Source: a virus
DNA length: 64,000 nt
Direction: 5' to 3' (one strand)
Virus record (IMG/VR): IMGVR_UViG_3300005337_000003
Coordinates: 62,001-126,000 of that record
A model generated the notes under the pieces. It had not been told where the DNA came from. It made no database searches and saw only the letters and a list, made by a program, of their open reading frames with translations. Below, in pieces: positions 1 to 64,000 of this stretch. Both the position numbers and the translations under genes were made by a program. The stretch's first letter is position 1. Every line of letters starts with the position of its first letter.

Positions 1-503
1 GTAATGTCGTAAGTTTTCCGGCTAGTAAACCCAAGTGACTTTAATACACTCCAAATTTTTGAAGAACTAAAAGTCACCCTGTAAGACGGATTGCCCATAT
101 AACCATCCTGCGTTTTTTGAGGCTTGATATAAGTAGCATCAACAGTATTAAAGAACTTAGAGTACTTGGATAAATGAGCCTTATCTATTTCACTTAATGT
201 TAAGGACATTCTGGGTCGATCTTTAGACACACTACCATCTGCATATAAAAAACCAATCCAGTATAAAGCGTCAGGTGTTAAAACATCTAGCGCATCATCG
301 TTTAAAAACACTCCGCCAGATTTACCTTTCCTGATAGATTCAGATAGCGGTCTGAATATACCATGAACCTTAAATAGATTAGCAATTGTTTCCGGATCCA
401 TCCGCAGAAGCTTGCAGAATTTTGGGATCGACATACCAGACTTGTAAAGAACGATAGCTCTTTTCACTCGGAAGTCTGTGATTAGCAGTTTTTTCTTTTT
501 CAT
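1..503 (-). CDS. LAGLIDADG homing endonuclease (C-terminus beyond window)
   Basis: Open frame from the ATG at 503 to the left edge, 167 codons seen. Residues about 14-46 look like a helix-turn-helix (SIPKFCKLLRMDPETI). Residues 81-90 read YWIGFLYADG, the classic LAGLIDADG core with its catalytic acidic residue. Proteins of this family cut a long target site and spread their own gene by recombination. The gene starts just past the terminator of the major capsid gene, so it looks like a free-standing mobile gene parked between virion genes; no intron or intein is visible. The family call is strong. Target and activity cannot be read from the sequence, and the second half is outside the window. 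Confidence 0.85.
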   Translation of the reverse strand, partial: MKKKKLLITDFRVKRAIVLYKSGMSIPKFCKLLRMDPETIANLFKVHGIFRPLSESIRKGKSGGVFLNDDALDVLTPDALYWIGFLYADGSVSKDRPRMSLTLSEIDKAHLSKYSKFFNTVDATYIKPQKTQDGYMGNPSYRVTFSSSKIWSVLKSLGFTSRKTYDI

Positions 504-537
504 ACTGCTAAACTACAAACTTTGAATTTTAAGAACC

Positions 538-569
538 AAAAAATGGGCAAAAATAAATCGCCCATTTTT
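538..569 (-). terminator. Rho-independent terminator after the capsid gene
   Basis: On the minus strand GCCCATTTTT does not lead; the transcript reads AAAAATGGGC, an 11-nt loop, then GCCCATTTTTT, giving a ten-pair stem followed by a T run. It sits 11 nt after the capsid stop codon. The loop also contains TATTTTTG (548-555), which fits the -7 element TAnnTTTG and could start transcription of the homing endonuclease gene about 40 nt downstream. Confidence 0.85.
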
Positions 570-579
570 CGTAAGTGCT

Positions 580-2202
580 TCAGAGTGAATTACCTGTGAC
601 AGGATTACGCATAACCACCTTGAGTAATTTTGTAGCGTCGCGAACCCACAACATTGGGTACATCTGCTCCATAAAGCATGTCCAGCCGTTGGTACGGTCG
701 CCCTGGAACCCGGAACGTTTACCGGTATAATCCATGCTGCCGTTCTTATACCACCACCTGAAGCCTGGATCCCACTTGAATTTCTTCAGGCGGATATTCT
801 CCTTAGAGGTATCGATATCCTGGATGATGTAGCTGTATGAACTCAACGGATAACCATCCACGATCGGGTTCTCAATGGTGTTCATTTCCACCGGATCGAA
901 TGCGGGGTTAATACGGAACCGTAGCACAGCGTAGTGTGGTATAATGATCTCCCGGAAGTAGTAACCAAAGCCCAGGTCCATGCCGGTACCTGACACAGTG
1001 TTAGTGCCGGACTTGTCAGCGTTGACGATCCAGCCCAGACCAGCCAATTCTTTAGAGATCAGGCTGTTCACCTGTTGTGAACCTGCAACACCTGTCCATA
1101 CCTCCAGGATCCTGGTAGGCATAGCGGGCTGTGTTGCTTCCTTGTTGGTGAAATATTTGTAGATCGCGGTGCGCAGCAGATCCAGGCTAAAATAACCACG
1201 GTTATAGATAAACTTGTAAGAGCTATCCAGCTGCTTCCACATACCTGTAGCCATGCGGGCATCGTCAGGGCCACTGCCTCTTACGGTACCGCCCTTACCC
1301 CATATACAATAGTTCTCAATGTCGAGAGCGATCTTGTTCATGTGAGCTGCCTCCATCTTGGTGAGAAATGTCATATTCAGAGTGCCATTCTCGCGGGCTT
1401 TCTTTACATAATCAGCACCCATGATAGTGGCCATGTCCTCAATACTTTTCACTGAAGGATCCACATTCTCCATATCGTTATGGCGCCAGATCTGTGTAAT
1501 ATTGATGCGGCCATCGCTGGTGATGCCATTGCGGGCAATCAAATCAGCCCGTGAACTTACACTGAACTCCACGTTAGCTGTTGCGGTAGGCAGTAAGTTG
1601 AAGAACTCGCGATATCCTGCCTGGATGGTAAGCTTTGAGAAATTCTGCTCGTATTCACCCTTGGCTGAACCGACACGGAAGTACTTGGTACCACCTGCCA
1701 GGTAGCGGTTGTCCAGGTATTGAACATCGTCGTTGTTGACCAACTGCACCCAATAAATGGCATTGTCGCCATTATTGATGATGTCGCGATCCGGCAGAAT
1801 ATAGAGCTCAAGGCCGGAATACTTGTCGTACGTAATGATATCGGTCTTGCCAAACTCAAGACGTGACAATTTGATCTGGAAGGGTTGACCATCAATGCCC
1901 TTAGTGGTGTTTGACGGATCAATGTCCTCCACAATAAATGGAAGATCGTACTGGGCTGGGATTTGCCAGGTGAATCTGCCGTCCAGGTTTTCTACATAAT
2001 CTGCATCGGTCATGTTGGCGCTGGCCATGGAGTACAGAGGGATATTTGCCTTCTGTTTCATCGCCCAGAGCTCTATCATGCCTATGTTGTCTGGCTGCTG
2101 GTCACCCAGCATGTGCCGGATGTGGTAAGAATCAATGTCGGACGTGGCCTTTACGCTTACGTCGCGCATGAATATGCCATTATTTAAAACGGGTGTGCTC
2201 AT
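580..2202 (-). CDS. major capsid protein (probable)
   Basis: 540 residues, last gene of the head operon, after terminase, portal and scaffold. Position, length and single-copy placement before a strong terminator fit the shell protein of a large tailed phage; the crAss-like capsid protein is of similar size. No short diagnostic motif is visible, so the call rests on gene order and length. The sequence is rich in aromatic residues and has no signal peptide or membrane segment, as expected of a soluble structural protein. The start ATG at 2202 follows a leader of repeated CACACAA (2203-2230), which is shared by other virion genes here. Stop is TGA. Confidence 0.75.
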   Translation of the reverse strand: MSTPVLNNGIFMRDVSVKATSDIDSYHIRHMLGDQQPDNIGMIELWAMKQKANIPLYSMASANMTDADYVENLDGRFTWQIPAQYDLPFIVEDIDPSNTTKGIDGQPFQIKLSRLEFGKTDIITYDKYSGLELYILPDRDIINNGDNAIYWVQLVNNDDVQYLDNRYLAGGTKYFRVGSAKGEYEQNFSKLTIQAGYREFFNLLPTATANVEFSVSSRADLIARNGITSDGRINITQIWRHNDMENVDPSVKSIEDMATIMGADYVKKARENGTLNMTFLTKMEAAHMNKIALDIENYCIWGKGGTVRGSGPDDARMATGMWKQLDSSYKFIYNRGYFSLDLLRTAIYKYFTNKEATQPAMPTRILEVWTGVAGSQQVNSLISKELAGLGWIVNADKSGTNTVSGTGMDLGFGYYFREIIIPHYAVLRFRINPAFDPVEMNTIENPIVDGYPLSSYSYIIQDIDTSKENIRLKKFKWDPGFRWWYKNGSMDYTGKRSGFQGDRTNGWTCFMEQMYPMLWVRDATKLLKVVMRNPVTGNSL

Positions 2203-2242
2203 GTTGTGTGTGTTGTGTGTTTTAGGTTAATTGTGTGTGATT

Positions 2243-3448
2243 TTATGTCTTTGAAAATATATTAAATGGCTTTTTTGGTATCTTGGGCGCCTTAGTCCGA
2301 CTGGCGACGTGTGTAGTCTCAGTCGTTACACTCTGCGTATTGCGGGCCTGTCCCTCACCTGTTTTCAAGGTACGGTGCACTACTTCTGTCTGAGCATTTT
2401 TGCCCAGCTCAATTTGCTTTTCTAGGAAAGTTTTGGGATCCCTTAAGTGCCACATTACCTGGGCCAGATGTTCCAGATTGGTTTTGATGCCTAGCTGGCT
2501 GACGATTTGACCTAGCTGCTCTATTGAGAGCATCAGGCCGTTGAATATAAGCCCCTGGGCGTTAGCGTCGATCTTGACGCCTCCCAGTTCTTTCTTGGCT
2601 ACAGTGTTATATACCTGCTCCTGGACTTTAGCCATCTGTGCCTCTTTTAGTTTGGCTTTCCGGGTCTGCTCCTCCAAAGCAGCATTCTTGGCAGCCTCCC
2701 GGCTCGCTTGTATTTTGGGAAGATAAAATGTGGCCTTATCTGCCAATTTGTTCATATCCTTGATGTCCTGGATCTCACTATCTATTTCCTCAGACGTCAT
2801 CTTTTGCACTTCAGACATGTACGCACGAACAACATTTTCCCGATCTTTATCAGTTTCAGTGCTGAATTTAGCCACCGCTTCTACTTTTGCCAGAAGCCCA
2901 AAAAAATTATCTGTTTCCTGTCCGCCGGTGGATACATACTGAACGGCATCCTGTAAAACCTGTGGGAGTGTCTCAACAAAAGAAGCTACAGCAACACCGT
3001 CCCGCTTCTCCATGTTAGCCACGATTAATTCAGCTAATTCCTTCTCGCTGTATTCGGGAAGCTTCTTATCCCCTTCAAACTCAAATAAAGTTCCATCATT
3101 TACCAGCAATTGAATCGCCTTAACAGAATTACGCTCAGATTTTGTCGCAGTGGCGCTTCCGGCAGGAGGAGCATGATCTTCGTCCTCATCTTCTACACCA
3201 AATTCGGGAATGTCTAAAATATCCGATACCTCTTCTTTTGTCGAGGCAGGTATGGCGGATGCCGGTGTGGCCGCCTGTCCTTCTTTTTTTGTTACATTTT
3301 CTGTAGAACTTTTAGCTGGTGTGGTGGTAGCTGGTGTAGTCTGACCAGTCGCAGCTGTTTCTTGAACTTCCTCAGCGCCTCCTAGACTTAGTAAGGCATC
3401 CAGGGCCTCCTGTGTCATCTGTTTTACCTCTGCTTGCTCTGTGCTCAT
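2243..3448 (-). CDS. scaffold-like head assembly protein
   Basis: 401 residues between portal and capsid genes. Residues 1-110 are low-complexity, rich in E, T, A, K and probably disordered; the middle (about 190-300) is strongly helical with charged heptad-like stretches; the tail is basic (KAPKIPKKP). A flexible, acidic and helical protein directly upstream of the capsid gene is the usual look of a scaffold, which holds capsid subunits together during assembly and leaves or is cut afterwards. No protease domain is seen in it. The start at 3448 has a TAATTTTG element (3475-3482) about 27 nt upstream and a CA-rich leader. Function is inferred from context. Confidence 0.6.
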   Translation of the reverse strand: MSTEQAEVKQMTQEALDALLSLGGAEEVQETAATGQTTPATTTPAKSSTENVTKKEGQAATPASAIPASTKEEVSDILDIPEFGVEDEDEDHAPPAGSATATKSERNSVKAIQLLVNDGTLFEFEGDKKLPEYSEKELAELIVANMEKRDGVAVASFVETLPQVLQDAVQYVSTGGQETDNFFGLLAKVEAVAKFSTETDKDRENVVRAYMSEVQKMTSEEIDSEIQDIKDMNKLADKATFYLPKIQASREAAKNAALEEQTRKAKLKEAQMAKVQEQVYNTVAKKELGGVKIDANAQGLIFNGLMLSIEQLGQIVSQLGIKTNLEHLAQVMWHLRDPKTFLEKQIELGKNAQTEVVHRTLKTGEGQARNTQSVTTETTHVASRTKAPKIPKKPFNIFSKT

Positions 3449-3474
3449 GTGTGGTTTTTGGTTGTTGGTTAATG

Positions 3475-3482
3475 CAAAATTA
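3475..3482 (-). promoter_or_regulatory. -7 element TAATTTTG before the scaffold gene
   Basis: TAATTTTG matches the Bacteroidota -7 consensus TAnnTTTG. There is no good TTTG at the -33 position. A transcript starting about 6 nt further on would begin with the CA-rich leader of the scaffold gene. Confidence 0.45.
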
Positions 3483-3521
3483 AACTAAAAAAGTTTTTTT
3501 GTATAAAAAATTATTAACAAT

Positions 3522-6323
3522 TTACTCCTTTTTCTTCTTTTTCTCCTTCTCGATCGCTTTTTTCTTAGCTTCCAGTTCAGAAGCGGTGGTGTTCTCCCTG
3601 GCTATATTTACATCCATTTCTTTCATTTGCAGTTTGGCAGCTATTTCCTCCCGACGCAGATTGGCCTGATCACGTGCCTGCTGTAATCGATTAGTCTCTT
3701 TCTGCCTATCTAAGCCCATAGCTTGGTTAAATTCGGTCTGGTCCTGGATGACCTTAAGGTTGTCTAGGTAATCGTTCTGGGCATTATCATTAAGGTCTAC
3801 TGCGCCGCTATAACCAGCAGCCCGGATCTCTGCTACTATAATATCTTTACGATTCTGACTCTCGATCCACCGGGTCTTCGCATCAAACTCTAACTGCTTC
3901 TCTTTTATCGCTGCCTCATTATTAGCCTTTTCAATCTCTAATTGTCTCTGATGTTGGGCTTCTACCTGTTCCTGCATGCGCTGTTTTATGCCATTCATCA
4001 CATTAGATAATTCCCCTATTGAAGTTGCAGACTCTACATCCACCAAATCAAATATCTCAAAATTAGAAGTGTTATCTGAGCGTATTCTCTGCAATACAGC
4101 GTCAACTACACCTCTGGAATATGAACTTGATTTAGGATAAACGTTGATTTGCCTGAGTTTTAATTCTGATCCATTTATCTGGAAATTTACTTTTTGTCCG
4201 TGGGTGGTTGTGTATTGCAGGCGAACTGAGGGCTTGCTGGAATTATAATGCATTGCCAGGTCCGTCCGCATACCATGTACTCTAGGCATGAGCCAGTCCG
4301 AATGCTGTACAAATATCATTTCAGTCTGGTTATATGAAGCGTTAAGGTTTTCCTCTACGCCTGTAGCTGTCTGGCGGCCTGTTTGCTGCCCCAATCGCTG
4401 AGGATTTAATCCTACCGTAGAAAAAGCCGAAGATAAAAAAAACGCAGCCAATTCCATGCGAGACTTTAGCCTTCCGGTTTGGGAAAGATCTACTGACTGA
4501 AGCTGCGAGTTTGAGGATGCTGCATCTTGTGTATGTTGAAGACGTTTATCAAGAGGCAACATCTGGTAATTACGCATGGTCGCGTAGGCTTTCGAATAAT
4601 TATGCTTTCCCCAGTCATCACCCAAAGATTCAGTAGGCAACAGGTTTGGGTCAAACGCTACTACAGTCCCCAACTCATCCATAAGAATATCGGAAATCTG
4701 GTTGTTGACAACATTGAAATTTATCTGGTAGGGCTCCATCAACTGTACCGGAGGTACAATCCGACCGTTGTAGTCGGAAAAAGTAGCTCCTTCAATAGGA
4801 AGACGAGCGCCGTATAAGGTACTGTCCTGATTAAATTGGTACCTGACAGGGCCAATCTTATTTTGATTAACCCCCAGATATATCGGATTGAAGCCAGTAA
4901 CACCTGCTGGATTAACTGAAGACATGTTATTCCATGTAGGGATATTAGGTCCTATCTTGATAAATCCATATACCTGCGGAATCCAAGTCCAGTCAATATG
5001 TTCACCGAATATCAATGTATCGGGATTCTCAACTGATATAAAAGTTTTGTTATACACTGGCTTATTGGTTATCACGTAACTCTCATCAACAATATCTATT
5101 ACCTGCTCCCCATTTTCCAAGATAGCTGTAAGCTTCCCTACCTTGCGCTGACTTTTCCAATACCCGGTAGTTACTCGGGCCATATAATTGGCTGGATCCT
5201 GAGTAGTATTGACCTGGTTTAATACTTTGTTGACAATACCGCCATCCATAATGTCCACCCCGGCAATACTTCGCTTCATATCCATGGAATAACGATCATT
5301 TTCCTGTATGGTTTTAGATGTGTCGTACAGGGCGTCTTTGTCATAACCAGTTAAAGCATATCGGGTATTAGTGGTAGGATATATGGTCTCCATGCTCTTC
5401 TGCTGGTCTTCGTTCATCAACCACCCGAAATTATCTATAACATCAGGTACAGTTAAGAGAGAAACATTGATAGCTGCATACCCCTCGGAGTAATAATGCT
5501 TATCAGGAGACTTAAATATAGCAGTAAGTACAGGATTCCAGGATTCTACCACATAGTCATCTTCCAACATCCGAAAATGCCAGCACTCTTTATCGAGCTC
5601 AACAGAATATCTAAAATTACGGATCTCCTGCTCCTCCATATTAAAACGATCGATATCTACCTGTGTCTGGTGATCAGCCCACTGTTCAATATTGGAACGG
5701 TAACTTGATTTGAACCAGGTTTGGATCTCGGGCAAAGATTTAGCCTGCTGCATTTGCTCCTGGTAGGCTTGCTGCCCTTCCGGGGAATCTATTGATATAC
5801 CCATATCGGCCAGCTGGGCGTTAACCTTGGCTTCTGCCTCTGAGAGCAACACCTGGAGAACCTCATCACTCTTCATTTGCAGCAATTCATCATTGCTCCG
5901 CTCATCAGTTCCCTGGAACATGAATTCACTACGGCGCTGGGCAAACTCTGCCACAATAGAATTAACAAAAATGGGTGTGATCGGAAAAAACCTTAAAGAA
6001 TCGTATCTTAAATCTTCGTCCGGCTGCATTAATATTTCCAATACATCCTGGTTTTGTGGATTGGTCGTAGGCATATAATCTGCCTTATCGATAACTCCTT
6101 TGGAAAGATTTATATTCTTTAATGCTCTCGGGGCAGTGATAAATATCTGCCTAAGTCCTTGCCATTCCCAATAATCAGCATTATTCTTAGCCCAATCGTC
6201 ATCTTTTTCCTCACGGGGCAGAAATTGGAGGGGGGCTATAAAACTGCCTGTCTGGGTCCTGCCCCCTTTTAATTTTTTGCCCTGGGCTATCTCCGTGGAG
6301 GAGATTACAAGATTACCATCCAT
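3522..6323 (-). CDS. portal protein
   Basis: 933 residues, between TerL and scaffold genes. The first 700 residues look like a portal body; residues about 770-933 are highly charged and helical (EIEKANNEAAIKEKQLEF, ending in a run of K and E), predicted coiled coil. Long portals with a coiled-coil tail are known from crAss-like phages. The portal forms the twelve-subunit ring at one capsid vertex through which TerL pumps DNA and to which the tail attaches. Support here is the gene order TerL-portal-scaffold-capsid, the size, and a conserved-looking TGRQTATGVEENLN stretch. Starts at 6323 after TATTTTTG (6340-6347) and the leader ACACACAACACA. Confidence 0.75.
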   Translation of the reverse strand: MDGNLVISSTEIAQGKKLKGGRTQTGSFIAPLQFLPREEKDDDWAKNNADYWEWQGLRQIFITAPRALKNINLSKGVIDKADYMPTTNPQNQDVLEILMQPDEDLRYDSLRFFPITPIFVNSIVAEFAQRRSEFMFQGTDERSNDELLQMKSDEVLQVLLSEAEAKVNAQLADMGISIDSPEGQQAYQEQMQQAKSLPEIQTWFKSSYRSNIEQWADHQTQVDIDRFNMEEQEIRNFRYSVELDKECWHFRMLEDDYVVESWNPVLTAIFKSPDKHYYSEGYAAINVSLLTVPDVIDNFGWLMNEDQQKSMETIYPTTNTRYALTGYDKDALYDTSKTIQENDRYSMDMKRSIAGVDIMDGGIVNKVLNQVNTTQDPANYMARVTTGYWKSQRKVGKLTAILENGEQVIDIVDESYVITNKPVYNKTFISVENPDTLIFGEHIDWTWIPQVYGFIKIGPNIPTWNNMSSVNPAGVTGFNPIYLGVNQNKIGPVRYQFNQDSTLYGARLPIEGATFSDYNGRIVPPVQLMEPYQINFNVVNNQISDILMDELGTVVAFDPNLLPTESLGDDWGKHNYSKAYATMRNYQMLPLDKRLQHTQDAASSNSQLQSVDLSQTGRLKSRMELAAFFLSSAFSTVGLNPQRLGQQTGRQTATGVEENLNASYNQTEMIFVQHSDWLMPRVHGMRTDLAMHYNSSKPSVRLQYTTTHGQKVNFQINGSELKLRQINVYPKSSSYSRGVVDAVLQRIRSDNTSNFEIFDLVDVESATSIGELSNVMNGIKQRMQEQVEAQHQRQLEIEKANNEAAIKEKQLEFDAKTRWIESQNRKDIIVAEIRAAGYSGAVDLNDNAQNDYLDNLKVIQDQTEFNQAMGLDRQKETNRLQQARDQANLRREEIAAKLQMKEMDVNIARENTTASELEAKKKAIEKEKKKKKE

Positions 6324-6347
6324 TGTGTTGTGTGTTATACAAAAATA
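6324..6347 (-). promoter_or_regulatory. -7 element plus CA leader of the portal gene
   Basis: Minus strand reads TATTTTTG, TATAAC, then ACACAACACA and the ATG. The -7 element fits TAnnTTTG, without a clear TTTG at -33. The predicted start site puts almost the whole untranslated leader in the CA-rich tract. Confidence 0.5.
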
Positions 6348-6352
6348 AGTAA

Positions 6353-8566
6353 TTATTTCAGATTCCGGAAGGGTTGTCTCTGTATAGCTCCATCCTCATG
6401 GCTTCTCTGCTTAAAAAACTGCTTGGTAACTACAGGTGGGGGGGCCTTCGTTTTAGGGTTAGTATATATTTTCCTTTTGTTGTAACCATAATTAGCCAGG
6501 TAAATCTTCACATAAGCTACCAAAGCACAATAAGCTATAAGTCGGTCACAGTTGATACCTGGCACATAAGCTTCCGCCTCCTTCATGATCATTATGGATG
6601 GTATCCGGTTTATTCCCCTAAGTACCACCACGTCCACACCTCCCTTATTAACAGTGTGTAGTTCTTCCTTCATGAAGCTGGTGCCATAGTTAATAAGGTG
6701 ATTATCAAACATGCGGTTGGAATTATACCAACCGTAGTCCTGATAAGCATTAGAATTCGCCCCGATCTCAGCCAGAAATAGGATCTGCTTCTTAGGTATA
6801 AGGTATTGCTGGCGGCGTTTACCAATCATATAAGTAATAAACTCTCCAACGTTATTTTCTACAACTGCTTTGGCCCCATACATCTCAAGTATCAACGACG
6901 CCTGCTCAAAAGTCTCGTTAGGATCATCAAATCGGCCCGTCCACTCCAATGCTAGTTTACCAGGATGCACACTGCACTCGGCTGCCTCATCCCCCAGTTT
7001 CCAGACCTCCTCATCCATCCTGTAAACAAGAATACAGAATAATGATTCAGAATGTACGGTCTTGCCTGTCTTTACCGGGTCAATAGAAGCCACATAGGTT
7101 TTTCCGAACTCAAATCCCTCAACTGGCCTTTCATATACTTCCAGGCATCCTTCCTTATCCGGTGCTGTTTTTGATATCGGGTAATCCCTTATAGGCTTTT
7201 TAGCTGCTGTTTCAAACCTGGGCTTACCATCCTCCCCTCTTACAATTTTTAAATACTCAACAGGGAACTCACCATCCTCTATGCGTTGCTTCTGTTTTGC
7301 AATTAACTTCAACGGCCATAAGGATTCCTGGCGATAAGCGAAAGCTTCCCGGATAGAGAGTGGTCGCTGGGAGATATACATCTGGTAATTCTCCGGATCC
7401 CGAAGCTCGGCCAGTTTTCGCCATTTATAAATCTCAGCAAGGGCTTTCTCTTTATTTGAATTACCCCACTCATCATAACACTTAAGTGCTTCTCCCAGTG
7501 TATTGCCTTGTTCATCCTCCTCTACGGAGGTATAATTCCACCATTCCGGAACGAAAAATCCAACCTCAGCGCCAAACTCTGCGTCATCCGGTATATTATT
7601 CTCACAGGGTAGAAACCCGTAAACCGTTGGCTTGGTTACGAACTTCTTGAGTGGGGCAGCTGCAGTCAATTCCCCTACTGCCCCAGATACCATAACCAAA
7701 CCTGTAATCAATCCTCCCATGGCAACGTTGGAAGATATGAACTCCATCGATTTATCTAAGGTGTCATTGGCGCCGGCCTCTTCCGCGTAGATAATAGATG
7801 CATTTCCTCCAATGCCGTTTGTTGGGTCCCTGTGAGTGGTGAATCCTGCGATTATAGAATCATTGCCTTTATATGTGCCGTCGAGCTGTTTTAACCTTTG
7901 TTGCCAGTATATACCTTCTCCGGGATCAAAAGGTCTCCTAAACGCGCAGTGGTTATTAATGTGATTCCTATAACCTTCCATGAATACCCACGCATCTGTG
8001 ACTTTAGATAAATCCTTAGCGAATATTTTACAAACTGCATTGTCTGAAAACCACGCGCGGCACAGAATTATGGCAATGTTTTTAAGCGTATACCCAGATT
8101 GCCGCTTTTTAATCACTGCACTGTACTTACGCTCTATGATGCAGCGGTATATGTATAAAAAATAATGCAGATCTCCGTCCCATATATCTGCAAAATCTGG
8201 TCTGTTTTTTACCTTGTCGGGTATTGGGCAGTAATTGAGGTAAAAATAATAAACACCGGGAACGGCATATTCCAAACCCTCAGACGGCTTTTTATAAATT
8301 ATAAATCCAGAAAAATTACATTTTTCCTTTTCGAAATCCCAGTGTTTTCTGTAGTCCTTAGAGACCGTGCTATATACCGGGTAGGCTTTGGTATTTCTAT
8401 AAATATTAGCTTGCTCATTCCATACTCCTTCTGTATGTTTGAGGTTGTATTCCCCTGGGTATTTATATTTAGTCTTAATGAAGACAAACACATCTTTTCG
8501 AGTCTCGAAATCCGTGTATGACCACTCATTAGTATCTAGATCCAGTGTGGGGGCTCTTAGAAACAT
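6353..8566 (-). CDS. terL: terminase large subunit
   Basis: 737 residues. The ATPase half has a Walker A-like loop KKRQSGYT (153-160) and Walker B IIYAEEAG (258-265) with the catalytic glutamate. The nuclease half shows ASIDP (493-497), VVENN (568-572) and a late CDRLIAY segment (near 690), matching the three acidic clusters of the RNase H-like nuclease. TerL packages DNA into the prohead and cuts the concatemer. The portal gene follows after 29 nt. No small terminase is recognised; the 172-residue protein upstream is a positional candidate. The leader upstream of the start is ACACACAACACACTAA (8567-8582). Confidence 0.9.
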   Translation of the reverse strand: MFLRAPTLDLDTNEWSYTDFETRKDVFVFIKTKYKYPGEYNLKHTEGVWNEQANIYRNTKAYPVYSTVSKDYRKHWDFEKEKCNFSGFIIYKKPSEGLEYAVPGVYYFYLNYCPIPDKVKNRPDFADIWDGDLHYFLYIYRCIIERKYSAVIKKRQSGYTLKNIAIILCRAWFSDNAVCKIFAKDLSKVTDAWVFMEGYRNHINNHCAFRRPFDPGEGIYWQQRLKQLDGTYKGNDSIIAGFTTHRDPTNGIGGNASIIYAEEAGANDTLDKSMEFISSNVAMGGLITGLVMVSGAVGELTAAAPLKKFVTKPTVYGFLPCENNIPDDAEFGAEVGFFVPEWWNYTSVEEDEQGNTLGEALKCYDEWGNSNKEKALAEIYKWRKLAELRDPENYQMYISQRPLSIREAFAYRQESLWPLKLIAKQKQRIEDGEFPVEYLKIVRGEDGKPRFETAAKKPIRDYPISKTAPDKEGCLEVYERPVEGFEFGKTYVASIDPVKTGKTVHSESLFCILVYRMDEEVWKLGDEAAECSVHPGKLALEWTGRFDDPNETFEQASLILEMYGAKAVVENNVGEFITYMIGKRRQQYLIPKKQILFLAEIGANSNAYQDYGWYNSNRMFDNHLINYGTSFMKEELHTVNKGGVDVVVLRGINRIPSIMIMKEAEAYVPGINCDRLIAYCALVAYVKIYLANYGYNKRKIYTNPKTKAPPPVVTKQFFKQRSHEDGAIQRQPFRNLK

Positions 8567-8589
8567 TTAGTGTGTTGTGTGTCTAAATT

Positions 8590-9108
8590 TTATTGGTCGT
8601 AGCCTGGCTGAAAACTTCCCCTATTTTTATTAGCCTTCATTTCTTCCAGTTCCTTCTCCACTTCCTTCTCTAATTTTCTAAACTCGGCTATCGTGGTGCC
8701 TGCTGATTTTATCTGAGCCTGGAGAGCTGACAAGTTCCCATCCCTTCCGTCAGTGATAGCCGCAGTGCCCGCATAATTTCCCACTTTCTCCAATAGCTTC
8801 TTGGTGGCCTTATAGTATCTCTGAACCGGCGTGATCTTCTCCTCGAACCACTCGCAGGCGTTTACCATAGCGGTATCCTCTAAAGTGTATTCCCCGGGAA
8901 AATCTTTAAGCACCCTATTCTGGATCTCATCCTCCGGATAATCGGCATACGGCCCCTGTATATCGTAGTAATATCTCAGGTACTGCAGGGCAGGTATCGG
9001 GTCCGTGTAAGCTTCCTTGACAGCCCGGAGTACCGGTATGCTTAATACGTGCACATTGATGGCAACTTTGCCATCAACTACTTCAAATAGCTCTCGAAAG
9101 TCGAACAT
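8590..9108 (-). CDS. unknown protein upstream of TerL
   Basis: 172 residues, 23 nt before TerL and overlapping the nuclease gene by 26 nt. The first half is mixed; the last 60 residues are helical and charged (ELEEMKANKNRG), a short coiled coil. By position it could be a small terminase or a head-completion protein, but no domain is recognised. It is part of the packaging operon. Confidence 0.8.
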   Translation of the reverse strand: MFDFRELFEVVDGKVAINVHVLSIPVLRAVKEAYTDPIPALQYLRYYYDIQGPYADYPEDEIQNRVLKDFPGEYTLEDTAMVNACEWFEEKITPVQRYYKATKKLLEKVGNYAGTAAITDGRDGNLSALQAQIKSAGTTIAEFRKLEKEVEKELEEMKANKNRGSFQPGYDQ

Positions 9109-9919
9109 GGTTATTTTCTTTAATGTAGCTAATTCCTATTTCTACTTCTCTTTTCATGTAAGGCACATGGACATCTTCTATGTCCTTGATAATTGGCTCT
9201 CCGTTTTCGTCATATCTTACCAATGGGTAACCGTATTTATCCAAGCCCTCTAATTCAAAGGTAACATATTCTATTGTTAATTCCTCTACTGTGATCTGGG
9301 GATTGTGCCTGGAGATCATGTAGGCGCCTAAACTCAGCTGTAAGGCATAATCGGTAAGGTGAGTATCGTCCAAGTGCCTTAGCGGAGGATTCAGTTTTTT
9401 GGTCTCACCCTTCCAGTTCACATAAGCTGGCTCTTTTAAATTCTTGTTGGTTTTATAGTCCCGCATGTACAGCTTGGAATCTTTTATAATGGGCTTATCG
9501 AATTGTCCGCAAGTACCGGCGGAGGCAATATATGTCAAATGCTCTGGGTAGACACCATCCTGTAATTTCTGATTAGGGGCGATCTTTACACCATTATCCC
9601 AAATAGGAGAAATCACAGGCAATTCTACACCCTTAAATGTGTACGTTGGGGAAGATAGCAGTAGCCTTTCCTGTTTGTCGTGATACCAGTTGCCTAGTTT
9701 TATGGATCTTGCATTCTCTTCCTTCCATATACGTTGTATTTCTTCAGGTGGAATTCCGTACCATTTGGATTTTTTAGATTTAGTAGAACTTAGCGATGTT
9801 TCTACCGGGTCAAATTTATCTTTGAATAGGCTACAGAATTTAGAAGCTGATAACCATTGAATGGTGGAGGCTGTATCGATATTCTCGTAATAATGCTTGT
9901 CTGGATAAAACCTTATCAT
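9083..9919 (-). CDS. PD-(D/E)XK nuclease, RecB/Cas4-like
   Basis: 278 residues. Motifs in order: LGNWYHDKQER (75-85, the H-x3-E type site), GQFD (138-141), YMRDYKTNK (151-159, the D-x-K core) and LQLSLGAYM (about 193-201, the Q-x3-Y motif). This set is typical of RecB/Cas4-like exonucleases used in phage recombination or DNA processing. Phages often place such a gene near packaging genes. ATGA overlap with the zinc-protein gene upstream shows translational coupling. Stop TGA. Confidence 0.8.
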   Translation of the reverse strand: MIRFYPDKHYYENIDTASTIQWLSASKFCSLFKDKFDPVETSLSSTKSKKSKWYGIPPEEIQRIWKEENARSIKLGNWYHDKQERLLLSSPTYTFKGVELPVISPIWDNGVKIAPNQKLQDGVYPEHLTYIASAGTCGQFDKPIIKDSKLYMRDYKTNKNLKEPAYVNWKGETKKLNPPLRHLDDTHLTDYALQLSLGAYMISRHNPQITVEELTIEYVTFELEGLDKYGYPLVRYDENGEPIIKDIEDVHVPYMKREVEIGISYIKENNHVRLSRAI

Positions 9920-10290
9920 GTGTCGCGGTAATTGGCTTTTTGTTTTAGTTTTTGTTCCTGCTCATAATCCATAATTTCATCCCATAAGAAGTGACGTCCT
10001 TCTTCTTTCTTAAGAGAGCAGCTGCATGATAAGCAATGCGTCATGTATTTTATATTACAACCGCAGAAGCCACACGCAGGCTTTCCTTTTAACTCTACAA
10101 TATCCGCTGATCCGAATTTGTCGTAAAACCCGCAAACGTTACCCTCGCATATCTTGCGGCGCTCTGCTGCTATTCTTTTTATGTGCTGTTTGGGGAAAGT
10201 GCTATTCCACCACCCCTCCAGTATTTTCCACTTGCTTCTCCAGATTAGTCTGTAATTTATCGCCATACATTTTAATATTTCTATCTTCAA
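9916..10290 (-). CDS. zinc-binding small protein
   Basis: 124 residues with cysteines in pairs: C-x4-C (KICEGNVCG), then ACGFCGCN and a CLSCSCSL segment. This cysteine pattern suggests one or two zinc ribbons, of a type seen in phage proteins that sit next to nuclease genes. The ATG at 10290 gives an 88-nt overlap with the IHF-like gene; an ATG at 10266 would shorten it, and no start lies beyond the overlap. Function unknown. Confidence 0.65.
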   Translation of the reverse strand: MKIEILKCMAINYRLIWRSKWKILEGWWNSTFPKQHIKRIAAERRKICEGNVCGFYDKFGSADIVELKGKPACGFCGCNIKYMTHCLSCSCSLKKEEGRHFLWDEIMDYEQEQKLKQKANYRDT

Positions 10291-10615
10291 AATATTTCTT
10301 TACTTCGGGTTCAAACCCCTTCATAATCTCCGCCCGTCTTTCCAATTCTAATCGTATCATCAGACTTCGTTCGTCAGTAAATTGACTGAATTTAGCTATC
10401 AGCTTATTGATTACTTTTTGCCTGGTGAAAAATTTAATAGGCCTAAGTCTGATTATGCCAAGCCCGTGCACTCTAAACTGTATTGCCTGATAATTCACCA
10501 TGTCAGCCTTCAATTTACCATAATAATACTCAATTACATCCTGGATGTATTCCTCAGGCAAGTTCAGCTTGTCGGCTGTTTTTCTGAACAGCTCTTTCGG
10601 GTCCGTTGGATTCAA
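10202..10615 (-). CDS. HU/IHF-like DNA-binding protein (probable)
   Basis: 137 residues. The first 70 residues follow the HU/IHF outline: two short helices (LPEEYIQDVIEYYYGKL) and then a strand segment with HGLGIIRLRP, similar to the conserved GLGxFxxR of that family. The rest is charged and helical. HU/IHF-type proteins bend DNA; crAss-like phages are reported to carry IHF-like genes. No arm peptide with the usual proline tip is clear, so this is a moderate call. Stop is TAG. It overlaps both neighbours. Confidence 0.6.
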   Translation of the reverse strand: MNPTDPKELFRKTADKLNLPEEYIQDVIEYYYGKLKADMVNYQAIQFRVHGLGIIRLRPIKFFTRQKVINKLIAKFSQFTDERSLMIRLELERRAEIMKGFEPEVKKYFEDRNIKMYGDKLQTNLEKQVENTGGVVE

Positions 10616-11036
10616 TGTGCATCAATGTTATGTTAACTACTATATTCCCCTTGGTCAAAATGTTGGCTCCTGGATCCAGGTATATAATCTTCTTACCTAT
10701 TCCCTCCTTCTTAAGTATGGGAACTCTTTGGAGTTTATTGAGGGCAGTCTGTACCGATTGGGGAGAACTCAGTATACCCCGCTTAGCTGCCTCCTCACAG
10801 AAAAATGTAACACGGCACTCCCCAAGCTCTCCTAGTAGGGATAAAAGCATCAACTCCGTATAATTCAGTATGATATTTTTTATAAAGCAATATTGCATAA
10901 TCTGATAACGTATGATTTCAGATCTGCTGCATTTGACACGCTTATTGACGGAGGTGGCGCCTCCCACCACCTGGCTATGCTGTTCCACTCTTAGTTTCCT
11001 CCTTTCCTTCCTTCGTGCTTTGTTCCTTCTGGGCAT
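10554..11036 (-). CDS. winged-helix-like regulator or packaging protein
   Basis: 160 residues. A very basic N-terminus (RRNKARRKERRKLR) is followed by a likely winged helix at about 55-125: EAAKRGILSSPQSVQTALNK as recognition region, then KKEGIGKKIIYLDPG as the wing. Such small DNA-binding proteins may be small terminase subunits or late regulators. It overlaps the coiled-coil gene by 62 nt and the IHF-like gene by the same amount, typical of this compressed operon start. Not assigned to a named family. Confidence 0.65.
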   Translation of the reverse strand: MPRRNKARRKERRKLRVEQHSQVVGGATSVNKRVKCSRSEIIRYQIMQYCFIKNIILNYTELMLLSLLGELGECRVTFFCEEAAKRGILSSPQSVQTALNKLQRVPILKKEGIGKKIIYLDPGANILTKGNIVVNITLMHIESNGPERAVQKNSRQAELA

Positions 11037-11229
11037 TCTCTAAAGCATCCTTCTGCATCTGCAGTAACTGCAAATACCTGATATTGTAATGCTCCCGGTT
11101 GTATCGGTGCTCCATTATTTTAGCCTTAGCCTCCCAGTATTTCTCCTCCAGTTGTAGACTGGGCAGTTCTTTTTCCAAGCCTGATAGGTATTTCTCCCGG
11201 GCCTTAGGATCTGGTTGTTGATTTTCCAT
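10975..11229 (-). CDS. small coiled-coil protein, first gene of the head operon
   Basis: 84 residues, almost all helical and charged, low in hydrophobics, C-terminus GKEETKSGTA. First gene after a complete Bacteroidota promoter. The -7 box ends only 4 nt before the ATG, so the mRNA is probably leaderless. Function unknown. Confidence 0.75.
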   Translation of the reverse strand: MENQQPDPKAREKYLSGLEKELPSLQLEEKYWEAKAKIMEHRYNREHYNIRYLQLLQMQKDALENAQKEQSTKEGKEETKSGTA

Positions 11230-11233
11230 AAGG

Positions 11234-11265
11234 CAAATATAATACCACTTTATTACTTATGCAAA
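11234..11265 (-). promoter_or_regulatory. promoter of the packaging/head operon
   Basis: Minus strand TTTG (11262-11265), 20-nt spacer, TATATTTG (11234-11241), a perfect Bacteroidota sigma-ABfr type promoter. Expected transcription start is at about the ATG at 11229, so the first gene would be read from a leaderless transcript. Confidence 0.85.
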
Positions 11266-11318
11266 TAAAAGTTTTACTTTTTTAGTAAAATAGTATAAAT
11301 GTAATATTGCTAATCAAT

Positions 11319-11346
11319 AAAAACCCCAGGCACTTAATGACTGGGG
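11319..11346 (-). terminator. terminator after the lysis cassette
   Basis: CCCCAG and CTGGGG form a six-pair stem with an 11-nt loop, and on the minus strand a T5 run follows. It lies 22 nt after the stop of the u-spanin-like gene and separates the lysis genes from the head operon. Confidence 0.85.
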
Positions 11347-11367
11347 CTTTTCGCGGGGTCTCAACTG

Positions 11368-11862
11368 TTAGTGTCTCCATAATTTCCAGGCTCCCAGGCC
11401 CAGGAGCACCAAGATAGCCAGTCTACCTGCATATAGCTGGAAAATCTCAAAATCAGTAATATGCCGCCTATCACACCTGGCTGGAACCTCCACCTCCCTG
11501 TAATGCTCGGGCACGGTTGTCGTAACTACCGCTTTGGTTTTAAGACTGTCCACTGGGGTTGCTATGGACAGGGATCCACCCTGTACAGAAATAGTAGCTG
11601 TCGAGCCTACAGATGTCTTAACTTCTTTCCTAAACTCCTGCCTAAGATGCCCAAACTCATCACAGAGTTCAGCGCAGGGATTAGGAATAAACTCCCGGAT
11701 TTTAATCGTGTCCTTGATCATTACCGGAATTTCCTGCTCCACAGTCCTAATAACAATACTATCTTTTGTCCTGACGGGGCACTTCAAGCATGGATCAATG
11801 GTCCTGCATGCACTAATTAATAGGATCAGAAGGCTTATCAAGCCTATTTGAATTTGTCTCAT
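11368..11862 (-). CDS. u-spanin-like lipoprotein (lysis)
   Basis: 164 residues from the ATG at 11862 (upstream ATGs at 11880 and 11916 are possible). It starts with a lipoprotein signal, MRQIQIGLISLLILLISAC, lipobox cysteine at 19, and ends in a membrane segment (AILVLLGLGAWKLW, about 148-161). An outer-membrane lipid anchor at one end and an inner-membrane helix at the other is the architecture of unimolecular spanins, which fuse the two membranes at the last step of lysis. The neighbours are holin-like and endolysin genes, which supports this. The periplasmic part is rich in strands. Sequence families of spanins diverge too much for a motif test. Confidence 0.65.
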   Translation of the reverse strand: MRQIQIGLISLLILLISACRTIDPCLKCPVRTKDSIVIRTVEQEIPVMIKDTIKIREFIPNPCAELCDEFGHLRQEFRKEVKTSVGSTATISVQGGSLSIATPVDSLKTKAVVTTTVPEHYREVEVPARCDRRHITDFEIFQLYAGRLAILVLLGLGAWKLWRH

Positions 11863-12100
11863 TTTGTTTGACTTTATCATTGTGTACCTGGCTGCTTCCA
11901 AAGTAAAATCCAACAATCAACATGGTAATGTTAGTCACACTATTAACTATGGTGATAGTGGTACTTTCGGTAGAGGCTGCCTGTTTAAAAAGCACCCAAT
12001 AGAATATACGAAAGGTAAAAAGGATAAACATCAGAGCTATTAAAGCTGTAATGTTCTCATTTAGCCATCCTTTTTTGGATTTTAATTTGTCTAAATTCAT
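11813..12100 (-). CDS. holin-like membrane protein
   Basis: 95 residues with two membrane helices, about 15-36 (ALIALMFILFTFRIFYW) and 48-67 (VTNITMLIVGFYFGSS). The GFYFGSS ending of the second helix is often seen in phage holins of the three-helix family. The C-terminus is polar. It overlaps the endolysin stop (ATGA) and the spanin-like gene. Probably a holin or pinholin that times lysis. Stop TAG. Confidence 0.65.
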   Translation of the reverse strand: MNLDKLKSKKGWLNENITALIALMFILFTFRIFYWVLFKQAASTESTTITIVNSVTNITMLIVGFYFGSSQVHNDKVKQNETNSNRLDKPSDPIN

Positions 12101-12645
12101 AAAGTTAAGACACCTTCAAGTTTTTCAATAATATGGGGCCGTATAAATATAGCACGCCTATATCTCCTATCAGCCCGCAACATAAACTCCCCTCCGTTAC
12201 TGTTATTCTTAAAAGAGGTATTACCCTCATAACAACAAAATAACTCAGTATTTATAGCTCCAGCAAATATTCCAGTGTGGTCAAATTTACCATCTCCCTC
12301 CCAATCAAAAATTGCAATGTCTCCCGGGAGGGGGTCGGTCACCTGACGTCCCCACGTTGGTAAATGAGAAACAGCATAAGGACAGTTCGCATAACCTCTG
12401 GTGTATCCTATATTACCCAAAGGAGCTCCTGCTTGTGCCATTATCCAAGATACAGCTGTAGCACACCACGGATATGTAGACCCCTGCTTATCGCCGTCAA
12501 ATACCTCACGACCATAAAACCAAGTATTGAACTTTACATTATTACTACCTGGCGGGTTCTCAAAAATACCCACCTGCTGTTTAGCCACTTCCAAGATCTT
12601 CCTGCGTATGGGACTTAAAGTGCTTACATCCAACCTGGCCTCCAT
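12097..12645 (-). CDS. endolysin, CHAP-type amidase/endopeptidase
   Basis: 182 residues, no signal peptide. The CHAP/NlpC-type catalytic cysteine is Cys61 in YPWCATAVSW and the histidine is His123 in FDHTGIF. LPGDIAIFDW (106-115) is also a conserved segment of the fold. It should cut peptidoglycan cross-bridges or the amide bond after a holin lets it out. Lies between two membrane-protein genes, with ATGA coupling to the holin-like gene. Confidence 0.88.
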   Translation of the reverse strand: MEARLDVSTLSPIRRKILEVAKQQVGIFENPPGSNNVKFNTWFYGREVFDGDKQGSTYPWCATAVSWIMAQAGAPLGNIGYTRGYANCPYAVSHLPTWGRQVTDPLPGDIAIFDWEGDGKFDHTGIFAGAINTELFCCYEGNTSFKNNSNGGEFMLRADRRYRRAIFIRPHIIEKLEGVLTL

Positions 12646-12648
12646 AAT

Positions 12649-12987
12649 CTATTTATTTTTATTCTTCAGATAATTCAAAATGTACTCAAGTAAATCATCC
12701 ACCCTTAAAGTATATACCAGCCAATTTCCTACCTTTTCTCCCACTATGGTAATAGCTCCTATCACAATTGGGGAAACAGCATCGTCGAAAGATCGGAGCA
12801 CCCACTTTCCTGACAAGAAAGCTGATCCCACTCCAATAACGAAAGAAAGTATAATGTTAAGCATAGATACTTTTTCTTTCTTCATTTGGATTGCTATCTT
12901 AACGCTCATAGCCACGCAGGCCACCAGTACCACCTTTACTAGGAAGTTCAGCCATTCGTTGGGAATATTCTTAAGTTTTTCTAACAT
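12649..12987 (-). CDS. holin or small membrane protein of the lysis cassette
   Basis: 112 residues with hydrophobic segments at about 15-32 (FLVKVVLVACVAMSVKIA), 42-60 and 73-95, the last interrupted by charges. Basic C-terminus (NYLKNKNK). Three helices and placement directly before the endolysin fit a class I holin. Stop TAG. Confidence 0.65.
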   Translation of the reverse strand: MLEKLKNIPNEWLNFLVKVVLVACVAMSVKIAIQMKKEKVSMLNIILSFVIGVGSAFLSGKWVLRSFDDAVSPIVIGAITIVGEKVGNWLVYTLRVDDLLEYILNYLKNKNK

Positions 12988-13462
12988 CTAGTACTCTGAG
13001 ATTATATAAAAAAGTAATAAAAACAATTCCAATAACGACCCAATCATTCCATGTGAATACAGTAATGTCAAACCATACCCTATCCACAAAATCTCCTACA
13101 GCAAACTCAATAGCTACATTCAGAAAAAGCGAAGAATAAACACTCACTTCCACTGGAATCTCTCGTAAAAAATTAATCTTTCTTATACCTAACATTAATG
13201 TAAGTAAAAATAGAATAGAATTTATCCGAGTTCTGGTCTTCCACCAAACTTCAAGGGCCTGAGCCCTGTCATTGTTTTCAGATTCTACCCACTTGAATAA
13301 TCCCTTTACTCCGATATTTTTATGACTATCGGAGTATTCGATAAATTCAGACCCAAGGACATTAGTTCCGTTTGGCAAATAAATAAGCGTACAAACATGC
13401 GAATGAGTAGTAAAAATCAAAGGCACGAGTACGCTTATAAATAGGTGGATCCTCTTAACCAC
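12971..13462 (-). CDS. multi-span membrane protein
   Basis: 163 residues. Membrane segments near 7-22, 82-95, 105-120 and 138-156, with a polar periplasmic-type loop (25-75) after the first. It overlaps the start of the holin-like gene by 17 nt, so it belongs to the lysis operon. It might modulate lysis or the membrane, but no family is recognised. Confidence 0.65.
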   Translation of the reverse strand: MVKRIHLFISVLVPLIFTTHSHVCTLIYLPNGTNVLGSEFIEYSDSHKNIGVKGLFKWVESENNDRAQALEVWWKTRTRINSILFLLTLMLGIRKINFLREIPVEVSVYSSLFLNVAIEFAVGDFVDRVWFDITVFTWNDWVVIGIVFITFLYNLRVLDVRKT

Positions 13463-13721
13463 GGGTTTTAGGATAGGGCTGGTCTGGGTTTACTGTATAG
13501 CTGACTGCGTATACGTCCTCTCCGAAAGATTCCTGGTCGGATATTTGGCTACAGTCCCAATAAAGATCATTAAGGTGATCTAGGGCTTCCTCTTTTTCTC
13601 CCTGTGTAGACTGGTCATCTGAAAGTACAGCTATTGCAGATTCTCCTGTACCTTTTTCGGGTCCAGAAGTCCAGCCTGATATTTCAGAGCTTAAATTTGA
13701 TAATGCTTCTTCGTAAGTCAT
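13455..13721 (-). CDS. small acidic protein
   Basis: 88 residues, strongly acidic, no hydrophobic segment, ends in YPKTRG. The leader is A-rich (AAAACAAAAATAAAAC before the ATG). The 8-nt overlap with the next gene suggests coupling. Function unknown. Confidence 0.65.
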   Translation of the reverse strand: MTYEEALSNLSSEISGWTSGPEKGTGESAIAVLSDDQSTQGEKEEALDHLNDLYWDCSQISDQESFGEDVYAVSYTVNPDQPYPKTRG

Positions 13722-13735
13722 GTTTTATTTTTGTT

Positions 13736-14164
13736 TTAGGTTAATTGTAAATCTATTTTATCCCATTCTAGTTGTCCCTCGTTCCAGACATAATAACTTC
13801 CATCCGAAGGGTAATCTAATGGAGGTTTCCATATCGCCAAATGCTCGTCAAACAACCACGAATTATATGGCTGAACTGGCGCGAATGCCTGTAGGCTCTC
13901 AATCCACCATCCCCCACTAGCTGCATAGTTCTTTCTAAACCCTTTGCTTCTTGCGTTTTTAGAAGTCTGGCGATATATGAAACGGTTGTTAGGAAAGTTT
14001 TTAGCTCCCCATGATTGCAAAAAAGCAATTCCCCTTGCCTCCAGCTCTTCTCCTCCCTCGCAAAGCCTGGAATCTGACACTCTAATCACATGAACCACAT
14101 ACATTCCTGTATGCTGTCCGCAAGGCATGGTCTGCTGTGTATCTATAATTGCAAAATGTGCCAT
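13736..14164 (-). CDS. small virion-associated protein, tail-fibre neighbour
   Basis: 142 residues. The pattern RKNYAASGGWW, then YNSWLFDEHLAIWKPP and YVWNEGQLEW resembles a short phage family with the outline RKNYAGIG-x(n)-SW-x(n)-W-x-P-x(n)-Y-x-W-x-E, common next to tail-fibre genes in aquatic phages. It begins MAHFAIID as those proteins do. Probably a tail-fibre accessory or virion protein. That likeness is from memory and is not checked. Confidence 0.65.
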   Translation of the reverse strand: MAHFAIIDTQQTMPCGQHTGMYVVHVIRVSDSRLCEGGEELEARGIAFLQSWGAKNFPNNRFIYRQTSKNARSKGFRKNYAASGGWWIESLQAFAPVQPYNSWLFDEHLAIWKPPLDYPSDGSYYVWNEGQLEWDKIDLQLT

Positions 14165-14185
14165 AGGCTATAATACATAGTCAAT

Positions 14186-15472
14186 TTAGGATGGATTAAA
14201 ATATCTAATGACGTTCTTACCAGAGCCGCCGTCGCCTCCTTTCACACCAACTCCGCCATCTCCTCCACAGCCACCACCTCCGCCGCCAGTATTAGGCAAA
14301 CCATCATTTCCTGAAAAAAGAACATTCGAACCATCTCCTCCTCCGCCTAATCCACCCGAACCTGGGGTGCCTATACGTACCGCCCCGCCTCCTCCGCCTC
14401 CATAATTACGGATAGTTCCTGTAATTCCGCTACTTATACCATCCCCTCCATTAGAATTGGAAAAGCCACTTGACCCCGGCGTATCCGAACCACCTCCACC
14501 TCCGGCATGCCATGTCCCATTATCAGTACCGTCTCCTCCCTTATTCCCCTGCCCGGCAACGCCGTTACCTGCAATCGCTGGAAGGCCTCCGGAAATAGAA
14601 CCGCCTCCACCTCCACTACCGCCATCTGATCCGTTCGCATTAGTATTTGACTGACTAAAGGGTGCTCCTCCGGCACCCCCACCTTTAGCTACGATTGCTC
14701 CAAAAAAGCTATCTCCTCCATTGCTTGCAGGCGCAGCTCCTAAGCTTCCCTCAGCTGCTCCGATTCCTCCAGAACCGCCTGCTCCTACCATAACCGGGTA
14801 AGTTTGGGCTGTAACAACCAAGGTACCGGGCAAACTACCTCCACCGCCGCCCCCGCCTCCGGCAACTGATAGCCAACCAGGGCCGCCTCCACCGCCGCCT
14901 GCCTGTACTAAGTACTCAACCTCGTTATATGGTGCTATTCCTGGATAAATAACTTCAAAATCATCCGAATCGTTATATTCATGAACTGTATAATCTCCAT
15001 CCTGTGTGCGGGTTCCTCCTGTAGCTACAATGTATAATCCGAAATCTACCTCTCCAAATACTTGAATAACAAAAGGACTTGCTACACCTCCAGATAAAGT
15101 AAGAGTCTCACTAAAGTAATCTCCTCTAGGCAAACCAGCCTTAAGCCGTACCGCATATATTAATCCAGTAGTTAAGGATCCACCAGTATAGACAATACTA
15201 AAAGAAGTCGAGCGCCAGATAGTTCCATCAAATACCTCAATATTGGAGGATGGGGTTACTGTTATGTTGCCTGCGGCCGGAGTAAGACCGTCGCCTAATA
15301 TTTGGAAATTTTGAGAAGCTGCTGATGGTCCTAATCCCTGCTGATAGTCGAGACCTATTATAAGCCGGAGTACACTATTGTCGAAAGCAATTAAATAAGG
15401 GGGGGCCGGGAGGGAAGAATCCGCCCCTCCCTGAGCAAAAAAGGGAGATATAGCTATTACCCGAGATCTCAT
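14186..15472 (-). CDS. glycine-rich receptor-binding adhesin
   Basis: 428 residues. Residues about 28-145 look like an Ig-like module of Bacteroidota surface proteins (ASQNFQILGDGL, then IYAVRLKAGLPRGDY and SGGVASPFVIQVFGEV). Residues about 190-420 are very glycine-rich, with many runs of four to seven G separated by short variable stretches. Such glycine-rich domains pack as polyglycine II helices in the Gp38-type adhesin of T-even phages, where the loops between them bind the host receptor. The tip position in a tail-fibre operon fits. The start overlaps the next gene's stop (ATGA). Confidence 0.75.
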   Translation of the reverse strand: MRSRVIAISPFFAQGGADSSLPAPPYLIAFDNSVLRLIIGLDYQQGLGPSAASQNFQILGDGLTPAAGNITVTPSSNIEVFDGTIWRSTSFSIVYTGGSLTTGLIYAVRLKAGLPRGDYFSETLTLSGGVASPFVIQVFGEVDFGLYIVATGGTRTQDGDYTVHEYNDSDDFEVIYPGIAPYNEVEYLVQAGGGGGGPGWLSVAGGGGGGGGSLPGTLVVTAQTYPVMVGAGGSGGIGAAEGSLGAAPASNGGDSFFGAIVAKGGGAGGAPFSQSNTNANGSDGGSGGGGGSISGGLPAIAGNGVAGQGNKGGDGTDNGTWHAGGGGGSDTPGSSGFSNSNGGDGISSGITGTIRNYGGGGGGAVRIGTPGSGGLGGGGDGSNVLFSGNDGLPNTGGGGGGCGGDGGVGVKGGDGGSGKNVIRYFNPS

Positions 15473-15831
15473 TTTATTTTATAAAAATTGATGCTGCCAC
15501 TCATTAGTTGAATATTGGTAGCTAACATATCCATGGGGATTACATAGAGTATCCGGGCCTTCAGTACGTGCCCAGTTAATCCCATTATGCCTAATAGGTC
15601 AGTAGTTGTGTCTTGTGGAATTCCTCCGGATAAAACAGATATCACCGAGTCTGCCTCAGGCACAAAGGCATAATAATTCTTCCCTATGTGTAGTGTTGTG
15701 TCGGATATTACCTCCGATCCTCCCCTTGCTGTAAGTCTCTCCAGCTGAATACGCATGAGGTCTACCATGGCTTTCTGGTAGGGGGTGTTGGTCGTGCCTT
15801 GGCCGCTGTATGGGGTATTACCGATTGACAT
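15469..15831 (-). CDS. unknown virion-region protein
   Basis: 120 residues between the fibre and the glycine-rich adhesin, coupled by ATGA to the adhesin gene. The N-terminus is polar and T-rich; the rest is mixed strand. It may link fibre and adhesin or act as a chaperone; nothing in the sequence decides this. Confidence 0.7.
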   Translation of the reverse strand: MSIGNTPYSGQGTTNTPYQKAMVDLMRIQLERLTARGGSEVISDTTLHIGKNYYAFVPEADSVISVLSGGIPQDTTTDLLGIMGLTGHVLKARILYVIPMDMLATNIQLMSGSINFYKIK

Positions 15832-15857
15832 GAGAATATATTTTTAAGAGTGTTTGA

Positions 15858-17606
15858 TTACCTGGTTACTTCCTGCCCTCCTACATAAGAAACCGTAGCT
15901 GTCCCGGTTGTTGCATATCTTATTCGCACATTAGCTCCGGCAGGTATCCAAGATACTATCTGTCCCGTTTGTCCCACCGTAAGTTGCAGTGTCACTGTTA
16001 CGCCGACACCACTTGATGATCCAAAAGGCTGCAGACTGGCCCAACTGGAACCCCCATTAGTGGAATATTCCAAAAATACAGTGGCAGCAGAAGTTCCGAC
16101 TAACAACGGGTTAGTAGTACTGCAGGTCACAAAGTAGGATACAAATGCAGGCTTCGTAGATATTGTAAATCCTGTAGAGGATGTGCTGGTGGTTACAGAC
16201 CTGGCTGGATTATTAGTAATACTCGGCGCAGCTAATGATATTGTATAATTCGGATAACTTCCTGTTATCACAATGCCGTCTCCTGCTGTTAAGCTTATGG
16301 CCGGGGCCGGAATAATTACAGAATTCCCACCACTAATCGCCAAAGTATTACCGTTAGTGGCTGAATTTGTAGTTAAGGATAAAGTCTGCAACTCGTTAGT
16401 TATACTACCATCTACTTCCGCCTGGAGGGGTATATAGCCTATGGCTGTTGTAACCTGAGCGGTTGTAGGCGTATAAGTGATCGGCTTGTAATTAGCATCA
16501 CTCTGTGCTTTAGTATAATAATTACTCAAATCTGTAGTAGGCAGCGTCACTGTGCCGCCTCCCAGGCTTAGCTGCAATGATCCTGAATTCAAGGATAAAG
16601 ACTGCAATTCATTCGAAATATTACCATCTACCTCGACCTGTAAAGGTACATAATTCAAAGCCGTAGTCACTTGCTGAGAAGTGAGTGCGGCTGTCTGTGT
16701 TGGTATAACGAAAGAACCTCCGCCAACACTCAAGGATACAGTCTGCCCGGTTATAGAAATAGCTTGTATCTCATTTGTTGGATTCCCATCAACCTCCGCA
16801 GTTAAAAATCCGCTCGGGTTACCACTCAGCGGGTAGCCATCAGTTATACCATATCCTGCCAGTGTAGTTGGCTTTCCCGTCAAAGAACTGAATGCTTGGG
16901 CTGGAATAGCTACCGAATTGCCTCCGGCTGCATATATAGAATTACCTGCTACTCCTAGTGTCGGGGAGTATGCAGAAATGAAATTAAGGGGATTTGAATA
17001 AGGATAGGGCGTATAGGTTAAGGCGCCATTAATATCAGCAGCAGTGACACCCGTAATGTATCCTGCATTGTTAGTCCACTGTGTAATGTTGCCTGATTTA
17101 TTAGTGAACGTCATGACATTGTTGCTTGTGGCATACCCTGCAAGCGCGTGGTTTCCCCAACCAAAAGCTGAGTCCCAGTTACCTATACGTACTGCTGTAA
17201 CGCTGCTGGCTGCAGATGCAGTAAATACAGGGTCAACTTCAGAGGATATGTAACCTGCGGGATTGGCCGCCGAGTAAGGAGTATAACTCAGTGCGGAGAT
17301 TATGGCGGCTGCTGTAAGAGAGACGCCTGGGGATCCTACTAGAAGCTTGCCTCGGCTATCAACACCTAGTACTCTACTAATAGTACCGTCACTTCGAGTA
17401 GAATCATAAGACAAAAAATGGACTCGATTAGCTTTCCACTTAGCAAAAGTAGAATCCAAAGCGCTCATGGTCCAGTTATCGCTATCCAGCATATACCACT
17501 GGTAGGTTGCGTCTGGAAGGTTGATACGGGCATACATATATTGGGCCCTGGCCGCCAGGGGAATACCCAATACAAGCAAAATAATGACTATTTTTAAAAT
17601 CAGCAT
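15858..17606 (-). CDS. tail fibre with an N-terminal signal-like segment
   Basis: 582 residues. It contains fibre-type repeats: YTPYSAANPAGY, AGYGITDGYPLSGNP, then several EVDGN-x-x-NELQ units spaced 60-90 residues apart, as in many phage tail fibres. The C-terminal 130 residues are T/S-rich strands, probably the receptor-binding head. Unusually, the N-terminus MLILKIVIILLVLGIPLAARAQ looks like a Sec signal peptide with an AxA cleavage site. That segment may instead be a hydrophobic attachment helix. The gene sits in the fibre/adhesin/glycosylation operon. Confidence 0.75.
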   Translation of the reverse strand: MLILKIVIILLVLGIPLAARAQYMYARINLPDATYQWYMLDSDNWTMSALDSTFAKWKANRVHFLSYDSTRSDGTISRVLGVDSRGKLLVGSPGVSLTAAAIISALSYTPYSAANPAGYISSEVDPVFTASAASSVTAVRIGNWDSAFGWGNHALAGYATSNNVMTFTNKSGNITQWTNNAGYITGVTAADINGALTYTPYPYSNPLNFISAYSPTLGVAGNSIYAAGGNSVAIPAQAFSSLTGKPTTLAGYGITDGYPLSGNPSGFLTAEVDGNPTNEIQAISITGQTVSLSVGGGSFVIPTQTAALTSQQVTTALNYVPLQVEVDGNISNELQSLSLNSGSLQLSLGGGTVTLPTTDLSNYYTKAQSDANYKPITYTPTTAQVTTAIGYIPLQAEVDGSITNELQTLSLTTNSATNGNTLAISGGNSVIIPAPAISLTAGDGIVITGSYPNYTISLAAPSITNNPARSVTTSTSSTGFTISTKPAFVSYFVTCSTTNPLLVGTSAATVFLEYSTNGGSSWASLQPFGSSSGVGVTVTLQLTVGQTGQIVSWIPAGANVRIRYATTGTATVSYVGGQEVTR

Positions 17607-17626
17607 ACCATTTAAATCTAAAGAAA

Positions 17627-17980
17627 TTAAAGGATCTGAGGCATCAGCTTGATAGTATAGCTGGCAGAAGGCAGATTAACAGAGGAAGCTGAATAATTAT
17701 TCAATCTCACTGTTATCACTCCGTCAACTGCCACATAGCCATCAAAGAAAATATTAGCTGTTTTAACAGCTGGAATAATCTCTACTAAATCTTTAGTTGT
17801 AGCCGAGGGTTCCGATACGGTCAACACAGAACTGGTCTGTGGCAGTGTATTGGCAAAATTCAAAGCGGCAGAAACGGTCTTCACTGCAACAAACGGGGAT
17901 AACGTGTCTCCGCCCTTGGCGTGAATTAGTCCCTTCCAGTTTGATGATAGAGGTGTGGTGACTTGGGGAGCATAAATCAT
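17627..17980 (-). CDS. small virion-region protein
   Basis: 117 residues from the ATG at 17980, chosen because the CACACAAC leader ends right before it; an in-frame start further up would run through the promoter. The content is strand-rich with many T, S, V and A, like a small beta-sandwich. It precedes the tail fibre. Function unknown. Confidence 0.65.
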   Translation of the reverse strand: MIYAPQVTTPLSSNWKGLIHAKGGDTLSPFVAVKTVSAALNFANTLPQTSSVLTVSEPSATTKDLVEIIPAVKTANIFFDGYVAVDGVITVRLNNYSASSVNLPSASYTIKLMPQIL

Positions 17981-18014
17981 GTTGTGTGTTTTTTTTGTGT
18001 GTAGTACAAAAATA
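17981..18014 (-). promoter_or_regulatory. -7 element and CA leader inside the fibre operon
   Basis: Minus strand TATTTTTG (18007-18014) fits TAnnTTTG; no good -33 box. It is followed by TACTACACAC, an A8 run and CACACAAC before the ATG at 17980. It may give a separate transcript for the fibre genes after the glycosyltransferases. Confidence 0.5.
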
Positions 18015-18067
18015 ACACAATTTGCTCCCATAAAGTAAAAAAGGCTAATAAATTTGTTAAAAAGGTA

Positions 18068-19726
18068 TCACAAACGAGACAATCCACTCCGTATGATCAG
18101 CTCATATAGTTCAGAGGCCCAATTCGAAGCCGAAAACTTGTCCCAGGCCAACTTAAATCCATTCTCAGCTATACTATTGCGTACGTCTGGATTTCTATAC
18201 AAAAAGTCAAGGGCTTGGGTCAATTCGTATTTGTTCCTGTAGTAAACACAATGATACATGTCCATGAAATACTTTTCGATACCTGGAAATACCCGCATAA
18301 GGGCACAACTGCCGGCAGCCATGGCTCCCAGGTTACGAGGAGTAAAATAATCCTCTACATCCCAATAATTATTCTCACAAATTACCGCATACGATTCATT
18401 ATATAATTTGGGGGTTTCACGAACGGGTAATACACCATTAACAAATCCTGATCCATAAAAAACAACCTGAGTCGGGTAATTAGCCTTCACCAACTCATAA
18501 ATTTCCTTACGACTCTCACCTCCAGGAAGATGGCTGTAGAGGTTGCCTGCGTATGCTATTTTACCCTCTTGCAGCTGTTGATTGGGTAAAAACCTCCAAC
18601 TCTGGATAGGCTCCCATATAAATTCGCATGGCTTGTTCAGGATTCTTCGATATACCTGGCGTTGTTCCCCGCTGAAGGGCACCAGGTAGAGATCCACTAT
18701 CGGTTGGAATTCAATAAAGCTTTGGGATGGGAAAGGGGAATAATCGCCGGTCCACATAACAAAAGAGGCGCCGGTTTGTTCCTTTAGGATACGACAGTGC
18801 TCCATGTACATAGATGCCTGGTATAGTATCGTATGGGGCTTAAAATCAATTGCCTTCTGTAGGTCACCATCAAACAGGAACACATTATACTTTTCCGATA
18901 AGGCCCGGCTCAAATCCCCAAAATATCCATCATCCGAAATATGCAACTGGTAGTCCATGGGGATCCATAAAAGATTCTGCCGTACTTCCTGTTCCGGAAT
19001 CGCCGTGTAATTAAAGCGCGGGTGATCCTTAAGGTAATCAGGCATCTGTAATTTATCATAAACCATAGGCTCTCCCCATAAGTCAGGATATACCGGATGC
19101 AGATCCGTATCTTCATTTCCGGGAGTCCAGGCCAGATATTTAGACATATAATTCTTACGTATCTCGGAACTATGAGAGAAAGTGCTCAACTTGTATCGGA
19201 TAGTCTTCAGGCTTTGTGCCCAGCCAAAATGAAGCACTGTACCACTCAACAACTCTGTGTCGTCTGCCATAGCTACTACACGTTCCAATCTTACCGGGTG
19301 CTGATCATCCGCGTAGTAATGCTCCCAATCTCTAAAAAAATGCATGAACCCGGCCACTTTATAATACCGAGCCTGCTTAGATTCCAATTGCTCCAGCAGT
19401 TTTTTGGGTTCCAAATATATCTCATCGGCATCGATACGGAATATCACATCGAAGTCGGCAGAATGTTTATACCTCTCACTTATATGCTCTGCTTCCGAAC
19501 CAAACCGATCGTGGGCCTCCCAAATCAGCTTATGGCCTAGAACTTCTGAAGCGATCTTAAATATTTGAGCTTCCGTATCAGGACAAGTGAGGTTAGCCGA
19601 AAACCCAAAGGATGGCTGACGACTATAAGCAATGTGGAATTTATCAACCACACCGTAAACGCTGATTAATGCCTCTCTTAAAAGTTCAGCTCCGTAATGA
19701 ATGGCACAAAACCCAAGTACTTTCAT
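18068..19726 (-). CDS. two-domain glycosyltransferase (GT-A plus CgeB-like GT-B)
   Basis: 552 residues. Residues 1-225 are a GT-A type domain with RIDADE (97-102) as the metal/nucleotide-sugar DxD motif; they match the 243-residue protein at 21193 along their length (CPDTE, VVDKF, VLGxKLxW, DxDE in the same order). Residues about 255-552 look like a CgeB-type glycosyltransferase: FVMWTGDYSPF, IAYAGNLYSH, YTPRNLG-like segment with NLGAMAAGSCALMR. The enzyme could add two different sugars. ATGA overlap with the small gene upstream. Last enzyme of the cassette before the fibre genes. Confidence 0.8.
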   Translation of the reverse strand: MKVLGFCAIHYGAELLREALISVYGVVDKFHIAYSRQPSFGFSANLTCPDTEAQIFKIASEVLGHKLIWEAHDRFGSEAEHISERYKHSADFDVIFRIDADEIYLEPKKLLEQLESKQARYYKVAGFMHFFRDWEHYYADDQHPVRLERVVAMADDTELLSGTVLHFGWAQSLKTIRYKLSTFSHSSEIRKNYMSKYLAWTPGNEDTDLHPVYPDLWGEPMVYDKLQMPDYLKDHPRFNYTAIPEQEVRQNLLWIPMDYQLHISDDGYFGDLSRALSEKYNVFLFDGDLQKAIDFKPHTILYQASMYMEHCRILKEQTGASFVMWTGDYSPFPSQSFIEFQPIVDLYLVPFSGEQRQVYRRILNKPCEFIWEPIQSWRFLPNQQLQEGKIAYAGNLYSHLPGGESRKEIYELVKANYPTQVVFYGSGFVNGVLPVRETPKLYNESYAVICENNYWDVEDYFTPRNLGAMAAGSCALMRVFPGIEKYFMDMYHCVYYRNKYELTQALDFLYRNPDVRNSIAENGFKLAWDKFSASNWASELYELIIRSGLSRL

Positions 19727-19926
19727 TCTTTTTTGCCTTGTGATTTATAAAATGTATCTGCGGTGTATAAGGCGCGAGTGATCAACTCGTCAGCTATGGA
19801 AATATTTTTAGAGGTGGCTGTCTCAGAAATAGAAGCGTAAGCCATTCCGTTTCCATATACTCCGTTCAACATAGCTATCAATACCTTAATAGCCAGTTCT
19901 TCCTTTTTTTCTGATAATTCACTCAT
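19723..19926 (-). CDS. small protein in the glycosylation cassette
   Basis: 67 residues, helical (ELAIKVLIAMLNGVYG, then ADELITRALYTADTFYK). ATGA overlaps on both sides. May be a small partner of the glycosyltransferases; no family recognised. Confidence 0.7.
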   Translation of the reverse strand: MSELSEKKEELAIKVLIAMLNGVYGNGMAYASISETATSKNISIADELITRALYTADTFYKSQGKKE

Positions 19927-20627
19927 TGTTTTAGTTTTTCTATTTTAGCTTGCATCATATCACGGACTGTCGGCCATTCTTCTTTATCTTGCTCAATAAC
20001 CCAATCTATTCCCTTTATAGAATAAATAGTACTCGATCCCTCATGGAAAGATTTAAGTTTGTCATACATCACTGTGGGGAAGCCAAGTTCTCGACATATC
20101 GAATATATCCAGTTATCTCCGAACCAGACCTTGATGTTTTTAGGTATGGGGTATACGCAGTGGGCATGCTGCCTGTTTAAAAATATAGCTATTCCTGGAA
20201 ATCCTTCTGGGATCCACCTGTGCATATCAGATAAAAGATAATCTATATCGTGGAAAATTTCTTCCTTATTAACCTCTGTGGGAATAGGTACATAATTGGG
20301 GTATACCATCCAGAATTTTTGTAAAGCTCCTACAAAATCACGATGCAATATAATGTCAGAATTCAATATTCCCAAGTGCGTGTACTGCTCATTATTAATA
20401 AATTCCTCCAAGAAGAAATTCCAGGCAGGATTCACATAAATATTCTCAGGCCTATCTACAATCTTGACATTGGGTAGATCCCTGTAATTATCAAATAATA
20501 TCTGTATTTCTTGGTTGTAACCATTAGCAAATAACATCACATCCACCGGGTGGTGAACAACCGACTCTATGCATTGTCGTGTAACATGCGGATTATTAAC
20601 TATAGGGATGCACAATAGAAGTTTCAT
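19923..20627 (-). CDS. glycosyltransferase, GT-A (family 2-like)
   Basis: 234 residues. It starts with a family-2 type strand and helix (LLLCIPIVNNPHVTRQCIES) and has a metal-binding motif GILNSDIIL (NSD at 89-91). GFPGIAIFLNR and WFGDNWIY fit the acceptor side. Likely uses a nucleotide sugar to glycosylate a virion protein or a phage sugar chain. Coupled by ATGA to the methyltransferase gene. Confidence 0.75.
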   Translation of the reverse strand: MKLLLCIPIVNNPHVTRQCIESVVHHPVDVMLFANGYNQEIQILFDNYRDLPNVKIVDRPENIYVNPAWNFFLEEFINNEQYTHLGILNSDIILHRDFVGALQKFWMVYPNYVPIPTEVNKEEIFHDIDYLLSDMHRWIPEGFPGIAIFLNRQHAHCVYPIPKNIKVWFGDNWIYSICRELGFPTVMYDKLKSFHEGSSTIYSIKGIDWVIEQDKEEWPTVRDMMQAKIEKLKQ

Positions 20628-21196
20628 ATCTTATTTACGCACTCCTTAAACTCATCTACCGTAATTACAGTCATCACTGGTGTATTTTTTCGATTAGCCT
20701 CATACCAGGCCCAATCAAATTTTGACATGTCCAGATTCGAACCCACAGGCTCGTGTCTGGGGAAAATCAATCCACATCCTTGATCGGTATCGATAATGAA
20801 CATGACATCTTTACTTATCTCCTTTAATGCTGCCCATGCCTTCCAGCCATCTCCGTTGAGATAGGGATTCTGATGCTCTTCTGTTGGCGGTAAAAGATCA
20901 TGAACCATAACTATGCCTCCAGGACACACCTTGTAAGCGTTTAATATATCTTTAGCTACCTGATCCGATCCGTGCCAGCCATCTATAAAACAAATGTGAA
21001 ATTGCTCCTGGTTATGAGCAAAGAATTGATCGGACGTCATCTTATGCGTAGCTGCGCTACCAATATCGGGGTCTACGCCTACTTTGTAATCGCAGCTTAT
21101 CTGGCTGAAGCACTCTCCCCACTGTACTCCTATTTCAAGGTACTTTTTAGCTCCCAGCTTGTCAATAAATAACTGTAGTATTTCCCAACGTTTCAT
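20624..21196 (-). CDS. class I SAM-dependent methyltransferase
   Basis: 190 residues. YLEIGVQWGECF (19-30) is the glycine-rich SAM-binding motif, GVDPDIG (40-46) the acidic second motif, and CFIDGWH (69-75) with GGIVMVHDLLPP (93-104) are the third and fourth segments, as in the Methyltransf_24 type. In a run of glycosyltransferases the likely substrate is a sugar hydroxyl. ATGA overlaps on both sides. Confidence 0.8.
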   Translation of the reverse strand: MKRWEILQLFIDKLGAKKYLEIGVQWGECFSQISCDYKVGVDPDIGSAATHKMTSDQFFAHNQEQFHICFIDGWHGSDQVAKDILNAYKVCPGGIVMVHDLLPPTEEHQNPYLNGDGWKAWAALKEISKDVMFIIDTDQGCGLIFPRHEPVGSNLDMSKFDWAWYEANRKNTPVMTVITVDEFKECVNKI

Positions 21197-21924
21197 CGTA
21201 TTATCTCCTTATTATAGTTAGGGTGCAGTTTCAAAAAATCTGGAAGAGTGGTCTTATCGAAGGGTGTTGTGGTTTGCCAGATTTGACGTGACACAGGGTG
21301 TAGCCATTCTGCTTTCTCGTTGAGCCAATTGTCGTAAATGACTTTCCATTCGGGACGTAATTCCGAACGATGGCCTGATAGGCGCCATTTATACTCGGCT
21401 ATCTGGTCACTTTGTGCGTATGAAAAATGATAGACTGTTAGGTTGACTTCTCCCTGTCCGGAATTTCTTCGCAGATTAAAGAAGCGAATGGGCCTGAAGC
21501 CATCTGTGCAAACCTCATTAAATGAGCGCCAAAAATTGAGATAACCTGCCACGCCATAGGCTCTATAAGGACCTTCATATACTTCATCTAGTACTCTGGA
21601 TAAGGCCCCAGGATGGAAGACCTCATCTGAATCTACAGCAACTAACACGTCAAATCCGGCAGCGTGAGCAAATGCAGCATCCCGGTGTTGACCTTCAGAC
21701 CTGTAAACCGCATGATCCCACACCAACTTAGAACCCAAAACCCTGTAGGCAATATCATAGAGCTCACCCTCTGTGTCTGGACAAGGAATATCTGTACTGT
21801 ATCCCTGCGAACCTACAGGTGTGTAGAGTACTACAAACTTGTCTACTACAGCTTCTACACTTTTGAGGGAGGCCTCTAAATACTCTTTGCCGTAGAGGAT
21901 CGGCATATATCCGATTACTTTCAT
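21193..21924 (-). CDS. glycosyltransferase, GT-A, paralogue of the 18068 N-domain
   Basis: 243 residues. Same order of conserved segments as residues 1-225 of the 552-residue enzyme: MKVIGYMPILYG, VVDKF, CPDTEGE, LGSKLVWD and the metal motif VDSDE (97-101). Probably a nucleotide-sugar dependent transferase. The duplication suggests two similar acceptors or donors. ATGA couplings on both sides. Confidence 0.78.
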   Translation of the reverse strand: MKVIGYMPILYGKEYLEASLKSVEAVVDKFVVLYTPVGSQGYSTDIPCPDTEGELYDIAYRVLGSKLVWDHAVYRSEGQHRDAAFAHAAGFDVLVAVDSDEVFHPGALSRVLDEVYEGPYRAYGVAGYLNFWRSFNEVCTDGFRPIRFFNLRRNSGQGEVNLTVYHFSYAQSDQIAEYKWRLSGHRSELRPEWKVIYDNWLNEKAEWLHPVSRQIWQTTTPFDKTTLPDFLKLHPNYNKEIIR

Positions 21925-22526
21925 TTATATTGATTCATTACTTGTTTAACTTGTTCTGGTGTTAACCATTTATCTATCGCGTGGTAGGTCAAAGTCCCCA
22001 GGCTAAATACAGACTCTATTCCCCATCTAAGGCAAACATCTCTGGGCGCTAAATTGCCCAGGTTATGGTAGTACATTGTATTGCAAAAATACACATCCTC
22101 ATTTATATTCTTCCAGGGGTGGTTATTAATTACCTGCAGCATGACATTAGGATCTCTTAAGCTGAGGCCTCCGTTACCTCCCCGAGCCTGGAACCCCCAA
22201 GGGGCACCAACATAGGAGTATTCAAAAAAATCCTGTATACCAAATCTCAGGAACCCGCTATCGCTTTGAAAAATCAATACCCGATCATAATTTATATACT
22301 TTTCCCAAAAGGCAACAGAGGTTAACAATCGGTTGTATCCGCCTAACTCAGAAATCTCGCACTCAAAAAAAGTAGCTTCAGGAAACAAGTTAGACCATTC
22401 CCGTATCTTCGAACCTGTAGTCCATATCACCAGATCGTGATTGTAATCAATATAGTCCCTGTGACGATTAATCACAGGAACTATATCTACATTGCGTGTT
22501 TCTACGATTGTTAAACAGAGCTTCAT
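21921..22526 (-). CDS. DUF5672-type putative glycosyltransferase
   Basis: 201 residues. RVLIFQSDSGFL (82-93) followed by YVGAPW (105-110) and GGNGGLSLRD (116-125) are the signature segments of the DUF5672 family, thought to be glycosyltransferases. NEDVYFCNT (around 140) is a further conserved acidic site. First enzyme of the cassette. The ATG lies 2 nt after the TAA of the upstream frame. Confidence 0.75.
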   Translation of the reverse strand: MKLCLTIVETRNVDIVPVINRHRDYIDYNHDLVIWTTGSKIREWSNLFPEATFFECEISELGGYNRLLTSVAFWEKYINYDRVLIFQSDSGFLRFGIQDFFEYSYVGAPWGFQARGGNGGLSLRDPNVMLQVINNHPWKNINEDVYFCNTMYYHNLGNLAPRDVCLRWGIESVFSLGTLTYHAIDKWLTPEQVKQVMNQYK

Positions 22527-22528
22527 TG

Positions 22529-22789
22529 TTACATCAAATTAGCTGCAGAGGTATATATTGCGGTACCGACAGTGGGTTCTACATAATCTGAAAACCCTTT
22601 AGTTCCGATGCCTCCTCCGTATTCAAATTTCATTCCGCCTCCACAGGCACCTGTAATTCCGCTACTTGCGACCCTTCCGTGGGAAGTGAATTCATCAGAA
22701 ATCACTTGGAATTTATTTAAAAGTGGAGAACTCTTGTATTTATCATCGTTATCCCTTAAACCTGCAGATAACGATGTTGCTAAAAAGGG
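22529..22789 (-). CDS. 86-codon frame reached by a possible -1 frameshift
   Basis: Open frame without a start codon at its 5' end. It begins in the -1 frame relative to the 70-residue gene upstream, exactly at C CCT TTT TAG, and runs to TAA at 22529. Composition is protein-like, with several glycine-rich turns (GACGGGMKFEYGGG). In-frame starts exist only late (ATG leaving about 33 residues; a GTG earlier). If read by frameshift it extends the small protein to about 155 residues. It fills an otherwise empty 250-nt gap in a packed operon. The alternative is a non-AUG start or non-coding leader of the cassette. Confidence 0.45.
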   Translation of the reverse strand, partial: PFLATSLSAGLRDNDDKYKSSPLLNKFQVISDEFTSHGRVASSGITGACGGGMKFEYGGGIGTKGFSDYVEPTVGTAIYTSAANLM

Positions 22790-22992
22790 CGAACGGCCAC
22801 CTCCACCTGATCCAGCTGCTCTTTATAATTGACAGGGATATTCATGGCAGCGGCCATTGATGCGCTGTGTTGACTAACAGAAAGTATTGTACTTAATTCT
22901 ACAATTACCTTCGATTTAAGTCCTTCTTCTTTTTCCTGCTTGTCAGTAGGATGCCACAGGATCACATACTGAAATAGTTGTTGTTTTGTCAT
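22780..22992 (-). CDS. small conserved phage protein ending in VRPF
   Basis: 70 residues. MTKQQLFQYVILWHPT at the start and IPVNYKEQLDQVEVAVRPF at the end recall a short protein found in many phages, where the last residues are also hydrophobic-R-x-F. So termination at the TAG may be normal. The slippery heptamer overlaps the last two sense codons. Confidence 0.7.
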   Translation of the reverse strand: MTKQQLFQYVILWHPTDKQEKEEGLKSKVIVELSTILSVSQHSASMAAAMNIPVNYKEQLDQVEVAVRPF

Positions 22993-23033
22993 GTTATTGC
23001 CGGTTAAACCTGTACGCCGGAAGGTTCTATGAT

Positions 23034-23417
23034 TTAACTTCTTATTACCTGGTAAAACTTAGGACGTCTAAACCGGTAATTAGCCCCGTCCTGATAAACA
23101 ATTGTAAAGCTGAAATAGTCATTATTCTCAGTAATACAAACAACACAATTTCTTCCAGCAAGATCTATACAGGAAGCAATTGAGCCTGAATCCACATTGA
23201 TATACTTCCGAATAGTAAACGTCTGATCTAAATCATTGGCCGTGTCCTGTAGTCTAATAACAGAATACATCAATTCTACAACAACATGGGAAGATGGGTT
23301 TGGAAGTTTGACCTGGGTGTATGCGGCGCCGTTCCAATGCTCCACCTGATTATATCTGGATATTTCTACCTGGCCGCGAAGGGTCCAACTTATAAGTATT
23401 AATAGGATTATTCGCAT
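23034..23417 (-). CDS. small exported protein
   Basis: 127 residues with a probable signal peptide, MRIILLILISWTLRGQ, cut after position 14-16. The mature part is strand-rich with cysteines at SCIDLAGRNCVVC, possibly disulphide-bonded in the periplasm. It overlaps the HTH gene by 10 nt. Could be a periplasmic or surface protein such as an exclusion factor, or a virion part. No family recognised. Confidence 0.65.
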   Translation of the reverse strand: MRIILLILISWTLRGQVEISRYNQVEHWNGAAYTQVKLPNPSSHVVVELMYSVIRLQDTANDLDQTFTIRKYINVDSGSIASCIDLAGRNCVVCITENNDYFSFTIVYQDGANYRFRRPKFYQVIRS

Positions 23418-23614
23418 TCTTCTATTTGATTTATTTTCATTTCTAATTTTAAAAGCTTAAGCATCCTGGCAACCTCATGTATATAGAATTTGCCGCTTTC
23501 TAATTTCCGGTAATACGTTACCTGGTGGAAGCCTGCATATCTGGATATTCGCGGAATAGACACATTAAGTTCTTTACGCCTTGACTCTATTGTTTTTAAT
23601 ATGTCCGTGTCCAT
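23408..23614 (-). CDS. XRE-type helix-turn-helix protein
   Basis: 68 residues. Helices at ILKTIESRRKELN, ISVPRISRYAG-like turn (SIPRISRYAGFHQVTYYRKL) and VARMLKLLKLEMKI fit a Cro/C1-type HTH with recognition helix around 30-40. Likely a DNA-binding regulator. It is overlapped by the genes on both sides, so it is co-transcribed with the exported protein. Confidence 0.7.
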   Translation of the reverse strand: MDTDILKTIESRRKELNVSIPRISRYAGFHQVTYYRKLESGKFYIHEVARMLKLLKLEMKINQIEECE

Positions 23615-24030
23615 AATTTACTCTGTAGATACTTTTCAAGGAAAATATTGTATACTCTATAGGCGTGTACCCTTTTATGGAAGTAAAAATTATAATCTGA
23701 TGCGTCGCTAATATATACCAGCACTTTCCAGATGCCTTCCATATCTGCCTTCCATAAATCCACGGATCTTATATGTGTATAACTAGACGAACATATAAAA
23801 AAGTTAATACCTTCTTTAGCGGGCAAAATTGAATCTTCCTCCAGGTCTAAAGAATCAAAATCCCCATGAAATTCGAAGTGATCATAGTGGAGATGGATCT
23901 CTAACTTTCGGCAGTTCGTAACCTCCTGCCTTTTTAATTTGACTGGTTGCAAGGTTATGATGGTAGCTACTTTAGGATCACTAGACTCCTTTATTGAGAA
24001 TTCATGTATGATTTTTTGGTTGTCTTCCAC
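23596..24030 (-). CDS. unknown protein with GTG start
   Basis: 144 residues from a GTG at 24030, preceded by the CA-rich leader AACCAACACACT. Mixed strands and acidic patches (DFDSLDLEEDS). Overlaps the HTH gene by 19 nt. No family recognised. Confidence 0.65.
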   Translation of the reverse strand: MEDNQKIIHEFSIKESSDPKVATIITLQPVKLKRQEVTNCRKLEIHLHYDHFEFHGDFDSLDLEEDSILPAKEGINFFICSSSYTHIRSVDLWKADMEGIWKVLVYISDASDYNFYFHKRVHAYRVYNIFLEKYLQSKLWTRTY

Positions 24031-24136
24031 AGTGTGTTGGTTTAAAAAACATTAACACCAATGCCGAATCGGGCAAGAATATCCTTGCAGTAGTTCAGTT
24101 CATGAGTTCTTTCTTTTTGTGTGGTGGGGGATTTCA

Positions 24137-24619
24137 TTAGGGCTTAAGTATCAATTCGTAAAAGTCTTCATCGAATATATTCCTCTTGATATTCGGGTAT
24201 TTTTCTCCAACGTATTTGAGAATTAATTCCATACATTTAAATGTATTCCTTGCGTTGGTCTTGAACCCGTCAGTAATTTTGACATGAAATGTGCTTTCAA
24301 ACTCATTACATATTTCCACTTTTCCGTAAGCAGATAGCAAGTGTTTTAGTGTAGATATATTTATATCAGCTTTTTCCATATTTGACTTGTCTTCACATTG
24401 GTTCTTGTAAAACTGTTCCTCCTTGTCCCCAGTTACTTCCCCATAGAGTCTTATCCTCCAGTAAGCGATAAGCCTAATAACCTCTTTGTGTTCTTCTACA
24501 TAAACAACCTCGCACCCACACTGCATTTCCCCTTCAATTAAATAAAGGATAGCTAGTAAGCACTCAATATGCGCGAGTACTTTTGTGTTGGTGTATTTGC
24601 TTTCGGGCGTTGAACTCAT
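24137..24619 (-). CDS. unknown protein
   Basis: 160 residues, mostly helical, with cysteines at CLLA, GCEV, QCED and a charged middle (EHKEVIRLIAYWRIRL). The leader GAAAAGAAAAA is A/G-rich. The 106-nt gap to the next gene holds no ORF. No function assigned. Confidence 0.65.
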   Translation of the reverse strand: MSSTPESKYTNTKVLAHIECLLAILYLIEGEMQCGCEVVYVEEHKEVIRLIAYWRIRLYGEVTGDKEEQFYKNQCEDKSNMEKADINISTLKHLLSAYGKVEICNEFESTFHVKITDGFKTNARNTFKCMELILKYVGEKYPNIKRNIFDEDFYELILKP

Positions 24620-24628
24620 TTTTTCTTT

Positions 24629-24958
24629 TCAAGATTTTACTAACGCGTATTCCATGGCCTCATTAAAAGAACAGCCACCATTGTAATATGTAAGCACGTA
24701 ATCAATTGAGCCATCATCTTGTCTAAAAGCCTGGAAAACATCTCCGCCTTCGCCATACCGCTTATTTTCCGTTCGGTATAATACATCATTGTAAAGAATG
24801 TATTCCCGGTAGCCATCCTGTAACAGGCATTCCAGGAAATTGTTGTTGTATTCGTTCTTTACACCTTTGAGTATCCTCTTGGCATAGTCCTCATTTGTTT
24901 CACCTTCAAGAAGCTGAACTGGAATTAATTTCCCAATATTGGTTTCTGTTTCTGACAT
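24629..24958 (-). CDS. unknown protein
   Basis: 109 residues, acidic, strand-rich (GYREYILYNDVLYR). First gene after the 447-nt gap. Nine nt separate its stop from the next start. No family recognised. Confidence 0.65.
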   Translation of the reverse strand: MSETETNIGKLIPVQLLEGETNEDYAKRILKGVKNEYNNNFLECLLQDGYREYILYNDVLYRTENKRYGEGGDVFQAFRQDDGSIDYVLTYYNGGCSFNEAMEYALVKS

Positions 24959-25405
24959 AGTTTTTAAGTTATTGAATAAAAAACACTAGCAGCTTCCCTA
25001 CTTAGATATTTCAGTTCAGAAATTAGCCAAATTCCTGCTGTAAACTCACCTAGGTTATTACAGCTATTTGGTTACCGCCCAGTGTAAAGGTCAAGGTCTT
25101 TGGCAGAGTTTGATACCTGCATGACAACCCGATATTTATTTCGCCATAGGCCTCCTCCGAAAAGGTGTGTTCAGGTCGGGAATTTCATAACTAAGCAGTC
25201 ATTCGGTGTTCCATATTAAGGCCACATTACCTAATGCTTAATCAATTATTGTCTTATTAAATTAGCGTCTATTCTTCCGCCACAAAGACATTTGACCAAT
25301 ATTTCAAAAGAACGTAAGCAGCGGTGACCATTCACCGGGGGCGCCAAACGAGATCGGCTTATCCCCTACGTCCTGTATTCGCCCAGGACTGCTGCCATTT
25401 CAATT
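24959..25405. other. 447-nt non-coding, structured stretch
   Basis: No plausible ORF on either strand. It holds two perfect short hairpins, GTCCTG-8 nt-CAGGAC (25367-25386) and CGGTGA-CCAT-TCACCG (25331-25346). The first could end transcription of the 25406 gene, but neither has a T run. No TAnnTTTG promoter is seen for the downstream gene. Could be a long leader or a small RNA. Confidence 0.5.
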
Positions 25406-26209
25406 TTAATTCATCCGCTGATTAACAACAGTCTCGTCGGATGCCTCCGGTCCCCAGGCGGTTTCCACCAGATAATACTTCTCGCCATTATAACACACCG
25501 GATGCAGAACAATAGGATCGTCGTCAATAATCTGGTGGCCTTTCACTGCCTTACGTTCCATATTAAAATACTTAACAGGGGCAACAATTTCTCTGGAGAC
25601 TTTAATTACTTTTTCTACCCAACGCACACCATACCCCCCATGCCCTCGGTATTGTTTTTCGCAGGAGATAAAGTCCTTATATGTAATTAGTTTAGAATCA
25701 ATAATAGTCCTTCCCATACTTGTTTTCATTTCTAATGCATAACATTCATCCTCCGGATTGATCTTAAACGCTTCCATTTCCTTGAGGTTCTTTTCCGGGA
25801 TCTCACCGATAAAATCACTTACCGTTCCCAGTACCAATCCATATTTATCACATATATCCTTAACGGCATCCGCTGTAATAAATTTATATTGCGGATAAGT
25901 TCTGGAAAAGAATTCCAATGCGGTTCTTTGTTTTTCATAGAATGATAACTTTCGGTTCAACTGGAAAGCCCGTGTAACCTCCTTTGAACTTGTAAACCCT
26001 AAGGCTTCTAATCGTTTAGATTTTTCCGTGATTTCGGCGTGGCTACATTTCAAATCTGATATAGTGGATGTAGCGGCCTGGAGGACCAGACTACCTGCGC
26101 TGTTGAATTCACGATGTACCTCCTCCACCAGCTCCTGCTGGCTTTTGCCTTGGGACGCTGAGTACCTCGACTCTGTATCCGCTTTTTTGTTCCAGTTAAA
26201 TAACCTCAT
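25406..26209 (-). CDS. unknown 267-residue protein, leaderless start
   Basis: Start chosen at the ATG at 26209 because the -7 box TATATTTG ends 4 nt before it; a longer in-frame start would lie inside the promoter. Helical first half (KSQQELVEEVHREFN, then a region with KRLEALGF and FYEKQRTALEFF), strand-rich second half with YALEMKTSMG and GYGVRWVEKVIKVSR. Basic N-terminus (MRLFNWNKK). Function unknown. Confidence 0.7.
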   Translation of the reverse strand: MRLFNWNKKADTESRYSASQGKSQQELVEEVHREFNSAGSLVLQAATSTISDLKCSHAEITEKSKRLEALGFTSSKEVTRAFQLNRKLSFYEKQRTALEFFSRTYPQYKFITADAVKDICDKYGLVLGTVSDFIGEIPEKNLKEMEAFKINPEDECYALEMKTSMGRTIIDSKLITYKDFISCEKQYRGHGGYGVRWVEKVIKVSREIVAPVKYFNMERKAVKGHQIIDDDPIVLHPVCYNGEKYYLVETAWGPEASDETVVNQRMN

Positions 26210-26213
26210 GACA

Positions 26214-26245
26214 CAAATATAAGCACAGAATTGCAAATATGCAAA
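26214..26245 (-). promoter_or_regulatory. promoter of the 25406 gene
   Basis: Minus strand TTTG (26242-26245), 20 nt, TATATTTG (26214-26221), then 4 nt to the ATG. Same geometry as the head-operon promoter, again predicting a leaderless transcript. Confidence 0.85.
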
Positions 26246-26277
26246 TTTATTTTGTGGTAATTTTTTTATTATATTTG
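26246..26277 (+). promoter_or_regulatory. divergent promoter of the small basic protein
   Basis: TATATTTG at 26270-26277 with TTTA (26246-26249) 20 nt upstream, one mismatch from TTTG. It lies back to back with the promoter at 26214, with no spacing between the -33 boxes. Leader to the ATG at 26301 is about 17 nt and A/C-rich. Confidence 0.7.
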
Positions 26278-26300
26278 ATCAAACCAAAACACAAAAATAA

Positions 26301-26456
26301 ATGGCAAAACATCCTGGCTTCAAAGCCGTACAAAACAAGATCGCCAGCAAGGAAGGTATCAGCAAGAAAGCAGCTGGTGCGATCCTGGCAACATCCACCC
26401 GCAAGGCTAGTCCGGCGGCAAAGAAAAAGAATCCTAACCTGAAAAAGGTTAAGTGA
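26301..26456 (+). CDS. small lysine-rich protein
   Basis: 51 residues, very basic. MAKHPGFKAVQNKIA at the start, then GISKKAAGAILAT and a tail KASPAAKKKNPNLKKVK. The outline HPGF-x(n)-KIA-x(n)-GIS-x(n)-AILA-x(n)-RKASPAAKK is seen in short proteins of many phages, function unknown, perhaps DNA-binding. Own promoter and terminator make it a single-gene unit. Confidence 0.8.
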   Translation: MAKHPGFKAVQNKIASKEGISKKAAGAILATSTRKASPAAKKKNPNLKKVK

Positions 26457-26474
26457 TCAATCACTAAAAAAAGA

Positions 26475-26499
26475 AAGGCCCAGCGATAAACTGGGCCTT
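26475..26499. terminator. bidirectional terminator
   Basis: AAGGCCCAG-CGATAAA-CTGGGCCTT, nine pairs. The minus side continues into TTTCTTTTTTT, a good run for the lipoprotein gene; the plus side has TTAATTATTT for the basic-protein gene. The two genes converge on it. Confidence 0.88.
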
Positions 26500-26520
26500 A
26501 ATTATTTAAGAATACCTATG

Positions 26521-26736
26521 CTACTCTAGGTGGCAATCACTAATGCTGTAGTCTGCATTTCCCGGATCATTCCGGGACTCACACTTGGTCTTCGCATCGG
26601 ACTTGGTGGACTCCGAAATAATGGAGCCTGATGAGTTTGCCCTGCCATAGGTAGTTACGGTACAGCGGCAAGTGTAATCCTTCTTGCAGCCAAATGCGAT
26701 CACTATGAGCGCAAACATTAAAACTGATTTCTTCAT
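26521..26736 (-). CDS. small lipoprotein
   Basis: 71 residues from the ATG at 26736. MKKSVLMFALIVIAFGC is a lipoprotein signal with lipobox AFGC and cysteine at 17. The mature part has five more cysteines (YTCRCTV, TKCES, SDCHLE) and is S/T/D-rich. Has its own promoter and terminator, so it is expressed separately on the minus strand. Possible roles are superinfection exclusion or receptor masking, by analogy with phage lipoproteins; not proven. Confidence 0.75.
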   Translation of the reverse strand: MKKSVLMFALIVIAFGCKKDYTCRCTVTTYGRANSSGSIISESTKSDAKTKCESRNDPGNADYSISDCHLE

Positions 26737-26765
26737 GGTTATTGTTTTTTTATAGTTCCATGTTG

Positions 26766-26797
26766 CAAATATGCAAAAAGAGATCCAGATAAACAAA
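26766..26797 (-). promoter_or_regulatory. promoter of the small lipoprotein
   Basis: Minus strand TTTG (26794-26797), 20 nt, CATATTTG (26766-26773), one mismatch in the -7 box. Leader about 23 nt, A-rich before the ATG. Confidence 0.7.
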
Positions 26798-26799
26798 TA

Positions 26800-26826
26800 A
26801 AAAACCCGGCACTGGTTTGTGCCGGG
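26800..26826 (-). terminator. terminator after the 26954 gene
   Basis: CCCGGCAC-TGGTTT-GTGCCGGG, eight pairs, followed on the minus strand by TTTTTTATTTG. It directly precedes the lipoprotein promoter; the TTTG of that promoter begins inside its T tail. Confidence 0.85.
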
Positions 26827-26953
26827 CGCCCGCCTAACAGAAGGAGATGCTGACGGGAGGTTATCTTAACAAGAGATGCCTCAAATATATAAACAATAAT
26901 CCAGGTATACAAACACCGGCAATTAATTCTCCGAAGTTATGTCGGAAGATGGT

Positions 26954-27190
26954 TTAGTATTTACGCATGGGCGCACTGTCCTCCTGGAGGACCTTGAATA
27001 GCCGGCTCATGATATCGTCCATGTCTGATACTGATGGCATGGGATACCGGGACTGCAGCTTCAGGAGCCTCTCTGGCTCCTCACCTGACAGGTGATTATT
27101 GACTTTGATTGCTATGAAGAACCGGTTCAGCTCGTCCATGAGAGCCTGGTTCTTATAAATCCGTAATTCTTTTCGTGATCTTCTTTCCAT
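26954..27190 (-). CDS. small helical protein
   Basis: 78 residues, basic N-terminus (MERRSRKELRIYKNQ), then two predicted helices and the tail APMRKY. Single-gene unit bounded by a terminator. Function unknown. Confidence 0.6.
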   Translation of the reverse strand: MERRSRKELRIYKNQALMDELNRFFIAIKVNNHLSGEEPERLLKLQSRYPMPSVSDMDDIMSRLFKVLQEDSAPMRKY

Positions 27191-27272
27191 ACCTGTTATT
27201 ATGCAAACAGGTTACACTGATCCGGGATAACCTCCAGATGGTTTAAAGGGAGATTTCCTATCCTCAAAAGGG

Positions 27273-27297
27273 AAGGAGGACTGTAAAATCCCTCCTT
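27273..27297 (+). promoter_or_regulatory. hairpin over an SD-like site before the 27306 gene
   Basis: AAGGAGG (27273-27279) pairs with CCTCCTT (27291-27297) over an 11-nt loop, 8 nt before the ATG. The GGAGG is one of the few SD-like sites in the window and would be hidden in the stem. May control translation, or be a weak terminator. Confidence 0.5.
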
Positions 27298-27305
27298 TAA
27301 AAACC

Positions 27306-27461
27306 ATGACAAAGTATGTCGTAAAGAACGGACAGTGCTATAAGCTACTGTTCAGGAAAACCGTTCGCCACTACCTGACCAAGAGGTTAATAACCTCAAG
27401 GAAAGGGAAGGTGATGGTCGTACCTGTCCAGGTAGACTGTTCCTTCTGTGGTTGCTGTTAA
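27306..27461 (+). CDS. small basic protein with C-terminal cysteines
   Basis: 51 residues. Basic middle (LLFRKTVRHYLTKRL) and a C-terminus of CSFCGCC, four cysteines in seven residues, which could bind a metal. Followed by a terminator. No family recognised. Confidence 0.6.
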   Translation: MTKYVVKNGQCYKLLFRKTVRHYLTKRLITSRKGKVMVVPVQVDCSFCGCC

Positions 27462-27487
27462 TAACAGCTTCCATCTGGATTAGGATG

Positions 27488-27516
27488 AGGTGGAGCTTAC
27501 ACCCCACCTACTTTTC
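27488..27516 (+). terminator. terminator after the 27306 gene
   Basis: AGGTGG-10 nt-CCACCT stem, then ACTTTTCTTTC. Confidence 0.7.
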
Positions 27517-28101
27517 TTTCCGGTGGTCGCGCACGTATATAGTTACCCTCAAGGACGGTCTCATTAGCTGACAAATCTCCAGTTAGCGCTGGGTGTCTGA
27601 GATGTGAGGTAGAAGCTCACAACCGCTCTTCTTGTTAAAGTGATTGTTACCAAGGTGGGGTTTAAGTAGTCATTCCCTTAATGTGTCCACTGAGGTTCAA
27701 TCCGCCCCAATCAGGTCATATGTTAACTGGTCGGGAATTAAAGCCGCACATGGCGGCTTCAAAAATATTGTTCTTTCGTTGCGCTCTGACGGCATCATTA
27801 TAGTCCGGGAGCGGCCGACCAGCGTTAGAACATAAAGGGCTCGTTAGGAAACTCGACCGGTATTTCCAACCGGATGGTGGGAACCTAGCTGGGCTCTTTT
27901 TCATTTACGAATGTACGGACAAATTCTCATCCAACCAAAAATATATGGTGCCGTGGTGTTTAGATGCCGTGTCACGCGCGGTGCCGCTCATGGGTCCCCC
28001 AATCTACCCCGCCACCCAATCTCTCCGCTGGGCCCCACCCGGGGGGGTTCCAATCTCTCAAATTCCATCTATTAGGGCGATTTTCTAAAACCGGATTTTT
28101 T
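27517..28101. other. structured non-coding stretch
   Basis: No convincing ORF. Besides the RNA candidate at 27723 it has the hairpins CCAG-TTAGCG-CTGG (27573-27586), TGTGAG-GTAGAAG-CTCACA (27603-27621) and a GTTAGG/CCTAGC pair (27842-27894) enclosing CCGGT-ATTTCCA-ACCGG. G+C-rich runs occur near 28030. It could carry several small RNAs. Confidence 0.45.
27723..27828 (+). ncRNA. three-way-junction RNA candidate
   Basis: CTGGTCGG (27727-27734) pairs with CCGACCAG (27815-27822), an eight-pair closing helix, extended by TTAA/TTAG after a 2-nt bulge. Inside are AAGCCGC-ACATG-GCGGCTT (27741-27759) and CGCTC/GAGCG (27782-27786 with 27809-27813). No ORF explains these pairings. Strand is assumed from the neighbouring genes; no promoter is clear. 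Family unknown. Confidence 0.5.
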
Positions 28102-28221
28102 ATGACAAAGATCAGCCCACCAGCTCGTCTCCAGGAACAACAACGGCCAACCAGAGCTGACCTGGCGGCTGGCAGACGATGCCAGGCCGTCTCGAATACC
28201 TGGGGAGACAAGGAATGCTAA
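28102..28221 (+). CDS. possible small protein
   Basis: 39 residues from ATG 28102, starting MTKISPPARLQEQQ, charged and Q/A-rich, no similarity recognised. Weak support: it has an A/T-rich leader and fits the size of its neighbours, but the region is otherwise non-coding. Confidence 0.3.
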   Translation: MTKISPPARLQEQQRPTRADLAAGRRCQAVSNTWGDKEC

Positions 28222-28347
28222 AACAGCTAAAAGCCACGATAGCACCCCTTAGCCCCCTTATCGCACACCCGGCGCCGCTCAATCTCTCGCATCCATTGTC
28301 TTAGCAATCAATCATATACAATATTTAACTTCTTAAAACCACAACAA

Positions 28348-28614
28348 ATGAATCACTTTAAAAGAGAAACAGTCACCGGTCTTACCGGCTGCCGCATCCG
28401 CCAGCAGTACAAGCTACTCTGGATTAAGATGCTGCATAACAAAAGGCGCACATGTAGCGTCTATCCGCTCACCCGGGATAACAGGGTGCCCGAGGAAATA
28501 CTGGAAGAGAGCCGGTTCGTCCCAGGGTTATTCAAGAACAAGGCAACAAAGGAGAGGTTTAAGCTGGTGCAGGGCAAAGACAAATACACCAACCTGATAC
28601 CATGTACAGCGTGA
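28348..28614 (+). CDS. small basic protein
   Basis: 88 residues, strongly basic (RIRQQYKLLWIKMLHNKRR) with a helical second half. The leader TTAAAACCACAACAA is of the A/C type used by this phage. Overlaps the next small ORF by 13 nt. Function unknown; perhaps nucleic-acid binding from charge. Confidence 0.65.
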   Translation: MNHFKRETVTGLTGCRIRQQYKLLWIKMLHNKRRTCSVYPLTRDNRVPEEILEESRFVPGLFKNKATKERFKLVQGKDKYTNLIPCTA

Positions 28615-28733
28615 TCGCCTTCATCCTGGGGCTGGGAAGAGTTATAATAAGGCCGGCGTCGAAAGACCACGGCTTTTATTATAGCCCCTCCCACAGCTCC
28701 CGCATCAAGGCCAAGCGACTGGCATTGCGTTAA
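28602..28733 (+). CDS. possible small membrane-associated protein
   Basis: 43 residues, MYSVIAFILGLGRVII then a polar and basic tail (SSRIKAKRLALR). One short hydrophobic segment. The start overlaps the end of the 88-residue gene, as many genes here do. Confidence 0.45.
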   Translation: MYSVIAFILGLGRVIIRPASKDHGFYYSPSHSSRIKAKRLALR

Positions 28734-28815
28734 CCGCGCCCCCTTATCCCTCCCTATTCTGCCTATTCTCTCTCATTCATTATCCTAATCAATTAACAAT
28801 TAAAAACAAAAGAAC

Positions 28816-29160
28816 ATGAGCACATTAAAACTCACATCAGATGGCTCCTACTACAAGCGTAGCTCAGGAGTAGACGGCCTGACCACTGCCAAGCAGGTAT
28901 TCCGTTACAACGTTACCGGGGACGAAAAAGACATCGTTGAATACATTGCCGAGCGCGTGAAGGGCGGCGCCAAGGAAACATCGATAAAGACAGAGACCGG
29001 CGTTAAGTACTATACCGATCGCTTTGTTCCAAACGGCACCAGCCTGGACAAAACCCAGGATGGCCGGTTCTTTCCCAACACTGCCAAATGGGATCAGATC
29101 CTGAGCCTGCAGAAACAGGGCCACTCCTACGAGGCTGCCGTGGCAATGGTGTCGGCATAA
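28816..29160 (+). CDS. small conserved-looking protein
   Basis: 114 residues. Strand-rich N-terminus (STLKLTSDGSYYKR), a charged middle and a C-terminal helix (QGHSYEAAVAMVSA). A-rich leader (AATTAAAAACAAAAGAAC). Followed by a stem-loop. No family recognised. Confidence 0.7.
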   Translation: MSTLKLTSDGSYYKRSSGVDGLTTAKQVFRYNVTGDEKDIVEYIAERVKGGAKETSIKTETGVKYYTDRFVPNGTSLDKTQDGRFFPNTAKWDQILSLQKQGHSYEAAVAMVSA

Positions 29161-29187
29161 GAATTGCACTGTATTTAAAAAAGCTAG

Positions 29188-29210
29188 GCCGGGAGACTTG
29201 TGCTCCCGGC
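29188..29210 (+). terminator. stem-loop after the 28816 gene
   Basis: GCCGGGAG-ACTTGTG-CTCCCGGC, eight perfect pairs, followed by ATTTCACATC. Strong stem, poor T run. Confidence 0.6.
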
Positions 29211-29276
29211 ATTTCACATCAAAAAAGCTCAGTTGTGTGGAGCAAAGTGGCCTGTCCTTTGTGTGGAGGCTGGCCG

Positions 29277-29312
29277 GCCCCTGGGAGTTGTGTCCCGGGG
29301 GCTTTTCTATTT
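29277..29312 (+). terminator. second terminator
   Basis: GCCCCTGGGA-GTTGTG-TCCCGGGGGC, ten pairs with one G-T, then TTTTCTATTT. It ends either read-through from the previous stem or a small RNA from 29211 on. The first tRNA-like element begins 5-10 nt later. Confidence 0.75.
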
Positions 29313-29316
29313 CACT

Positions 29317-29374
29317 GGGGAGTAGGGGTCAACCGGATCGTATACCGGGCGCTGTTCGAGTCAGCGACTCTCCA
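29317..29374 (+). tRNA. tRNA-like element lacking an arm
   Basis: GGGGAGT (29317-29323) pairs with ACTCTCC (29367-29373), seven pairs with one G-T. CGCTG-TTCGAGT-CAGCG (29350-29366) is a perfect T-arm. Only 26 nt lie between acceptor and T-arm instead of about 44, with a single CCGG/CCGG hairpin, so a D- or anticodon arm is missing. The 3' end is ACTA, not CCA. It may be a degenerate tRNA or a tRNA mimic. Confidence 0.4.
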
Positions 29375-29463
29375 CTAAACGAGGCGACAAGCCCACAACA
29401 TAACCACGGGACGGATCAGCTCCAGATAAGCAGCTGGTGGACACGTCTCCTTAACAATAAAAT

Positions 29464-29550
29464 GGAGAGCTGGATGCATGTTGGGCTGTCCGCATGGTGG
29501 CTTTGGGTTGCCACTCTTTTCTCCGGGTTCGATTCCCGGGCTCTCCACCA
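29464..29550 (+). tRNA. tRNA-Pro-like gene with 8-nt anticodon loop
   Basis: Acceptor GGAGAGC/GCTCTCC (29464-29470 with 29540-29546), seven perfect pairs, discriminator A and an encoded CCA. T-arm CCGGG-TTCGATT-CCCGG (29523-29539). Anticodon stem GTGGC/GCCAC with loop TTTGGGTT (29502-29509), eight nt; TGG or GGG as anticodon would both read proline codons. D-arm ATGC/GCAT has a long 14-nt loop. Very likely a tRNA by acceptor and T-arm; decoding is uncertain because of the extra loop base. Confidence 0.6.
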
Positions 29551-29793
29551 GCAACACATTGCGCCTCGACAAGCACCGACGGGTGTTTCGTTGGTCAGAC
29601 GTGGTAGCCTTCAATAAGCTACTGATGTCCGTAAAATGGGAAAAAGCACCACATGGATACAGGGGTCCCAACGATAGAGGATGTAATTTACCAGCACCGA
29701 ACGCTAATACCAAAACGGGCGTCGAGTACTATCGGAAGATAGTCGCTGGCTTATTTTGCCAATAACTTTTATTAATTTTAAAAATTGACAGAC

Positions 29794-30012
29794 ATGGAAC
29801 CCAGAGAAATAACACTTACCGGCACGATCCATATCGCACACTTCAGGTTCTATGATGGCCTGCATTATGTAAAGGACAAGCCTTTGAAACAAACCACCCA
29901 GTGGGAGGAACTGGACGGCGGCACAGGATATATGGTGGCCTGTGGCGATGTGATGGTGCGGGTGCCTGAAGACTATTGCCCGCACATCAAAAGAAGAATA
30001 ATAACCATTTAA
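29794..30012 (+). CDS. small unknown protein
   Basis: 72 residues from the ATG at 29794 (an upstream TTG is less likely). Strand-rich with GGTGYMVACGDVMVRVPED, resembling a small beta-barrel. A/T-rich leader. Function unknown. Confidence 0.65.
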   Translation: MEPREITLTGTIHIAHFRFYDGLHYVKDKPLKQTTQWEELDGGTGYMVACGDVMVRVPEDYCPHIKRRIITI

Positions 30013-30025
30013 AAACCAAAAAAAC

Positions 30026-30448
30026 ATGACAACACACGAGATTATTGATGACACGGTTGCCTTTTACGGCGCCGATCCGGTGGGCCGGAGATCCCTGAAA
30101 CTGACAGAGACAGAAGAGCACGATTTAGTTCAAAATGCTTGTTTATACATAGGACCTGGTGGGAAAAAATGTGCATTCGCAAGGTTTGTAAAGGAAGAAG
30201 ATTTATACGAATTACGACAACGAGAGGGAACGTGTGCAGGATTTGTACTAGAATCAGTTACGCTGGAAGACAAGGTATCAAAAATCAAAAACAAAATGTT
30301 CTGGAATAGTGTACAGGCCATTCACGACCAGAGTTCTCATTGGGATGAAAATGGCATAACAGACCAGGGCATCGAGTTTGTCCAAGAGCTAAAGGATAAA
30401 TATCCCAACGTGGAAGAACTTGCTGATAGGCGAGAAGAAGCCGGCTAA
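30026..30448 (+). CDS. unknown 140-residue protein
   Basis: Contains NACLYIGPGGKKCAFARFVKEEDL and a C-terminal helical part (ITDQGIEFVQELKDKYPN). The cysteine and glycine-rich first half recalls small phage proteins of unknown role. 13 nt after the previous gene, so the two are co-transcribed. The terminator overlaps its stop codon. Confidence 0.7.
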   Translation: MTTHEIIDDTVAFYGADPVGRRSLKLTETEEHDLVQNACLYIGPGGKKCAFARFVKEEDLYELRQREGTCAGFVLESVTLEDKVSKIKNKMFWNSVQAIHDQSSHWDENGITDQGIEFVQELKDKYPNVEELADRREEAG

Positions 30449-30463
30449 AAACCGGCTTTTTTT
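30438..30463 (+). terminator. terminator overlapping the stop of the 30026 gene
   Basis: AAGCCGG-CTAAAAA-CCGGCTT, seven pairs, then TTTTT. The TAA stop lies in the loop. Confidence 0.88.
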
Positions 30464-30899
30464 AACAAATAGGACGAAACACCGTATCCATTGAGTGAAG
30501 CTATAAGATTACCCGCATTTTACCATACTTTTTAGGCGTTTGGCTGAGTAAAGCGTCGTATGAATTGCCACAATTCAGATCTTTTCCGCCTTTATACCTG
30601 GTACCAGGCAACCTTTTAGCCTCCAGATCGGCACGTTTTCCGCCTTAAAGCCTGTCTGTTCAGGCATCAAGCCTCCAGATAAAACTTTTTTCGGCTCTGT
30701 TCCGCGTCCCTCTAAGGCTACAGGCTCATTTTTGGCCTTTTTTAGGGGCAAATAGAGCGCATATTTGGCTTCCAGCTGTGCTGTGGGCCGGTTTATTTAA
30801 TTCTGGCGCCATTAGCTGGCTTTTCGGTGTAAGTTATTGAGAATTAAGGAGATGAGTTGGGGTTTGGTCTTGAATTTTGCGGCCCGCCCCCACTTCATT
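30464..30899. repeat. non-coding stretch with imperfect tandem units
   Basis: No ORF. Two similar units, TTTTCCGCCTTTA...GCCTCCAGAT (30586-30628) and TTTTCCGCCTTAA...GCCTCCAGAT (30637-30679), each with an internal hairpin (CCTGGTACCAGG; GCCTG-TCTGTT-CAGGC). Upstream lies the palindrome GAATTGCCACAATTC (30562-30576). T-rich runs follow. The arrangement could be iterons of an origin or binding sites of a regulator. Confidence 0.5.
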
Positions 30900-31133
30900 T
30901 CAACTGCGGCCTACCGGGCGGCTCTTATAGCGGCCCATCCGTAAATACTTTCTACTGTTCTTGGAGGTGGGATCAGGTATAATATCAAATAATAGTATTC
31001 TTCCATAGTTGAGAGTGTAACCTGACAATATCAATATACGTATAAGCAGCATTAGGAAGATGATCCTGGGGCTTTGTGGGATGCTATGGCCTGTAAACCG
31101 GCCAATTCCCGCTGTTTCACCAGCATTCGCCAT
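30900..31133 (-). CDS. doubtful minus-strand ORF
   Basis: 77 residues with one hydrophobic stretch (IIFLMLLIRILILSGY) and a basic end. No promoter and no leader of the usual type. It may be a chance frame in a non-coding zone. Confidence 0.25.
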   Translation of the reverse strand: MANAGETAGIGRFTGHSIPQSPRIIFLMLLIRILILSGYTLNYGRILLFDIIPDPTSKNSRKYLRMGRYKSRPVGRS

Positions 31134-31161
31134 ACCTAACCACCAGCCACCTGTTAAATTT

Positions 31162-31192
31162 TTTGCGAGTATATCAAGCCGTACTATATTTG
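31162..31192 (+). promoter_or_regulatory. promoter upstream of 31226
   Basis: TTTG (31162-31165), 19 nt, TATATTTG (31185-31192). Perfect boxes. Expected start about 31198. It drives a 19-codon ORF and, further on, the 31500 genes. Confidence 0.8.
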
Positions 31193-31225
31193 CACGGGGA
31201 TTGCCTTTATCTTAAAAGACTAAAT

Positions 31226-31285
31226 ATGAAAAAAATATCCACACTTACCGCCATAGCGGCCATGATGGAGGCTGCTGTCTTTTAA
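31226..31285 (+). CDS. 19-residue ORF behind a strong promoter
   Basis: MKKISTLTAIAAMMEAAVF, signal-peptide-like, then TAA. After it another frame reads on as LLTKEDNEDISFIKNAKLLA to a TGA. This looks like a leader peptide or the remains of a small broken gene. Confidence 0.3.
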   Translation: MKKISTLTAIAAMMEAAVF

Positions 31286-31499
31286 CAAAGGAAGATAATG
31301 AAGACATTAGCTTTATCAAAAATGCCAAGCTGCTAGCAGAAGGCTGAGTAGATCTAAGGGCGCGGCCTTTTTGCGAATCCAGCGGCATAACCTCCAATCT
31401 GCAGCTCATAACTCATGAAGTAAAAGATTGCACTAAATTTCAACCTAAAGAATAAAAAGCATATTCAGATTTTACTACCCTCCAATAAAAAAATTAAAT

Positions 31500-31985
31500 A
31501 TGACACCAAGAATCCAAAAAGCAATTGACATTTTCCTCGACGCTATAAATGAGAGAACATTAACCAAAGGCAACTGCGCAGCATGTGCAGTTGGTAATTT
31601 AGTGGCGACTGGAATGAACATAAAATTAAGACCCTATACGCTCTGCGAAAATTCAAACAGCGATTGGGGCAATCTATTTTATACTGACGAGACAGGCTGC
31701 CAGGTATACCGCAAAGATCTATTAAGCCCCACAGCATTAAAAAAGGCCATGGATAATATAGAGGCAACCGATTTCACAGAAACAGAGTTAATGCGCATTG
31801 AACATGCATTTGAGACCAATACCAAAATTAGACATGAAAGCTACTATCGTTATCAAAAAGAACAAATACGCCAAGATCAAATAAAGGGCCTTGCAGCGGT
31901 AGTAGAAGTAATGCTCGAAATGGACAATTGCACAGAAAACACAAAAGAAGTATTTACCAAAAAAGCAGAGCTTATACCTATTTAA
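31500..31985 (+). CDS. unknown 161-residue protein
   Basis: The first part contains KGNCAACAVGNLVATGM, a cysteine/glycine segment that I associate with a phage family of unknown role (start TPRIQKAIDIFLDAINE). The C-terminal half is helical and charged. First larger gene downstream of the 31185 promoter; A-rich leader. Confidence 0.7.
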   Translation: MTPRIQKAIDIFLDAINERTLTKGNCAACAVGNLVATGMNIKLRPYTLCENSNSDWGNLFYTDETGCQVYRKDLLSPTALKKAMDNIEATDFTETELMRIEHAFETNTKIRHESYYRYQKEQIRQDQIKGLAAVVEVMLEMDNCTENTKEVFTKKAELIPI

Positions 31986-31987
31986 TC

Positions 31988-32398
31988 ATGGAAAATAACT
32001 TAAAAAAACTAATCGAGACCTATCAATGCCCTGGATGCATGATGGGAAATAGGATAGAATGCTTTAAGCCTGCGGAATATGGAAAGCAATGCGCTGCACA
32101 TCGTCCGGGCACATTTATATCTTCGATAGGTAAAATACTTCTTGGAATGCCAAAAGGCTTTGACCGGACAAATGATAGCCTGGGCGAATCCAAATACGAT
32201 CTGAAGATCCTGGAAGCGCCAGAGTACGATAAGTTCAATGTTGCTGTTTGGAAGCATCTCGACGGGCATGGCAATACACTAGTAAGGGGCCTAATGCCTC
32301 GGCTAAATCAACCTTTTGTACATATCTACGAAGGAGACCAACGGGATAAAATAAGCTGCCTGGAGATCACACAGGAAGACATTAACGAGATGGACTAA
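31988..32398 (+). CDS. small protein with cysteine motif
   Basis: 136 residues from ATG 31988, 2 nt after the preceding stop. ETYQCPGCMMGNRIECF holds three cysteines and QCAAH a fourth, a possible metal site (C-x2-C...C...C-x2-H). The second half is strand-rich. Followed by a terminator. Confidence 0.68.
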   Translation: MENNLKKLIETYQCPGCMMGNRIECFKPAEYGKQCAAHRPGTFISSIGKILLGMPKGFDRTNDSLGESKYDLKILEAPEYDKFNVAVWKHLDGHGNTLVRGLMPRLNQPFVHIYEGDQRDKISCLEITQEDINEMD

Positions 32399-32512
32399 AG
32401 ATACCGCATGGCCCCTATAAGCCGCGCGATTAAATGGACTGGTGGCGTTTTGATCTGTCTGCCGCCAGTAGCTTGCAGGACAGATTCGGACGGGGCCAAT
32501 AGGTGAGAGAAG

Positions 32513-32536
32513 GGGAAGGTTAATAGCCTTCCCTTT
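32513..32536 (+). terminator. terminator after the 31988 gene
   Basis: GGGAAGG-TTAATAG-CCTTCCC, seven pairs, then TTTATAAAG. Confidence 0.7.
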
Positions 32537-33020
32537 ATAAAGTTCTTTGAAGATAAACGGCTAAACATTGATCCATTGTAAATCGCTGCAAATAGGCGTT
32601 TAGATTGTACTTATTGGAGGTAAACCAATTAAAAATACCCCATATAGGACAGTAGTTTACATAAAGATACTAATCCTGAATTGACAGGATGATGAACCGG
32701 AGGATTTACCATACACTATATATCTTAACAGACTAGAGTGTTCTTAAGTGGAGTAGATCGCCGTAGTAGTTGCTGTAAAGCTAGATGTGTTGTTCCCTTG
32801 AGAAAGGAATCGATGACCAAAGCTATTAGAGCAGTGAATAAGAGAGTAAGGGACAAAGGTAGCTCTACAACACAAATGAGACTCAGCAAGTAGTTAGTTA
32901 CATTCCTAGTCTTAATTGATAGAGTGTGTAATACGATGGCTTAACATTAGCTTCTAACTATGTGACCCTACTCTTTCAGCAGACAAGAGGGTGCTAAACA
33001 AACTAATAACAAAACTTAAC
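32537..33020. other. non-coding stretch before the early block
   Basis: No convincing gene; the longest candidate is a 26-codon basic ORF at 32812. No TAnnTTTG box on the plus strand. It may hold a long leader or a small RNA for the operon that starts at 33021. Confidence 0.45.
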
Positions 33021-33449
33021 ATGAGAATGAGAAAAGAAAAAATCCTTGAAGACCTTGCTATCGAAGAGGCAAAGAACTTAAAAAACCTTGCAAAACCTGA
33101 AGAGATTAACAATTTAAATCCAGCATCATTTGATCCTACTGACCCTGCGAGGTGCATATACGGACAGATGACCGGGAGTTGTTGGTCGGATCGTGCAAAT
33201 GAACTGATCATCAAATGCTGCACCAAAGTAACACATTGGATAGATGTAGATGTTTTTAGCTATGAAATAAACGGCAAAGCGACAAACAAAAGGCACGGCC
33301 CCAAAGAAGCAGATGAAACTTCCGAGTATTATTCTCCCATCGAAACTTTGATATTCGAGGAAGACGTATATGATTTCGAGGATACATTCTACTCCAAGCG
33401 GATCATGGCTTTTCTAAAAGACGAAACAAAGGAATTATCATTCGACTGA
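33021..33449 (+). CDS. unknown protein, paralogue of 45308
   Basis: 142 residues from ATG 33021 (an in-frame ATG at 32991 has a poorer leader). Shares EAKNL, CIYGQMTGSCWS-x-RA-x-EL and YYSPIE with the protein at 45308. The middle of the shared region is identical for 37 nt in DNA. Cysteine, tryptophan and glycine in the core suggest a small folded domain. Unknown function. Confidence 0.75.
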   Translation: MRMRKEKILEDLAIEEAKNLKNLAKPEEINNLNPASFDPTDPARCIYGQMTGSCWSDRANELIIKCCTKVTHWIDVDVFSYEINGKATNKRHGPKEADETSEYYSPIETLIFEEDVYDFEDTFYSKRIMAFLKDETKELSFD

Positions 33450-33502
33450 TACTGATATAGTATGCCGCTGGCCGGGATGCGCCCGGTTAAAAAAAATAAA
33501 AC

Positions 33503-33667
33503 ATGAAAAACATTAAGATCCTGGGATTCTTTTTAATAGGAATAGCACTTAACCTATTAGCTGTATCAATTATATATGTGGACATAATACAACCTATGAT
33601 AGCCGGTTTCTGTATTTTTGAAGCTTATATCTGTATTATTCATCCAGAAAAAATAACCAAAGAATGA
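33503..33667 (+). CDS. small membrane protein
   Basis: 54 residues, two membrane segments (KILGFFLIGIALNLLAVSII and MIAGFCIFEAYICII). A-rich leader. Its stop overlaps the next start (ATGA). Confidence 0.6.
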   Translation: MKNIKILGFFLIGIALNLLAVSIIYVDIIQPMIAGFCIFEAYICIIHPEKITKE

Positions 33668-33762
33668 ACACTTTATCTTTTAGCATAAATCTAATAACAG
33701 TATGCATGTATACAACATCGCTTGTATTGTGCATTTTTACATTAATTAAAAACTGGAAATAA
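33664..33762 (+). CDS. very small membrane protein
   Basis: 32 residues, one membrane helix (LITVCMYTTSLVLCIFTLI), tail KNWK. Overlaps the previous stop and directly abuts the next start at 33763, which supports expression. Confidence 0.5.
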   Translation: MNTLSFSINLITVCMYTTSLVLCIFTLIKNWK

Positions 33763-34080
33763 ATGGGAGCAAGAGCACAAGTACACATGGAAGAAAGTGG
33801 TGTATATCTTTATACGCATTGGGGATCTGGAACATTGAAAAAGGATGTAGCAAGGGCCTTAAAAAAGAAATGGCGCTGGGACGACGTGGAATACCTCACA
33901 CGAATAATATTCGACGAAATGGTGGGAAAGGAGCAGGGCGAAGAAACTGGCTACGGTATCGGGACAAATGTAGCAGGAGATGCTGAATACATTATACACA
34001 TCTCCAATAATCTTATTACAGTAACCGGGTATAGCCTCTGGACAGGAACCTTTGATGAATTTATAAAACAATTCAGCTGA
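33763..34080 (+). CDS. conserved-looking phage protein (MGARAQVHM type)
   Basis: 105 residues. The N-terminus MGARAQVHMEESGVYLYTHWG resembles a phage family with the pattern ARA-Q-V-x-I-x-GVYLYTHWG of unknown function. Its last base is shared with the next ATG. Confidence 0.7.
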   Translation: MGARAQVHMEESGVYLYTHWGSGTLKKDVARALKKKWRWDDVEYLTRIIFDEMVGKEQGEETGYGIGTNVAGDAEYIIHISNNLITVTGYSLWTGTFDEFIKQFS

Positions 34081-34325
34081 TGGAAGCAGAGATCACTAAA
34101 ATACTAGACTTGGATGCCAGCGATATATCAAAAGACTTATATAAATCCCTGGCCAAGATAAGCACAGATTACCGGGATTTAACGCTAGGGGAACATCTGT
34201 ACTCCGAAGAGAACATCAACACAGTAATCCATGGCGTATCAAAAAAAACAGGAGAAGAAATCCAGGCCATAAAAAACCTAATGCGAAAGCACGACTGTGC
34301 ATACTTTAGAATTAAAATCATTTAA
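34080..34325 (+). CDS. small helical protein
   Basis: 81 residues, charged and helical (DASDISKDLYKSLAKI). Overlaps the previous gene by 1 nt. Function unknown. Confidence 0.65.
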   Translation: MEAEITKILDLDASDISKDLYKSLAKISTDYRDLTLGEHLYSEENINTVIHGVSKKTGEEIQAIKNLMRKHDCAYFRIKII

Positions 34326-34335
34326 ATCAACAAAC

Positions 34336-35538
34336 ATGCAAACAAAACGTAAATCATCATTACAGGAACTCGTTACCGAACTACAGTCAGAAAATCTCCA
34401 GAAACGCGATATGGTCATACCCGCTAAATGCCTAACTATGGAGAATGGCAAATTAAAAGTATTCAATTGCGGAAATAGCCAGGAACTGGAAAAAATATTA
34501 AGCGAAACAGGAATACACAGCACAGAATCAGCCGATACCAGTATAGCCCTGGAGTGTATGGAAACAGCTGATCAACACATCGCCGAAAAACTAGGCATAC
34601 CGAACAAATACTACCAGCGTATGAGGGAAGATAGTATTGAGCTTCTGGATAATAACGTGGCGCATTGGCTGGACAGGTCTAAAAACAATTACCTGCTTCG
34701 CACGTTTGTGGATAAAGAGCAAAAACAGGGATTCGCCAGGGCTCTTTTGTCGGACCGGTTTAAAACCATCGATAATTATGACATATTACTAACCGTGCTG
34801 GAAGCTGTTCGCGAATCAGGACTCAATATTCAAATCGATGCTGATTCCTGTGACCTGAGCGAGAAGCGCATGTACGTCCGCTTCATATGTCCTGAGGTAG
34901 AGATCCAGGCTCCTGAAATTCTCAAAAACTACCGTCCTGATGGAAAACCTAACGAAGCTGGCACAGGCATCATCTCAGGATTTGTAATATCCAACTCAGA
35001 GGTTGGCCACGGCTCATTCTCTATCAGCCCAAGGGCTGTTGTACTGGCCTGCAGGAATGGTATGGTAAGGCCATCTGACAAGTTTGCCCAGCGCCACCTG
35101 GGAGCCAAAATGGACGAATACGAAAGCATCAACTGGAGCCAGGAAACAAAACAGAAAAACCTGGAGCTAATCTTAAACCAGGTAAAGGACTACATCAAGC
35201 GCTTCACTTCTGAAGAATACCTGGGGCTGATGGTACGTGATACCATTGAGAAGGGCTCCAAGGAACTGCAAAACCCGATGGATTGCATCAAGGCTGTTAC
35301 ACAGTCATTGGAGATCTCAGAAGACAAACAGAACTCTATCCTTAACTTCTTCATCAAATCAGGCGACCTTACAGGCTTTGGCGTACAACAGGCTATTACG
35401 CTATATGCCGGCAAAACCGAAAACCCTGACGAGCAGTACGAATTGGAAGAAGTGGCAGCAAATATCCTGGATAACATTACAGTCTACGACAGACCTTTGG
35501 CTAAAAAATCCACAAAATCACAGGCAAAACTTAATTAA
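34336..35538 (+). CDS. DUF932-type protein
   Basis: 400 residues from ATG 34336, preceded by AAATCAACAAAC. RALLSDRFKTIDNYDIL, then VVLACRNGMV and ISPRAVVL fit the DUF932 family of phage and plasmid proteins (related to TIGR03299). These proteins are common in early or accessory gene blocks; their role is not settled. Followed by a stem-loop. Confidence 0.75.
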   Translation: MQTKRKSSLQELVTELQSENLQKRDMVIPAKCLTMENGKLKVFNCGNSQELEKILSETGIHSTESADTSIALECMETADQHIAEKLGIPNKYYQRMREDSIELLDNNVAHWLDRSKNNYLLRTFVDKEQKQGFARALLSDRFKTIDNYDILLTVLEAVRESGLNIQIDADSCDLSEKRMYVRFICPEVEIQAPEILKNYRPDGKPNEAGTGIISGFVISNSEVGHGSFSISPRAVVLACRNGMVRPSDKFAQRHLGAKMDEYESINWSQETKQKNLELILNQVKDYIKRFTSEEYLGLMVRDTIEKGSKELQNPMDCIKAVTQSLEISEDKQNSILNFFIKSGDLTGFGVQQAITLYAGKTENPDEQYELEEVAANILDNITVYDRPLAKKSTKSQAKLN

Positions 35539-35543
35539 TAACC

Positions 35544-35577
35544 AATCCCCGGGGCCTAACAAGGTCCTGGGGATTTA
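35544..35577 (+). terminator. stem-loop after the DUF932 gene
   Basis: AATCCCC (35544-35550) and GGGGATT (35569-35575) enclose CGGGG-CCTAACAAGG-TCCT-like inner pairs; then TATAC. Weak T run. Confidence 0.5.
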
Positions 35578-35587
35578 TACACACAGC

Positions 35588-35944
35588 ATGCAACATTTAA
35601 ACAATATCCCTCCATTTTATATCGGTCAAAAAGTAATTTACATAGGTACCGAAATTACTAAATTGGATAAATCCAAAATTCATATGGTAACAGAATTGTA
35701 TCATAATGAGTATGGTTGTTGGGAAGTGACTGTAGATGGTATACCGTTCAAAATGCAAGAACTTGAAGATCCGTATAGTACGCATTGGTACTGCCAGTCC
35801 TGTAAAAAAGATTACCCTATAACTTCAAATAACACGAAATTGCCTTACGCCTGGGACTCCAGAGATTTCAAAGCTATTCAAAAGTTCCCACTCATTAAAC
35901 TTTCAAAGATTCAGGAAAAGGAGCCTACATTTTGTGCATCATGA
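35588..35944 (+). CDS. small phage protein with SH3-like and zinc features
   Basis: 118 residues from ATG 35588. YIGQKVIYIG (start) looks like a KOW/SH3 strand, and HWYCQSCKKDY is a C-x2-C site. The tail KFPLIKLSKIQEKE is a segment I know from short phage proteins in which it ends the chain. Overlaps the next start by ATGA. Confidence 0.65.
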   Translation: MQHLNNIPPFYIGQKVIYIGTEITKLDKSKIHMVTELYHNEYGCWEVTVDGIPFKMQELEDPYSTHWYCQSCKKDYPITSNNTKLPYAWDSRDFKAIQKFPLIKLSKIQEKEPTFCAS

Positions 35945-36138
35945 AATATTATGACTTCAAAAAAATTAAAGGCTACGGAGAGTTTATAAAGCACTATCAT
36001 TCAAAAGTAAGGCAATTTACTCATCCGCTTCTTGTAAACGAAATAGGTATAACGCTAGAATGCCTTTCAGATGTGAACTGTCCAGGATCTACAGAAATAC
36101 TGGAAGCCATTATTAAACACCGTGGTAAACAAAAATAA
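35941..36138 (+). CDS. small unknown protein
   Basis: 65 residues from ATG 35941, overlapping the previous stop. Basic N-terminus (MKYYDFKKIKGYGEF), helical C-terminus. Function unknown. Confidence 0.6.
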   Translation: MKYYDFKKIKGYGEFIKHYHSKVRQFTHPLLVNEIGITLECLSDVNCPGSTEILEAIIKHRGKQK

Positions 36139-36158
36139 AAATCAGAGAACATTTGATA

Positions 36159-36668
36159 ATGAAGCACAATCTGATAGAAAATATAGAGTTTGATTTGGAT
36201 AAAGCAAGCGAAATGTACCAAGCCTTGAAATCAGACTACGGCATTAAGGATTTCCTGAAAGTAAATCAAATTATTAAAGACTCTGCGAAATACGCCATTC
36301 AAAAATTCAAGAAAAACATCCCAATTTGGAATGAAATCAAAATAGTTTTCGTCCTTCGTATAGGGAGCGGCATGCTTGGCAGATTCAGGACTGGAACATC
36401 ATCTGGAATTCCAATCATAATCATGTCCGAGAGTGCTATATTAAAGGCGGCCGAAAAATACAACGTCCCATTATCATTGGCTGTTGAGACAACTATTTAT
36501 CATGAGCTTGGCCATGCATTATGTGAAGTTGATTTTGAGCAATATGAAAACGCTCATTTGAAGGTTGATGATGAGGAGGAGTGGGTAGAGGAATTTTCCC
36601 GGAATTTCTACGAATGGGATGAGGTTCCTGAGGATTTAGAACGATTAGTTACGTCGGAATACAAATAA
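36159..36668 (+). CDS. zincin-like metallopeptidase
   Basis: 169 residues. TTIYHELGHALCE has HELGH at 115-119, the zinc-binding motif of metallopeptidases; downstream EEWVEEFSR could give a third ligand (glutamate), as in ImmA/IrrE or thermolysin-like folds. No signal peptide, so it acts in the cytoplasm. Could target a host regulator. Substrate unknown. Confidence 0.7.
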   Translation: MKHNLIENIEFDLDKASEMYQALKSDYGIKDFLKVNQIIKDSAKYAIQKFKKNIPIWNEIKIVFVLRIGSGMLGRFRTGTSSGIPIIIMSESAILKAAEKYNVPLSLAVETTIYHELGHALCEVDFEQYENAHLKVDDEEEWVEEFSRNFYEWDEVPEDLERLVTSEYK

Positions 36669-36702
36669 CGCTTACCTATTCAAATCATAAAAAAAAACAA
36701 AC

Positions 36703-36876
36703 ATGACATATAAATTCAAAGCAACAATGACAGATGTATACATAACTACTATCACAGTGGAAGCTACATCTCTAAGAGAAGCTCTCAAACTGGCAGAAGA
36801 GGACATAGAGGCCTGCCCTATTGATACCCGCAGCAACACGCTGGATAGTAGTGATACAAGACTGGAACAAATCTAA
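36703..36876 (+). CDS. small unknown protein
   Basis: 57 residues, strand-helix (TDVYITTITVEATSLREALKLAEEDI). A-rich leader (AAAAAACAAAC). Function unknown. Confidence 0.6.
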   Translation: MTYKFKATMTDVYITTITVEATSLREALKLAEEDIEACPIDTRSNTLDSSDTRLEQI

Positions 36877-36890
36877 TAACCCACAAAAAA

Positions 36891-37706
36891 ATGGAGACAA
36901 CAAAAATAAAAGTAACAGTGGAGATGGTTACTCCCACAATTGCGAAAATGTGGCTACAAATGATGCCTACAAATCGCAGTGAAAACCAATACAACTTTGA
37001 AGCTATTAAATCCGCTATGAATAGGGATAAATTCGTTCAGACTGGCGAATCTATTAAATTCAATATCGACAACGAGCTGATCGATGGCCAACATCGTCTT
37101 CGCGGAATTGTAACCACTAACAAAGCCCAGGAACTTGTCATCGTGCGTGGATTAAGCAGGGAAGCATTTAAATACATAGACACAGGCAAAACCCGCACTG
37201 CCTCAGACGTACTCTCAATTGAAGGGATTGAATATTCCTCACGAATTGCTGCTATGGCCAAATTCATTATCAATTTCAAATCAGGGAGGTTCTTCGTAGC
37301 CGCATCTCAAAACTATAAAAAAACGCGCATCAACAATAGTGACATAAGCGCCTTTGTGTCGAATAACCTGGAAAAGTTAAGGGAATCCATGGAATATGGA
37401 TACAATAAACACAATAAAGTAATAAGTAGTTCCATACTCTCAGCGATGCATTTCATCCTGGAAGAGAAAAATTCGGAAGCAGCTGATGACTTTTGCTATA
37501 AGATAGCTAAGGGCCATGATCTGGCGGATACGAGTCCTATCTTCCAGCTTCGTCAGCGACTGATCTCTGATCAGCGCCATAAATACAAAATACGCTCGTT
37601 AGAAAAACTTGCGCTGCTGTGTAAGGCGTGGAACCTGTATCGATCTGGTAAACGGGTAAAGAATTTAACCTGGCAGTCTACTGAACCATTCCCTAAACCT
37701 ATTTAA
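36891..37706 (+). CDS. ParB/DGQHR-type protein
   Basis: 271 residues. ELIDGQHRLRGI (62-73) is the conserved motif of ParB-nuclease-like/DGQHR domains that bind nucleotide or DNA. YIDTGKTRTASDVL follows. The C-terminal half is helical, with a basic stretch (RHKYKIRSLEKL). Found in many phages near early genes; may act in DNA partitioning or regulation. Family clear, function open. Confidence 0.72.
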   Translation: METTKIKVTVEMVTPTIAKMWLQMMPTNRSENQYNFEAIKSAMNRDKFVQTGESIKFNIDNELIDGQHRLRGIVTTNKAQELVIVRGLSREAFKYIDTGKTRTASDVLSIEGIEYSSRIAAMAKFIINFKSGRFFVAASQNYKKTRINNSDISAFVSNNLEKLRESMEYGYNKHNKVISSSILSAMHFILEEKNSEAADDFCYKIAKGHDLADTSPIFQLRQRLISDQRHKYKIRSLEKLALLCKAWNLYRSGKRVKNLTWQSTEPFPKPI

Positions 37707-37726
37707 AAACTAAATCCTAAACAATT

Positions 37727-38056
37727 ATGGAAAAAGCAACAAAATATGCCATAAGATTCTTGTCCAGAAGACAGCCAGAATTCGGCCCCTATTGTTTCGA
37801 AAAATGCCCTACAGTCCTATGGTATAAAATCCTGGATGATTTTATCCTAGCCAAAGGAGAAGAAGCTTTACAAGCCTTAGCTGGATTTTATATATATGCG
37901 ATCGATCACATAAAGGAAGAGAATAAAGTCACAAACGCAATTGCTGAAACATTCTCGCATGACCTGGGCGGAATGAACGACGAGTGGTGTCTGCCCCGAA
38001 GTAACTCCTATTTGGAATTCTGGAAAAAAGAAATGGATAAACATGAATGGAATTAA
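37727..38056 (+). CDS. unknown protein
   Basis: 109 residues, helical, with FGPYCFEKCPTVLWYK. Overlaps the next gene by 14 nt. No family recognised. Confidence 0.65.
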   Translation: MEKATKYAIRFLSRRQPEFGPYCFEKCPTVLWYKILDDFILAKGEEALQALAGFYIYAIDHIKEENKVTNAIAETFSHDLGGMNDEWCLPRSNSYLEFWKKEMDKHEWN

Positions 38057-38501
38057 CCCACATAAAATATATCACCAGTTCAAAAAGTGGCTAGAAAATT
38101 CATTCGGTAAGGATTTGATTTATTATTCAACAGTAACAATTGCTGGCAAGGATTTTAAAACAAGGAACATTAAAGAGCCGGAATTCTCTTCCCGTCTGTG
38201 TGGTTTCCGAGTGATAGAAAGGATAGAAAAATATGCCACACGCCATCCTGAAATTAAAATATGTAGATGTGACGACAGCATATTCGCAGGTTCAATCATT
38301 GTACTTGTGCCTCACCCAATGATGGGAATAAGTGTATTTTTTATTCCACAATGCACCTCAACTCAAAATGAATTATTCTTATACCAAGATCACTTGGTGT
38401 CTTTGATCAAATATCTGGATGATATGGGAGCAGCAGTCTATCCTAAAAATGGAACTCTGGAGAATAAATATACTAAACTACTTAAAAAGAAAAGACAATG
38501 A
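38043..38501 (+). CDS. unknown protein
   Basis: 152 residues, basic (ends LLKKKRQ), strand-rich middle (SIIVLVPHPMMGISVFFIP). Coupled by overlap on both sides. No family recognised. Confidence 0.65.
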   Translation: MNGINPHKIYHQFKKWLENSFGKDLIYYSTVTIAGKDFKTRNIKEPEFSSRLCGFRVIERIEKYATRHPEIKICRCDDSIFAGSIIVLVPHPMMGISVFFIPQCTSTQNELFLYQDHLVSLIKYLDDMGAAVYPKNGTLENKYTKLLKKKRQ

Positions 38502-38890
38502 GTGAATTAAAGCATACGCCTGGGCCATGGATATATACCAGAGAAGATCAGCAAGTACATCTGCCTAATGATCACTCAAAATTAATTGCTGACATTCGTG
38601 GCTGGGGCTGGATTCAAAAGTTGCCAAATGCAGAAGAAATTCAAGATGCGAATGGTGAACTTATCGCCGAAGCCGGAACTGTTGCCTCAGAGTGCGGCCT
38701 AACCCCCAGGCAATTGCTGGAGCAAAGAGACGATCTAAACAACAAACTATATAAATTGCATACGGACATGGTAAATCAAAAAAATGAGTTATTAGAAGCT
38801 GTAAAATATGCCAGGAGATTCCTTAATCCTGATTATTGTGATGTATATTATATCGACGATTTAATTAAAAAATACCCCCATAACCTATGA
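38498..38890 (+). CDS. HTPGPW-type phage protein
   Basis: 130 residues. LKHTPGPWIYTR at the start and ANGELIAEAGTV in the middle are hallmarks of a widespread phage family of unknown function; the C-terminus has a helix. ATGA overlaps on both sides. Confidence 0.78.
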   Translation: MSELKHTPGPWIYTREDQQVHLPNDHSKLIADIRGWGWIQKLPNAEEIQDANGELIAEAGTVASECGLTPRQLLEQRDDLNNKLYKLHTDMVNQKNELLEAVKYARRFLNPDYCDVYYIDDLIKKYPHNL

Positions 38891-39309
38891 AAGAACAATT
38901 CGTAACCTTCTACACAGCCCAAAAGCTAAAAGAACTGGGGTTCAAAGAGCCAAGCAATCATTTTTATACGCTGGAAGGTAAACTAATGGCGAGAAATTTA
39001 ACCTCGGGTGACGAGCCTATGGATTTTGAACCAGAAGATTTTTACGAAAACTTTAACAGCGGTGTAATGTACAATGTGGGTAGCAAAGGTCAGTATGTAA
39101 TTACCGCCCCTACCTGGTACCAGGTAATCTGGTGGCTGAGGGAAAACCATAAAATAAAGGTGATAGAAAATGTTGATTTTGGTTGGGATGTTTATAAATG
39201 GCACGCCAAAGATAATTGCTATTATTTGTGTGAAAACGGCCAAGTAGCAACCCTTGAAACCGCAATAAATAAATCTTTAAGAGAAATAACATGGAAAAAT
39301 TCAAATTAG
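38887..39309 (+). CDS. conserved phage protein of unknown function
   Basis: 140 residues. APTWYQVIWWLRENHKIKV resembles the conserved APT-x-x-QV-x-x-WLR segment of a small phage family. Aromatic-rich. Overlaps the next gene by 19 nt. Confidence 0.7.
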   Translation: MKEQFVTFYTAQKLKELGFKEPSNHFYTLEGKLMARNLTSGDEPMDFEPEDFYENFNSGVMYNVGSKGQYVITAPTWYQVIWWLRENHKIKVIENVDFGWDVYKWHAKDNCYYLCENGQVATLETAINKSLREITWKNSN

Positions 39310-39674
39310 GGCCATTACAGGAAAAATGGCTCACGATTCTGGAAACACACCCGGAAAGGCAGATGAAAGGTAGCCTGGGAAGTGGTACATTAGAAAACTA
39401 CAAGGCCTGCTGCCTGGGCGTCGCTGCTATTGTATGTGGCACTGGAAGGTTTAACGATATTAATGTTTTAATGGACGAATACAATATTCGAAGCGACGCA
39501 TACCTTCTAAATTTTGAAATAATGGGACTTAGGGATAAAGCAGGTCGTTCGCTCAAAACATTTAATGGTGGATATAGGACATTAACAGATGCAAATGATA
39601 ATGGCGTAACCTGGACAAAAATAGCAGAAGAAATACGGAAAGACCCAACAAACTTTTTTACAAAATCAGCATGA
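39291..39674 (+). CDS. conserved phage protein of unknown function
   Basis: 127 residues. ACCLGVAAIVCG, then LTDANDNGVTWTKIAEEIRKDP follow the outline CCLG-x(n)-L-x-x-x-ND-x-G-x-x-x-x-IA of a common small phage protein. ATGA overlap with the next gene. Confidence 0.72.
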   Translation: MEKFKLGPLQEKWLTILETHPERQMKGSLGSGTLENYKACCLGVAAIVCGTGRFNDINVLMDEYNIRSDAYLLNFEIMGLRDKAGRSLKTFNGGYRTLTDANDNGVTWTKIAEEIRKDPTNFFTKSA

Positions 39675-40078
39675 GACATCCAACCAAAAAACAAGTGCAA
39701 AAGGTGATTGATAATTTCAGAAAAGTATTGCCGCAAGCCCAACGCCTTCAAAGGAAAGAAGGCTGTTCGGTCAATATGTCAGAAATAAACATAGACGCAG
39801 CCTGCGGCACTCCCATGTGCCATGGGGGATGGTATGCCGTCAGCACATGTAAAAATGCAATAAACTTCTCCGGGGGCAAAACATTAATGGCTGAACATTT
39901 AGGATTTGATGCGTCGTATGAATTAAAGAGTTGGGCCATGAATAACCCAGAAATTTGGGGGAACTATTATGGGGAAGAAATGTTCAATTTTAATAGGGCA
40001 TTCAACCACCATGGTAAATTAACACTCCCAAAGATCATCAGGCACTGGATAAACGTACAAAAAAGGTTACCTAAATAA
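39671..40078 (+). CDS. conserved phage protein with CGTPMCHGGW
   Basis: 135 residues. CGTPMCHGGWYA (51-62) is a characteristic cysteine/histidine segment of a phage family of unknown role; it may bind a metal. Helical around it. Confidence 0.7.
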   Translation: MRHPTKKQVQKVIDNFRKVLPQAQRLQRKEGCSVNMSEINIDAACGTPMCHGGWYAVSTCKNAINFSGGKTLMAEHLGFDASYELKSWAMNNPEIWGNYYGEEMFNFNRAFNHHGKLTLPKIIRHWINVQKRLPK

Positions 40079-40079
40079 A

Positions 40080-40760
40080 ATGAGCAATTACAGAGGAAGC
40101 ATAAAAATACCAAAACTCTTTGCACAAGGCAAAGCAGGCGCGTCAGGCGTCAATCAATCCACAGGCCAGGAATTATATTACCAAGGCAACCTGATCGCCC
40201 AGTGGCGTAAGAATGGCCTGTGGATCTCCAATGGCGGATTTGTCCCGGAAAATGGCGCCACGGGCAGCCAGACTACAAAAACTAAACTCAATGCCCTTCC
40301 AAAAGTTGATATCCAGCAACGTAACTACAAGTGGTATCTAAACGGGGCTGAATGGGATGGATCCTGGAAGCGTATAAAAGGCACTAAAAAACCTAAGAGC
40401 ATCAACAGGGGAAGATCGGGTGGTTATTATGTGATGGGTTCGAGGTGGCGATCATCAGATGCCTGGATAGGCCAGGATGAGCCTGTGTATGCAGTGGTGG
40501 GAGCGAATGACACTGGCACTTGGTCAGATTCACCATGTCGTACAGAGGTCTGCGACAAGGAATTGGAAGATATCCGCCAGATGCTTTTAAAGCACGGCAT
40601 CCCAACAAAGGAAAAGGCCTGCCAAACCTCCAACTTGTTCTGTATATCGCGATACCTAATCCCACAGCTAAAGAACGTGGAGAAGGCTAGGAAAATCGTA
40701 GCTGACTACTTATTAACGAACGAAACACGGCTGCTCTATATTGTTGAACTTCCAAAATAA
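40080..40760 (+). CDS. conserved phage protein of unknown function
   Basis: 226 residues. LNALPKVDIQQRNYKWYLNGAEWDG is a segment typical of a phage family in which a DNA or RNA-facing role is guessed at most. The last 70 residues, with QMLLKHGIPTKEKACQTSNLFC, look like a separate helical domain, so the gene may be a two-part fusion. One nt after the preceding stop. Confidence 0.7.
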   Translation: MSNYRGSIKIPKLFAQGKAGASGVNQSTGQELYYQGNLIAQWRKNGLWISNGGFVPENGATGSQTTKTKLNALPKVDIQQRNYKWYLNGAEWDGSWKRIKGTKKPKSINRGRSGGYYVMGSRWRSSDAWIGQDEPVYAVVGANDTGTWSDSPCRTEVCDKELEDIRQMLLKHGIPTKEKACQTSNLFCISRYLIPQLKNVEKARKIVADYLLTNETRLLYIVELPK

Positions 40761-40776
40761 TTAAAACAATCATACT

Positions 40777-41121
40777 ATGACTTTCAAGGAAATCAACTCC
40801 CACGAGGACGCCTGCAGGGTATTGGGGAAAGACCCGGCGCAATCTATAACCACTGACCAGAAGATAACAGACATCTGCAATAGTTTCAATAAGCTGAGCG
40901 GCTTTAAGGCTGATTTTAATAACCCTAAACAGAAAAAGTGGCGCCCCTTTTTCATAATGGATGAGGCGGGCTTCCGCTTCGATGACTCGTGCTACGGTGA
41001 TTCGTACTCTAGTGTGGATGTCGGCTCTCGCCTTTGCCATTATGTAGGATCCCAGGAGGAAGCTGATCATCTGGGACAGCAGTTTGAGGCGCTACATGGC
41101 GCTCACTATATGGGACAGTAA
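40777..41121 (+). CDS. conserved phage protein of unknown function
   Basis: 114 residues. SHEDACRVLGKDP at the start, KWRPFFIMDEAGFRF in the middle and LGQQFEALH at the end match the outline of a widespread small phage protein. Function unknown. Confidence 0.72.
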   Translation: MTFKEINSHEDACRVLGKDPAQSITTDQKITDICNSFNKLSGFKADFNNPKQKKWRPFFIMDEAGFRFDDSCYGDSYSSVDVGSRLCHYVGSQEEADHLGQQFEALHGAHYMGQ

Positions 41122-41142
41122 CATGACAAATAAGACAAATAA

Positions 41143-41391
41143 ATGGCAAAAACATCAAAAAAATATCCCGAACACAAAAAGCTACAAAAAGTCCATAAAG
41201 AATCCCAGGCCATCGGCGCATTCTTGGAATGGCTAAGTAGCGAAGGCATTTACCTTGCAGAAAAGAGCTCTGAGGGCACCAGTTTAAGAAAATTATACAG
41301 TGATCCAAATATGATCTTAGCGGTATATTACGGAATAAACCTGACTACCCTGGAAAAAGAGAAAAGGGCTATGTTAGAGGAACTAAAATAA
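41143..41391 (+). CDS. conserved phage protein of unknown function
   Basis: 82 residues. YPEHKKLQKV-x(n)-SQAIGAFLEWL and NLTTLEKEKRAMLEEL are conserved segments of a short phage family. Helical. Function unknown. Confidence 0.75.
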   Translation: MAKTSKKYPEHKKLQKVHKESQAIGAFLEWLSSEGIYLAEKSSEGTSLRKLYSDPNMILAVYYGINLTTLEKEKRAMLEELK

Positions 41392-41416
41392 TCATCAATA
41401 TTAAAAACAAAAAAAA

Positions 41417-42115
41417 ATGGGATGTGATATACACATGTTTTGCGAGATCCGCTTTCACAAAGAGGGAAAATGGCAGGAAGTCGGAAAGATTTTCAAAAAC
41501 AAATACCACAAGCCGGGCAAAGAAAATGTGGTTGATGAGGATGGCTATGAGTGGAATCCTGAATTTGTAAGAACTCCCTATGATATCCGGAATTACGATT
41601 TATTTGCTATACTCGCTGATGTAAGGAATGGCCGTGGGTTTGCTAGCATAAAGACCGGCGAAGGGTTCGTACCAATCTGTGAGCCAAAGGGTCTGCCAAA
41701 AGATGTATCGGAATTTATCCGGGAACAATCCGACAGATGGGATGGAGACGGACATTCTCATAGTTTTTTAACAGTTCAAGAACTAAAAGATTATGATTGG
41801 GATCAAACCACAGTACTCAGAGGCAGTATACCGTTTGAGGACTGGAAAAAGCTTCATGTCGCTAAAAAGTGTCCAGAAGCTTATTGTGGGGCCATTTCGG
41901 GCCCAGGAATTGTAACGATAGACGAAACAACAGCCTCACTGATTCTGGACGGCAAAATCCCTAAAGATCTGGAGGGGAAAAGGATCTACGTGGATTATTA
42001 TTGGTCGGAAACCTATCGCAGCTGCTGTGATTTCTTCGTTGAAGAAACAATTCCGGAACTTGAAAAGCTAGGAGATCCAAAAGATGTGAGAATAGTGTTT
42101 TGGTTTGATAATTAG
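41417..42115 (+). CDS. MGCDIH-type phage protein
   Basis: 232 residues. It starts MGCDIHMFCEIR, the signature of a family in phages and bacteria. NYDLFAILADVRNGRG is a second conserved segment; histidine, cysteine and aspartate near the N-terminus suggest a metal site. Function not established. Last gene before the convergent HTH regulator. Confidence 0.8.
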   Translation: MGCDIHMFCEIRFHKEGKWQEVGKIFKNKYHKPGKENVVDEDGYEWNPEFVRTPYDIRNYDLFAILADVRNGRGFASIKTGEGFVPICEPKGLPKDVSEFIREQSDRWDGDGHSHSFLTVQELKDYDWDQTTVLRGSIPFEDWKKLHVAKKCPEAYCGAISGPGIVTIDETTASLILDGKIPKDLEGKRIYVDYYWSETYRSCCDFFVEETIPELEKLGDPKDVRIVFWFDN

Positions 42116-42245
42116 ATAAAAATTAACAAATAGCGGCATAGTAATCCTTTCTAACTTCCTAAACGTCAATACTAAAAACAACAAGCTTAAGCTGGATGCG
42201 TCAAGAAGGGGCTAAAACGTAAACAAAGAACGTCAAAAAAAGAGA

Positions 42246-42950
42246 TCAGAAGGACCAGGAATTCGGCAGCATCCTCATCACCCGCCCATAACGGTCCTGG
42301 TAGTGGTGCTTAAGGCAGGCAGATTCGGCAAATTGCAGAGCGCGGGAATTCCCGGTCAGTATGACCAGGGGTGCGTTCTTGATTTTCCGGGCTTTGCCTG
42401 CTTTGAGTAGCTTTTTCATGAAGTAGACCGCCGAGGTCTTCTTGGTCCCCAGGTGGGCCCCAATCCGCTTATAGGAGGCATAATACGTCGTTACACCAGG
42501 TAGCAGGGTAAACCTGCCGTGCTTTCTCTCCCGTCTCCGGGCGGATGCGTCATATCGGTCCGACTGTTGCCTCAAATGATCGAATTGTGCCTTTTTGCAC
42601 TTTAGGATCTCGTACTTTAAAATATCAATAACCTCCCGCAGGGTTTTCACATTCCGGGGTATTATAAACCCGATGCGGGATCTGCTCACGGTAATATCAT
42701 CAGCCAGGTCGTGCAGCTTGCGGAAGCAATAGTTGCCATTATGGTGTCTGACAAGGCCTGCCTTCTCTGCCCGCGCCAGGTATTTACGTACGCTGGCAGC
42801 TGAGATGCCCAGGGACTTGCCCATCTTACGCAGGGAGCCTGCATACAGGCAGGAATTGACAAACCTGAGCTTAAGGAACACGCATAGACCTAAAGCCTTC
42901 AGACCACCGCCTGAGGCAAAGTGTTCTATAAGGCGATAGGTTATACGCAT
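42246..42950 (-). CDS. HTH DNA-binding regulator, opposite to the early block
   Basis: 234 residues, strongly basic (ARRRERKHGR). LGISAASVRKYLARAEKAGLV (48-68) is a clear helix-turn-helix with wing; a second HTH-like part (IGAHLGTKKTSAVYFMKKL) lies near 165-185. Two DNA-binding modules suggest a replication initiator or repressor. Its promoter region holds inverted repeats, which could be its own operators. Only minus-strand gene in the right half. Confidence 0.7.
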   Translation of the reverse strand: MRITYRLIEHFASGGGLKALGLCVFLKLRFVNSCLYAGSLRKMGKSLGISAASVRKYLARAEKAGLVRHHNGNYCFRKLHDLADDITVSRSRIGFIIPRNVKTLREVIDILKYEILKCKKAQFDHLRQQSDRYDASARRRERKHGRFTLLPGVTTYYASYKRIGAHLGTKKTSAVYFMKKLLKAGKARKIKNAPLVILTGNSRALQFAESACLKHHYQDRYGRVMRMLPNSWSF

Positions 42951-43080
42951 AGGTGTATCCTGGAGAGGGTTAAAGTGTTGCGCAGTTTAACGACTCGTAA
43001 GAAAAAACAAAAACGGATACACCCGGACTGTTAATGTGTTTCATATTTTTGTTTTTTCATATTACATTCGTAACTGCGCA
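42951..43080. promoter_or_regulatory. inverted repeats between divergent genes
   Basis: GGTGTATCC (42952-42960) with GGATACACC (43015-43023); GTTAAA/TTTAAC (969-974 with 986-991 of the 42,000 block); TTGCGCAGTT (42978-42987) with AACTGCGCA inverted at 43072-43080. These lie between the HTH gene and the DUF7666 gene, and so are candidates for its operators. TATTTTTG at 43045-43052 is a possible -7 box on the plus strand. Confidence 0.55.
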
Positions 43081-43172
43081 GTGTGAAGATAAGTAACCTT
43101 TAGGATCAAAATAGCTCTACACAAAAATAATTTCGTACTAATAACCAATAAATTACGTAAAAAAGAATAAAA

Positions 43173-44033
43173 ATGGCTAAAAAAGACAAGAGAGAGCCTA
43201 TTATAGGCTACAAGGTATTTAATTCAGACTTAACGTGTCGTGGATTTCAATTTGAGATAGGTAAGAGTTACAAACACACAGGCGAGTTAAAGATATGTAA
43301 CAGTGGATTCCACTTCTGCCTTAATGCATCACATTGTTTCTCATATTATAGCTTCGACCTTAAAAATGCAGTTTGCGAGGTAGAGGCCCTGGGGGACATT
43401 CAAACACACAGTGAGGATTCAAAAGTTGTGACTAATCACATTAAGATCATCCGTCAGCTGACCTGGGATGAGGTATTAAAAGTTTCCAATGAAGGAACTG
43501 GCAATACTGGACACGGCAACGCCGGTAATGACAACGCCGGTAATCGCAACGCCGGTAATCGCAACGCCGGTAATCGCAACGCCGGTAATTACAACGCCGG
43601 TAATCGCAACGCCGGTTATGGCAACGCCGGTAATGACAACGCCGGTAATTACAACGCCGGTAATCGCAACGCCGGTTATGGCAACGCCGGTAATGACAAC
43701 GCCGGAGCGTTTAACACTACCGAATCATTCAGAATGTTTAACAAGCAATCTAAATGGACATTTGAAGATTTCAGGAAATCGAAAGCATTTGAACTACTAC
43801 ACACAATCGACACGACCATGTGGATAGCCTCCTACCAAATGTCAGAACAAGAAAAGAAGGATCATCCACACCATGTAACAACTGGTGGATATATTAAGAA
43901 CATTCCATTTAAGGAAGCTTTCGTTAATAAATGGAATAATTGGAGTGAATCAAGTCAGGAGGCTTTTAAAAATCTGCCAGGTTTTGATTCTAAAGTATTT
44001 GAGGAAGCCACAGGCGTTAAAGTAAAAAAATAA
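43173..44033 (+). CDS. DUF7666-type protein with NAG pentapeptide repeats
   Basis: 286 residues. Residues 8-110 are a DUF7666-type domain: IIGYKVFNSDLTCRGFQFE, ICNSGFHFC and EALGDIQTHSEDSK. Residues about 112-183 consist of pentapeptides of the form NAGN-x, some 13 in a row, which probably form a beta-helix-like rod. A C-terminal helical part follows. The repeats are 15 nt long, with a perfect 60-nt tandem copy, so length may change quickly. Function unknown; could be a sensor or a decoy surface. Confidence 0.75.
   Translation: MAKKDKREPIIGYKVFNSDLTCRGFQFEIGKSYKHTGELKICNSGFHFCLNASHCFSYYSFDLKNAVCEVEALGDIQTHSEDSKVVTNHIKIIRQLTWDEVLKVSNEGTGNTGHGNAGNDNAGNRNAGNRNAGNRNAGNYNAGNRNAGYGNAGNDNAGNYNAGNRNAGYGNAGNDNAGAFNTTESFRMFNKQSKWTFEDFRKSKAFELLHTIDTTMWIASYQMSEQEKKDHPHHVTTGGYIKNIPFKEAFVNKWNNWSESSQEAFKNLPGFDSKVFEEATGVKVKK
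43515..43705 (+). repeat. 15-nt tandem repeat in a coding region
   Basis: Unit AACGCCGGTAATxxC, about 13 copies with changes mainly in the last positions. A 60-nt segment, 43581-43640, is copied exactly at 43641-43700. The repeat does not break the reading frame because the unit is a multiple of three. Confidence 0.9.
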
Positions 44034-44384
44034 ATGAAAACAGTCACAAATCAAATCGAAGATTTACTCGAAAAAGCTAATTCGTTGGCTGAATACGAGG
44101 TAAATCGCCTCGCTCGGGAAGTACTGAAGAATAATCCGGAACTGGCGAGCTTCGTCATGGGAATGGGTAGTTATTTTTTCAGGGCTAATAAAGCTGCGTG
44201 CAGCTTATTTACCTTCGACGTAGGTAATATAATCCATACGTCTATGGGTGAAAATTTATCAATCTTGCGGAATATGACTGGCTATAAAGAACTGGAAGAC
44301 TTTATAGCCAGGTGGGACTACGAATTAAAGTTAACAGGATCTCCTATGATTCTTACAAGTAAAGAGATAGAAACAAATAGATAA
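44034..44384 (+). CDS. conserved-looking phage protein
   Basis: 116 residues, starting at the base after the previous stop. REVLKNNPELASFVMGMGSYFF resembles a phage family with the motif EF-V-x-x-MGT-x-x-F. Helical. Function unknown. Confidence 0.7.
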   Translation: MKTVTNQIEDLLEKANSLAEYEVNRLAREVLKNNPELASFVMGMGSYFFRANKAACSLFTFDVGNIIHTSMGENLSILRNMTGYKELEDFIARWDYELKLTGSPMILTSKEIETNR

Positions 44385-44386
44385 AT

Positions 44387-44767
44387 ATGAAAAAATTTGT
44401 AATCAAAAGTGTCGAGATAAGGATAGTGGAAGCCAATTATGAGAGTGGACAAATGCCGGAAACCGAGACTTCTCAATTCCCAACGTCGTTCAGAGGTGAA
44501 ATGTTTAACACCGTCGAAGAATTAATATTAATTCTCGGTGAACCCACAATTAATAAGGAATGTTTTGTGGCTTTTGAGGATAGAATAATAGTCAGCTATA
44601 TGTGCGACGACCGCCAATTACCACTGTCTGCTCTTGAAGAGGAAGAGTGGAAAGCTGGCAGATTTGTAGCCTACCAAAAAACTATTGATGTTCAAGTGAG
44701 TGTTATCGAGGAATATAACGCTACTCAGAAAGAAATAGCAGAATTACTATTAATACAAAATTATTAA
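44387..44767 (+). CDS. unknown protein
   Basis: 126 residues, 2 nt after the previous gene, acidic, mixed fold (KFVIKSVEIRIVE). Same general look as the next gene. No family recognised. Confidence 0.68.
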   Translation: MKKFVIKSVEIRIVEANYESGQMPETETSQFPTSFRGEMFNTVEELILILGEPTINKECFVAFEDRIIVSYMCDDRQLPLSALEEEEWKAGRFVAYQKTIDVQVSVIEEYNATQKEIAELLLIQNY

Positions 44768-44782
44768 ATCAAAAATGAAACC

Positions 44783-45157
44783 ATGCAAAAAGAGATATTA
44801 ACAGTAGAATTTCGTTACCAGGATGTGCCTAAAGATGAATATCTTGTCGATTATGTGACTAAGAGGATAACGATAGGCATATACGACACTTTGGAGGAGG
44901 CTGTTAGCGTAGGCAATCAGGTGATACAAATCCTGGCTGAAAAATTTAAGGTAAGGCCTGAGGATGATAATTTCAAACTTGTGTTCTTGTTCGGAAATCC
45001 TAAAAGATTAGTATCTAATTGTTTTTATCCTACAAGGGGTATACAATTCTTTGCGAATATAACGCCACTAAAATTCGACAATCTGTCGGATACCATAGAA
45101 GAAGCTTTTAAAGCAGCCGACAGGTATGAAAAGTACAAGAAAGAAATAAATGAATAA
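44783..45157 (+). CDS. unknown protein
   Basis: 124 residues, strand-rich N-terminus (LTVEFRYQDVPKDEYLVD) and helical end (EEAFKAADRYEKYKKEI). Possibly related to the previous gene in build. Unknown function. Confidence 0.68.
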   Translation: MQKEILTVEFRYQDVPKDEYLVDYVTKRITIGIYDTLEEAVSVGNQVIQILAEKFKVRPEDDNFKLVFLFGNPKRLVSNCFYPTRGIQFFANITPLKFDNLSDTIEEAFKAADRYEKYKKEINE

Positions 45158-45159
45158 CA

Positions 45160-45318
45160 ATGGATGCAAGAACAATTTATTATTACTGGCGTATCTATCG
45201 CCACTACCTTAGTCGCCACGGATTATTTGACGACAGCGATACTATTGGAAAAAGAAAAACTTCTTATTTTTTGCCTGGAGGCATATTAACTAAAAACTTA
45301 AAAGACAATGATAAATAA
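45160..45318 (+). CDS. small basic protein
   Basis: 52 residues, YYYWRIYRHYLSRHG, rich in tyrosine and arginine, overlapping the next start by 11 nt. Support comes from the tight fit between its neighbours. No family recognised. Confidence 0.55.
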   Translation: MDARTIYYYWRIYRHYLSRHGLFDDSDTIGKRKTSYFLPGGILTKNLKDNDK

Positions 45319-45721
45319 AACACTAAAAGACCTCGTAATAAAAGAGGCAAAGAACCTCCGGAAGGCCGCAAGCCAGGAAGAATTACGTAAACTTAATTTT
45401 AGATCGCTACATCCCCAGTCCTCTAGTTTATGCATATACGGACAGATGACCGGGAGTTGTTGGTCGGGTAGGGCATTAGAGCTGATTCTATCGTGTGCAG
45501 AGGGGGTATATAAAGTGACACCTCGCATGGGTGATTACTTAGGAAATTCTGAACTCAGTGGTAAACCATATAAGCTACCCTCGGGTTTTACCAGGAATGA
45601 CAAATATTGCTCACCCATAGAAAAATTCATAGCATTAGCCAAAAGGACAGAGAGAGATATCTGGAATGAAGAACTGATTAAATACCTGCGGGGCGAGATA
45701 AAAATCTTAAAATTCAAATAA
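45308..45721 (+). CDS. unknown protein, paralogue of 33021
   Basis: 137 residues. Same outline as the 33021 protein: EAKNL, CIYGQMTGSCWSGRALEL and YCSPIEKF. The central 37 nt are identical to those of the other copy, while the rest has diverged. Unknown function. Confidence 0.75.
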   Translation: MINKTLKDLVIKEAKNLRKAASQEELRKLNFRSLHPQSSSLCIYGQMTGSCWSGRALELILSCAEGVYKVTPRMGDYLGNSELSGKPYKLPSGFTRNDKYCSPIEKFIALAKRTERDIWNEELIKYLRGEIKILKFK

Positions 45722-45722
45722 A

Positions 45723-45899
45723 ATGCAAATAGTGATAGTAATTAAGGACGGCAATATTGAGAAGATTCTGGCTGATTCCAAACGGGTTGAAGTATCGGTA
45801 ATAGATGCAGATTTTGCTAATCCTCTAGCCTTTACTTATACTCCAGACGAAATCCTAACACCTGAGGCATTAAAGCATTTCATTGATGGATATGAATAA
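45723..45899 (+). CDS. small unknown protein
   Basis: 58 residues, strand-rich N-terminus (MQIVIVIKDGNIEKIL) and a helical end (TPEALKHFIDGYE). Resembles small phage proteins that start with a strand of hydrophobic residues. Overlaps the next start. Confidence 0.6.
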   Translation: MQIVIVIKDGNIEKILADSKRVEVSVIDADFANPLAFTYTPDEILTPEALKHFIDGYE

Positions 45900-46269
45900 G
45901 CATATTGAACTATTCAGTTCAGGGCTCTCGCTTCAGCGGGATCCCGATCTTGACTTTGGTCACCATTTCAAAGGGTACGGTATACACGATTCCTGGGTAA
46001 ATATAAAAATGTGGGCCCATGGCCAGCAAGCTATTATACTGATCACCAACGGCGAAGGCACAAGCGTTACCAATGCAGCTGAGCAGATCTTAACGGAAGT
46101 ATATAACAAGTCCATAAAGTACCAAAATTTCCACCATCTTAACTGCGTATGGATAGAGACCTACAATCCGCAGAAGGGAATAGACTTTATTATTCCCAAA
46201 TGGGCATATAAAGGTCTGGAACCCATGGTGGAATCTGTAACGTGGAAACATTTAGGAAAACTATTATGA
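45892..46269 (+). CDS. unknown protein
   Basis: 125 residues from ATG 45892; starts at 45883 or 45886 are possible. Strand-rich (AIILITNGEGTSVTNAAEQIL). ATGA overlap with the next gene. No family recognised. Confidence 0.65.
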   Translation: MNKHIELFSSGLSLQRDPDLDFGHHFKGYGIHDSWVNIKMWAHGQQAIILITNGEGTSVTNAAEQILTEVYNKSIKYQNFHHLNCVWIETYNPQKGIDFIIPKWAYKGLEPMVESVTWKHLGKLL

Positions 46270-46496
46270 CAGAGGAGGAGTATAATGCGCTGCCAGACTG
46301 CGAATACCAGTGTGAGCATGGCTGGCTGCCAGGTAAGTTTGTCCGACGAGCCTGGGCCTCGGTCAATGTAGCTATAAAGACCAAAACCTATGGTATCGTA
46401 ATTACCAGGTATCTGGCCAGCAGAGTGCGTATAGGAGGGACTGTTCTGAGCAGGATCTCAGAATTTGATTTTACAAATCCATTTAAACCATTCTAA
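46266..46496 (+). CDS. small unknown protein
   Basis: 76 residues from ATG 46266, overlapping the previous stop. YNALPDCEYQCEHGW has two cysteines and a histidine near the start. Basic middle. Function unknown. Confidence 0.6.
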   Translation: MTEEEYNALPDCEYQCEHGWLPGKFVRRAWASVNVAIKTKTYGIVITRYLASRVRIGGTVLSRISEFDFTNPFKPF

Positions 46497-46500
46497 AAAA

Positions 46501-46644
46501 ATGAAAGCTAAAAAAATCCATATAGCAACCAACAGTAGAAAATACCGCGTGTTGCGCGCATCTGCATTAGATTATTACGTATGGGTTGAATTCCTGGATG
46601 ATCCAGGCAAAGAATACTTAGTCATGCACTACCAGTCTCAATAA
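46501..46644 (+). CDS. small unknown protein
   Basis: 47 residues, strand-rich (YRVLRASALDYYVWVEF). Four nt after the previous gene. Function unknown. Confidence 0.55.
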   Translation: MKAKKIHIATNSRKYRVLRASALDYYVWVEFLDDPGKEYLVMHYQSQ

Positions 46645-46682
46645 GGGTGCGTTAAGCCCTTTTAACCTTAAAACACAGCAAA

Positions 46683-46871
46683 ATGAAAAAACCTTCGGTA
46701 AAACTAATTGGGGAAAATGGCAACACAATGAACTTACTGTCCATCTGCACTAGGGCACTTAAACGCGACGGACAGGCCGAAAAGGCACGGGAATTAACCC
46801 AAAAAATATTCAACGCTGCGAGTTACAAGGATGCCTTAAAAATATTAGGCGAATACGTTAATATTAAATAA
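46683..46871 (+). CDS. small conserved phage protein
   Basis: 62 residues. KPSVKLIGENGNTMNLLSICTRALKR and SYKDALKILGEYVNI follow the outline KP-x-V-x-L-x-G-x-x-GNA-x(n)-C-x-x-A of a short, widespread phage protein of unknown role. Confidence 0.75.
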   Translation: MKKPSVKLIGENGNTMNLLSICTRALKRDGQAEKARELTQKIFNAASYKDALKILGEYVNIK

Positions 46872-46906
46872 TGCTCCCCCTAACGCGGTGAATAACATAA
46901 AAAACA

Positions 46907-47164
46907 ATGAATGTAAGTAAAAGCTATACTCTATTTAAAATTAAATATCGGGTTGAAATTAAATCCGACTCTATCATTCAAACAAAATGGTGCTTGCAAA
47001 ATGATAGCGGAATTGGAAGTCCTGAATACACTATCTGCGGCTTGGCTACACCAGATTCCACACTTAAAATGGAAGATTTTGAGGCAACTGGACACAAAAG
47101 TGGTGGCACGATCACATGTCCCGATTGTTTGCGACATTTGAATTGGTGTAAAAAAGTAAAATAA
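46907..47164 (+). CDS. small zinc-type protein
   Basis: 85 residues with CGLA and TITCPDCLRHLNWCKK, giving a probable zinc site (C-x2-C-x3-H-x3-C). Strand-rich N-terminus. Function unknown. Confidence 0.65.
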   Translation: MNVSKSYTLFKIKYRVEIKSDSIIQTKWCLQNDSGIGSPEYTICGLATPDSTLKMEDFEATGHKSGGTITCPDCLRHLNWCKKVK

Positions 47165-47183
47165 TAAATAAAAACTTATCAAA

Positions 47184-47588
47184 ATGAAAAAACCAGTAAA
47201 CATGAGGTTGTGGTACCCAACAGAAAAACGAATGGTATATACAGGCATGATTACATTTGATTTGAGGGATTGTTCTTGGATGTGGGAAGGCAGACATGGT
47301 TCGTTCCATTCCCATTTTGGGGAGTTAATGTACGGTACAGGCATTATCATTATTCACAAAGGAAAAGAGCGTGAATTATTTGAGGGAGATATTATTCGTG
47401 TTGGAGGTAAAGAAGGAAATACGGTTGAAATTGTCAGAAATGAGCGTGGCGGCGGGTTTAATACTAAGCCAGAAATTACTTATGCCTCCTGGGGATGGGA
47501 AGAAACCATATGCGATCATTCAGATCGTATAGAATATCTCGGAAACGTTTTTGAAACTCCTGAATTGCAAACCTTCCCTGTTTCCTGA
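47184..47588 (+). CDS. YopX-type phage protein
   Basis: 134 residues. LRLWYPTEKRMVYTG-type start, ELFEGDIIRVGG (70-81) and IEYLGNVFETPEL (near the end) follow the YopX family pattern (EGDIV and GN-x-x-x-NPEL). The family is widespread in phages and its function is unknown. Confidence 0.78.
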   Translation: MKKPVNMRLWYPTEKRMVYTGMITFDLRDCSWMWEGRHGSFHSHFGELMYGTGIIIIHKGKERELFEGDIIRVGGKEGNTVEIVRNERGGGFNTKPEITYASWGWEETICDHSDRIEYLGNVFETPELQTFPVS

Positions 47589-47655
47589 TAAGTTCAGGGA
47601 ACGCCTCCTAAGAGTAAGCGCCGAGAGATAATACGCTAAATACTCGGTATCTCTG

Positions 47656-47685
47656 CCCCCACCCGACATACAGCGGTGGGGGTTT
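47656..47685 (+). terminator. terminator after the YopX gene
   Basis: CCCCCACC-11 nt-GGTGGGGG, eight pairs, then TTTGG. Before it lies AGAGATA/TATCTCT (47626-47654), a second stem. Confidence 0.7.
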
Positions 47686-47792
47686 GGAAAAAAGGTGAGA
47701 CACTTGAAGATTTAAAATTATGGAAAACAGTCCGGTTTTAACCTTTGAATGTATGGCAAGTGAAATCAACTAAACTTTAACAGTTAAAAGAA

Positions 47793-48365
47793 ATGAAAAC
47801 AACTAAAACAATACACACAAACGCCGATATTTCTACAGAGTTAGCTAAGGGCATTGCTTTAAAGTTATTCCTAGATGAAGACTTCTTTATCATTGAGAAT
47901 GGCGAAGAAGTACTAGCGTTTGAGGGAGAGCTGAAAAAAGCTAAACAAAAATTTAAGGCCGCAGGTAACAAATCAGACGATTCATTTACGGAGTGGGCAT
48001 TAGAGAGCTTAATTAGAGTTACAGAAATTTTTAAAGATGAAGAATCCGATGGGTATATGGTGCTTACCGACGAAGAAGCGTATGAAAAAGCGGCGCAAAA
48101 TATTGAAGATAGCCTGTGGGCATTTGACCCAAGTTTTTTATCTAATATGACTGGTATTGATATGTCAGTTTTTGAAGCAGTTCAAGCGAATGGGAAATGC
48201 GAAGATAACAACGACGCCATTAGGAGTTGTATTGGTGATGTGGAGAACTTTGTTCAGGAGGCTATTGAAGCAGACGGACGAGGACACTTTATATCATCTT
48301 ATGACGGGAAAGAACAAGAGCAAACAGTTAGCGATGTATTGTATTATATTTATCGACTGCGATAA
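47793..48365 (+). CDS. unknown acidic protein
   Basis: 190 residues, acidic and helical, with EADGRGHFISSYDGKEQE and a final YYIYR. GRGHF-x-S-x-YDG is a segment I associate with small phage proteins. Possibly related to anti-restriction proteins in composition only. Function unknown. Confidence 0.7.
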   Translation: MKTTKTIHTNADISTELAKGIALKLFLDEDFFIIENGEEVLAFEGELKKAKQKFKAAGNKSDDSFTEWALESLIRVTEIFKDEESDGYMVLTDEEAYEKAAQNIEDSLWAFDPSFLSNMTGIDMSVFEAVQANGKCEDNNDAIRSCIGDVENFVQEAIEADGRGHFISSYDGKEQEQTVSDVLYYIYRLR

Positions 48366-48526
48366 TGGATAAAGTAATCATCTTGGAATGTCAAATCCAA
48401 TACTGGCAGTCACGACAAAGTCATGCCTTCAGATCAACATTCGATTCGGAGCATTACATAAAAGTAATACAGGCCAAGGTGGATGCCTGCAATTCCACCA
48501 TTAATAAAGAGCACAAAAAGACATGA
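48365..48526 (+). CDS. small helical protein
   Basis: 53 residues with helix QIQYWQSRQSHAFRST. Overlaps its neighbours by 1 and 4 nt, which supports it. Unknown function. Confidence 0.6.
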   Translation: MDKVIILECQIQYWQSRQSHAFRSTFDSEHYIKVIQAKVDACNSTINKEHKKT

Positions 48527-48828
48527 AGCCAGACTACGATAAAATGTACAGGATCCTCAAAGGCCCAAACGACCTGATGACTCAGCAGGCCCGCAGGAAT
48601 GCCTTATGGTTGAAAGCCCGGGCACAGGAGAGAATCAACCAGGCCAAACAGGAGATTCTCAACCGGTTCCTGGCTGACACATACCGACGTTATTTTCCAG
48701 ATGCTACAGGAGAGTCATTGCCTATTATTACATCCCCTGTGATTGATAGTACGGTAGATATACCTACGATCCGATTTAATAAACATCAACTCTATGAAAT
48801 ATTGGAGGAAAGTGGTATACTTGCCTGA
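48523..48828 (+). CDS. unknown helical protein
   Basis: 101 residues, charged helices (QERINQAKQEILNRFLADTYRR). ATGA overlap upstream and 1-nt overlap downstream. No family recognised. Confidence 0.65.
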   Translation: MKPDYDKMYRILKGPNDLMTQQARRNALWLKARAQERINQAKQEILNRFLADTYRRYFPDATGESLPIITSPVIDSTVDIPTIRFNKHQLYEILEESGILA

Positions 48829-49034
48829 TGTCATTCCCGGAACATAAGAAAGAACGCCTGGGCAAACTAATAAAAAAGCGGAACCGCAAGGCCTGGACGG
48901 AGCAATCTATCCAGGCGTTGTTGGTAAAGCTGGAAAAACTATGGGACGGTAAACTAAAACCAGAGGATTTATATAGTCCAGGCGTAACATACCAGGACCT
49001 GATAAGGGAGCTGGGCATACACAATGAATTATGA
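48828..49034 (+). CDS. small basic protein
   Basis: 68 residues. KKRNRKAWTEQSIQALLVKLEKL suggests a nucleic-acid or protein-binding helix; YSPGVTYQDLIRELGI at the end. ATGA overlap with the next gene. Unknown function. Confidence 0.62.
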   Translation: MSFPEHKKERLGKLIKKRNRKAWTEQSIQALLVKLEKLWDGKLKPEDLYSPGVTYQDLIRELGIHNEL

Positions 49035-49372
49035 TACCTAAAAAAGCAATAGACCCTGAATTATTGGAAAGGTTTTCCATCCTCTTAAGGGAGCAAAAGG
49101 AACCCGCAGCCATAAAACAGGCACTGTCAATAAGCAACAATGACTATATCCGTTACCTTTCCGAGTACATTAAGGTAATGAAAGCAGCTACAAAAGTCAA
49201 CAAGGTTCTATATAAAACACCCAGAGAAGAACAGGCAGCCGATACCTGGGAGAAAATTAATATCCTTATACAGTGTTACCAAAATACCAGTAAAATGGAA
49301 GACAGGATCCACTTCGAAAGGCACATCGACCACCTGGCAGAGTATTATGCCTCCTACCTTGTTCATCCTTAA
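49031..49372 (+). CDS. unknown helical protein
   Basis: 113 residues, all-helical (AIDPELLERFSILLREQKEPAAI). Coupled to the previous gene. No family recognised. Confidence 0.65.
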   Translation: MIPKKAIDPELLERFSILLREQKEPAAIKQALSISNNDYIRYLSEYIKVMKAATKVNKVLYKTPREEQAADTWEKINILIQCYQNTSKMEDRIHFERHIDHLAEYYASYLVHP

Positions 49373-49383
49373 AAATACAAACA

Positions 49384-49551
49384 ATGGATACAAAAGACAA
49401 AAAAGAAATATTGGAGCTATATATCCGGCAGGTCGATTCCCAAATATCAGAGCTGGAGGAGCTCAGATCAACGTTGGAGGAAAGGCTCAATAAGATTAAA
49501 GCTCAACACTTACTAAATAATACTGAATCTAGTATTAACTCAAAGACATAA
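49384..49551 (+). CDS. small coiled-coil protein
   Basis: 55 residues; IRQVDSQISELEELRSTLEE with heptads of I/L is a predicted coiled coil. Function unknown. Confidence 0.6.
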   Translation: MDTKDKKEILELYIRQVDSQISELEELRSTLEERLNKIKAQHLLNNTESSINSKT

Positions 49552-49563
49552 AACATTAAAAAA

Positions 49564-49791
49564 ATGAAAGCACAATATATAAGTTTATGGGCAAATAATG
49601 TAAGGGTAAGTACTTTATGTGAATACGAACCCCAAACCAATTTAGTTTTCAACATAGATACTGCTGATGTAGAGGGTTTGGAAATATTACTCAAAGAATA
49701 CGTAGAACTTCCAGACGGGACTCGTCTATTTACATTTACCTGCGAAGATGATCGAATTGTGATTAACGGCGAGGTACAAGAAGAGATTTAA
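49564..49791 (+). CDS. small conserved-looking phage protein
   Basis: 75 residues. ISLWANNVRVSTLCEYEPQTNLV, then LKEYVELPDGTRLFTF and VINGEV recall a short phage family in which the segment VS-x-W(D/A) and a final VING occur. Function unknown. Confidence 0.65.
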   Translation: MKAQYISLWANNVRVSTLCEYEPQTNLVFNIDTADVEGLEILLKEYVELPDGTRLFTFTCEDDRIVINGEVQEEI

Positions 49792-49839
49792 TAAATTTTT
49801 AAGATTAGTGCAAAGTAAATCTATTAAGCGGGGAGAATA

Positions 49840-49870
49840 TTTGTAGGATTGCTGCAAAGTGGTATCTTTG
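49840..49870 (+). promoter_or_regulatory. promoter of the 49876 operon
   Basis: TTTG (49840-49843), 19 nt, TATCTTTG (49863-49870), then 5 nt to the ATG. Perfect boxes; transcript predicted to be leaderless. Confidence 0.82.
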
Positions 49871-49875
49871 TGGCA

Positions 49876-50112
49876 ATGACAAAACTAATAACCAGAGGAT
49901 TCAAGTATAAGGGGTTCATGTTTGGCTATATTGGCCGGGGCCTATACCGGCTTCCTACCCAAATATATCGAAGGTCATACCCGTTGAAGAAGATTCCAAT
50001 GATCCAGGTAGGATCTCAAGGGAGGTTCGGATACCGGCTTATCCGGGACCGCAAATCCGAACAGCAAGTAAAACAAATGACCAGGAACTTTAAAAGACCA
50101 ATAGAAGTATGA
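49876..50112 (+). CDS. small basic protein, leaderless start
   Basis: 78 residues from ATG 49876 (an upstream in-frame ATG lies inside the promoter). FKYKGFMFGYIGRGLYRL and a basic tail. Start of the block that leads into replication. Function unknown. Confidence 0.68.
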   Translation: MTKLITRGFKYKGFMFGYIGRGLYRLPTQIYRRSYPLKKIPMIQVGSQGRFGYRLIRDRKSEQQVKQMTRNFKRPIEV

Positions 50113-50417
50113 ATTTAATAGATCTAAACATGGTAGCTCTCGTTCTGGAGAGCCTCAATGCAGAGATGATCTACAAGATCAACGACAATGAAGCAAACCG
50201 CCCACCAACAGACTCAGTTATCTTCCTGACCACTGACGGTAAGAACCACATGGTATCTTTCATGGGGGATGCATTGTGGAACTCAGCCCAGGAGGAGCAA
50301 TTAGAGGATACAATGTCAAGAGATCATCTCGATCTCAACGACAAGGAGCACTTCGAGACATTCATCCGCCAGGCGGTTAACTTTAAAATAAAGGAGTATG
50401 ACAATGTTACGCTCTAG
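50109..50417 (+). CDS. unknown protein
   Basis: 102 residues. MNLIDLNMVALVLESLNAEM and DHLDLNDKEHFETFIRQAV are conserved-looking helical parts, acidic. Coupled by ATGA to the previous gene and by 20 nt to the next. Confidence 0.67.
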   Translation: MNLIDLNMVALVLESLNAEMIYKINDNEANRPPTDSVIFLTTDGKNHMVSFMGDALWNSAQEEQLEDTMSRDHLDLNDKEHFETFIRQAVNFKIKEYDNVTL

Positions 50418-50721
50418 GGGCCGTTTATTCAACCCGCAGGATCAGGCAATCCTTGACGAGGACTTTATCCGCGCTATTGTGACGGTGCTGGAAATAACTG
50501 ATGATGGTGTGTTCGCTGTGATCCAGCTGGGCAATGAAAGACGTACAGTACCTACAGAAAGACTAACAACCTATAACCGAATATCACATGGAGAACGAAG
50601 GACAAATGGATCTGGTACACCCAGAACTGAACCAACTGGACGTAATACGGACAGCCGAGGCGATCGCCCTAAGAATAAAGGAGGGACAGGTAGATCCCCT
50701 GCAGGTCCTGGCAGCCTTTAA
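50398..50721 (+). CDS. small protein whose tail overlaps the next gene
   Basis: 107 residues. Residues 1-62 look folded (FIRAIVTVLEITDDGVFAVIQL, a strand-rich domain). Residues 64-107 are R/G/T/P-rich and low in complexity and lie in the first 134 nt of the next gene in another frame. The tail may be a by-product of the overlap. Confidence 0.6.
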   Translation: MTMLRSRGRLFNPQDQAILDEDFIRAIVTVLEITDDGVFAVIQLGNERRTVPTERLTTYNRISHGERRTNGSGTPRTEPTGRNTDSRGDRPKNKGGTGRSPAGPGSL

Positions 50722-51061
50722 GCAGGTTGAAAAAATACAGGAAAAGATCAAGGAGACATTGCGAACCGCTGCCGTATCTGAAATGAGCAAATATGGCGAG
50801 AAGGAAGTAACAAAATATGGCATGACTTTCGAGCCTATGGAGGCAGGCGTAAGCTATGATTATTCCGTATGTAATGATCCTGAGTTAACGCAGTTACAGG
50901 AAGTACTGGCAAAGTACCAGGCAAAGCTGAAAACCCGTCAAACATTCTTACGGGCTCTTAAGGAGCCTGTAGAAATAGTGGATGAGGATACCGGGGAGAT
51001 AACAAAGCTGTATCCACCAGTTAAGACCTCAACATCAACAGTTAAATGTGTTATTAATTAA
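50588..51061 (+). CDS. conserved-looking phage protein
   Basis: 157 residues. The second half contains KYGMTFEPMEAGVSYDYS and RALKEPVEIVDEDTGEI, then LYPPVKTSTSTVKCVI, a combination I associate with phage proteins near recombination genes. The N-terminal half is helical. Function unknown. Confidence 0.72.
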   Translation: MENEGQMDLVHPELNQLDVIRTAEAIALRIKEGQVDPLQVLAAFKQVEKIQEKIKETLRTAAVSEMSKYGEKEVTKYGMTFEPMEAGVSYDYSVCNDPELTQLQEVLAKYQAKLKTRQTFLRALKEPVEIVDEDTGEITKLYPPVKTSTSTVKCVIN

Positions 51062-51063
51062 AA

Positions 51064-51336
51064 ATGGAAAATTTCGATAAACACTTTAAGAAGGCCGCTC
51101 TAAGTACGCTTATATTTGGTGCATTGCTAGCAGTTGCGACATTTGCGTCTTTGTCATACCTCTGTAGGTCCATAGAATCAGAAAAGGCTGAGATTGAAGC
51201 CAATATTGGAAAGAAAATAGTAGTGGAAAAAGATACACTGCTAGTTATTGACTACTCCAGAGTTTTTAAAACCTATAAGTTATCTAACGGCGTGGAGTAC
51301 AGTATAGACTTTGTTAAGCCCCGAATAATCAAATGA
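51064..51336 (+). CDS. single-span membrane protein
   Basis: 90 residues. Membrane helix at about 12-32 (LSTLIFGALLAVATFASL), then a polar part with strands. ATGA overlap with the glycosyltransferase gene downstream. Could anchor a partner at the membrane. Confidence 0.65.
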   Translation: MENFDKHFKKAALSTLIFGALLAVATFASLSYLCRSIESEKAEIEANIGKKIVVEKDTLLVIDYSRVFKTYKLSNGVEYSIDFVKPRIIK

Positions 51337-51992
51337 AGAGAATAGCACTATACGTAAACTATTACATTGACCAGCATACAGAGAGACATAGTGAACTGGA
51401 GACATGCCTGATGCACAACATCATGACTGATTTCGACGAAGTACATCTCATAACCACCCCGCAACACCGGAAGGAAATGTCTCTTAGGGGGGCAACCCAC
51501 GCACATTTCCACCAGGCAGACCACCGCCCTTCCGTAGATGAGTATATAGAGCTTGCCAATGAGAATAATGACGGTGATACTGTTGTAGTGATCTGTAACT
51601 CTGATATATTTTTCCAGGATGATGCTGTCAAGCTACTAAAGGAATATCCCTGGGATAAAGTCAAGACCTTTATGGGGTTGTCCAGGCACGATGTGACCCC
51701 GTTAGGGGATCATGCGTTGTTGGATCGCAGGGATTCACAGGATGCTTTTGTGTGGCACGGCAAGTGTAATATTACGGGTATGGAATGCCCATTGGGATTT
51801 CCTGGGGTGGATAATAGATTTATGCGGAAGGCTAGTGAGGCCGGATACAAAGTGCTCAACCCTGCCAGAGATATCAAAGCGCTACATTTACATAACGTAA
51901 AGATCAATAATTACCGGGACGCCAATAATAATGTGAAAGGAGATCAGATATGTCCTGAGCCTTATTATTTTGTTGCCCCACATCATTTATAA
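51333..51992 (+). CDS. glycosyltransferase-like protein
   Basis: 219 residues. VVVICNSDIFFQDD has an NSD metal motif (89-91) as in family-2-type transferases; LGFPGVDNRFMRKASEAG and KALHLHN are the later acceptor/catalytic segments. It lies in the early block, away from the virion glycosylation cassette, so it may act on a host or nucleotide-linked target. Coupled to the membrane protein upstream. Confidence 0.7.
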   Translation: MKRIALYVNYYIDQHTERHSELETCLMHNIMTDFDEVHLITTPQHRKEMSLRGATHAHFHQADHRPSVDEYIELANENNDGDTVVVICNSDIFFQDDAVKLLKEYPWDKVKTFMGLSRHDVTPLGDHALLDRRDSQDAFVWHGKCNITGMECPLGFPGVDNRFMRKASEAGYKVLNPARDIKALHLHNVKINNYRDANNNVKGDQICPEPYYFVAPHHL

Positions 51993-51993
51993 A

Positions 51994-52233
51994 ATGACTG
52001 AAGAAGTAAAAATAACCATCCATACGCTAAGAAAACTTACCTTGTTAGACAAGTTAGATTCTGATATGAAGCAACTGAAAGCTCGAATAAGAGCTAGGAG
52101 GGGCTACATTTTGAATAATAATCAGAAAATAGAAGCAAGTATAGACGAAGCAGTTTTGAAGTGTGTGCGTGAAGAATTAAAGGAATTGCAGAAAAAGAAA
52201 AAAAACAAATGGACGCTCGACAACTACGAATAG
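51994..52233 (+). CDS. small helical protein
   Basis: 79 residues from ATG 51994, 1 nt after the previous stop. Charged helices (LDKLDSDMKQLKARIRARRG), basic end (QKKKKNKW). Overlaps the next gene by 25 nt. Confidence 0.62.
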   Translation: MTEEVKITIHTLRKLTLLDKLDSDMKQLKARIRARRGYILNNNQKIEASIDEAVLKCVREELKELQKKKKNKWTLDNYE

Positions 52234-52604
52234 ATCTACTTATAGAATATTTATATGAGGACCCCAGCAATGGCATTAAATGTTGGGTCGAAAGCCGGGT
52301 AAGAGCATCCGATGTTGTGGCCTGCGAGGAATACCCAAGCAAATACCGACCAATTCCCATCAGTGAGCACAAATTGTTAGAATTGGGTTGGCGGAAAAAT
52401 GGCAGACATTTCGAAAGGGGCGATTGGAGTGGATTGTTCCTGACCTATAGAATGTAGTGGTACCTCAAAAGAACACTAAGGAATGGTGAGGTTATAACTA
52501 TTTGTTATGGCTTTGAATATATCCACCAACTCCAAAATATATATCAAGCACTTGAAGGTGAAGAGTTGTCCTTAAAAAATTACCCCTGTAACCTAACTCT
52601 TTAG
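52209..52604 (+). pseudogene. conserved phage gene split by an in-frame TAG
   Basis: 82 codons to a TAG at 52455-52457, then 48 more in-frame sense codons to a second TAG at 52602. The first part has YRPIPISEHKLLELGW, and the part after the stop has FEYIHQLQNIYQALEGEELSL. Both segments belong, in that order, to one small phage family (pattern YkPIpLTEEILLK-x-GF ... YVHQLQNLYFALTGEEL, from memory). So the TAG is either a recent nonsense change, or it is read through. TAG serves as a normal stop in other genes here. Confidence 0.65.
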
Positions 52605-52802
52605 CCTGTTCAAAACTTTTTTGCCACAATAGGGTGTAAATTGCCACAATTGTCTGTATGTTTGTAACGCTGACACGGACAATGAGTAAATATTTCAACG
52701 ATTTTTATTGTTAACCAACAACCCGAAGGGGCACCGGGCAACTTTCCATGCTTCCGCATTGATCGTGCCAGCACCCGGTGACCCCCAAGGTTTTTTGTCG
52801 CT
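52605..52802 (+). promoter_or_regulatory. leader with ATTGCCACAAT sites and a terminator-like hairpin
   Basis: TTGCCACAAT at 52621-52630 and 52641-52650, 20 nt apart; the second lies in a palindrome (AATTGCCACAATT). TTGTTAACCAACAA (52708-52721) is another palindrome. GGGGCACCGGG (52728-52738) pairs with CCCGGTG-A-CCCC (52774-52785), followed by T6 (52791-52796), 7 nt before the helicase ATG. It ends the upstream operon or acts as an attenuator. Confidence 0.6.
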
Positions 52803-53840
52803 ATGCCTATCTGGACACCTAAACACGAGTCTTATAAGGAAACCCTTATATACATTAGGGGGAGAAAGGAAGGTAAAGTTAAATCTTTACTTACCCCCTG
52901 GAGGACAATGAATGAGATAAGTGTGGATGGTATAGAGTGGGGCTCGTGTGTATTATTTGGTGCCCGGCCAGGTGTAGGTAAGAGCTTAATGAAGTCCCAG
53001 CTGGTACGTGAGGCATTTAACTTAAATGCCGACCAACGATTCCGTAACCTGGCTTTTGAGTGGGAAATGCCGCTATTAATGGAAAATATCCGGGAGCTGG
53101 CAGCCTACCTGAACCGAAGCTACCAGTATATGTGTAGCGTTAAGGACGGGGAGGAGCAATTAACAGACGAGGAGATCATCAGGTGCCGGGACTATTTTAA
53201 GAGCCGGGTAAAGAAAAAGGATGATGTGTGGGACTCCCGGATCGATGTGGTTAACATTCCTCTTGAGGTAGACGAGTTTGAGAATACATGCATTGCATAC
53301 GCTGACGCTTATCCGGAAGATAATATATTAGTTACCGTCGATCACATCCGCCTGGGCAAACGAAAGGATTTTCAATCCGAGCAGGATATGCTTTATGCTT
53401 ATTCTGCAGCGGTGATACGGCTCAAGAAGATGGAACGGAAGAATAAGTTCATCTTCATTGTCTTAACCCATCTTAGGCGTGACATGGATGATCCAGGCAG
53501 ATGTAAGCCCGGGGATGTGGGCAACTACGTAACAGATTCTGACATCCAGGGAGGAGACGCTTTCACCCAGGCCAGTGATATCATTATGGCCCTCGATGCC
53601 CCCTTCCAAAGACATATCAGCAGGTATGGAACCTATAAATATATCATTGAGGATGAACGCATACTGGTTGTCAGTTACCTCAAGGTGCGCAACGGAAGTA
53701 AATGTGTGAAGTTTATGAGGGGTTTATATGAGTCCATGCAGATAGTGGAAGCCAGGCAGCCCCCTAAAGAAGAAAAGATTAAATTGCCTAAAGTAAATAA
53801 CACAAGTAAAGAAATAAAAAAATCAAACCTATTTGACTAA
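52803..53840 (+). CDS. DnaB-type replicative helicase (ATPase domain only)
   Basis: 345 residues. Walker A is FGARPGVGKS (52-61), then NLAFEWEMP (H1a-like), Walker B ILVTVDHI (175-182), THLRR (H3/arginine region) and QGGDAFTQASDIIMAL near the end. This is the RecA-like core of DnaB helicases. The N-terminal primase-binding domain of DnaB is absent. The short N-terminus TPWRTMNEISVDGIEWG fits the start of that core. The protein should unwind or load DNA at the fork. The leader has a strong hairpin. Confidence 0.85.
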   Translation: MPIWTPKHESYKETLIYIRGRKEGKVKSLLTPWRTMNEISVDGIEWGSCVLFGARPGVGKSLMKSQLVREAFNLNADQRFRNLAFEWEMPLLMENIRELAAYLNRSYQYMCSVKDGEEQLTDEEIIRCRDYFKSRVKKKDDVWDSRIDVVNIPLEVDEFENTCIAYADAYPEDNILVTVDHIRLGKRKDFQSEQDMLYAYSAAVIRLKKMERKNKFIFIVLTHLRRDMDDPGRCKPGDVGNYVTDSDIQGGDAFTQASDIIMALDAPFQRHISRYGTYKYIIEDERILVVSYLKVRNGSKCVKFMRGLYESMQIVEARQPPKEEKIKLPKVNNTSKEIKKSNLFD

Positions 53841-54148
53841 TGGATCCTAAAATTGTAGAGATGAACCTGGAGTTCATGAGCTTTATAGCCGAAAGAGAAA
53901 CAGAAGATAATTGGTACTTGCCGCAACGCTTGCGGGATATCCTCCGGGTGGATGGTATTGCCAAGAATGTAAACCCCGAAAGCTTGCCATTTGATGTGAG
54001 CTGGGAATGGCTGATGTTGGTGGTGGAGAAGCTGAGCCGTGCAGGCGCGTTAGTGGATATGCACGACCTGACAGATATTGATTATATAACCACAGTTTAC
54101 TGGCGGACAGTAGACATCTACGATTATTATAAGAAAAATGGAAACTGA
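53840..54148 (+). CDS. unknown helical protein
   Basis: 102 residues, starting at the last base of the helicase stop. Helical and acidic; WEWLMLVVEKLSRAGALVDM looks amphipathic. Could be a helicase partner by position. No family recognised. Confidence 0.65.
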   Translation: MDPKIVEMNLEFMSFIAERETEDNWYLPQRLRDILRVDGIAKNVNPESLPFDVSWEWLMLVVEKLSRAGALVDMHDLTDIDYITTVYWRTVDIYDYYKKNGN

Positions 54149-54440
54149 AAATATCAAAAATATTAAGGGTATTGAGAATATAGAAAAACATTACCCTGGA
54201 ATTACTCACGAAATTGAGGATTTAATATTTAGAGCACAGAACGGATTTACTCAAGGGTATACCTGTGCCTGCGCGAATTTAATTAGGCTTACCGGAGACG
54301 CCACTGGTACCCATGAGGCCGAATTGTTACGATGTAATACGCATACTATAAGTGGACTAAGGGCAGCCGGCTGTGAAGAAAGCGATATTGACATTCTTAA
54401 ACCCACAATTAAAGAAATTAATCGCAAATGGAAGATTTAA
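54138..54440 (+). CDS. unknown protein
   Basis: 100 residues; GYTCACANLIRLTGD has two cysteines and a glycine-rich stretch. Overlaps its neighbours by 11 and 13 nt. No family recognised. Confidence 0.64.
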   Translation: METENIKNIKGIENIEKHYPGITHEIEDLIFRAQNGFTQGYTCACANLIRLTGDATGTHEAELLRCNTHTISGLRAAGCEESDIDILKPTIKEINRKWKI

Positions 54441-54709
54441 TAGAAAATACGCCTGAGGATAAAGCTTATCAGATCCTGCATGGTGTGGAGTTTCTGGACT
54501 CTCACTCTTTACATAAGGCAATGTATGCAGTCTTAGAACTAATCCTTACCCACGAAAAACAACTCGCTGACCAAACCAATCTTGCCGACGGTCTAGTGCA
54601 AGCAATCACGAAGGTAAAAGAAACGGCCTTTTACAAAGAATACCTTATATATTCCGTTATTGACAAATTACTTACTGAGGCATTAATCAAATACCAACAT
54701 AGGAATTGA
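54428..54709 (+). CDS. unknown helical protein
   Basis: 93 residues, helical, acidic (AMYAVLELILTHEKQLAD). Overlaps the previous gene. No family recognised. Confidence 0.64.
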   Translation: MEDLIENTPEDKAYQILHGVEFLDSHSLHKAMYAVLELILTHEKQLADQTNLADGLVQAITKVKETAFYKEYLIYSVIDKLLTEALIKYQHRN

Positions 54710-54745
54710 CTATGAAATAAATAAATTTTTAAAAACACTTGAATA

Positions 54746-54976
54746 ATGGATGAAAACGCAGTAACAAGGTTGGGTCTTATACTGGCCAAGCAAGCCGAAA
54801 TAGAAGGTATGAAGGCTTTAAATTATAGGCAAAAAGCCCGCTATAATGCAGAGCCTTTATACGGGCAGAATGATTTTGACCAAATGGCCATACAGCTAGA
54901 ATTCTTATCAACCGCCGCAATAGAAGATATTATTAAGTCTTTAAACACCCACAACGCGAAGCAAAAGGATGGATAA
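54746..54976 (+). CDS. small conserved-looking phage protein
   Basis: 76 residues. LGLILAKQAEIEGMKALN-x(n)-YGQNDF follows the outline LI-A-KQAEI-x-GM-x-A-x-N-x(n)-Y-x-x-x-DF of a short phage family. Helical. Overlaps the next gene by 8 nt. Unknown function. Confidence 0.68.
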   Translation: MDENAVTRLGLILAKQAEIEGMKALNYRQKARYNAEPLYGQNDFDQMAIQLEFLSTAAIEDIIKSLNTHNAKQKDG

Positions 54977-55253
54977 GATGTATATTGAAGACGTAATAGG
55001 AAATCACATAAAAGAGTTCGTTCAAAAACAAGACGAGTTCGTTATTGACAAATTAAATAAACAGAAAGGTTTTGTAAGCATTGAAGAAAGCAAACATCTG
55101 ATAGAAGTGAATAAAATGATGCAAAACGGTCATTGGTTGGGCACAGATTATATTTTCAACGGAAGGCGTTTTTTGACAATATACCCACCGGAATTTAATG
55201 AAACCCAAAGGCAGCTGATCTTGTCATTTAATTATTTAGAATACGACGAATGA
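54969..55253 (+). CDS. unknown protein
   Basis: 94 residues, helical first half (IKEFVQKQDEFVIDKLNKQ). The end overlaps the next start (ATGA). No family recognised. Confidence 0.63.
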   Translation: MDKMYIEDVIGNHIKEFVQKQDEFVIDKLNKQKGFVSIEESKHLIEVNKMMQNGHWLGTDYIFNGRRFLTIYPPEFNETQRQLILSFNYLEYDE

Positions 55254-55588
55254 AATACACCGAAGAACAAATACAGGAAATGGCTAAGGCGGCCTACCCA
55301 ACGACCAGCAACGAAAGCACATTGTTTAATGAATTATCTATTGCAAAACAGGAAGCTTACATCAAAGGCTTCACCGCCTGCCAGGAACAAAACCCGTGGC
55401 GCATGGTAGAGGATGGGCTGCCACAATGCCTTTCTGGGTTTTCAGAAAGAGTATTATGTTTCTACGAAACAGGCCTTGTTCAGACAGCGTTTTACGACTT
55501 TGAGATGAATAGGTGGTCGGGCCTAAATTTACCAAAAGTCACCCACTGGAAGTACCTCGACGCGCCGCCAGTCAACAAGGAAGGATAA
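55250..55588 (+). CDS. DUF551-like phage protein
   Basis: 112 residues. NPWRMVEDGLPQCLSGFSERVLCFYETG, then VTHWKYLDAPP, matches the DUF551 outline (W-x-P-x(n)-LP-x(n)-VL-x(n)-HW-x-x-LP-x-PP). The N-terminal 40 residues are a helical addition. Function unknown. Confidence 0.72.
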   Translation: MKYTEEQIQEMAKAAYPTTSNESTLFNELSIAKQEAYIKGFTACQEQNPWRMVEDGLPQCLSGFSERVLCFYETGLVQTAFYDFEMNRWSGLNLPKVTHWKYLDAPPVNKEG

Positions 55589-55593
55589 AAGAG

Positions 55594-55776
55594 ATGAGCA
55601 AGACAAAGTATATATGCACAGAATGTGGAGGAGACGCTACAGTTGCCTACTGCCCACTAACGATAAAAAGAGGTAAAAACAAAGGTAAGGAAGTGGCTTC
55701 TTGGGGCGGCCTGATACAGCCAGGAGAGAGGATTTGCTTGCCGTGTGGCCGTAAACGAGGTGTTAATTTTTTTTAA
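55594..55776 (+). CDS. small zinc-ribbon protein
   Basis: 60 residues from ATG 55594. YICTECGGDAT and ICLPCGRKRG form a C-x2-C...C-x2-C zinc ribbon. Lies 5 nt after the DUF551-type gene. Likely binds nucleic acid or a protein partner. Confidence 0.68.
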   Translation: MSKTKYICTECGGDATVAYCPLTIKRGKNKGKEVASWGGLIQPGERICLPCGRKRGVNFF

Positions 55777-55786
55777 TTAGTAGTCC

Positions 55787-56368
55787 ATGAAATATCACAA
55801 CCCGATCATAAAACTAAAAGACGATAGCTTAGTGTTCTGCTACTATCCAGACCCGGAGCCTAAAATAGAGGACTTCTCACCGTACGCTAAAAAAAGTATG
55901 AAAACGCACCACGTAATAGCTCATCAAATTTGGAAATCCAAATATCAGGAAGTGCCGTTCAGGCCTGAGGATAAAGCAGAGGCAATGGGTGCCTGCATAG
56001 ACGCGTCTGATTATGTGGATGACCACGGTGATTATAATTATTACACATATTTGATAGGAGCAGGCATCCCAGCCGACCCAATAGTAGATAGGGTAGAAAT
56101 AGTCAATATTTATACCTGGAATCCTGGCAACTACATGAACACCTGTGCTGTATGTAAAAGCAATTTTATGGGAGGCGTTAAGCTGCAACGTGTTTGCCAA
56201 GAATGCTGTGAGAGTACTAAGATTGCCATCCTAATTCCCCAAGAGGAGAAAGAATCTGATTTGTGGTTGATTGCTCATACTGAATTTTATGAAAATACCG
56301 GAAGCAAGGATTCCGTCGAATTTCTTAGGTTTTTACGACAAAATTTCACAATAACACGTAATAAATAA
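55787..56368 (+). CDS. unknown protein with zinc site
   Basis: 193 residues. CAVCKSNFMGGVKLQRVCQECC (C-x2-C ... C-x2-C) at about 119-140 suggests a zinc finger. The rest is aromatic-rich. Function unknown. Confidence 0.66.
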   Translation: MKYHNPIIKLKDDSLVFCYYPDPEPKIEDFSPYAKKSMKTHHVIAHQIWKSKYQEVPFRPEDKAEAMGACIDASDYVDDHGDYNYYTYLIGAGIPADPIVDRVEIVNIYTWNPGNYMNTCAVCKSNFMGGVKLQRVCQECCESTKIAILIPQEEKESDLWLIAHTEFYENTGSKDSVEFLRFLRQNFTITRNK

Positions 56369-56394
56369 AATGAAGAAAATTCATTATTTAAACT

Positions 56395-56613
56395 ATGGAA
56401 AATCTAAAATACACAACTGTTAAAGTTAGTGGTATCATAATATCTATCTCAAAATTGACCCATATCCCAGGTTACACTGAGACAGTATTAAGTGTACAAC
56501 TACCATCTGATGAAGAACTAAAGAGAATGACAAAAAAGCAAGTGGATGCGTGGGCAAAAGAATCTAATACAACGATCCAAAAAGTTTGTGACCTAATGAA
56601 CAAATATCTTTAA
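56395..56613 (+). CDS. small unknown protein
   Basis: 72 residues, strand-rich start (YTTVKVSGIIISISKL) and helical end. Three nt before the next gene. Function unknown. Confidence 0.62.
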   Translation: MENLKYTTVKVSGIIISISKLTHIPGYTETVLSVQLPSDEELKRMTKKQVDAWAKESNTTIQKVCDLMNKYL

Positions 56614-56616
56614 AAT

Positions 56617-57915
56617 ATGGAAAAAGAAGTACAAAAAGTCGAAATAATGCCAGTTGACAAGATCACTCAGGAACTGGCAGCTAAAAACATTACTGAATCC
56701 ATCCTGAAGGAGATGGAAGAGAAGTTCCTACCGCTTACAATAGAAGGCATTGACGACAAAGTAGGATACGAGGCAGTGCATAAGGCCCGTATCGCCTGCA
56801 AAAATACCAGGATCCTCGCCACGAAAATATGTAAAGAAGGAAGGGAAGAGGCCATTGCAGTACAAAAGCAGTGGATCAATAAGGAAAAAGAAGTAGTAGC
56901 CAGGATAGAAGCTGTGGAGCAGGTACTGGAAGAGCGTCAAAAGACTGTAGATGAAGAGAAGAAGCGCCTCAAGGAAGTCGAGGAACGCCAAAAGCAGGAA
57001 CGCCTTAACGATAGGGTGAACAGGCTGCTAAGTCTCGGCATGGTATACACAGGCACAGGCTACCAGCTGGAGGAACTCAGGATGGGGGTTCTGGAACTAA
57101 AAGAGGCCAATGACCTGGAGTGGACTGCCTTCCTGGCCTCTGTGGAGACGCGTAGCGCCGCGTTGCTGGAAGCTAAGCGCATTGAGGACGAGCAAAAAGC
57201 ACAGCAGGCCGCCAGGATTAAGGCCCAGGCAGAAGAAAACGCCCGCAAGGAGGCTGAGATTAAAGCCAGGGAAGAAGCTATTTTTAAAAAGGAGCAGGAA
57301 ATGAAAGCAGCAGCTGAAGCGCTGGAAAAAGCTGAAAAGGAGAAAAAAGAAGCTGAAGCCAGACGCCAAGAAGAGATTAGGGAGGCCAGGATCAAGGAGG
57401 CCAAGTCTCAGTTGTATTCAATTGGCTTTGCCTATCAGGGGGACACGTTCGTGTTTAATCGCCTTAAGGTGCCTCTGAAATGGGTTGAGGATAATGCTGA
57501 GAATAAGTGGGCAGACTCTATCATTCTGCTGCAAAAAGAAATAGCTACTATCAAGGAAGAAATGGAAGCTGAGCGTATAGCTGCGGAAAAGAAAGCAGAA
57601 GAGGAAAGGATAATTCGGGAAGAGAAAATACGCCTGGAAGCTATTGAGGCAGAAAAGAAAAGACAAGCAGAGGCTGCGGCTGCAGAAAAAGCGAAGCAGG
57701 AGGCCCTGGAGGCAGAGCGCAAAAGACTACAGGCCCTAGCTCCAGACGCAGATAAATTTGCTTCCATCATCCACCAGATTTTAGCTGTGAAATGGCCTGA
57801 TTTTACATCTGTTGAGTACCAGAATATTGGTGTTGATGCTATAAACAAGCTACAGGGATGGGCAGGATATGTAAGGAAGCAGGAAAACACAATTAAAAAC
57901 CAACAAACCAAGTAA
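56617..57915 (+). CDS. long coiled-coil protein
   Basis: 432 residues. Residues about 85-140, 190-290 and 310-380 are long charged helices rich in E, K, A and Q, typical coiled coil. The N-terminal 70 residues (KVEIMPVDKITQELAAKNI) and last 60 look globular. Similar proteins often precede exonuclease and SSB genes in phages and may act as a recombination or DNA-binding scaffold. Placement before exonuclease and SSB genes fits. No named family is certain. Confidence 0.72.
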   Translation: MEKEVQKVEIMPVDKITQELAAKNITESILKEMEEKFLPLTIEGIDDKVGYEAVHKARIACKNTRILATKICKEGREEAIAVQKQWINKEKEVVARIEAVEQVLEERQKTVDEEKKRLKEVEERQKQERLNDRVNRLLSLGMVYTGTGYQLEELRMGVLELKEANDLEWTAFLASVETRSAALLEAKRIEDEQKAQQAARIKAQAEENARKEAEIKAREEAIFKKEQEMKAAAEALEKAEKEKKEAEARRQEEIREARIKEAKSQLYSIGFAYQGDTFVFNRLKVPLKWVEDNAENKWADSIILLQKEIATIKEEMEAERIAAEKKAEEERIIREEKIRLEAIEAEKKRQAEAAAAEKAKQEALEAERKRLQALAPDADKFASIIHQILAVKWPDFTSVEYQNIGVDAINKLQGWAGYVRKQENTIKNQQTK

Positions 57916-57916
57916 T

Positions 57917-58681
57917 ATGCTAAATTCAAAGCCCGTTGATAAATTAGTATTCTTAGATGTCGAGGCAACATCACAGTACAGAACTTTTGATGAAATGCCA
58001 GAAAAACTCAAGGAACTGTTTCGGAAACGCTTCAAAATAGAGTTTGATAAAATAGATCCGAACTGGGGACAGGAAAAGTCTTTACAGTACATAGAAAACC
58101 TCTACAATGCCAAGGCGCCCCTGCATCCTGAGTGGGCCAAGATTATCTGCATCTCGGTTGGCCGCTTTGTTTCGCCTATTACTGCTGGAGGCGACTTAGA
58201 ATTCAAGACCAAGGCATTTATAGGAGAAGAGAAGGAGATATTGGCTTCTTTTCATAAGGCTCTAAAACCGATACTGGATGTGACATTCAACCATCCCGAG
58301 CACTTAGTAGCTCACGCGGGGATGATATACGACTTTCCGATGATTGCCAAGCGCATGATCCTTAATCGTATGCCATTACCTCCAGCCCTGGACTACTCCG
58401 ATCGTAAACCCTGGGACTTAGCTTATTTGGTCGATACAGCGACTACCTGGAAGTACGGACAGTTTGACGGTGGAGCTGCGCTGGATATGTTGGCATATCA
58501 GTTCGATATAGCATCCAGTAAAACCACCATGGACGGCAGCATGGTGAAGGATGAATTTTGGGAGAAGGGGAATATTGCGGGAATTGCCCACTACTGTAAT
58601 TTAGATGTTTTCGTTTTGGCCCAAGTATATTTAAGGCTCAAGAACTTAAACAACAAAGTTATTATGACATCTGAGAATTAA
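57917..58681 (+). CDS. 3'-5' exonuclease, DnaQ/PolB-exo-like
   Basis: 254 residues. KLVFLDVEATSQ has the D-x-E motif (14, 16), HAGMIYDFPMI the second acidic site (D139) and HYCNLDVFVL the Y-x3-D-type third motif. This is the order of the DEDD exonuclease fold, of the kind related to the PolB exonuclease domain. It probably processes ends in replication or recombination. One nt after the previous stop. Confidence 0.8.
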   Translation: MLNSKPVDKLVFLDVEATSQYRTFDEMPEKLKELFRKRFKIEFDKIDPNWGQEKSLQYIENLYNAKAPLHPEWAKIICISVGRFVSPITAGGDLEFKTKAFIGEEKEILASFHKALKPILDVTFNHPEHLVAHAGMIYDFPMIAKRMILNRMPLPPALDYSDRKPWDLAYLVDTATTWKYGQFDGGAALDMLAYQFDIASSKTTMDGSMVKDEFWEKGNIAGIAHYCNLDVFVLAQVYLRLKNLNNKVIMTSEN

Positions 58682-58710
58682 CAAAAAACAGTTGCAGTTT
58701 CGAAATGAAA

Positions 58711-58720
58711 TTGCCACATT
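58711..58720 (+). promoter_or_regulatory. TTGCCACATT site before the 58754 gene
   Basis: Near copy of the ATTGCCACAAT motif at 52621, 52641 and 30562, in the short gap before the DNA-binding gene pair. Possible operator. Confidence 0.4.
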
Positions 58721-58753
58721 GCAAACAAATAAGTAAACATAAAAAATAAGAAA

Positions 58754-59155
58754 ATGGCAACACAAAAAATCATCGTAGCATCTATTAAGAACAATGATAA
58801 ATGGCTGAATGTAACGGACTCTAATAATATAGAGTGGGGAATCAACAAGGAAAAGAATCCTAAACTGGCAGCATTAGTAGCTACACTCCAGCAGGGCCAG
58901 GAATTCACAGCCAACACCTGGGAGAAAGATAAGGGTGATGGCAAAATAGCACGTATGTTATTTGAGCCGGATGAGGCTAAGGACGGAGGTAAAAAATTCA
59001 CTCCCAAAGTAACATCTGATGCAGACTACATGATGAGCTGCATTACAGCTGCCTGCCAGGCGTTTTCGCTAACCAAGGATGAGAATAAGACCAAAGAAAA
59101 AATAGCAGAGTGGGCAGAATATTTTTACACTAAAGTACAGGAGAAAAAGAAATGA
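58754..59155 (+). CDS. small DNA-metabolism protein (probable)
   Basis: 133 residues, strand-rich N-terminus (IIVASIKNNDKWLNV), helical lysine-rich C-terminus. Overlaps the SSB gene by 4 nt. Its build and position suggest a DNA-binding partner of the SSB; it has no acidic tip. Function is inferred. Confidence 0.65.
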   Translation: MATQKIIVASIKNNDKWLNVTDSNNIEWGINKEKNPKLAALVATLQQGQEFTANTWEKDKGDGKIARMLFEPDEAKDGGKKFTPKVTSDADYMMSCITAACQAFSLTKDENKTKEKIAEWAEYFYTKVQEKKK

Positions 59156-59949
59156 TAACTACAAATAAAATACCGCTAACAAATGGCGCATTCACCAAGC
59201 CCTTCCTTGATCCAGGTAATCATAAGGTGAAGCTCAATGAATTGGAAATAAAAGCCGTTACAATCAAAGATCTTCCAGGTCACCGGCTGTATTTACACGT
59301 AGAGACCCCTCCTGTGGGGGGCTCTTTCCAGGGAGCTAAGGACAAGTCAGGGAATCGTTATGCAGGCCAGATCGGGCGTATAGGCATGTCACAGTGGGCA
59401 TATACAGACAATCCAGGTAAGGGCATTATTGGGGAAGATGAGGTGGCCAGGGCTGTAGGTTATCTATGTCGTGATCTGGGACTGGCAGACTGGTGGAACA
59501 ATAAGGAATTCGAAAGTCTCCAGACTATGGTGGATCAATTTAATAGTGATAAACCATACAAGGATGTGTATTTCTATGTATGCGCTGGAGGTCGTCCGTA
59601 TAAAAGCGAAGATGGCAAATATGTTAATTATGAGCTGTTTTTGCCCCGTTATGAAGGCCCAAACAATAAACCCTTTGCCTTATCGAATTCATTTGTAATT
59701 ACCTTTAACAAGGATTTACACGTCCTGGCGGAGAATGGGCCAAGGCCTGCTGCAGGTAATGAGCCTAAGCCCGGCATTACAACCGAACTGCCAAAGGGGG
59801 ACGTATTATCATTTTTGAACCAGAACGGGGAAAGCCCCAAAGCCGCCACACCCGAGTGGCCTAGCCGTGCGGATGATTTTCTGGCTAATAAAAAATCAGA
59901 AGAAAAAGCCATAGAAAATTCAGACGATTGGGACGAACTTCCCTTTTAG
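59152..59949 (+). CDS. single-stranded DNA-binding protein
   Basis: 265 residues. OB-type strands in the first 190 residues (RLYLHVETPPVGGSF, VYFYVCAGGRPYKS), then a disordered P/K/E-rich linker and the tail SDDWDELPF. An acidic tail ending in aromatic residue is the protein-docking tip of SSB proteins (DDDIPF in E. coli) and of T7 gp2.5. Lies between the 133-residue protein and primase genes. Stop codon TAG. Confidence 0.75.
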   Translation: MITTNKIPLTNGAFTKPFLDPGNHKVKLNELEIKAVTIKDLPGHRLYLHVETPPVGGSFQGAKDKSGNRYAGQIGRIGMSQWAYTDNPGKGIIGEDEVARAVGYLCRDLGLADWWNNKEFESLQTMVDQFNSDKPYKDVYFYVCAGGRPYKSEDGKYVNYELFLPRYEGPNNKPFALSNSFVITFNKDLHVLAENGPRPAAGNEPKPGITTELPKGDVLSFLNQNGESPKAATPEWPSRADDFLANKKSEEKAIENSDDWDELPF

Positions 59950-60938
59950 CAAAATACTTGATCAACACCTCCAACATACTCCTGGACGTCAACACCATCC
60001 CTACCGAGTGGGTCTTTCAGTTCTTTTTAGGGCTGGAAGAACCTCTTGCGGGGGAGAACATCATGGTTAGTTCTCCCTTTGCGGAGGATCCTAATCCGTC
60101 ATTCTCAGTGTTCAAACCCAAGGGTAAGGATTTATATAGGTGGTGCTGCTTCTCAAGTGGCTGGAAGGGGGACGTGGTGGATTTGATAGCCAGGCTGAAG
60201 GCACCTACACCAGCTCAACCTATTCCCCGTCTGGAAGCCTCCAGGCTGCTCAAGGAGATCTATCTTGCCAAAAAAGACCCAGGCTACAAACCCAAAGCCC
60301 ATCTTCCAAACTCTCGTGGGAGGGTCACTAAGTACGAGGTGCGTAAATGGGAGATGCGAGATACCAAGTTTTGGGGCGCTTTTGAAATTACAATCAACAT
60401 GTGTCGTAGGTATAATGTCGCACCATTAGCCTGGTTTGAGATGGAGAAGATGAAAAGTGGTATATTGAGGACCTTTGTATTTACAGGCCTGATCTATGGG
60501 TATTTTACCGCCGATGGCCAGCTGGCTAAGATCTATCGCCCAGGTGAGAAAAAAGGCAAGTTCATTAAGGTCCTTGAGGCAGAATGGATTCAGGGTATGG
60601 ATCAGTTGAGGTATGAAACTGATGAGCTTATTATACACTCCTCTATGAAGGAAAACATGTGTTTTCTGTGTATTGGTTTTGAGGGAGAGTATGAGGTGGT
60701 TGCTCCAGATTCAGAGAACATACTCATAAGTCCGGGAATGATGACGTACTTAAAGTCCAGGTATAAGAGGATAAGAGGGTTGTTTGATAATGACACAGCT
60801 GGACGTAAAGCAGCTGCTTTGTATCAGGAAGTCTACCAGGCAGAGCCAATATTTTTTGAGATGTCCAAGGATGTGTCAGACTCTGCCAGAGATTACTCAG
60901 GAAGTGCTGTGAGAATTAAGTTGTTACAAATTTTATAA
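59928..60938 (+). CDS. DnaG-type primase
   Basis: 336 residues. Residues 46-90 are the zinc-binding-like part (MVSSPFAEDPNPSFSV, then CCFSSGWKGDVVDL). TOPRIM region: ELIIHSSMKENMC (233-245) and LFDNDTAG (285-292), where D-x-D binds metal. There is no ATG before the conserved N-terminal part, so TTG at 59928 (or 59958) must start it; the first overlaps the SSB tail by 22 nt in the -1 frame. Makes primers for replication. Confidence 0.82.
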   Translation: MGRTSLLAKYLINTSNILLDVNTIPTEWVFQFFLGLEEPLAGENIMVSSPFAEDPNPSFSVFKPKGKDLYRWCCFSSGWKGDVVDLIARLKAPTPAQPIPRLEASRLLKEIYLAKKDPGYKPKAHLPNSRGRVTKYEVRKWEMRDTKFWGAFEITINMCRRYNVAPLAWFEMEKMKSGILRTFVFTGLIYGYFTADGQLAKIYRPGEKKGKFIKVLEAEWIQGMDQLRYETDELIIHSSMKENMCFLCIGFEGEYEVVAPDSENILISPGMMTYLKSRYKRIRGLFDNDTAGRKAAALYQEVYQAEPIFFEMSKDVSDSARDYSGSAVRIKLLQIL

Positions 60939-60939
60939 A

Positions 60940-61395
60940 ATGGAAATTTCAAACGAAATAAAAGCGAGGGTGTTCGCCCATTATTTGGGGCAAAAAATGA
61001 AAGATTATTGTGCTGAGCCAGAAAACGACATTTGCACGTTAACACAAGTTGATGTACAGCACGGCTGTGTGGCCGATGAACATGGTAATTTTGATATAAA
61101 GTTTAATGATGTTCGATTGCTTCTTAGGCCGCCAAACGCTATAACGGACGAGGATGCGATTGAGGTTGGTCGGATTATTGGGCATGACTTCGGGGACTAT
61201 GCAGAGGGGAAGAGTAAAGTCTTGTACTTCGGCAAAAAGTATATTCAGGAAGCATTTGACGTTGAGTGGATAAACAGACACGTCCAGACATCTTGGCAAG
61301 TTGGGCAGTTTCTTCAACTTCGTGGCTACGACCTTCCAAATTACTTACTTGGCGGTAAAACCCTTCACGAAGCAGGGTTGGCTGTTTATAAATAA
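60940..61395 (+). CDS. conserved phage protein of unknown function
   Basis: 151 residues. VRLLLRPPNAITDEDAIEVGRI and LQLRGYDLPNYLLGG follow the outline LLLRP-x-x-x-ITDEDAIEV ... LRSRGYALP of a family found in many phages of Bacteroidota. Function unknown. Confidence 0.75.
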   Translation: MEISNEIKARVFAHYLGQKMKDYCAEPENDICTLTQVDVQHGCVADEHGNFDIKFNDVRLLLRPPNAITDEDAIEVGRIIGHDFGDYAEGKSKVLYFGKKYIQEAFDVEWINRHVQTSWQVGQFLQLRGYDLPNYLLGGKTLHEAGLAVYK

Positions 61396-61420
61396 AAACA
61401 TATTTTAAAAACACAATAAC

Positions 61421-61678
61421 ATGAAAGACTTAACAAAAGAATTGGGATTACTGCAGGCAGCAGCCACCGAGATCAAAAGGTTGAGAGAGGTTAATTACAC
61501 AATGCAGCTCCGCCTGGATATGTTTGATACCATTGTTAACCTTGTGGGCGCCAAGACCTCCTCTAAAGGCACAGGCATGACTGTGGATATATGCTGGGAA
61601 ATTGAAGACCTTATTAGGCAAATTCAAGGTAGTGAAGATAAAGTAAATTACAAATCTTTAGAACCTATGCAAAAATGA
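61421..61678 (+). CDS. small helical protein
   Basis: 85 residues, first half a charged helix with heptads (AAATEIKRLREVNYTMQLRL). Overlaps the next gene by 4 nt. Unknown function. Confidence 0.65.
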   Translation: MKDLTKELGLLQAAATEIKRLREVNYTMQLRLDMFDTIVNLVGAKTSSKGTGMTVDICWEIEDLIRQIQGSEDKVNYKSLEPMQK

Positions 61679-62265
61679 GTAAACTAAAATACATATTCGA
61701 CGAATGTCAGAAGATGGGATTGAGCCCTGAAGGACTGTATGACCTCTACGTTATAGCCGGTAAAAAATATTCCCATTTGCGCCCTTTTACGCCCCTACAC
61801 CTGGAGGGGTTTGTACTAGTAGATGGTGATACGTGGTCATTATCACAAAAGGGAGAAGAACTTCTTAAACACCTGGACACTCTAATCAAAGGTAAGGCCC
61901 CTAAAATTTCGCCTCCTATTGTCGTGTCAGAGGGCTTAGCAACAGAGTATCGGGAAATGTGGCCAGAGATCAAGTTCCCCAGCGGTAAGTACGCTCGTAC
62001 TAATGTCAAAAGCATTATAATTGCCTTCCAACAGTTCTTTAAAGAATACCCAGCATATACGGATTGGGAGATAATACTAAAAGCTACTGAATTATACCTG
62101 GAAGAATATCGCCAGAATAATTGGAAATATGCCTCTACATCTCAATACTTCATTGCTAAGAAGAAAGAGGGTGGCTATCAATATATCCTGGCAGATTACT
62201 ATGAGCGTATCCTTGGAGGTGAGGCGGTGCAGGAAGTTATTCATTTTGGGCCCAAGGTATCATGA
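61675..62265 (+). CDS. unknown 196-residue protein of the replication block
   Basis: Helical, with LSQKGEELLKHLD in the first half, which may be a winged helix, and YLEEYRQNNWKYASTSQYFI in the second. Tyrosine-rich. ATGA overlap with the next gene. It could be a replication or transcription factor by position. No family recognised. Confidence 0.66.
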   Translation: MSKLKYIFDECQKMGLSPEGLYDLYVIAGKKYSHLRPFTPLHLEGFVLVDGDTWSLSQKGEELLKHLDTLIKGKAPKISPPIVVSEGLATEYREMWPEIKFPSGKYARTNVKSIIIAFQQFFKEYPAYTDWEIILKATELYLEEYRQNNWKYASTSQYFIAKKKEGGYQYILADYYERILGGEAVQEVIHFGPKVS

Positions 62266-62444
62266 GAAAGCTCACATTACAAGAAATACAAGAACTCAAA
62301 AAGTGCCAAGAGGAGCCGTGGTACTTTTACAATAAGTATGTGAAGCCTCCAGAAGCCTTAGATATTACACGAGAAGACTGGGAACTACATATGCAATATC
62401 CTTTGACAAATAAAGAATGTTATAAGCCAGATGAAATCAAATAA
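62262..62444 (+). CDS. small unknown protein
   Basis: 60 residues, MRKLTLQEIQELKKCQEEPWYFYNKYV, then proline-rich. The same N-terminal sequence type occurs in short phage proteins with EEPWYFYN-KYV. Overlaps both neighbours. Confidence 0.65.
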   Translation: MRKLTLQEIQELKKCQEEPWYFYNKYVKPPEALDITREDWELHMQYPLTNKECYKPDEIK

Positions 62445-62622
62445 GGTGTGGAAAGCATTCATAATTATATTGTTATTAGTGTGTGTATGGCCTTTAATGA
62501 TGTTTCAATTTATGCTGGAAGGCTTCACACATAAAAATCAAATAAAATCACAAGTTAAAGATACCGTATTCATCACCAGGCAGTGTGAAGATACCATTTG
62601 GGTATCAGGCCCTAAAGAGTAA
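62431..62622 (+). CDS. small membrane protein
   Basis: 63 residues, one membrane helix at about 7-27 (AFIIILLLVCVWPLMMFQF), then a polar part. Role unknown, perhaps membrane anchoring or superinfection control. Confidence 0.62.
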   Translation: MKSNKVWKAFIIILLLVCVWPLMMFQFMLEGFTHKNQIKSQVKDTVFITRQCEDTIWVSGPKE

Positions 62623-62635
62623 TTAAACCCGGCGA

Positions 62636-64000
62636 ATGTACAAACCCATCATAGGCACCTGTGGTAATCCCGAATGCGGGAGGAAGGACTGGATACCCAC
62701 CAAGCGTGGGCTCTGCCGCAGGTGCCTTCTAAATTACAAAAATGACAGAAAAAACCAAAAGGGAACTGATACAGGAGTGGTTGAAGGAGCCGAAGGGGAT
62801 ATTTGCACCTCTCCAAAAGTACCCAAGTCCGGACGTAGCTACATGGGCACTTTTCCTGGCCTATCAAGCAGGCGCAAACCTACCGGAGAACTCAAATTAT
62901 TCCAGTGGATCTATCAGAACAGGGCACACAGGTCAGAAGTATCAGGAGAACCAATAACATTTGATGTACGTTGTTTTAGCCATATTTTAGGGAAACAGGC
63001 TTTTGGTCAATTTAGACTAAGCTCAGACAATATCGTATTAAAAACGCCTCAGGAACACGACGACTGGCATAACCGGCGACACAAACTAAAAGATGATCCC
63101 CGCTGGGATTTCGTCTTTGAGAAAGAAGAAAGATTAAAGCAAAAATACTACAACAAAGCAATGAGTGATTATTCGATACTAAATGTCAGTTTAATGAATA
63201 AGGCCTATCCGGAAATGGATGGGTGGCAGGCGGGAATCCGCAAGGTGTTTAAAAACGTAATGGATATTACGCCCAGGGCTGGATTTGAGGCGAGTCTTCT
63301 GCAAGCAGTCGAGGCGTTTAAACCCGACATTATATTTATGCAGATCCAGCACCCAGGTATCATAAGCACTCATACAGCTGCCAAGATCGCACAAAATTCC
63401 TTTGTGATCAACTGGTCTGGGGATATCCGGGTAGTTACTGAGCCTTGGTATATTGATATAGGGCGCCACATACAACTGACATGTTTCTCCAATATGCGCG
63501 ATGTGAACAACCTGCGAATGCTGGGTATTAACTCTGACTACCTGGAGATAGGGATAGATCCTGAGATTTATAAGCCATTATATGAGCCACGACATGGTAT
63601 TGTAGCGATGTTTAATCATTACCATAATCAATATCCACTCAGCGCCTACCGCCACCAGGTAGTACACGCGCTAAAGGAAGAATTCAAAGATCAATTTAAA
63701 GTGTATGGCAATAACTGGGGGTCAGTAGCCTCAGGCAATCTCAATCATTCGCAACGTTTGGAAAATGAGATATATAACCAGGCACTCATAGGCATAAATA
63801 TCTCGCATTTTTCAGAGCCTCGTTACTCTTCCGACCGTTTATTGAGGTGTGCTGCTTCTGGGACTATGGTACTTAGTCACCAGTTCCCCGAAATGTCGCC
63901 CTGGGAACCCGGATTGAACTGCGATGTATTTCATGATACGTCTAGTCTGTTGTCTAAATGCAGTTATTACTTGAATCATCGAGAGGAATCTTATCAGATA
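62636..64000 (+). CDS. NinG-like zinc/HNH domain fused to CgeB-like glycosyltransferase
   Basis: Open frame of 455 codons from ATG 62636 to the right edge. Residues 9-30 form a zinc site (C-x4-C ... C-x2-C, ending KRGLCRRC). Residues 83-172 follow the NinG/HNH pattern: TGELKLFQWIYQNRAHRS, SGEPITFD, CFSHILGK, NIVLKTPQEHDDW, RWDFVFEKEERLK. Without a stop the frame goes on with a glycosyltransferase part from Met176 (63161): MQIQHPGIISTHTA, INWSGDIR, CFSNMRDVNNL, YLEIGIDPEIYKPL and SEPRYSSDRLLRCAASGTM. NinG helps phage recombination; CgeB-like proteins glycosylate. The second part may also start separately at 63161. Confidence 0.72.
   Translation, partial: MYKPIIGTCGNPECGRKDWIPTKRGLCRRCLLNYKNDRKNQKGTDTGVVEGAEGDICTSPKVPKSGRSYMGTFPGLSSRRKPTGELKLFQWIYQNRAHRSEVSGEPITFDVRCFSHILGKQAFGQFRLSSDNIVLKTPQEHDDWHNRRHKLKDDPRWDFVFEKEERLKQKYYNKAMSDYSILNVSLMNKAYPEMDGWQAGIRKVFKNVMDITPRAGFEASLLQAVEAFKPDIIFMQIQHPGIISTHTAAKIAQNSFVINWSGDIRVVTEPWYIDIGRHIQLTCFSNMRDVNNLRMLGINSDYLEIGIDPEIYKPLYEPRHGIVAMFNHYHNQYPLSAYRHQVVHALKEEFKDQFKVYGNNWGSVASGNLNHSQRLENEIYNQALIGINISHFSEPRYSSDRLLRCAASGTMVLSHQFPEMSPWEPGLNCDVFHDTSSLLSKCSYYLNHREESYQI

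Follow-up and report, generated by a model that had tools for sequence, protein, structure and literature searches.

Comparative evidence for a programmed -1 frameshift at the stop codon of a small gene family shared by diverse phages

To our knowledge, only a few conserved frameshifts of tailed phages are well established, namely those of the tail chaperones and of some coat and tail proteins. The tail assembly chaperone gpG/gpGT of lambda-like phages combines a conserved programmed frameshift with a small phage gene and two products, and dnaX and insertion-sequence -1 signals consist of a heptamer, a short spacer and a 3' stem-loop. In T7 gene 10A/10B and other coat and tail proteins with C-terminal extensions, a frameshift near the gene end gives an extended form beside the short one, and related phages may carry an in-frame fusion instead (PMC5009743). 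The frameshift mechanism itself is already known.

The small gene family described here shares all of these features, including the in-frame fusions, which we found in two contigs (L091 and L094). Unlike the T7 type, its carrier is a 70-aa domain and not a coat or tail-tube protein, and where other coat and tail extensions are Ig-like, its extension is a tether that is predicted to be disordered and that carries a C-terminal motif; a stem directly follows the site. Unlike gpG/gpGT, neither the protein of the locus studied nor the scanned relatives have a significant match in Pfam or PHROG, tail assembly chaperones included; the extension is mostly variable in sequence, and the gene is not directly upstream of a tape-measure gene, being followed in several relatives by a clamp loader or other genes. 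In contrast to dnaX and insertion-sequence signals, the stop codon abuts the heptamer and the site has the form N CCU UUY.

The stretch of DNA analyzed (the window) is 64,000 nucleotides long and covers positions 62001-126000 of the 129,798-base virus record IMGVR_UViG_3300005337_000003, whose terminase is a distant match to those of Bacteroides, Flavobacterium and crAss-like phages. The small gene lies on the minus strand (22992-22780), starts with ATG at 22992 and encodes a 70-aa globular domain that ends in VEVAVRPF, followed by TAG (22782-22780). Its 3' end reads GTT CGC CCT TTT TAG, in which C CCT TTT (22789-22783) is a correct X XXY YYZ heptamer directly before the stop, as a sequence-only reading of the window had pointed out. 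The same reading had followed a -1 frame from CCC TTT TTA to a TAA for 86 residues, a count that holds when made from CCC. The frame reads CCC TTT TTA GCA and ends at TAA 22531-22529; as 84 codons (LATSL...YTSAANLM; 22783-22529 with the TAA) follow the two shared residues PF, the predicted fusion has 154 residues and not the 155 first given, with ...VEVAVRPFLATSLSAGLR as the junction peptide across VRPF-L. The frame was rightly said to lack a start near its beginning (ATG, GTG and TTG are absent from codons 1-25, and the first is GTG at codon 28) and to fill a gap that holds no other gene, here the interval up to the following gene (22526). Upstream of the heptamer it extends 11 codons back to a TAA, also without a start.

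Alone, the window heptamer is weak evidence, because 20 comparable in-frame X XXY YYZ heptamers lie no more than 12 codons from the stop among the 231 window ORFs of at least 60 aa; its significance comes only from comparison with relatives. Several of the 20 have long -1 frames that resemble frames of other genes. That heptamers of this kind are not rare close to stops in this one genome speaks for chance, that is, for a complete small gene followed by a non-coding frame or a decayed gene. We also noticed a Shine-Dalgarno-like GGTGGAGGTGG at 22797-22807 (minus strand), about 7-10 nt 5' of the heptamer and in a dnaX-like placing. It may perhaps be just the codons for QVEV and is not present in AT-rich relatives; unlike in dnaX, a consistent upstream element of this kind is not established here.

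Relatives were sought without any requirement for slippery codons. Searching viral contigs with the window protein as a single sequence gave no direct relative, and tblastn returned two records, both of one huge phage (LR756501, 735 kb), whose homologue is 43% identical and ends in CGC CCT TTT TAA. Short and weak tblastn matches to Acinetobacter endonucleases were taken as chance. Profile searches brought in one member from a Bacteroidia MAG and many others from IMG/VR contigs. A DNA pattern derived from L-[DE]-x-[VI]-[ED]-[VI]-x-h-R-P-F-stop, with every codon permitted, added further members, some of them GC-rich. With duplicates taken out, the set comprises 38 members: the window and 37 further distinct homologues from uncultured phage contigs, the Bacteroidia MAG and the huge phage. 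No member was found in plasmids and no additional one in 395 genomes of the MAG's class; the extension alone as a query had no relative by sequence, and Rfam gave no convincing match. The members do not represent one recent lineage, since the identity of their N domains to the window protein is only 30-67%.

All 38 members have R-P-F followed by a stop (TAG in 26, TAA in 7, TGA in 5) at the same place. The sequence-only reading had asked whether the heptamer is conserved in related phages, and CCT TTY is present in 38 of 38, a count that, because the members share kinship, does not stand for independent events. The proline codon at the site is always CCT, compared to 49 of 255 (19%) elsewhere in the same reading frames, and the arginine codon is CGC in 28 of 38, compared to 31 of 202 elsewhere in those frames. 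Phenylalanine is encoded by TTT in 32 members and by TTC in 6, and the third bases of the codons 5' of the site are variable. The strictly invariant element is CCT TTY T, from which it follows that tRNA-Phe can slip from UUY to UUU. The C before CCT is preferred but not required, and would suit re-pairing of tRNA-Pro; 10 of 38 members have another base there, which would make this re-pairing imperfect. Judged by these codon counts, the putative slippery heptamer is in the right phase and is conserved beyond protein constraint.

The -1 frame after the site is open in 38 of 38 members, with a median of 63.5 codons, vs. 8 for the readthrough frame and 5.5 for the +1 frame. Its length ranges from 44 to 188 codons, apart from one member with only 17 where the contig ends (L017). 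Stop-codon readthrough was rejected, as the 0 frame stops again soon (median 8 codons). These results reverse the earlier suggestion that the extension could be unique to the window's lineage, and they qualify the related remark that homologues seem to end at VRPF: the 0 frame does stop there, but nearly all members would shift there into the extension, which is why they seem to end at that point. Failure of the second frame to be conserved in relatives had been named beforehand as a sign against frameshifting, as had synonymous and non-synonymous changes in equal measure, and the latter pattern was also not seen. In most closer pairs the extension has a dN/dS of about 0.3-0.6 (0.31 for L058/L063, 0.33-0.35 for L008 or L010 with L021, 0.30 for L014/L016 and 0.57 for L064/L070), which indicates purifying selection, and indels are whole codons; the diverged GC-rich pair L050/L056 gave a value near 1, over a poor alignment.

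The middle of the extension varies in length and sequence, with Ser, Thr, Asn, Ala and Gly together making up 51%. Its C-terminal end is conserved and carries the motif Y-x-[NTS]-A-[AS], which in the window lies within YTSAANL (22555-22535, minus strand). A looser form, Y-x(0-3)-A-[ASTGN] within the final 22 residues, occurs in 28 of 35 extensions, whereas 2000 shuffles gave 3.6 on average and never more than 11. In a scan of 4534 stop-to-stop frames, each at least 60 codons long and taken from all loci, the stricter form ended no frame other than this extension. One member (L052; 59-592, minus strand) has a different -1 extension of 176 residues, without a Pfam match and without the C-terminal motif. 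A chance origin is hardly conceivable against an open frame in all members, selected codons and a conserved motif and 3' stem, in homologues too divergent to be one recent lineage. It is also very unlikely that ribosomes translate the -1 frame as a gene of its own, through re-initiation or coupling once the small gene has stopped. An overlap of a few bases between that stop and the -1 frame is as seen in translationally coupled genes, and in some members codon 5 of the -1 frame is GTG or ATG, but many, the window included, have no ATG, GTG or TTG in the first 25 codons, and a separate gene would leave the invariant CCT, the canonically spaced 3' stem and natural in-frame fusions unexplained.

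RNA folding, proposed earlier as a check for a downstream pseudoknot, revealed a stem-loop but did not support a pseudoknot: in a simple energy test, pairing of the loop with downstream sequence showed no excess (3 of 31 at p<0.05). In the window, a putative stimulatory stem-loop (22776-22744, minus strand) starts 6 nt after the heptamer and has an 11-bp stem, with arms CATCGTTATCT (22776-22766) and GGATAACGATG (22754-22744), and an 11-nt loop (MFE -15.4 kcal/mol, z -3.6, shuffle p 0.010). The spacer between heptamer and stem measures 3-7 nt in 34 of 35 members, most commonly 5 nt (18 of 35), and 27 of 35 stems reach p<=0.05 against dinucleotide shuffles; a significant 3' stem is absent in eight (L002, L020, L022, L023, L026, L050, L056 and L066). 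The strongest stem of all (z -7.5) precedes the 176-residue extension of L052. The mean energy z of 45-nt segments is near -1 only for those that begin between 10 nt before and 0 nt after the stop codon's end; at other positions it is near 0. When the first bases past the stop are paired with sequence no more than 100 nt further downstream, the mean energy is -13.8 kcal/mol, compared to about -7 at other offsets. The arm sequences are unrelated between distant members, and closer members have double compensatory changes (GAGATGAGTTT/AAACTCATCTT in L008, GAAGTGAATTT/AAATTCACTTC in L014). Some stems have long loops of 40-67 nt. A second, weaker peak of pairing energy occurs 5' of the slip site, where 10 of 35 members fall below -12 kcal/mol at offset -20 from the stop.

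The position of the stem also bears on slippage of RNA polymerase on the T run, which would add a base and bring the extension into frame. In its favor, five consecutive T are present in 32 of 38 members (CCTTTTTRR), but runs of five T are short for efficient polymerase slippage, the run is cut to three T in the six members with TTC, and an RNA stem 3-7 nt 3' of the site fits ribosomal pausing. We regard this explanation as most improbable.

Searching with the pattern but without its stop requirement gave six more contigs (L089-L094), which, apart from one chance match that is not a member (L089), can be viewed as natural experiments. L093 (AGC CCT TTT GCG TAA) has its stop one codon later; both the slip site and a strong stem (-22.5) are retained, and its -1 frame runs for about 90 codons with YSAAQ near the end. 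L092 (CGC CCT TTT CAG GGA AAC TAG) keeps the site with a weak stem and a -1 frame open for about 100 codons. In L091 and L094 there is no stop at the site, the stems are weak (-7.6 and -8.2, respectively) and the extension follows in the same frame. L094 has lost the slip site (AGC CCG TTC), while in L091 (CGT CCT TTC) CCT TTC persists despite the in-frame extension. L090, a distant member, lacks a slip site and its -1 frame is short, so the frameshift trait is not absolute.

Because the slip codons are constrained, the -1 frame is open and selected, the stem is canonically spaced and the extension is in frame in L091 and L094, -1 frameshifting, as the sequence-only reading had proposed, is supported by every comparative test available. 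We estimate the probability of a programmed -1 frameshift with two products at roughly 93%, a judgment made by comparison only. Viewed in the same way, the -1 frame is maintained as the C-terminal part of the protein, together with the slip site and stem. Most ribosomes would terminate after VRPF and release the 70-aa domain, presumably the majority form, and a fraction would be paused by the stem 6 nt downstream. With tRNA-Pro and tRNA-Phe on CCU UUU, these ribosomes would slip back one base, the tRNAs re-pairing to CCC UUU, and would go on in the -1 frame from UUA to append 84 residues. The long product would consist of the same domain followed by a flexible tether, rich in Ser, Thr, Asn, Gly and Ala, that ends in the conserved peptide motif. 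Tandem slippage of these two tRNAs as the exact step is suggested by the heptamer and by published E. coli data, which show that UUY codons are prone to shifting and that more of it occurs on all-pyrimidine motifs (PMC4066793).

The N domain was predicted as beta-alpha-beta-alpha-alpha-beta (AlphaFold2, mean pLDDT 94; the prediction was made with the huge-phage row left out), and comparison of this fold gave no significant match. The extension was predicted to be mostly disordered, with low model confidence over most of its length, and its C-terminal end to be ordered (pLDDT 84-89 in the last two blocks). The window extension has no Pfam or PHROG match, so no Ig-like or other known folded domain was found in it. 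Only in the huge phage (L002) is the extension collagen-like, and there it matches tail-fibre families. In T4-like relatives, the frameshift gene is near clamp loader, sliding clamp and GroEL genes; GroEL-like genes occur near the clamp loader, clamp and frameshift genes in L008, L010, L013, L014, L016, L017, L021 and L023, several of which also have a GroES-like gene. No conserved gene neighborhood accounts for function; neighbors vary between phages, and they are not consistently structural, which counts against a virion role.

Because the huge-phage extension resembles tail fibres, and given the composition of the other extensions, we lean slightly toward a virion-associated domain that is made partly in a tethered form. 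The short protein would then be mixed with the tethered form, whose tether would dock to a partner or be displayed. Somewhat less probable is that the frameshift is real and the long form acts inside the cell, as an adaptor that would recruit a host or phage factor through its C-terminal motif. Such a role would suit the adjoining clamp loader, sliding clamp and GroEL genes of T4-like relatives, and a predicted disordered extension with an ordered C-terminal end resembles tethered docking peptides. It fits less well with the variation of neighbors among phages, with the collagen-like, tail-fibre-like extension, and with the window gene's position between a run of glycosyltransferase-like genes and tail-fibre-like, glycine-rich genes farther downstream. 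The virion domain is the reading we favor over the adaptor.

No prior report of the gene family, its near-universal frameshift or its tether-plus-motif extension was found in the protein libraries or open-access papers searched, and the consulted parts of the PRFect (PMC10885494) and GeneTack (PMC3711429) papers make no mention of the frameshift family. The family spans very different phages, a huge phage among them. Under standard gene calling its proteins stop at VRPF, and the conserved C-terminal part is left as sequence without a gene. We see about even odds that this is a new widespread phage family in which, in nearly every member, a dedicated frameshift sets the share of a tethered form and the C-terminal peptide docks to a conserved partner. 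If so, the partner would be conserved across phages of very different genome size (up to 735 kb) and base composition, and the arrangement could be a general phage tethering or display device, unannotated because gene callers stop at VRPF. With dozens of natural slip-site and stem variants, the family is also a system in which -1 frameshifting at a stop codon could be tested.

Two further observations concern other genes of the window. Directly after the frameshift gene lies a run of glycosyltransferase-like, DUF5672 and methyltransferase-like genes (18068-22526, minus strand; two tested against Pfam), which begins with a DUF5672 protein gene followed by a glycosyltransferase-like gene. Their products could modify the Ser/Thr/Asn-rich extension or other virion proteins. 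On the plus strand, 43173-44033 encodes a protein with many tandem five-residue repeats of the NAG-x-NAG type (GNRNAGNRNAGN...).
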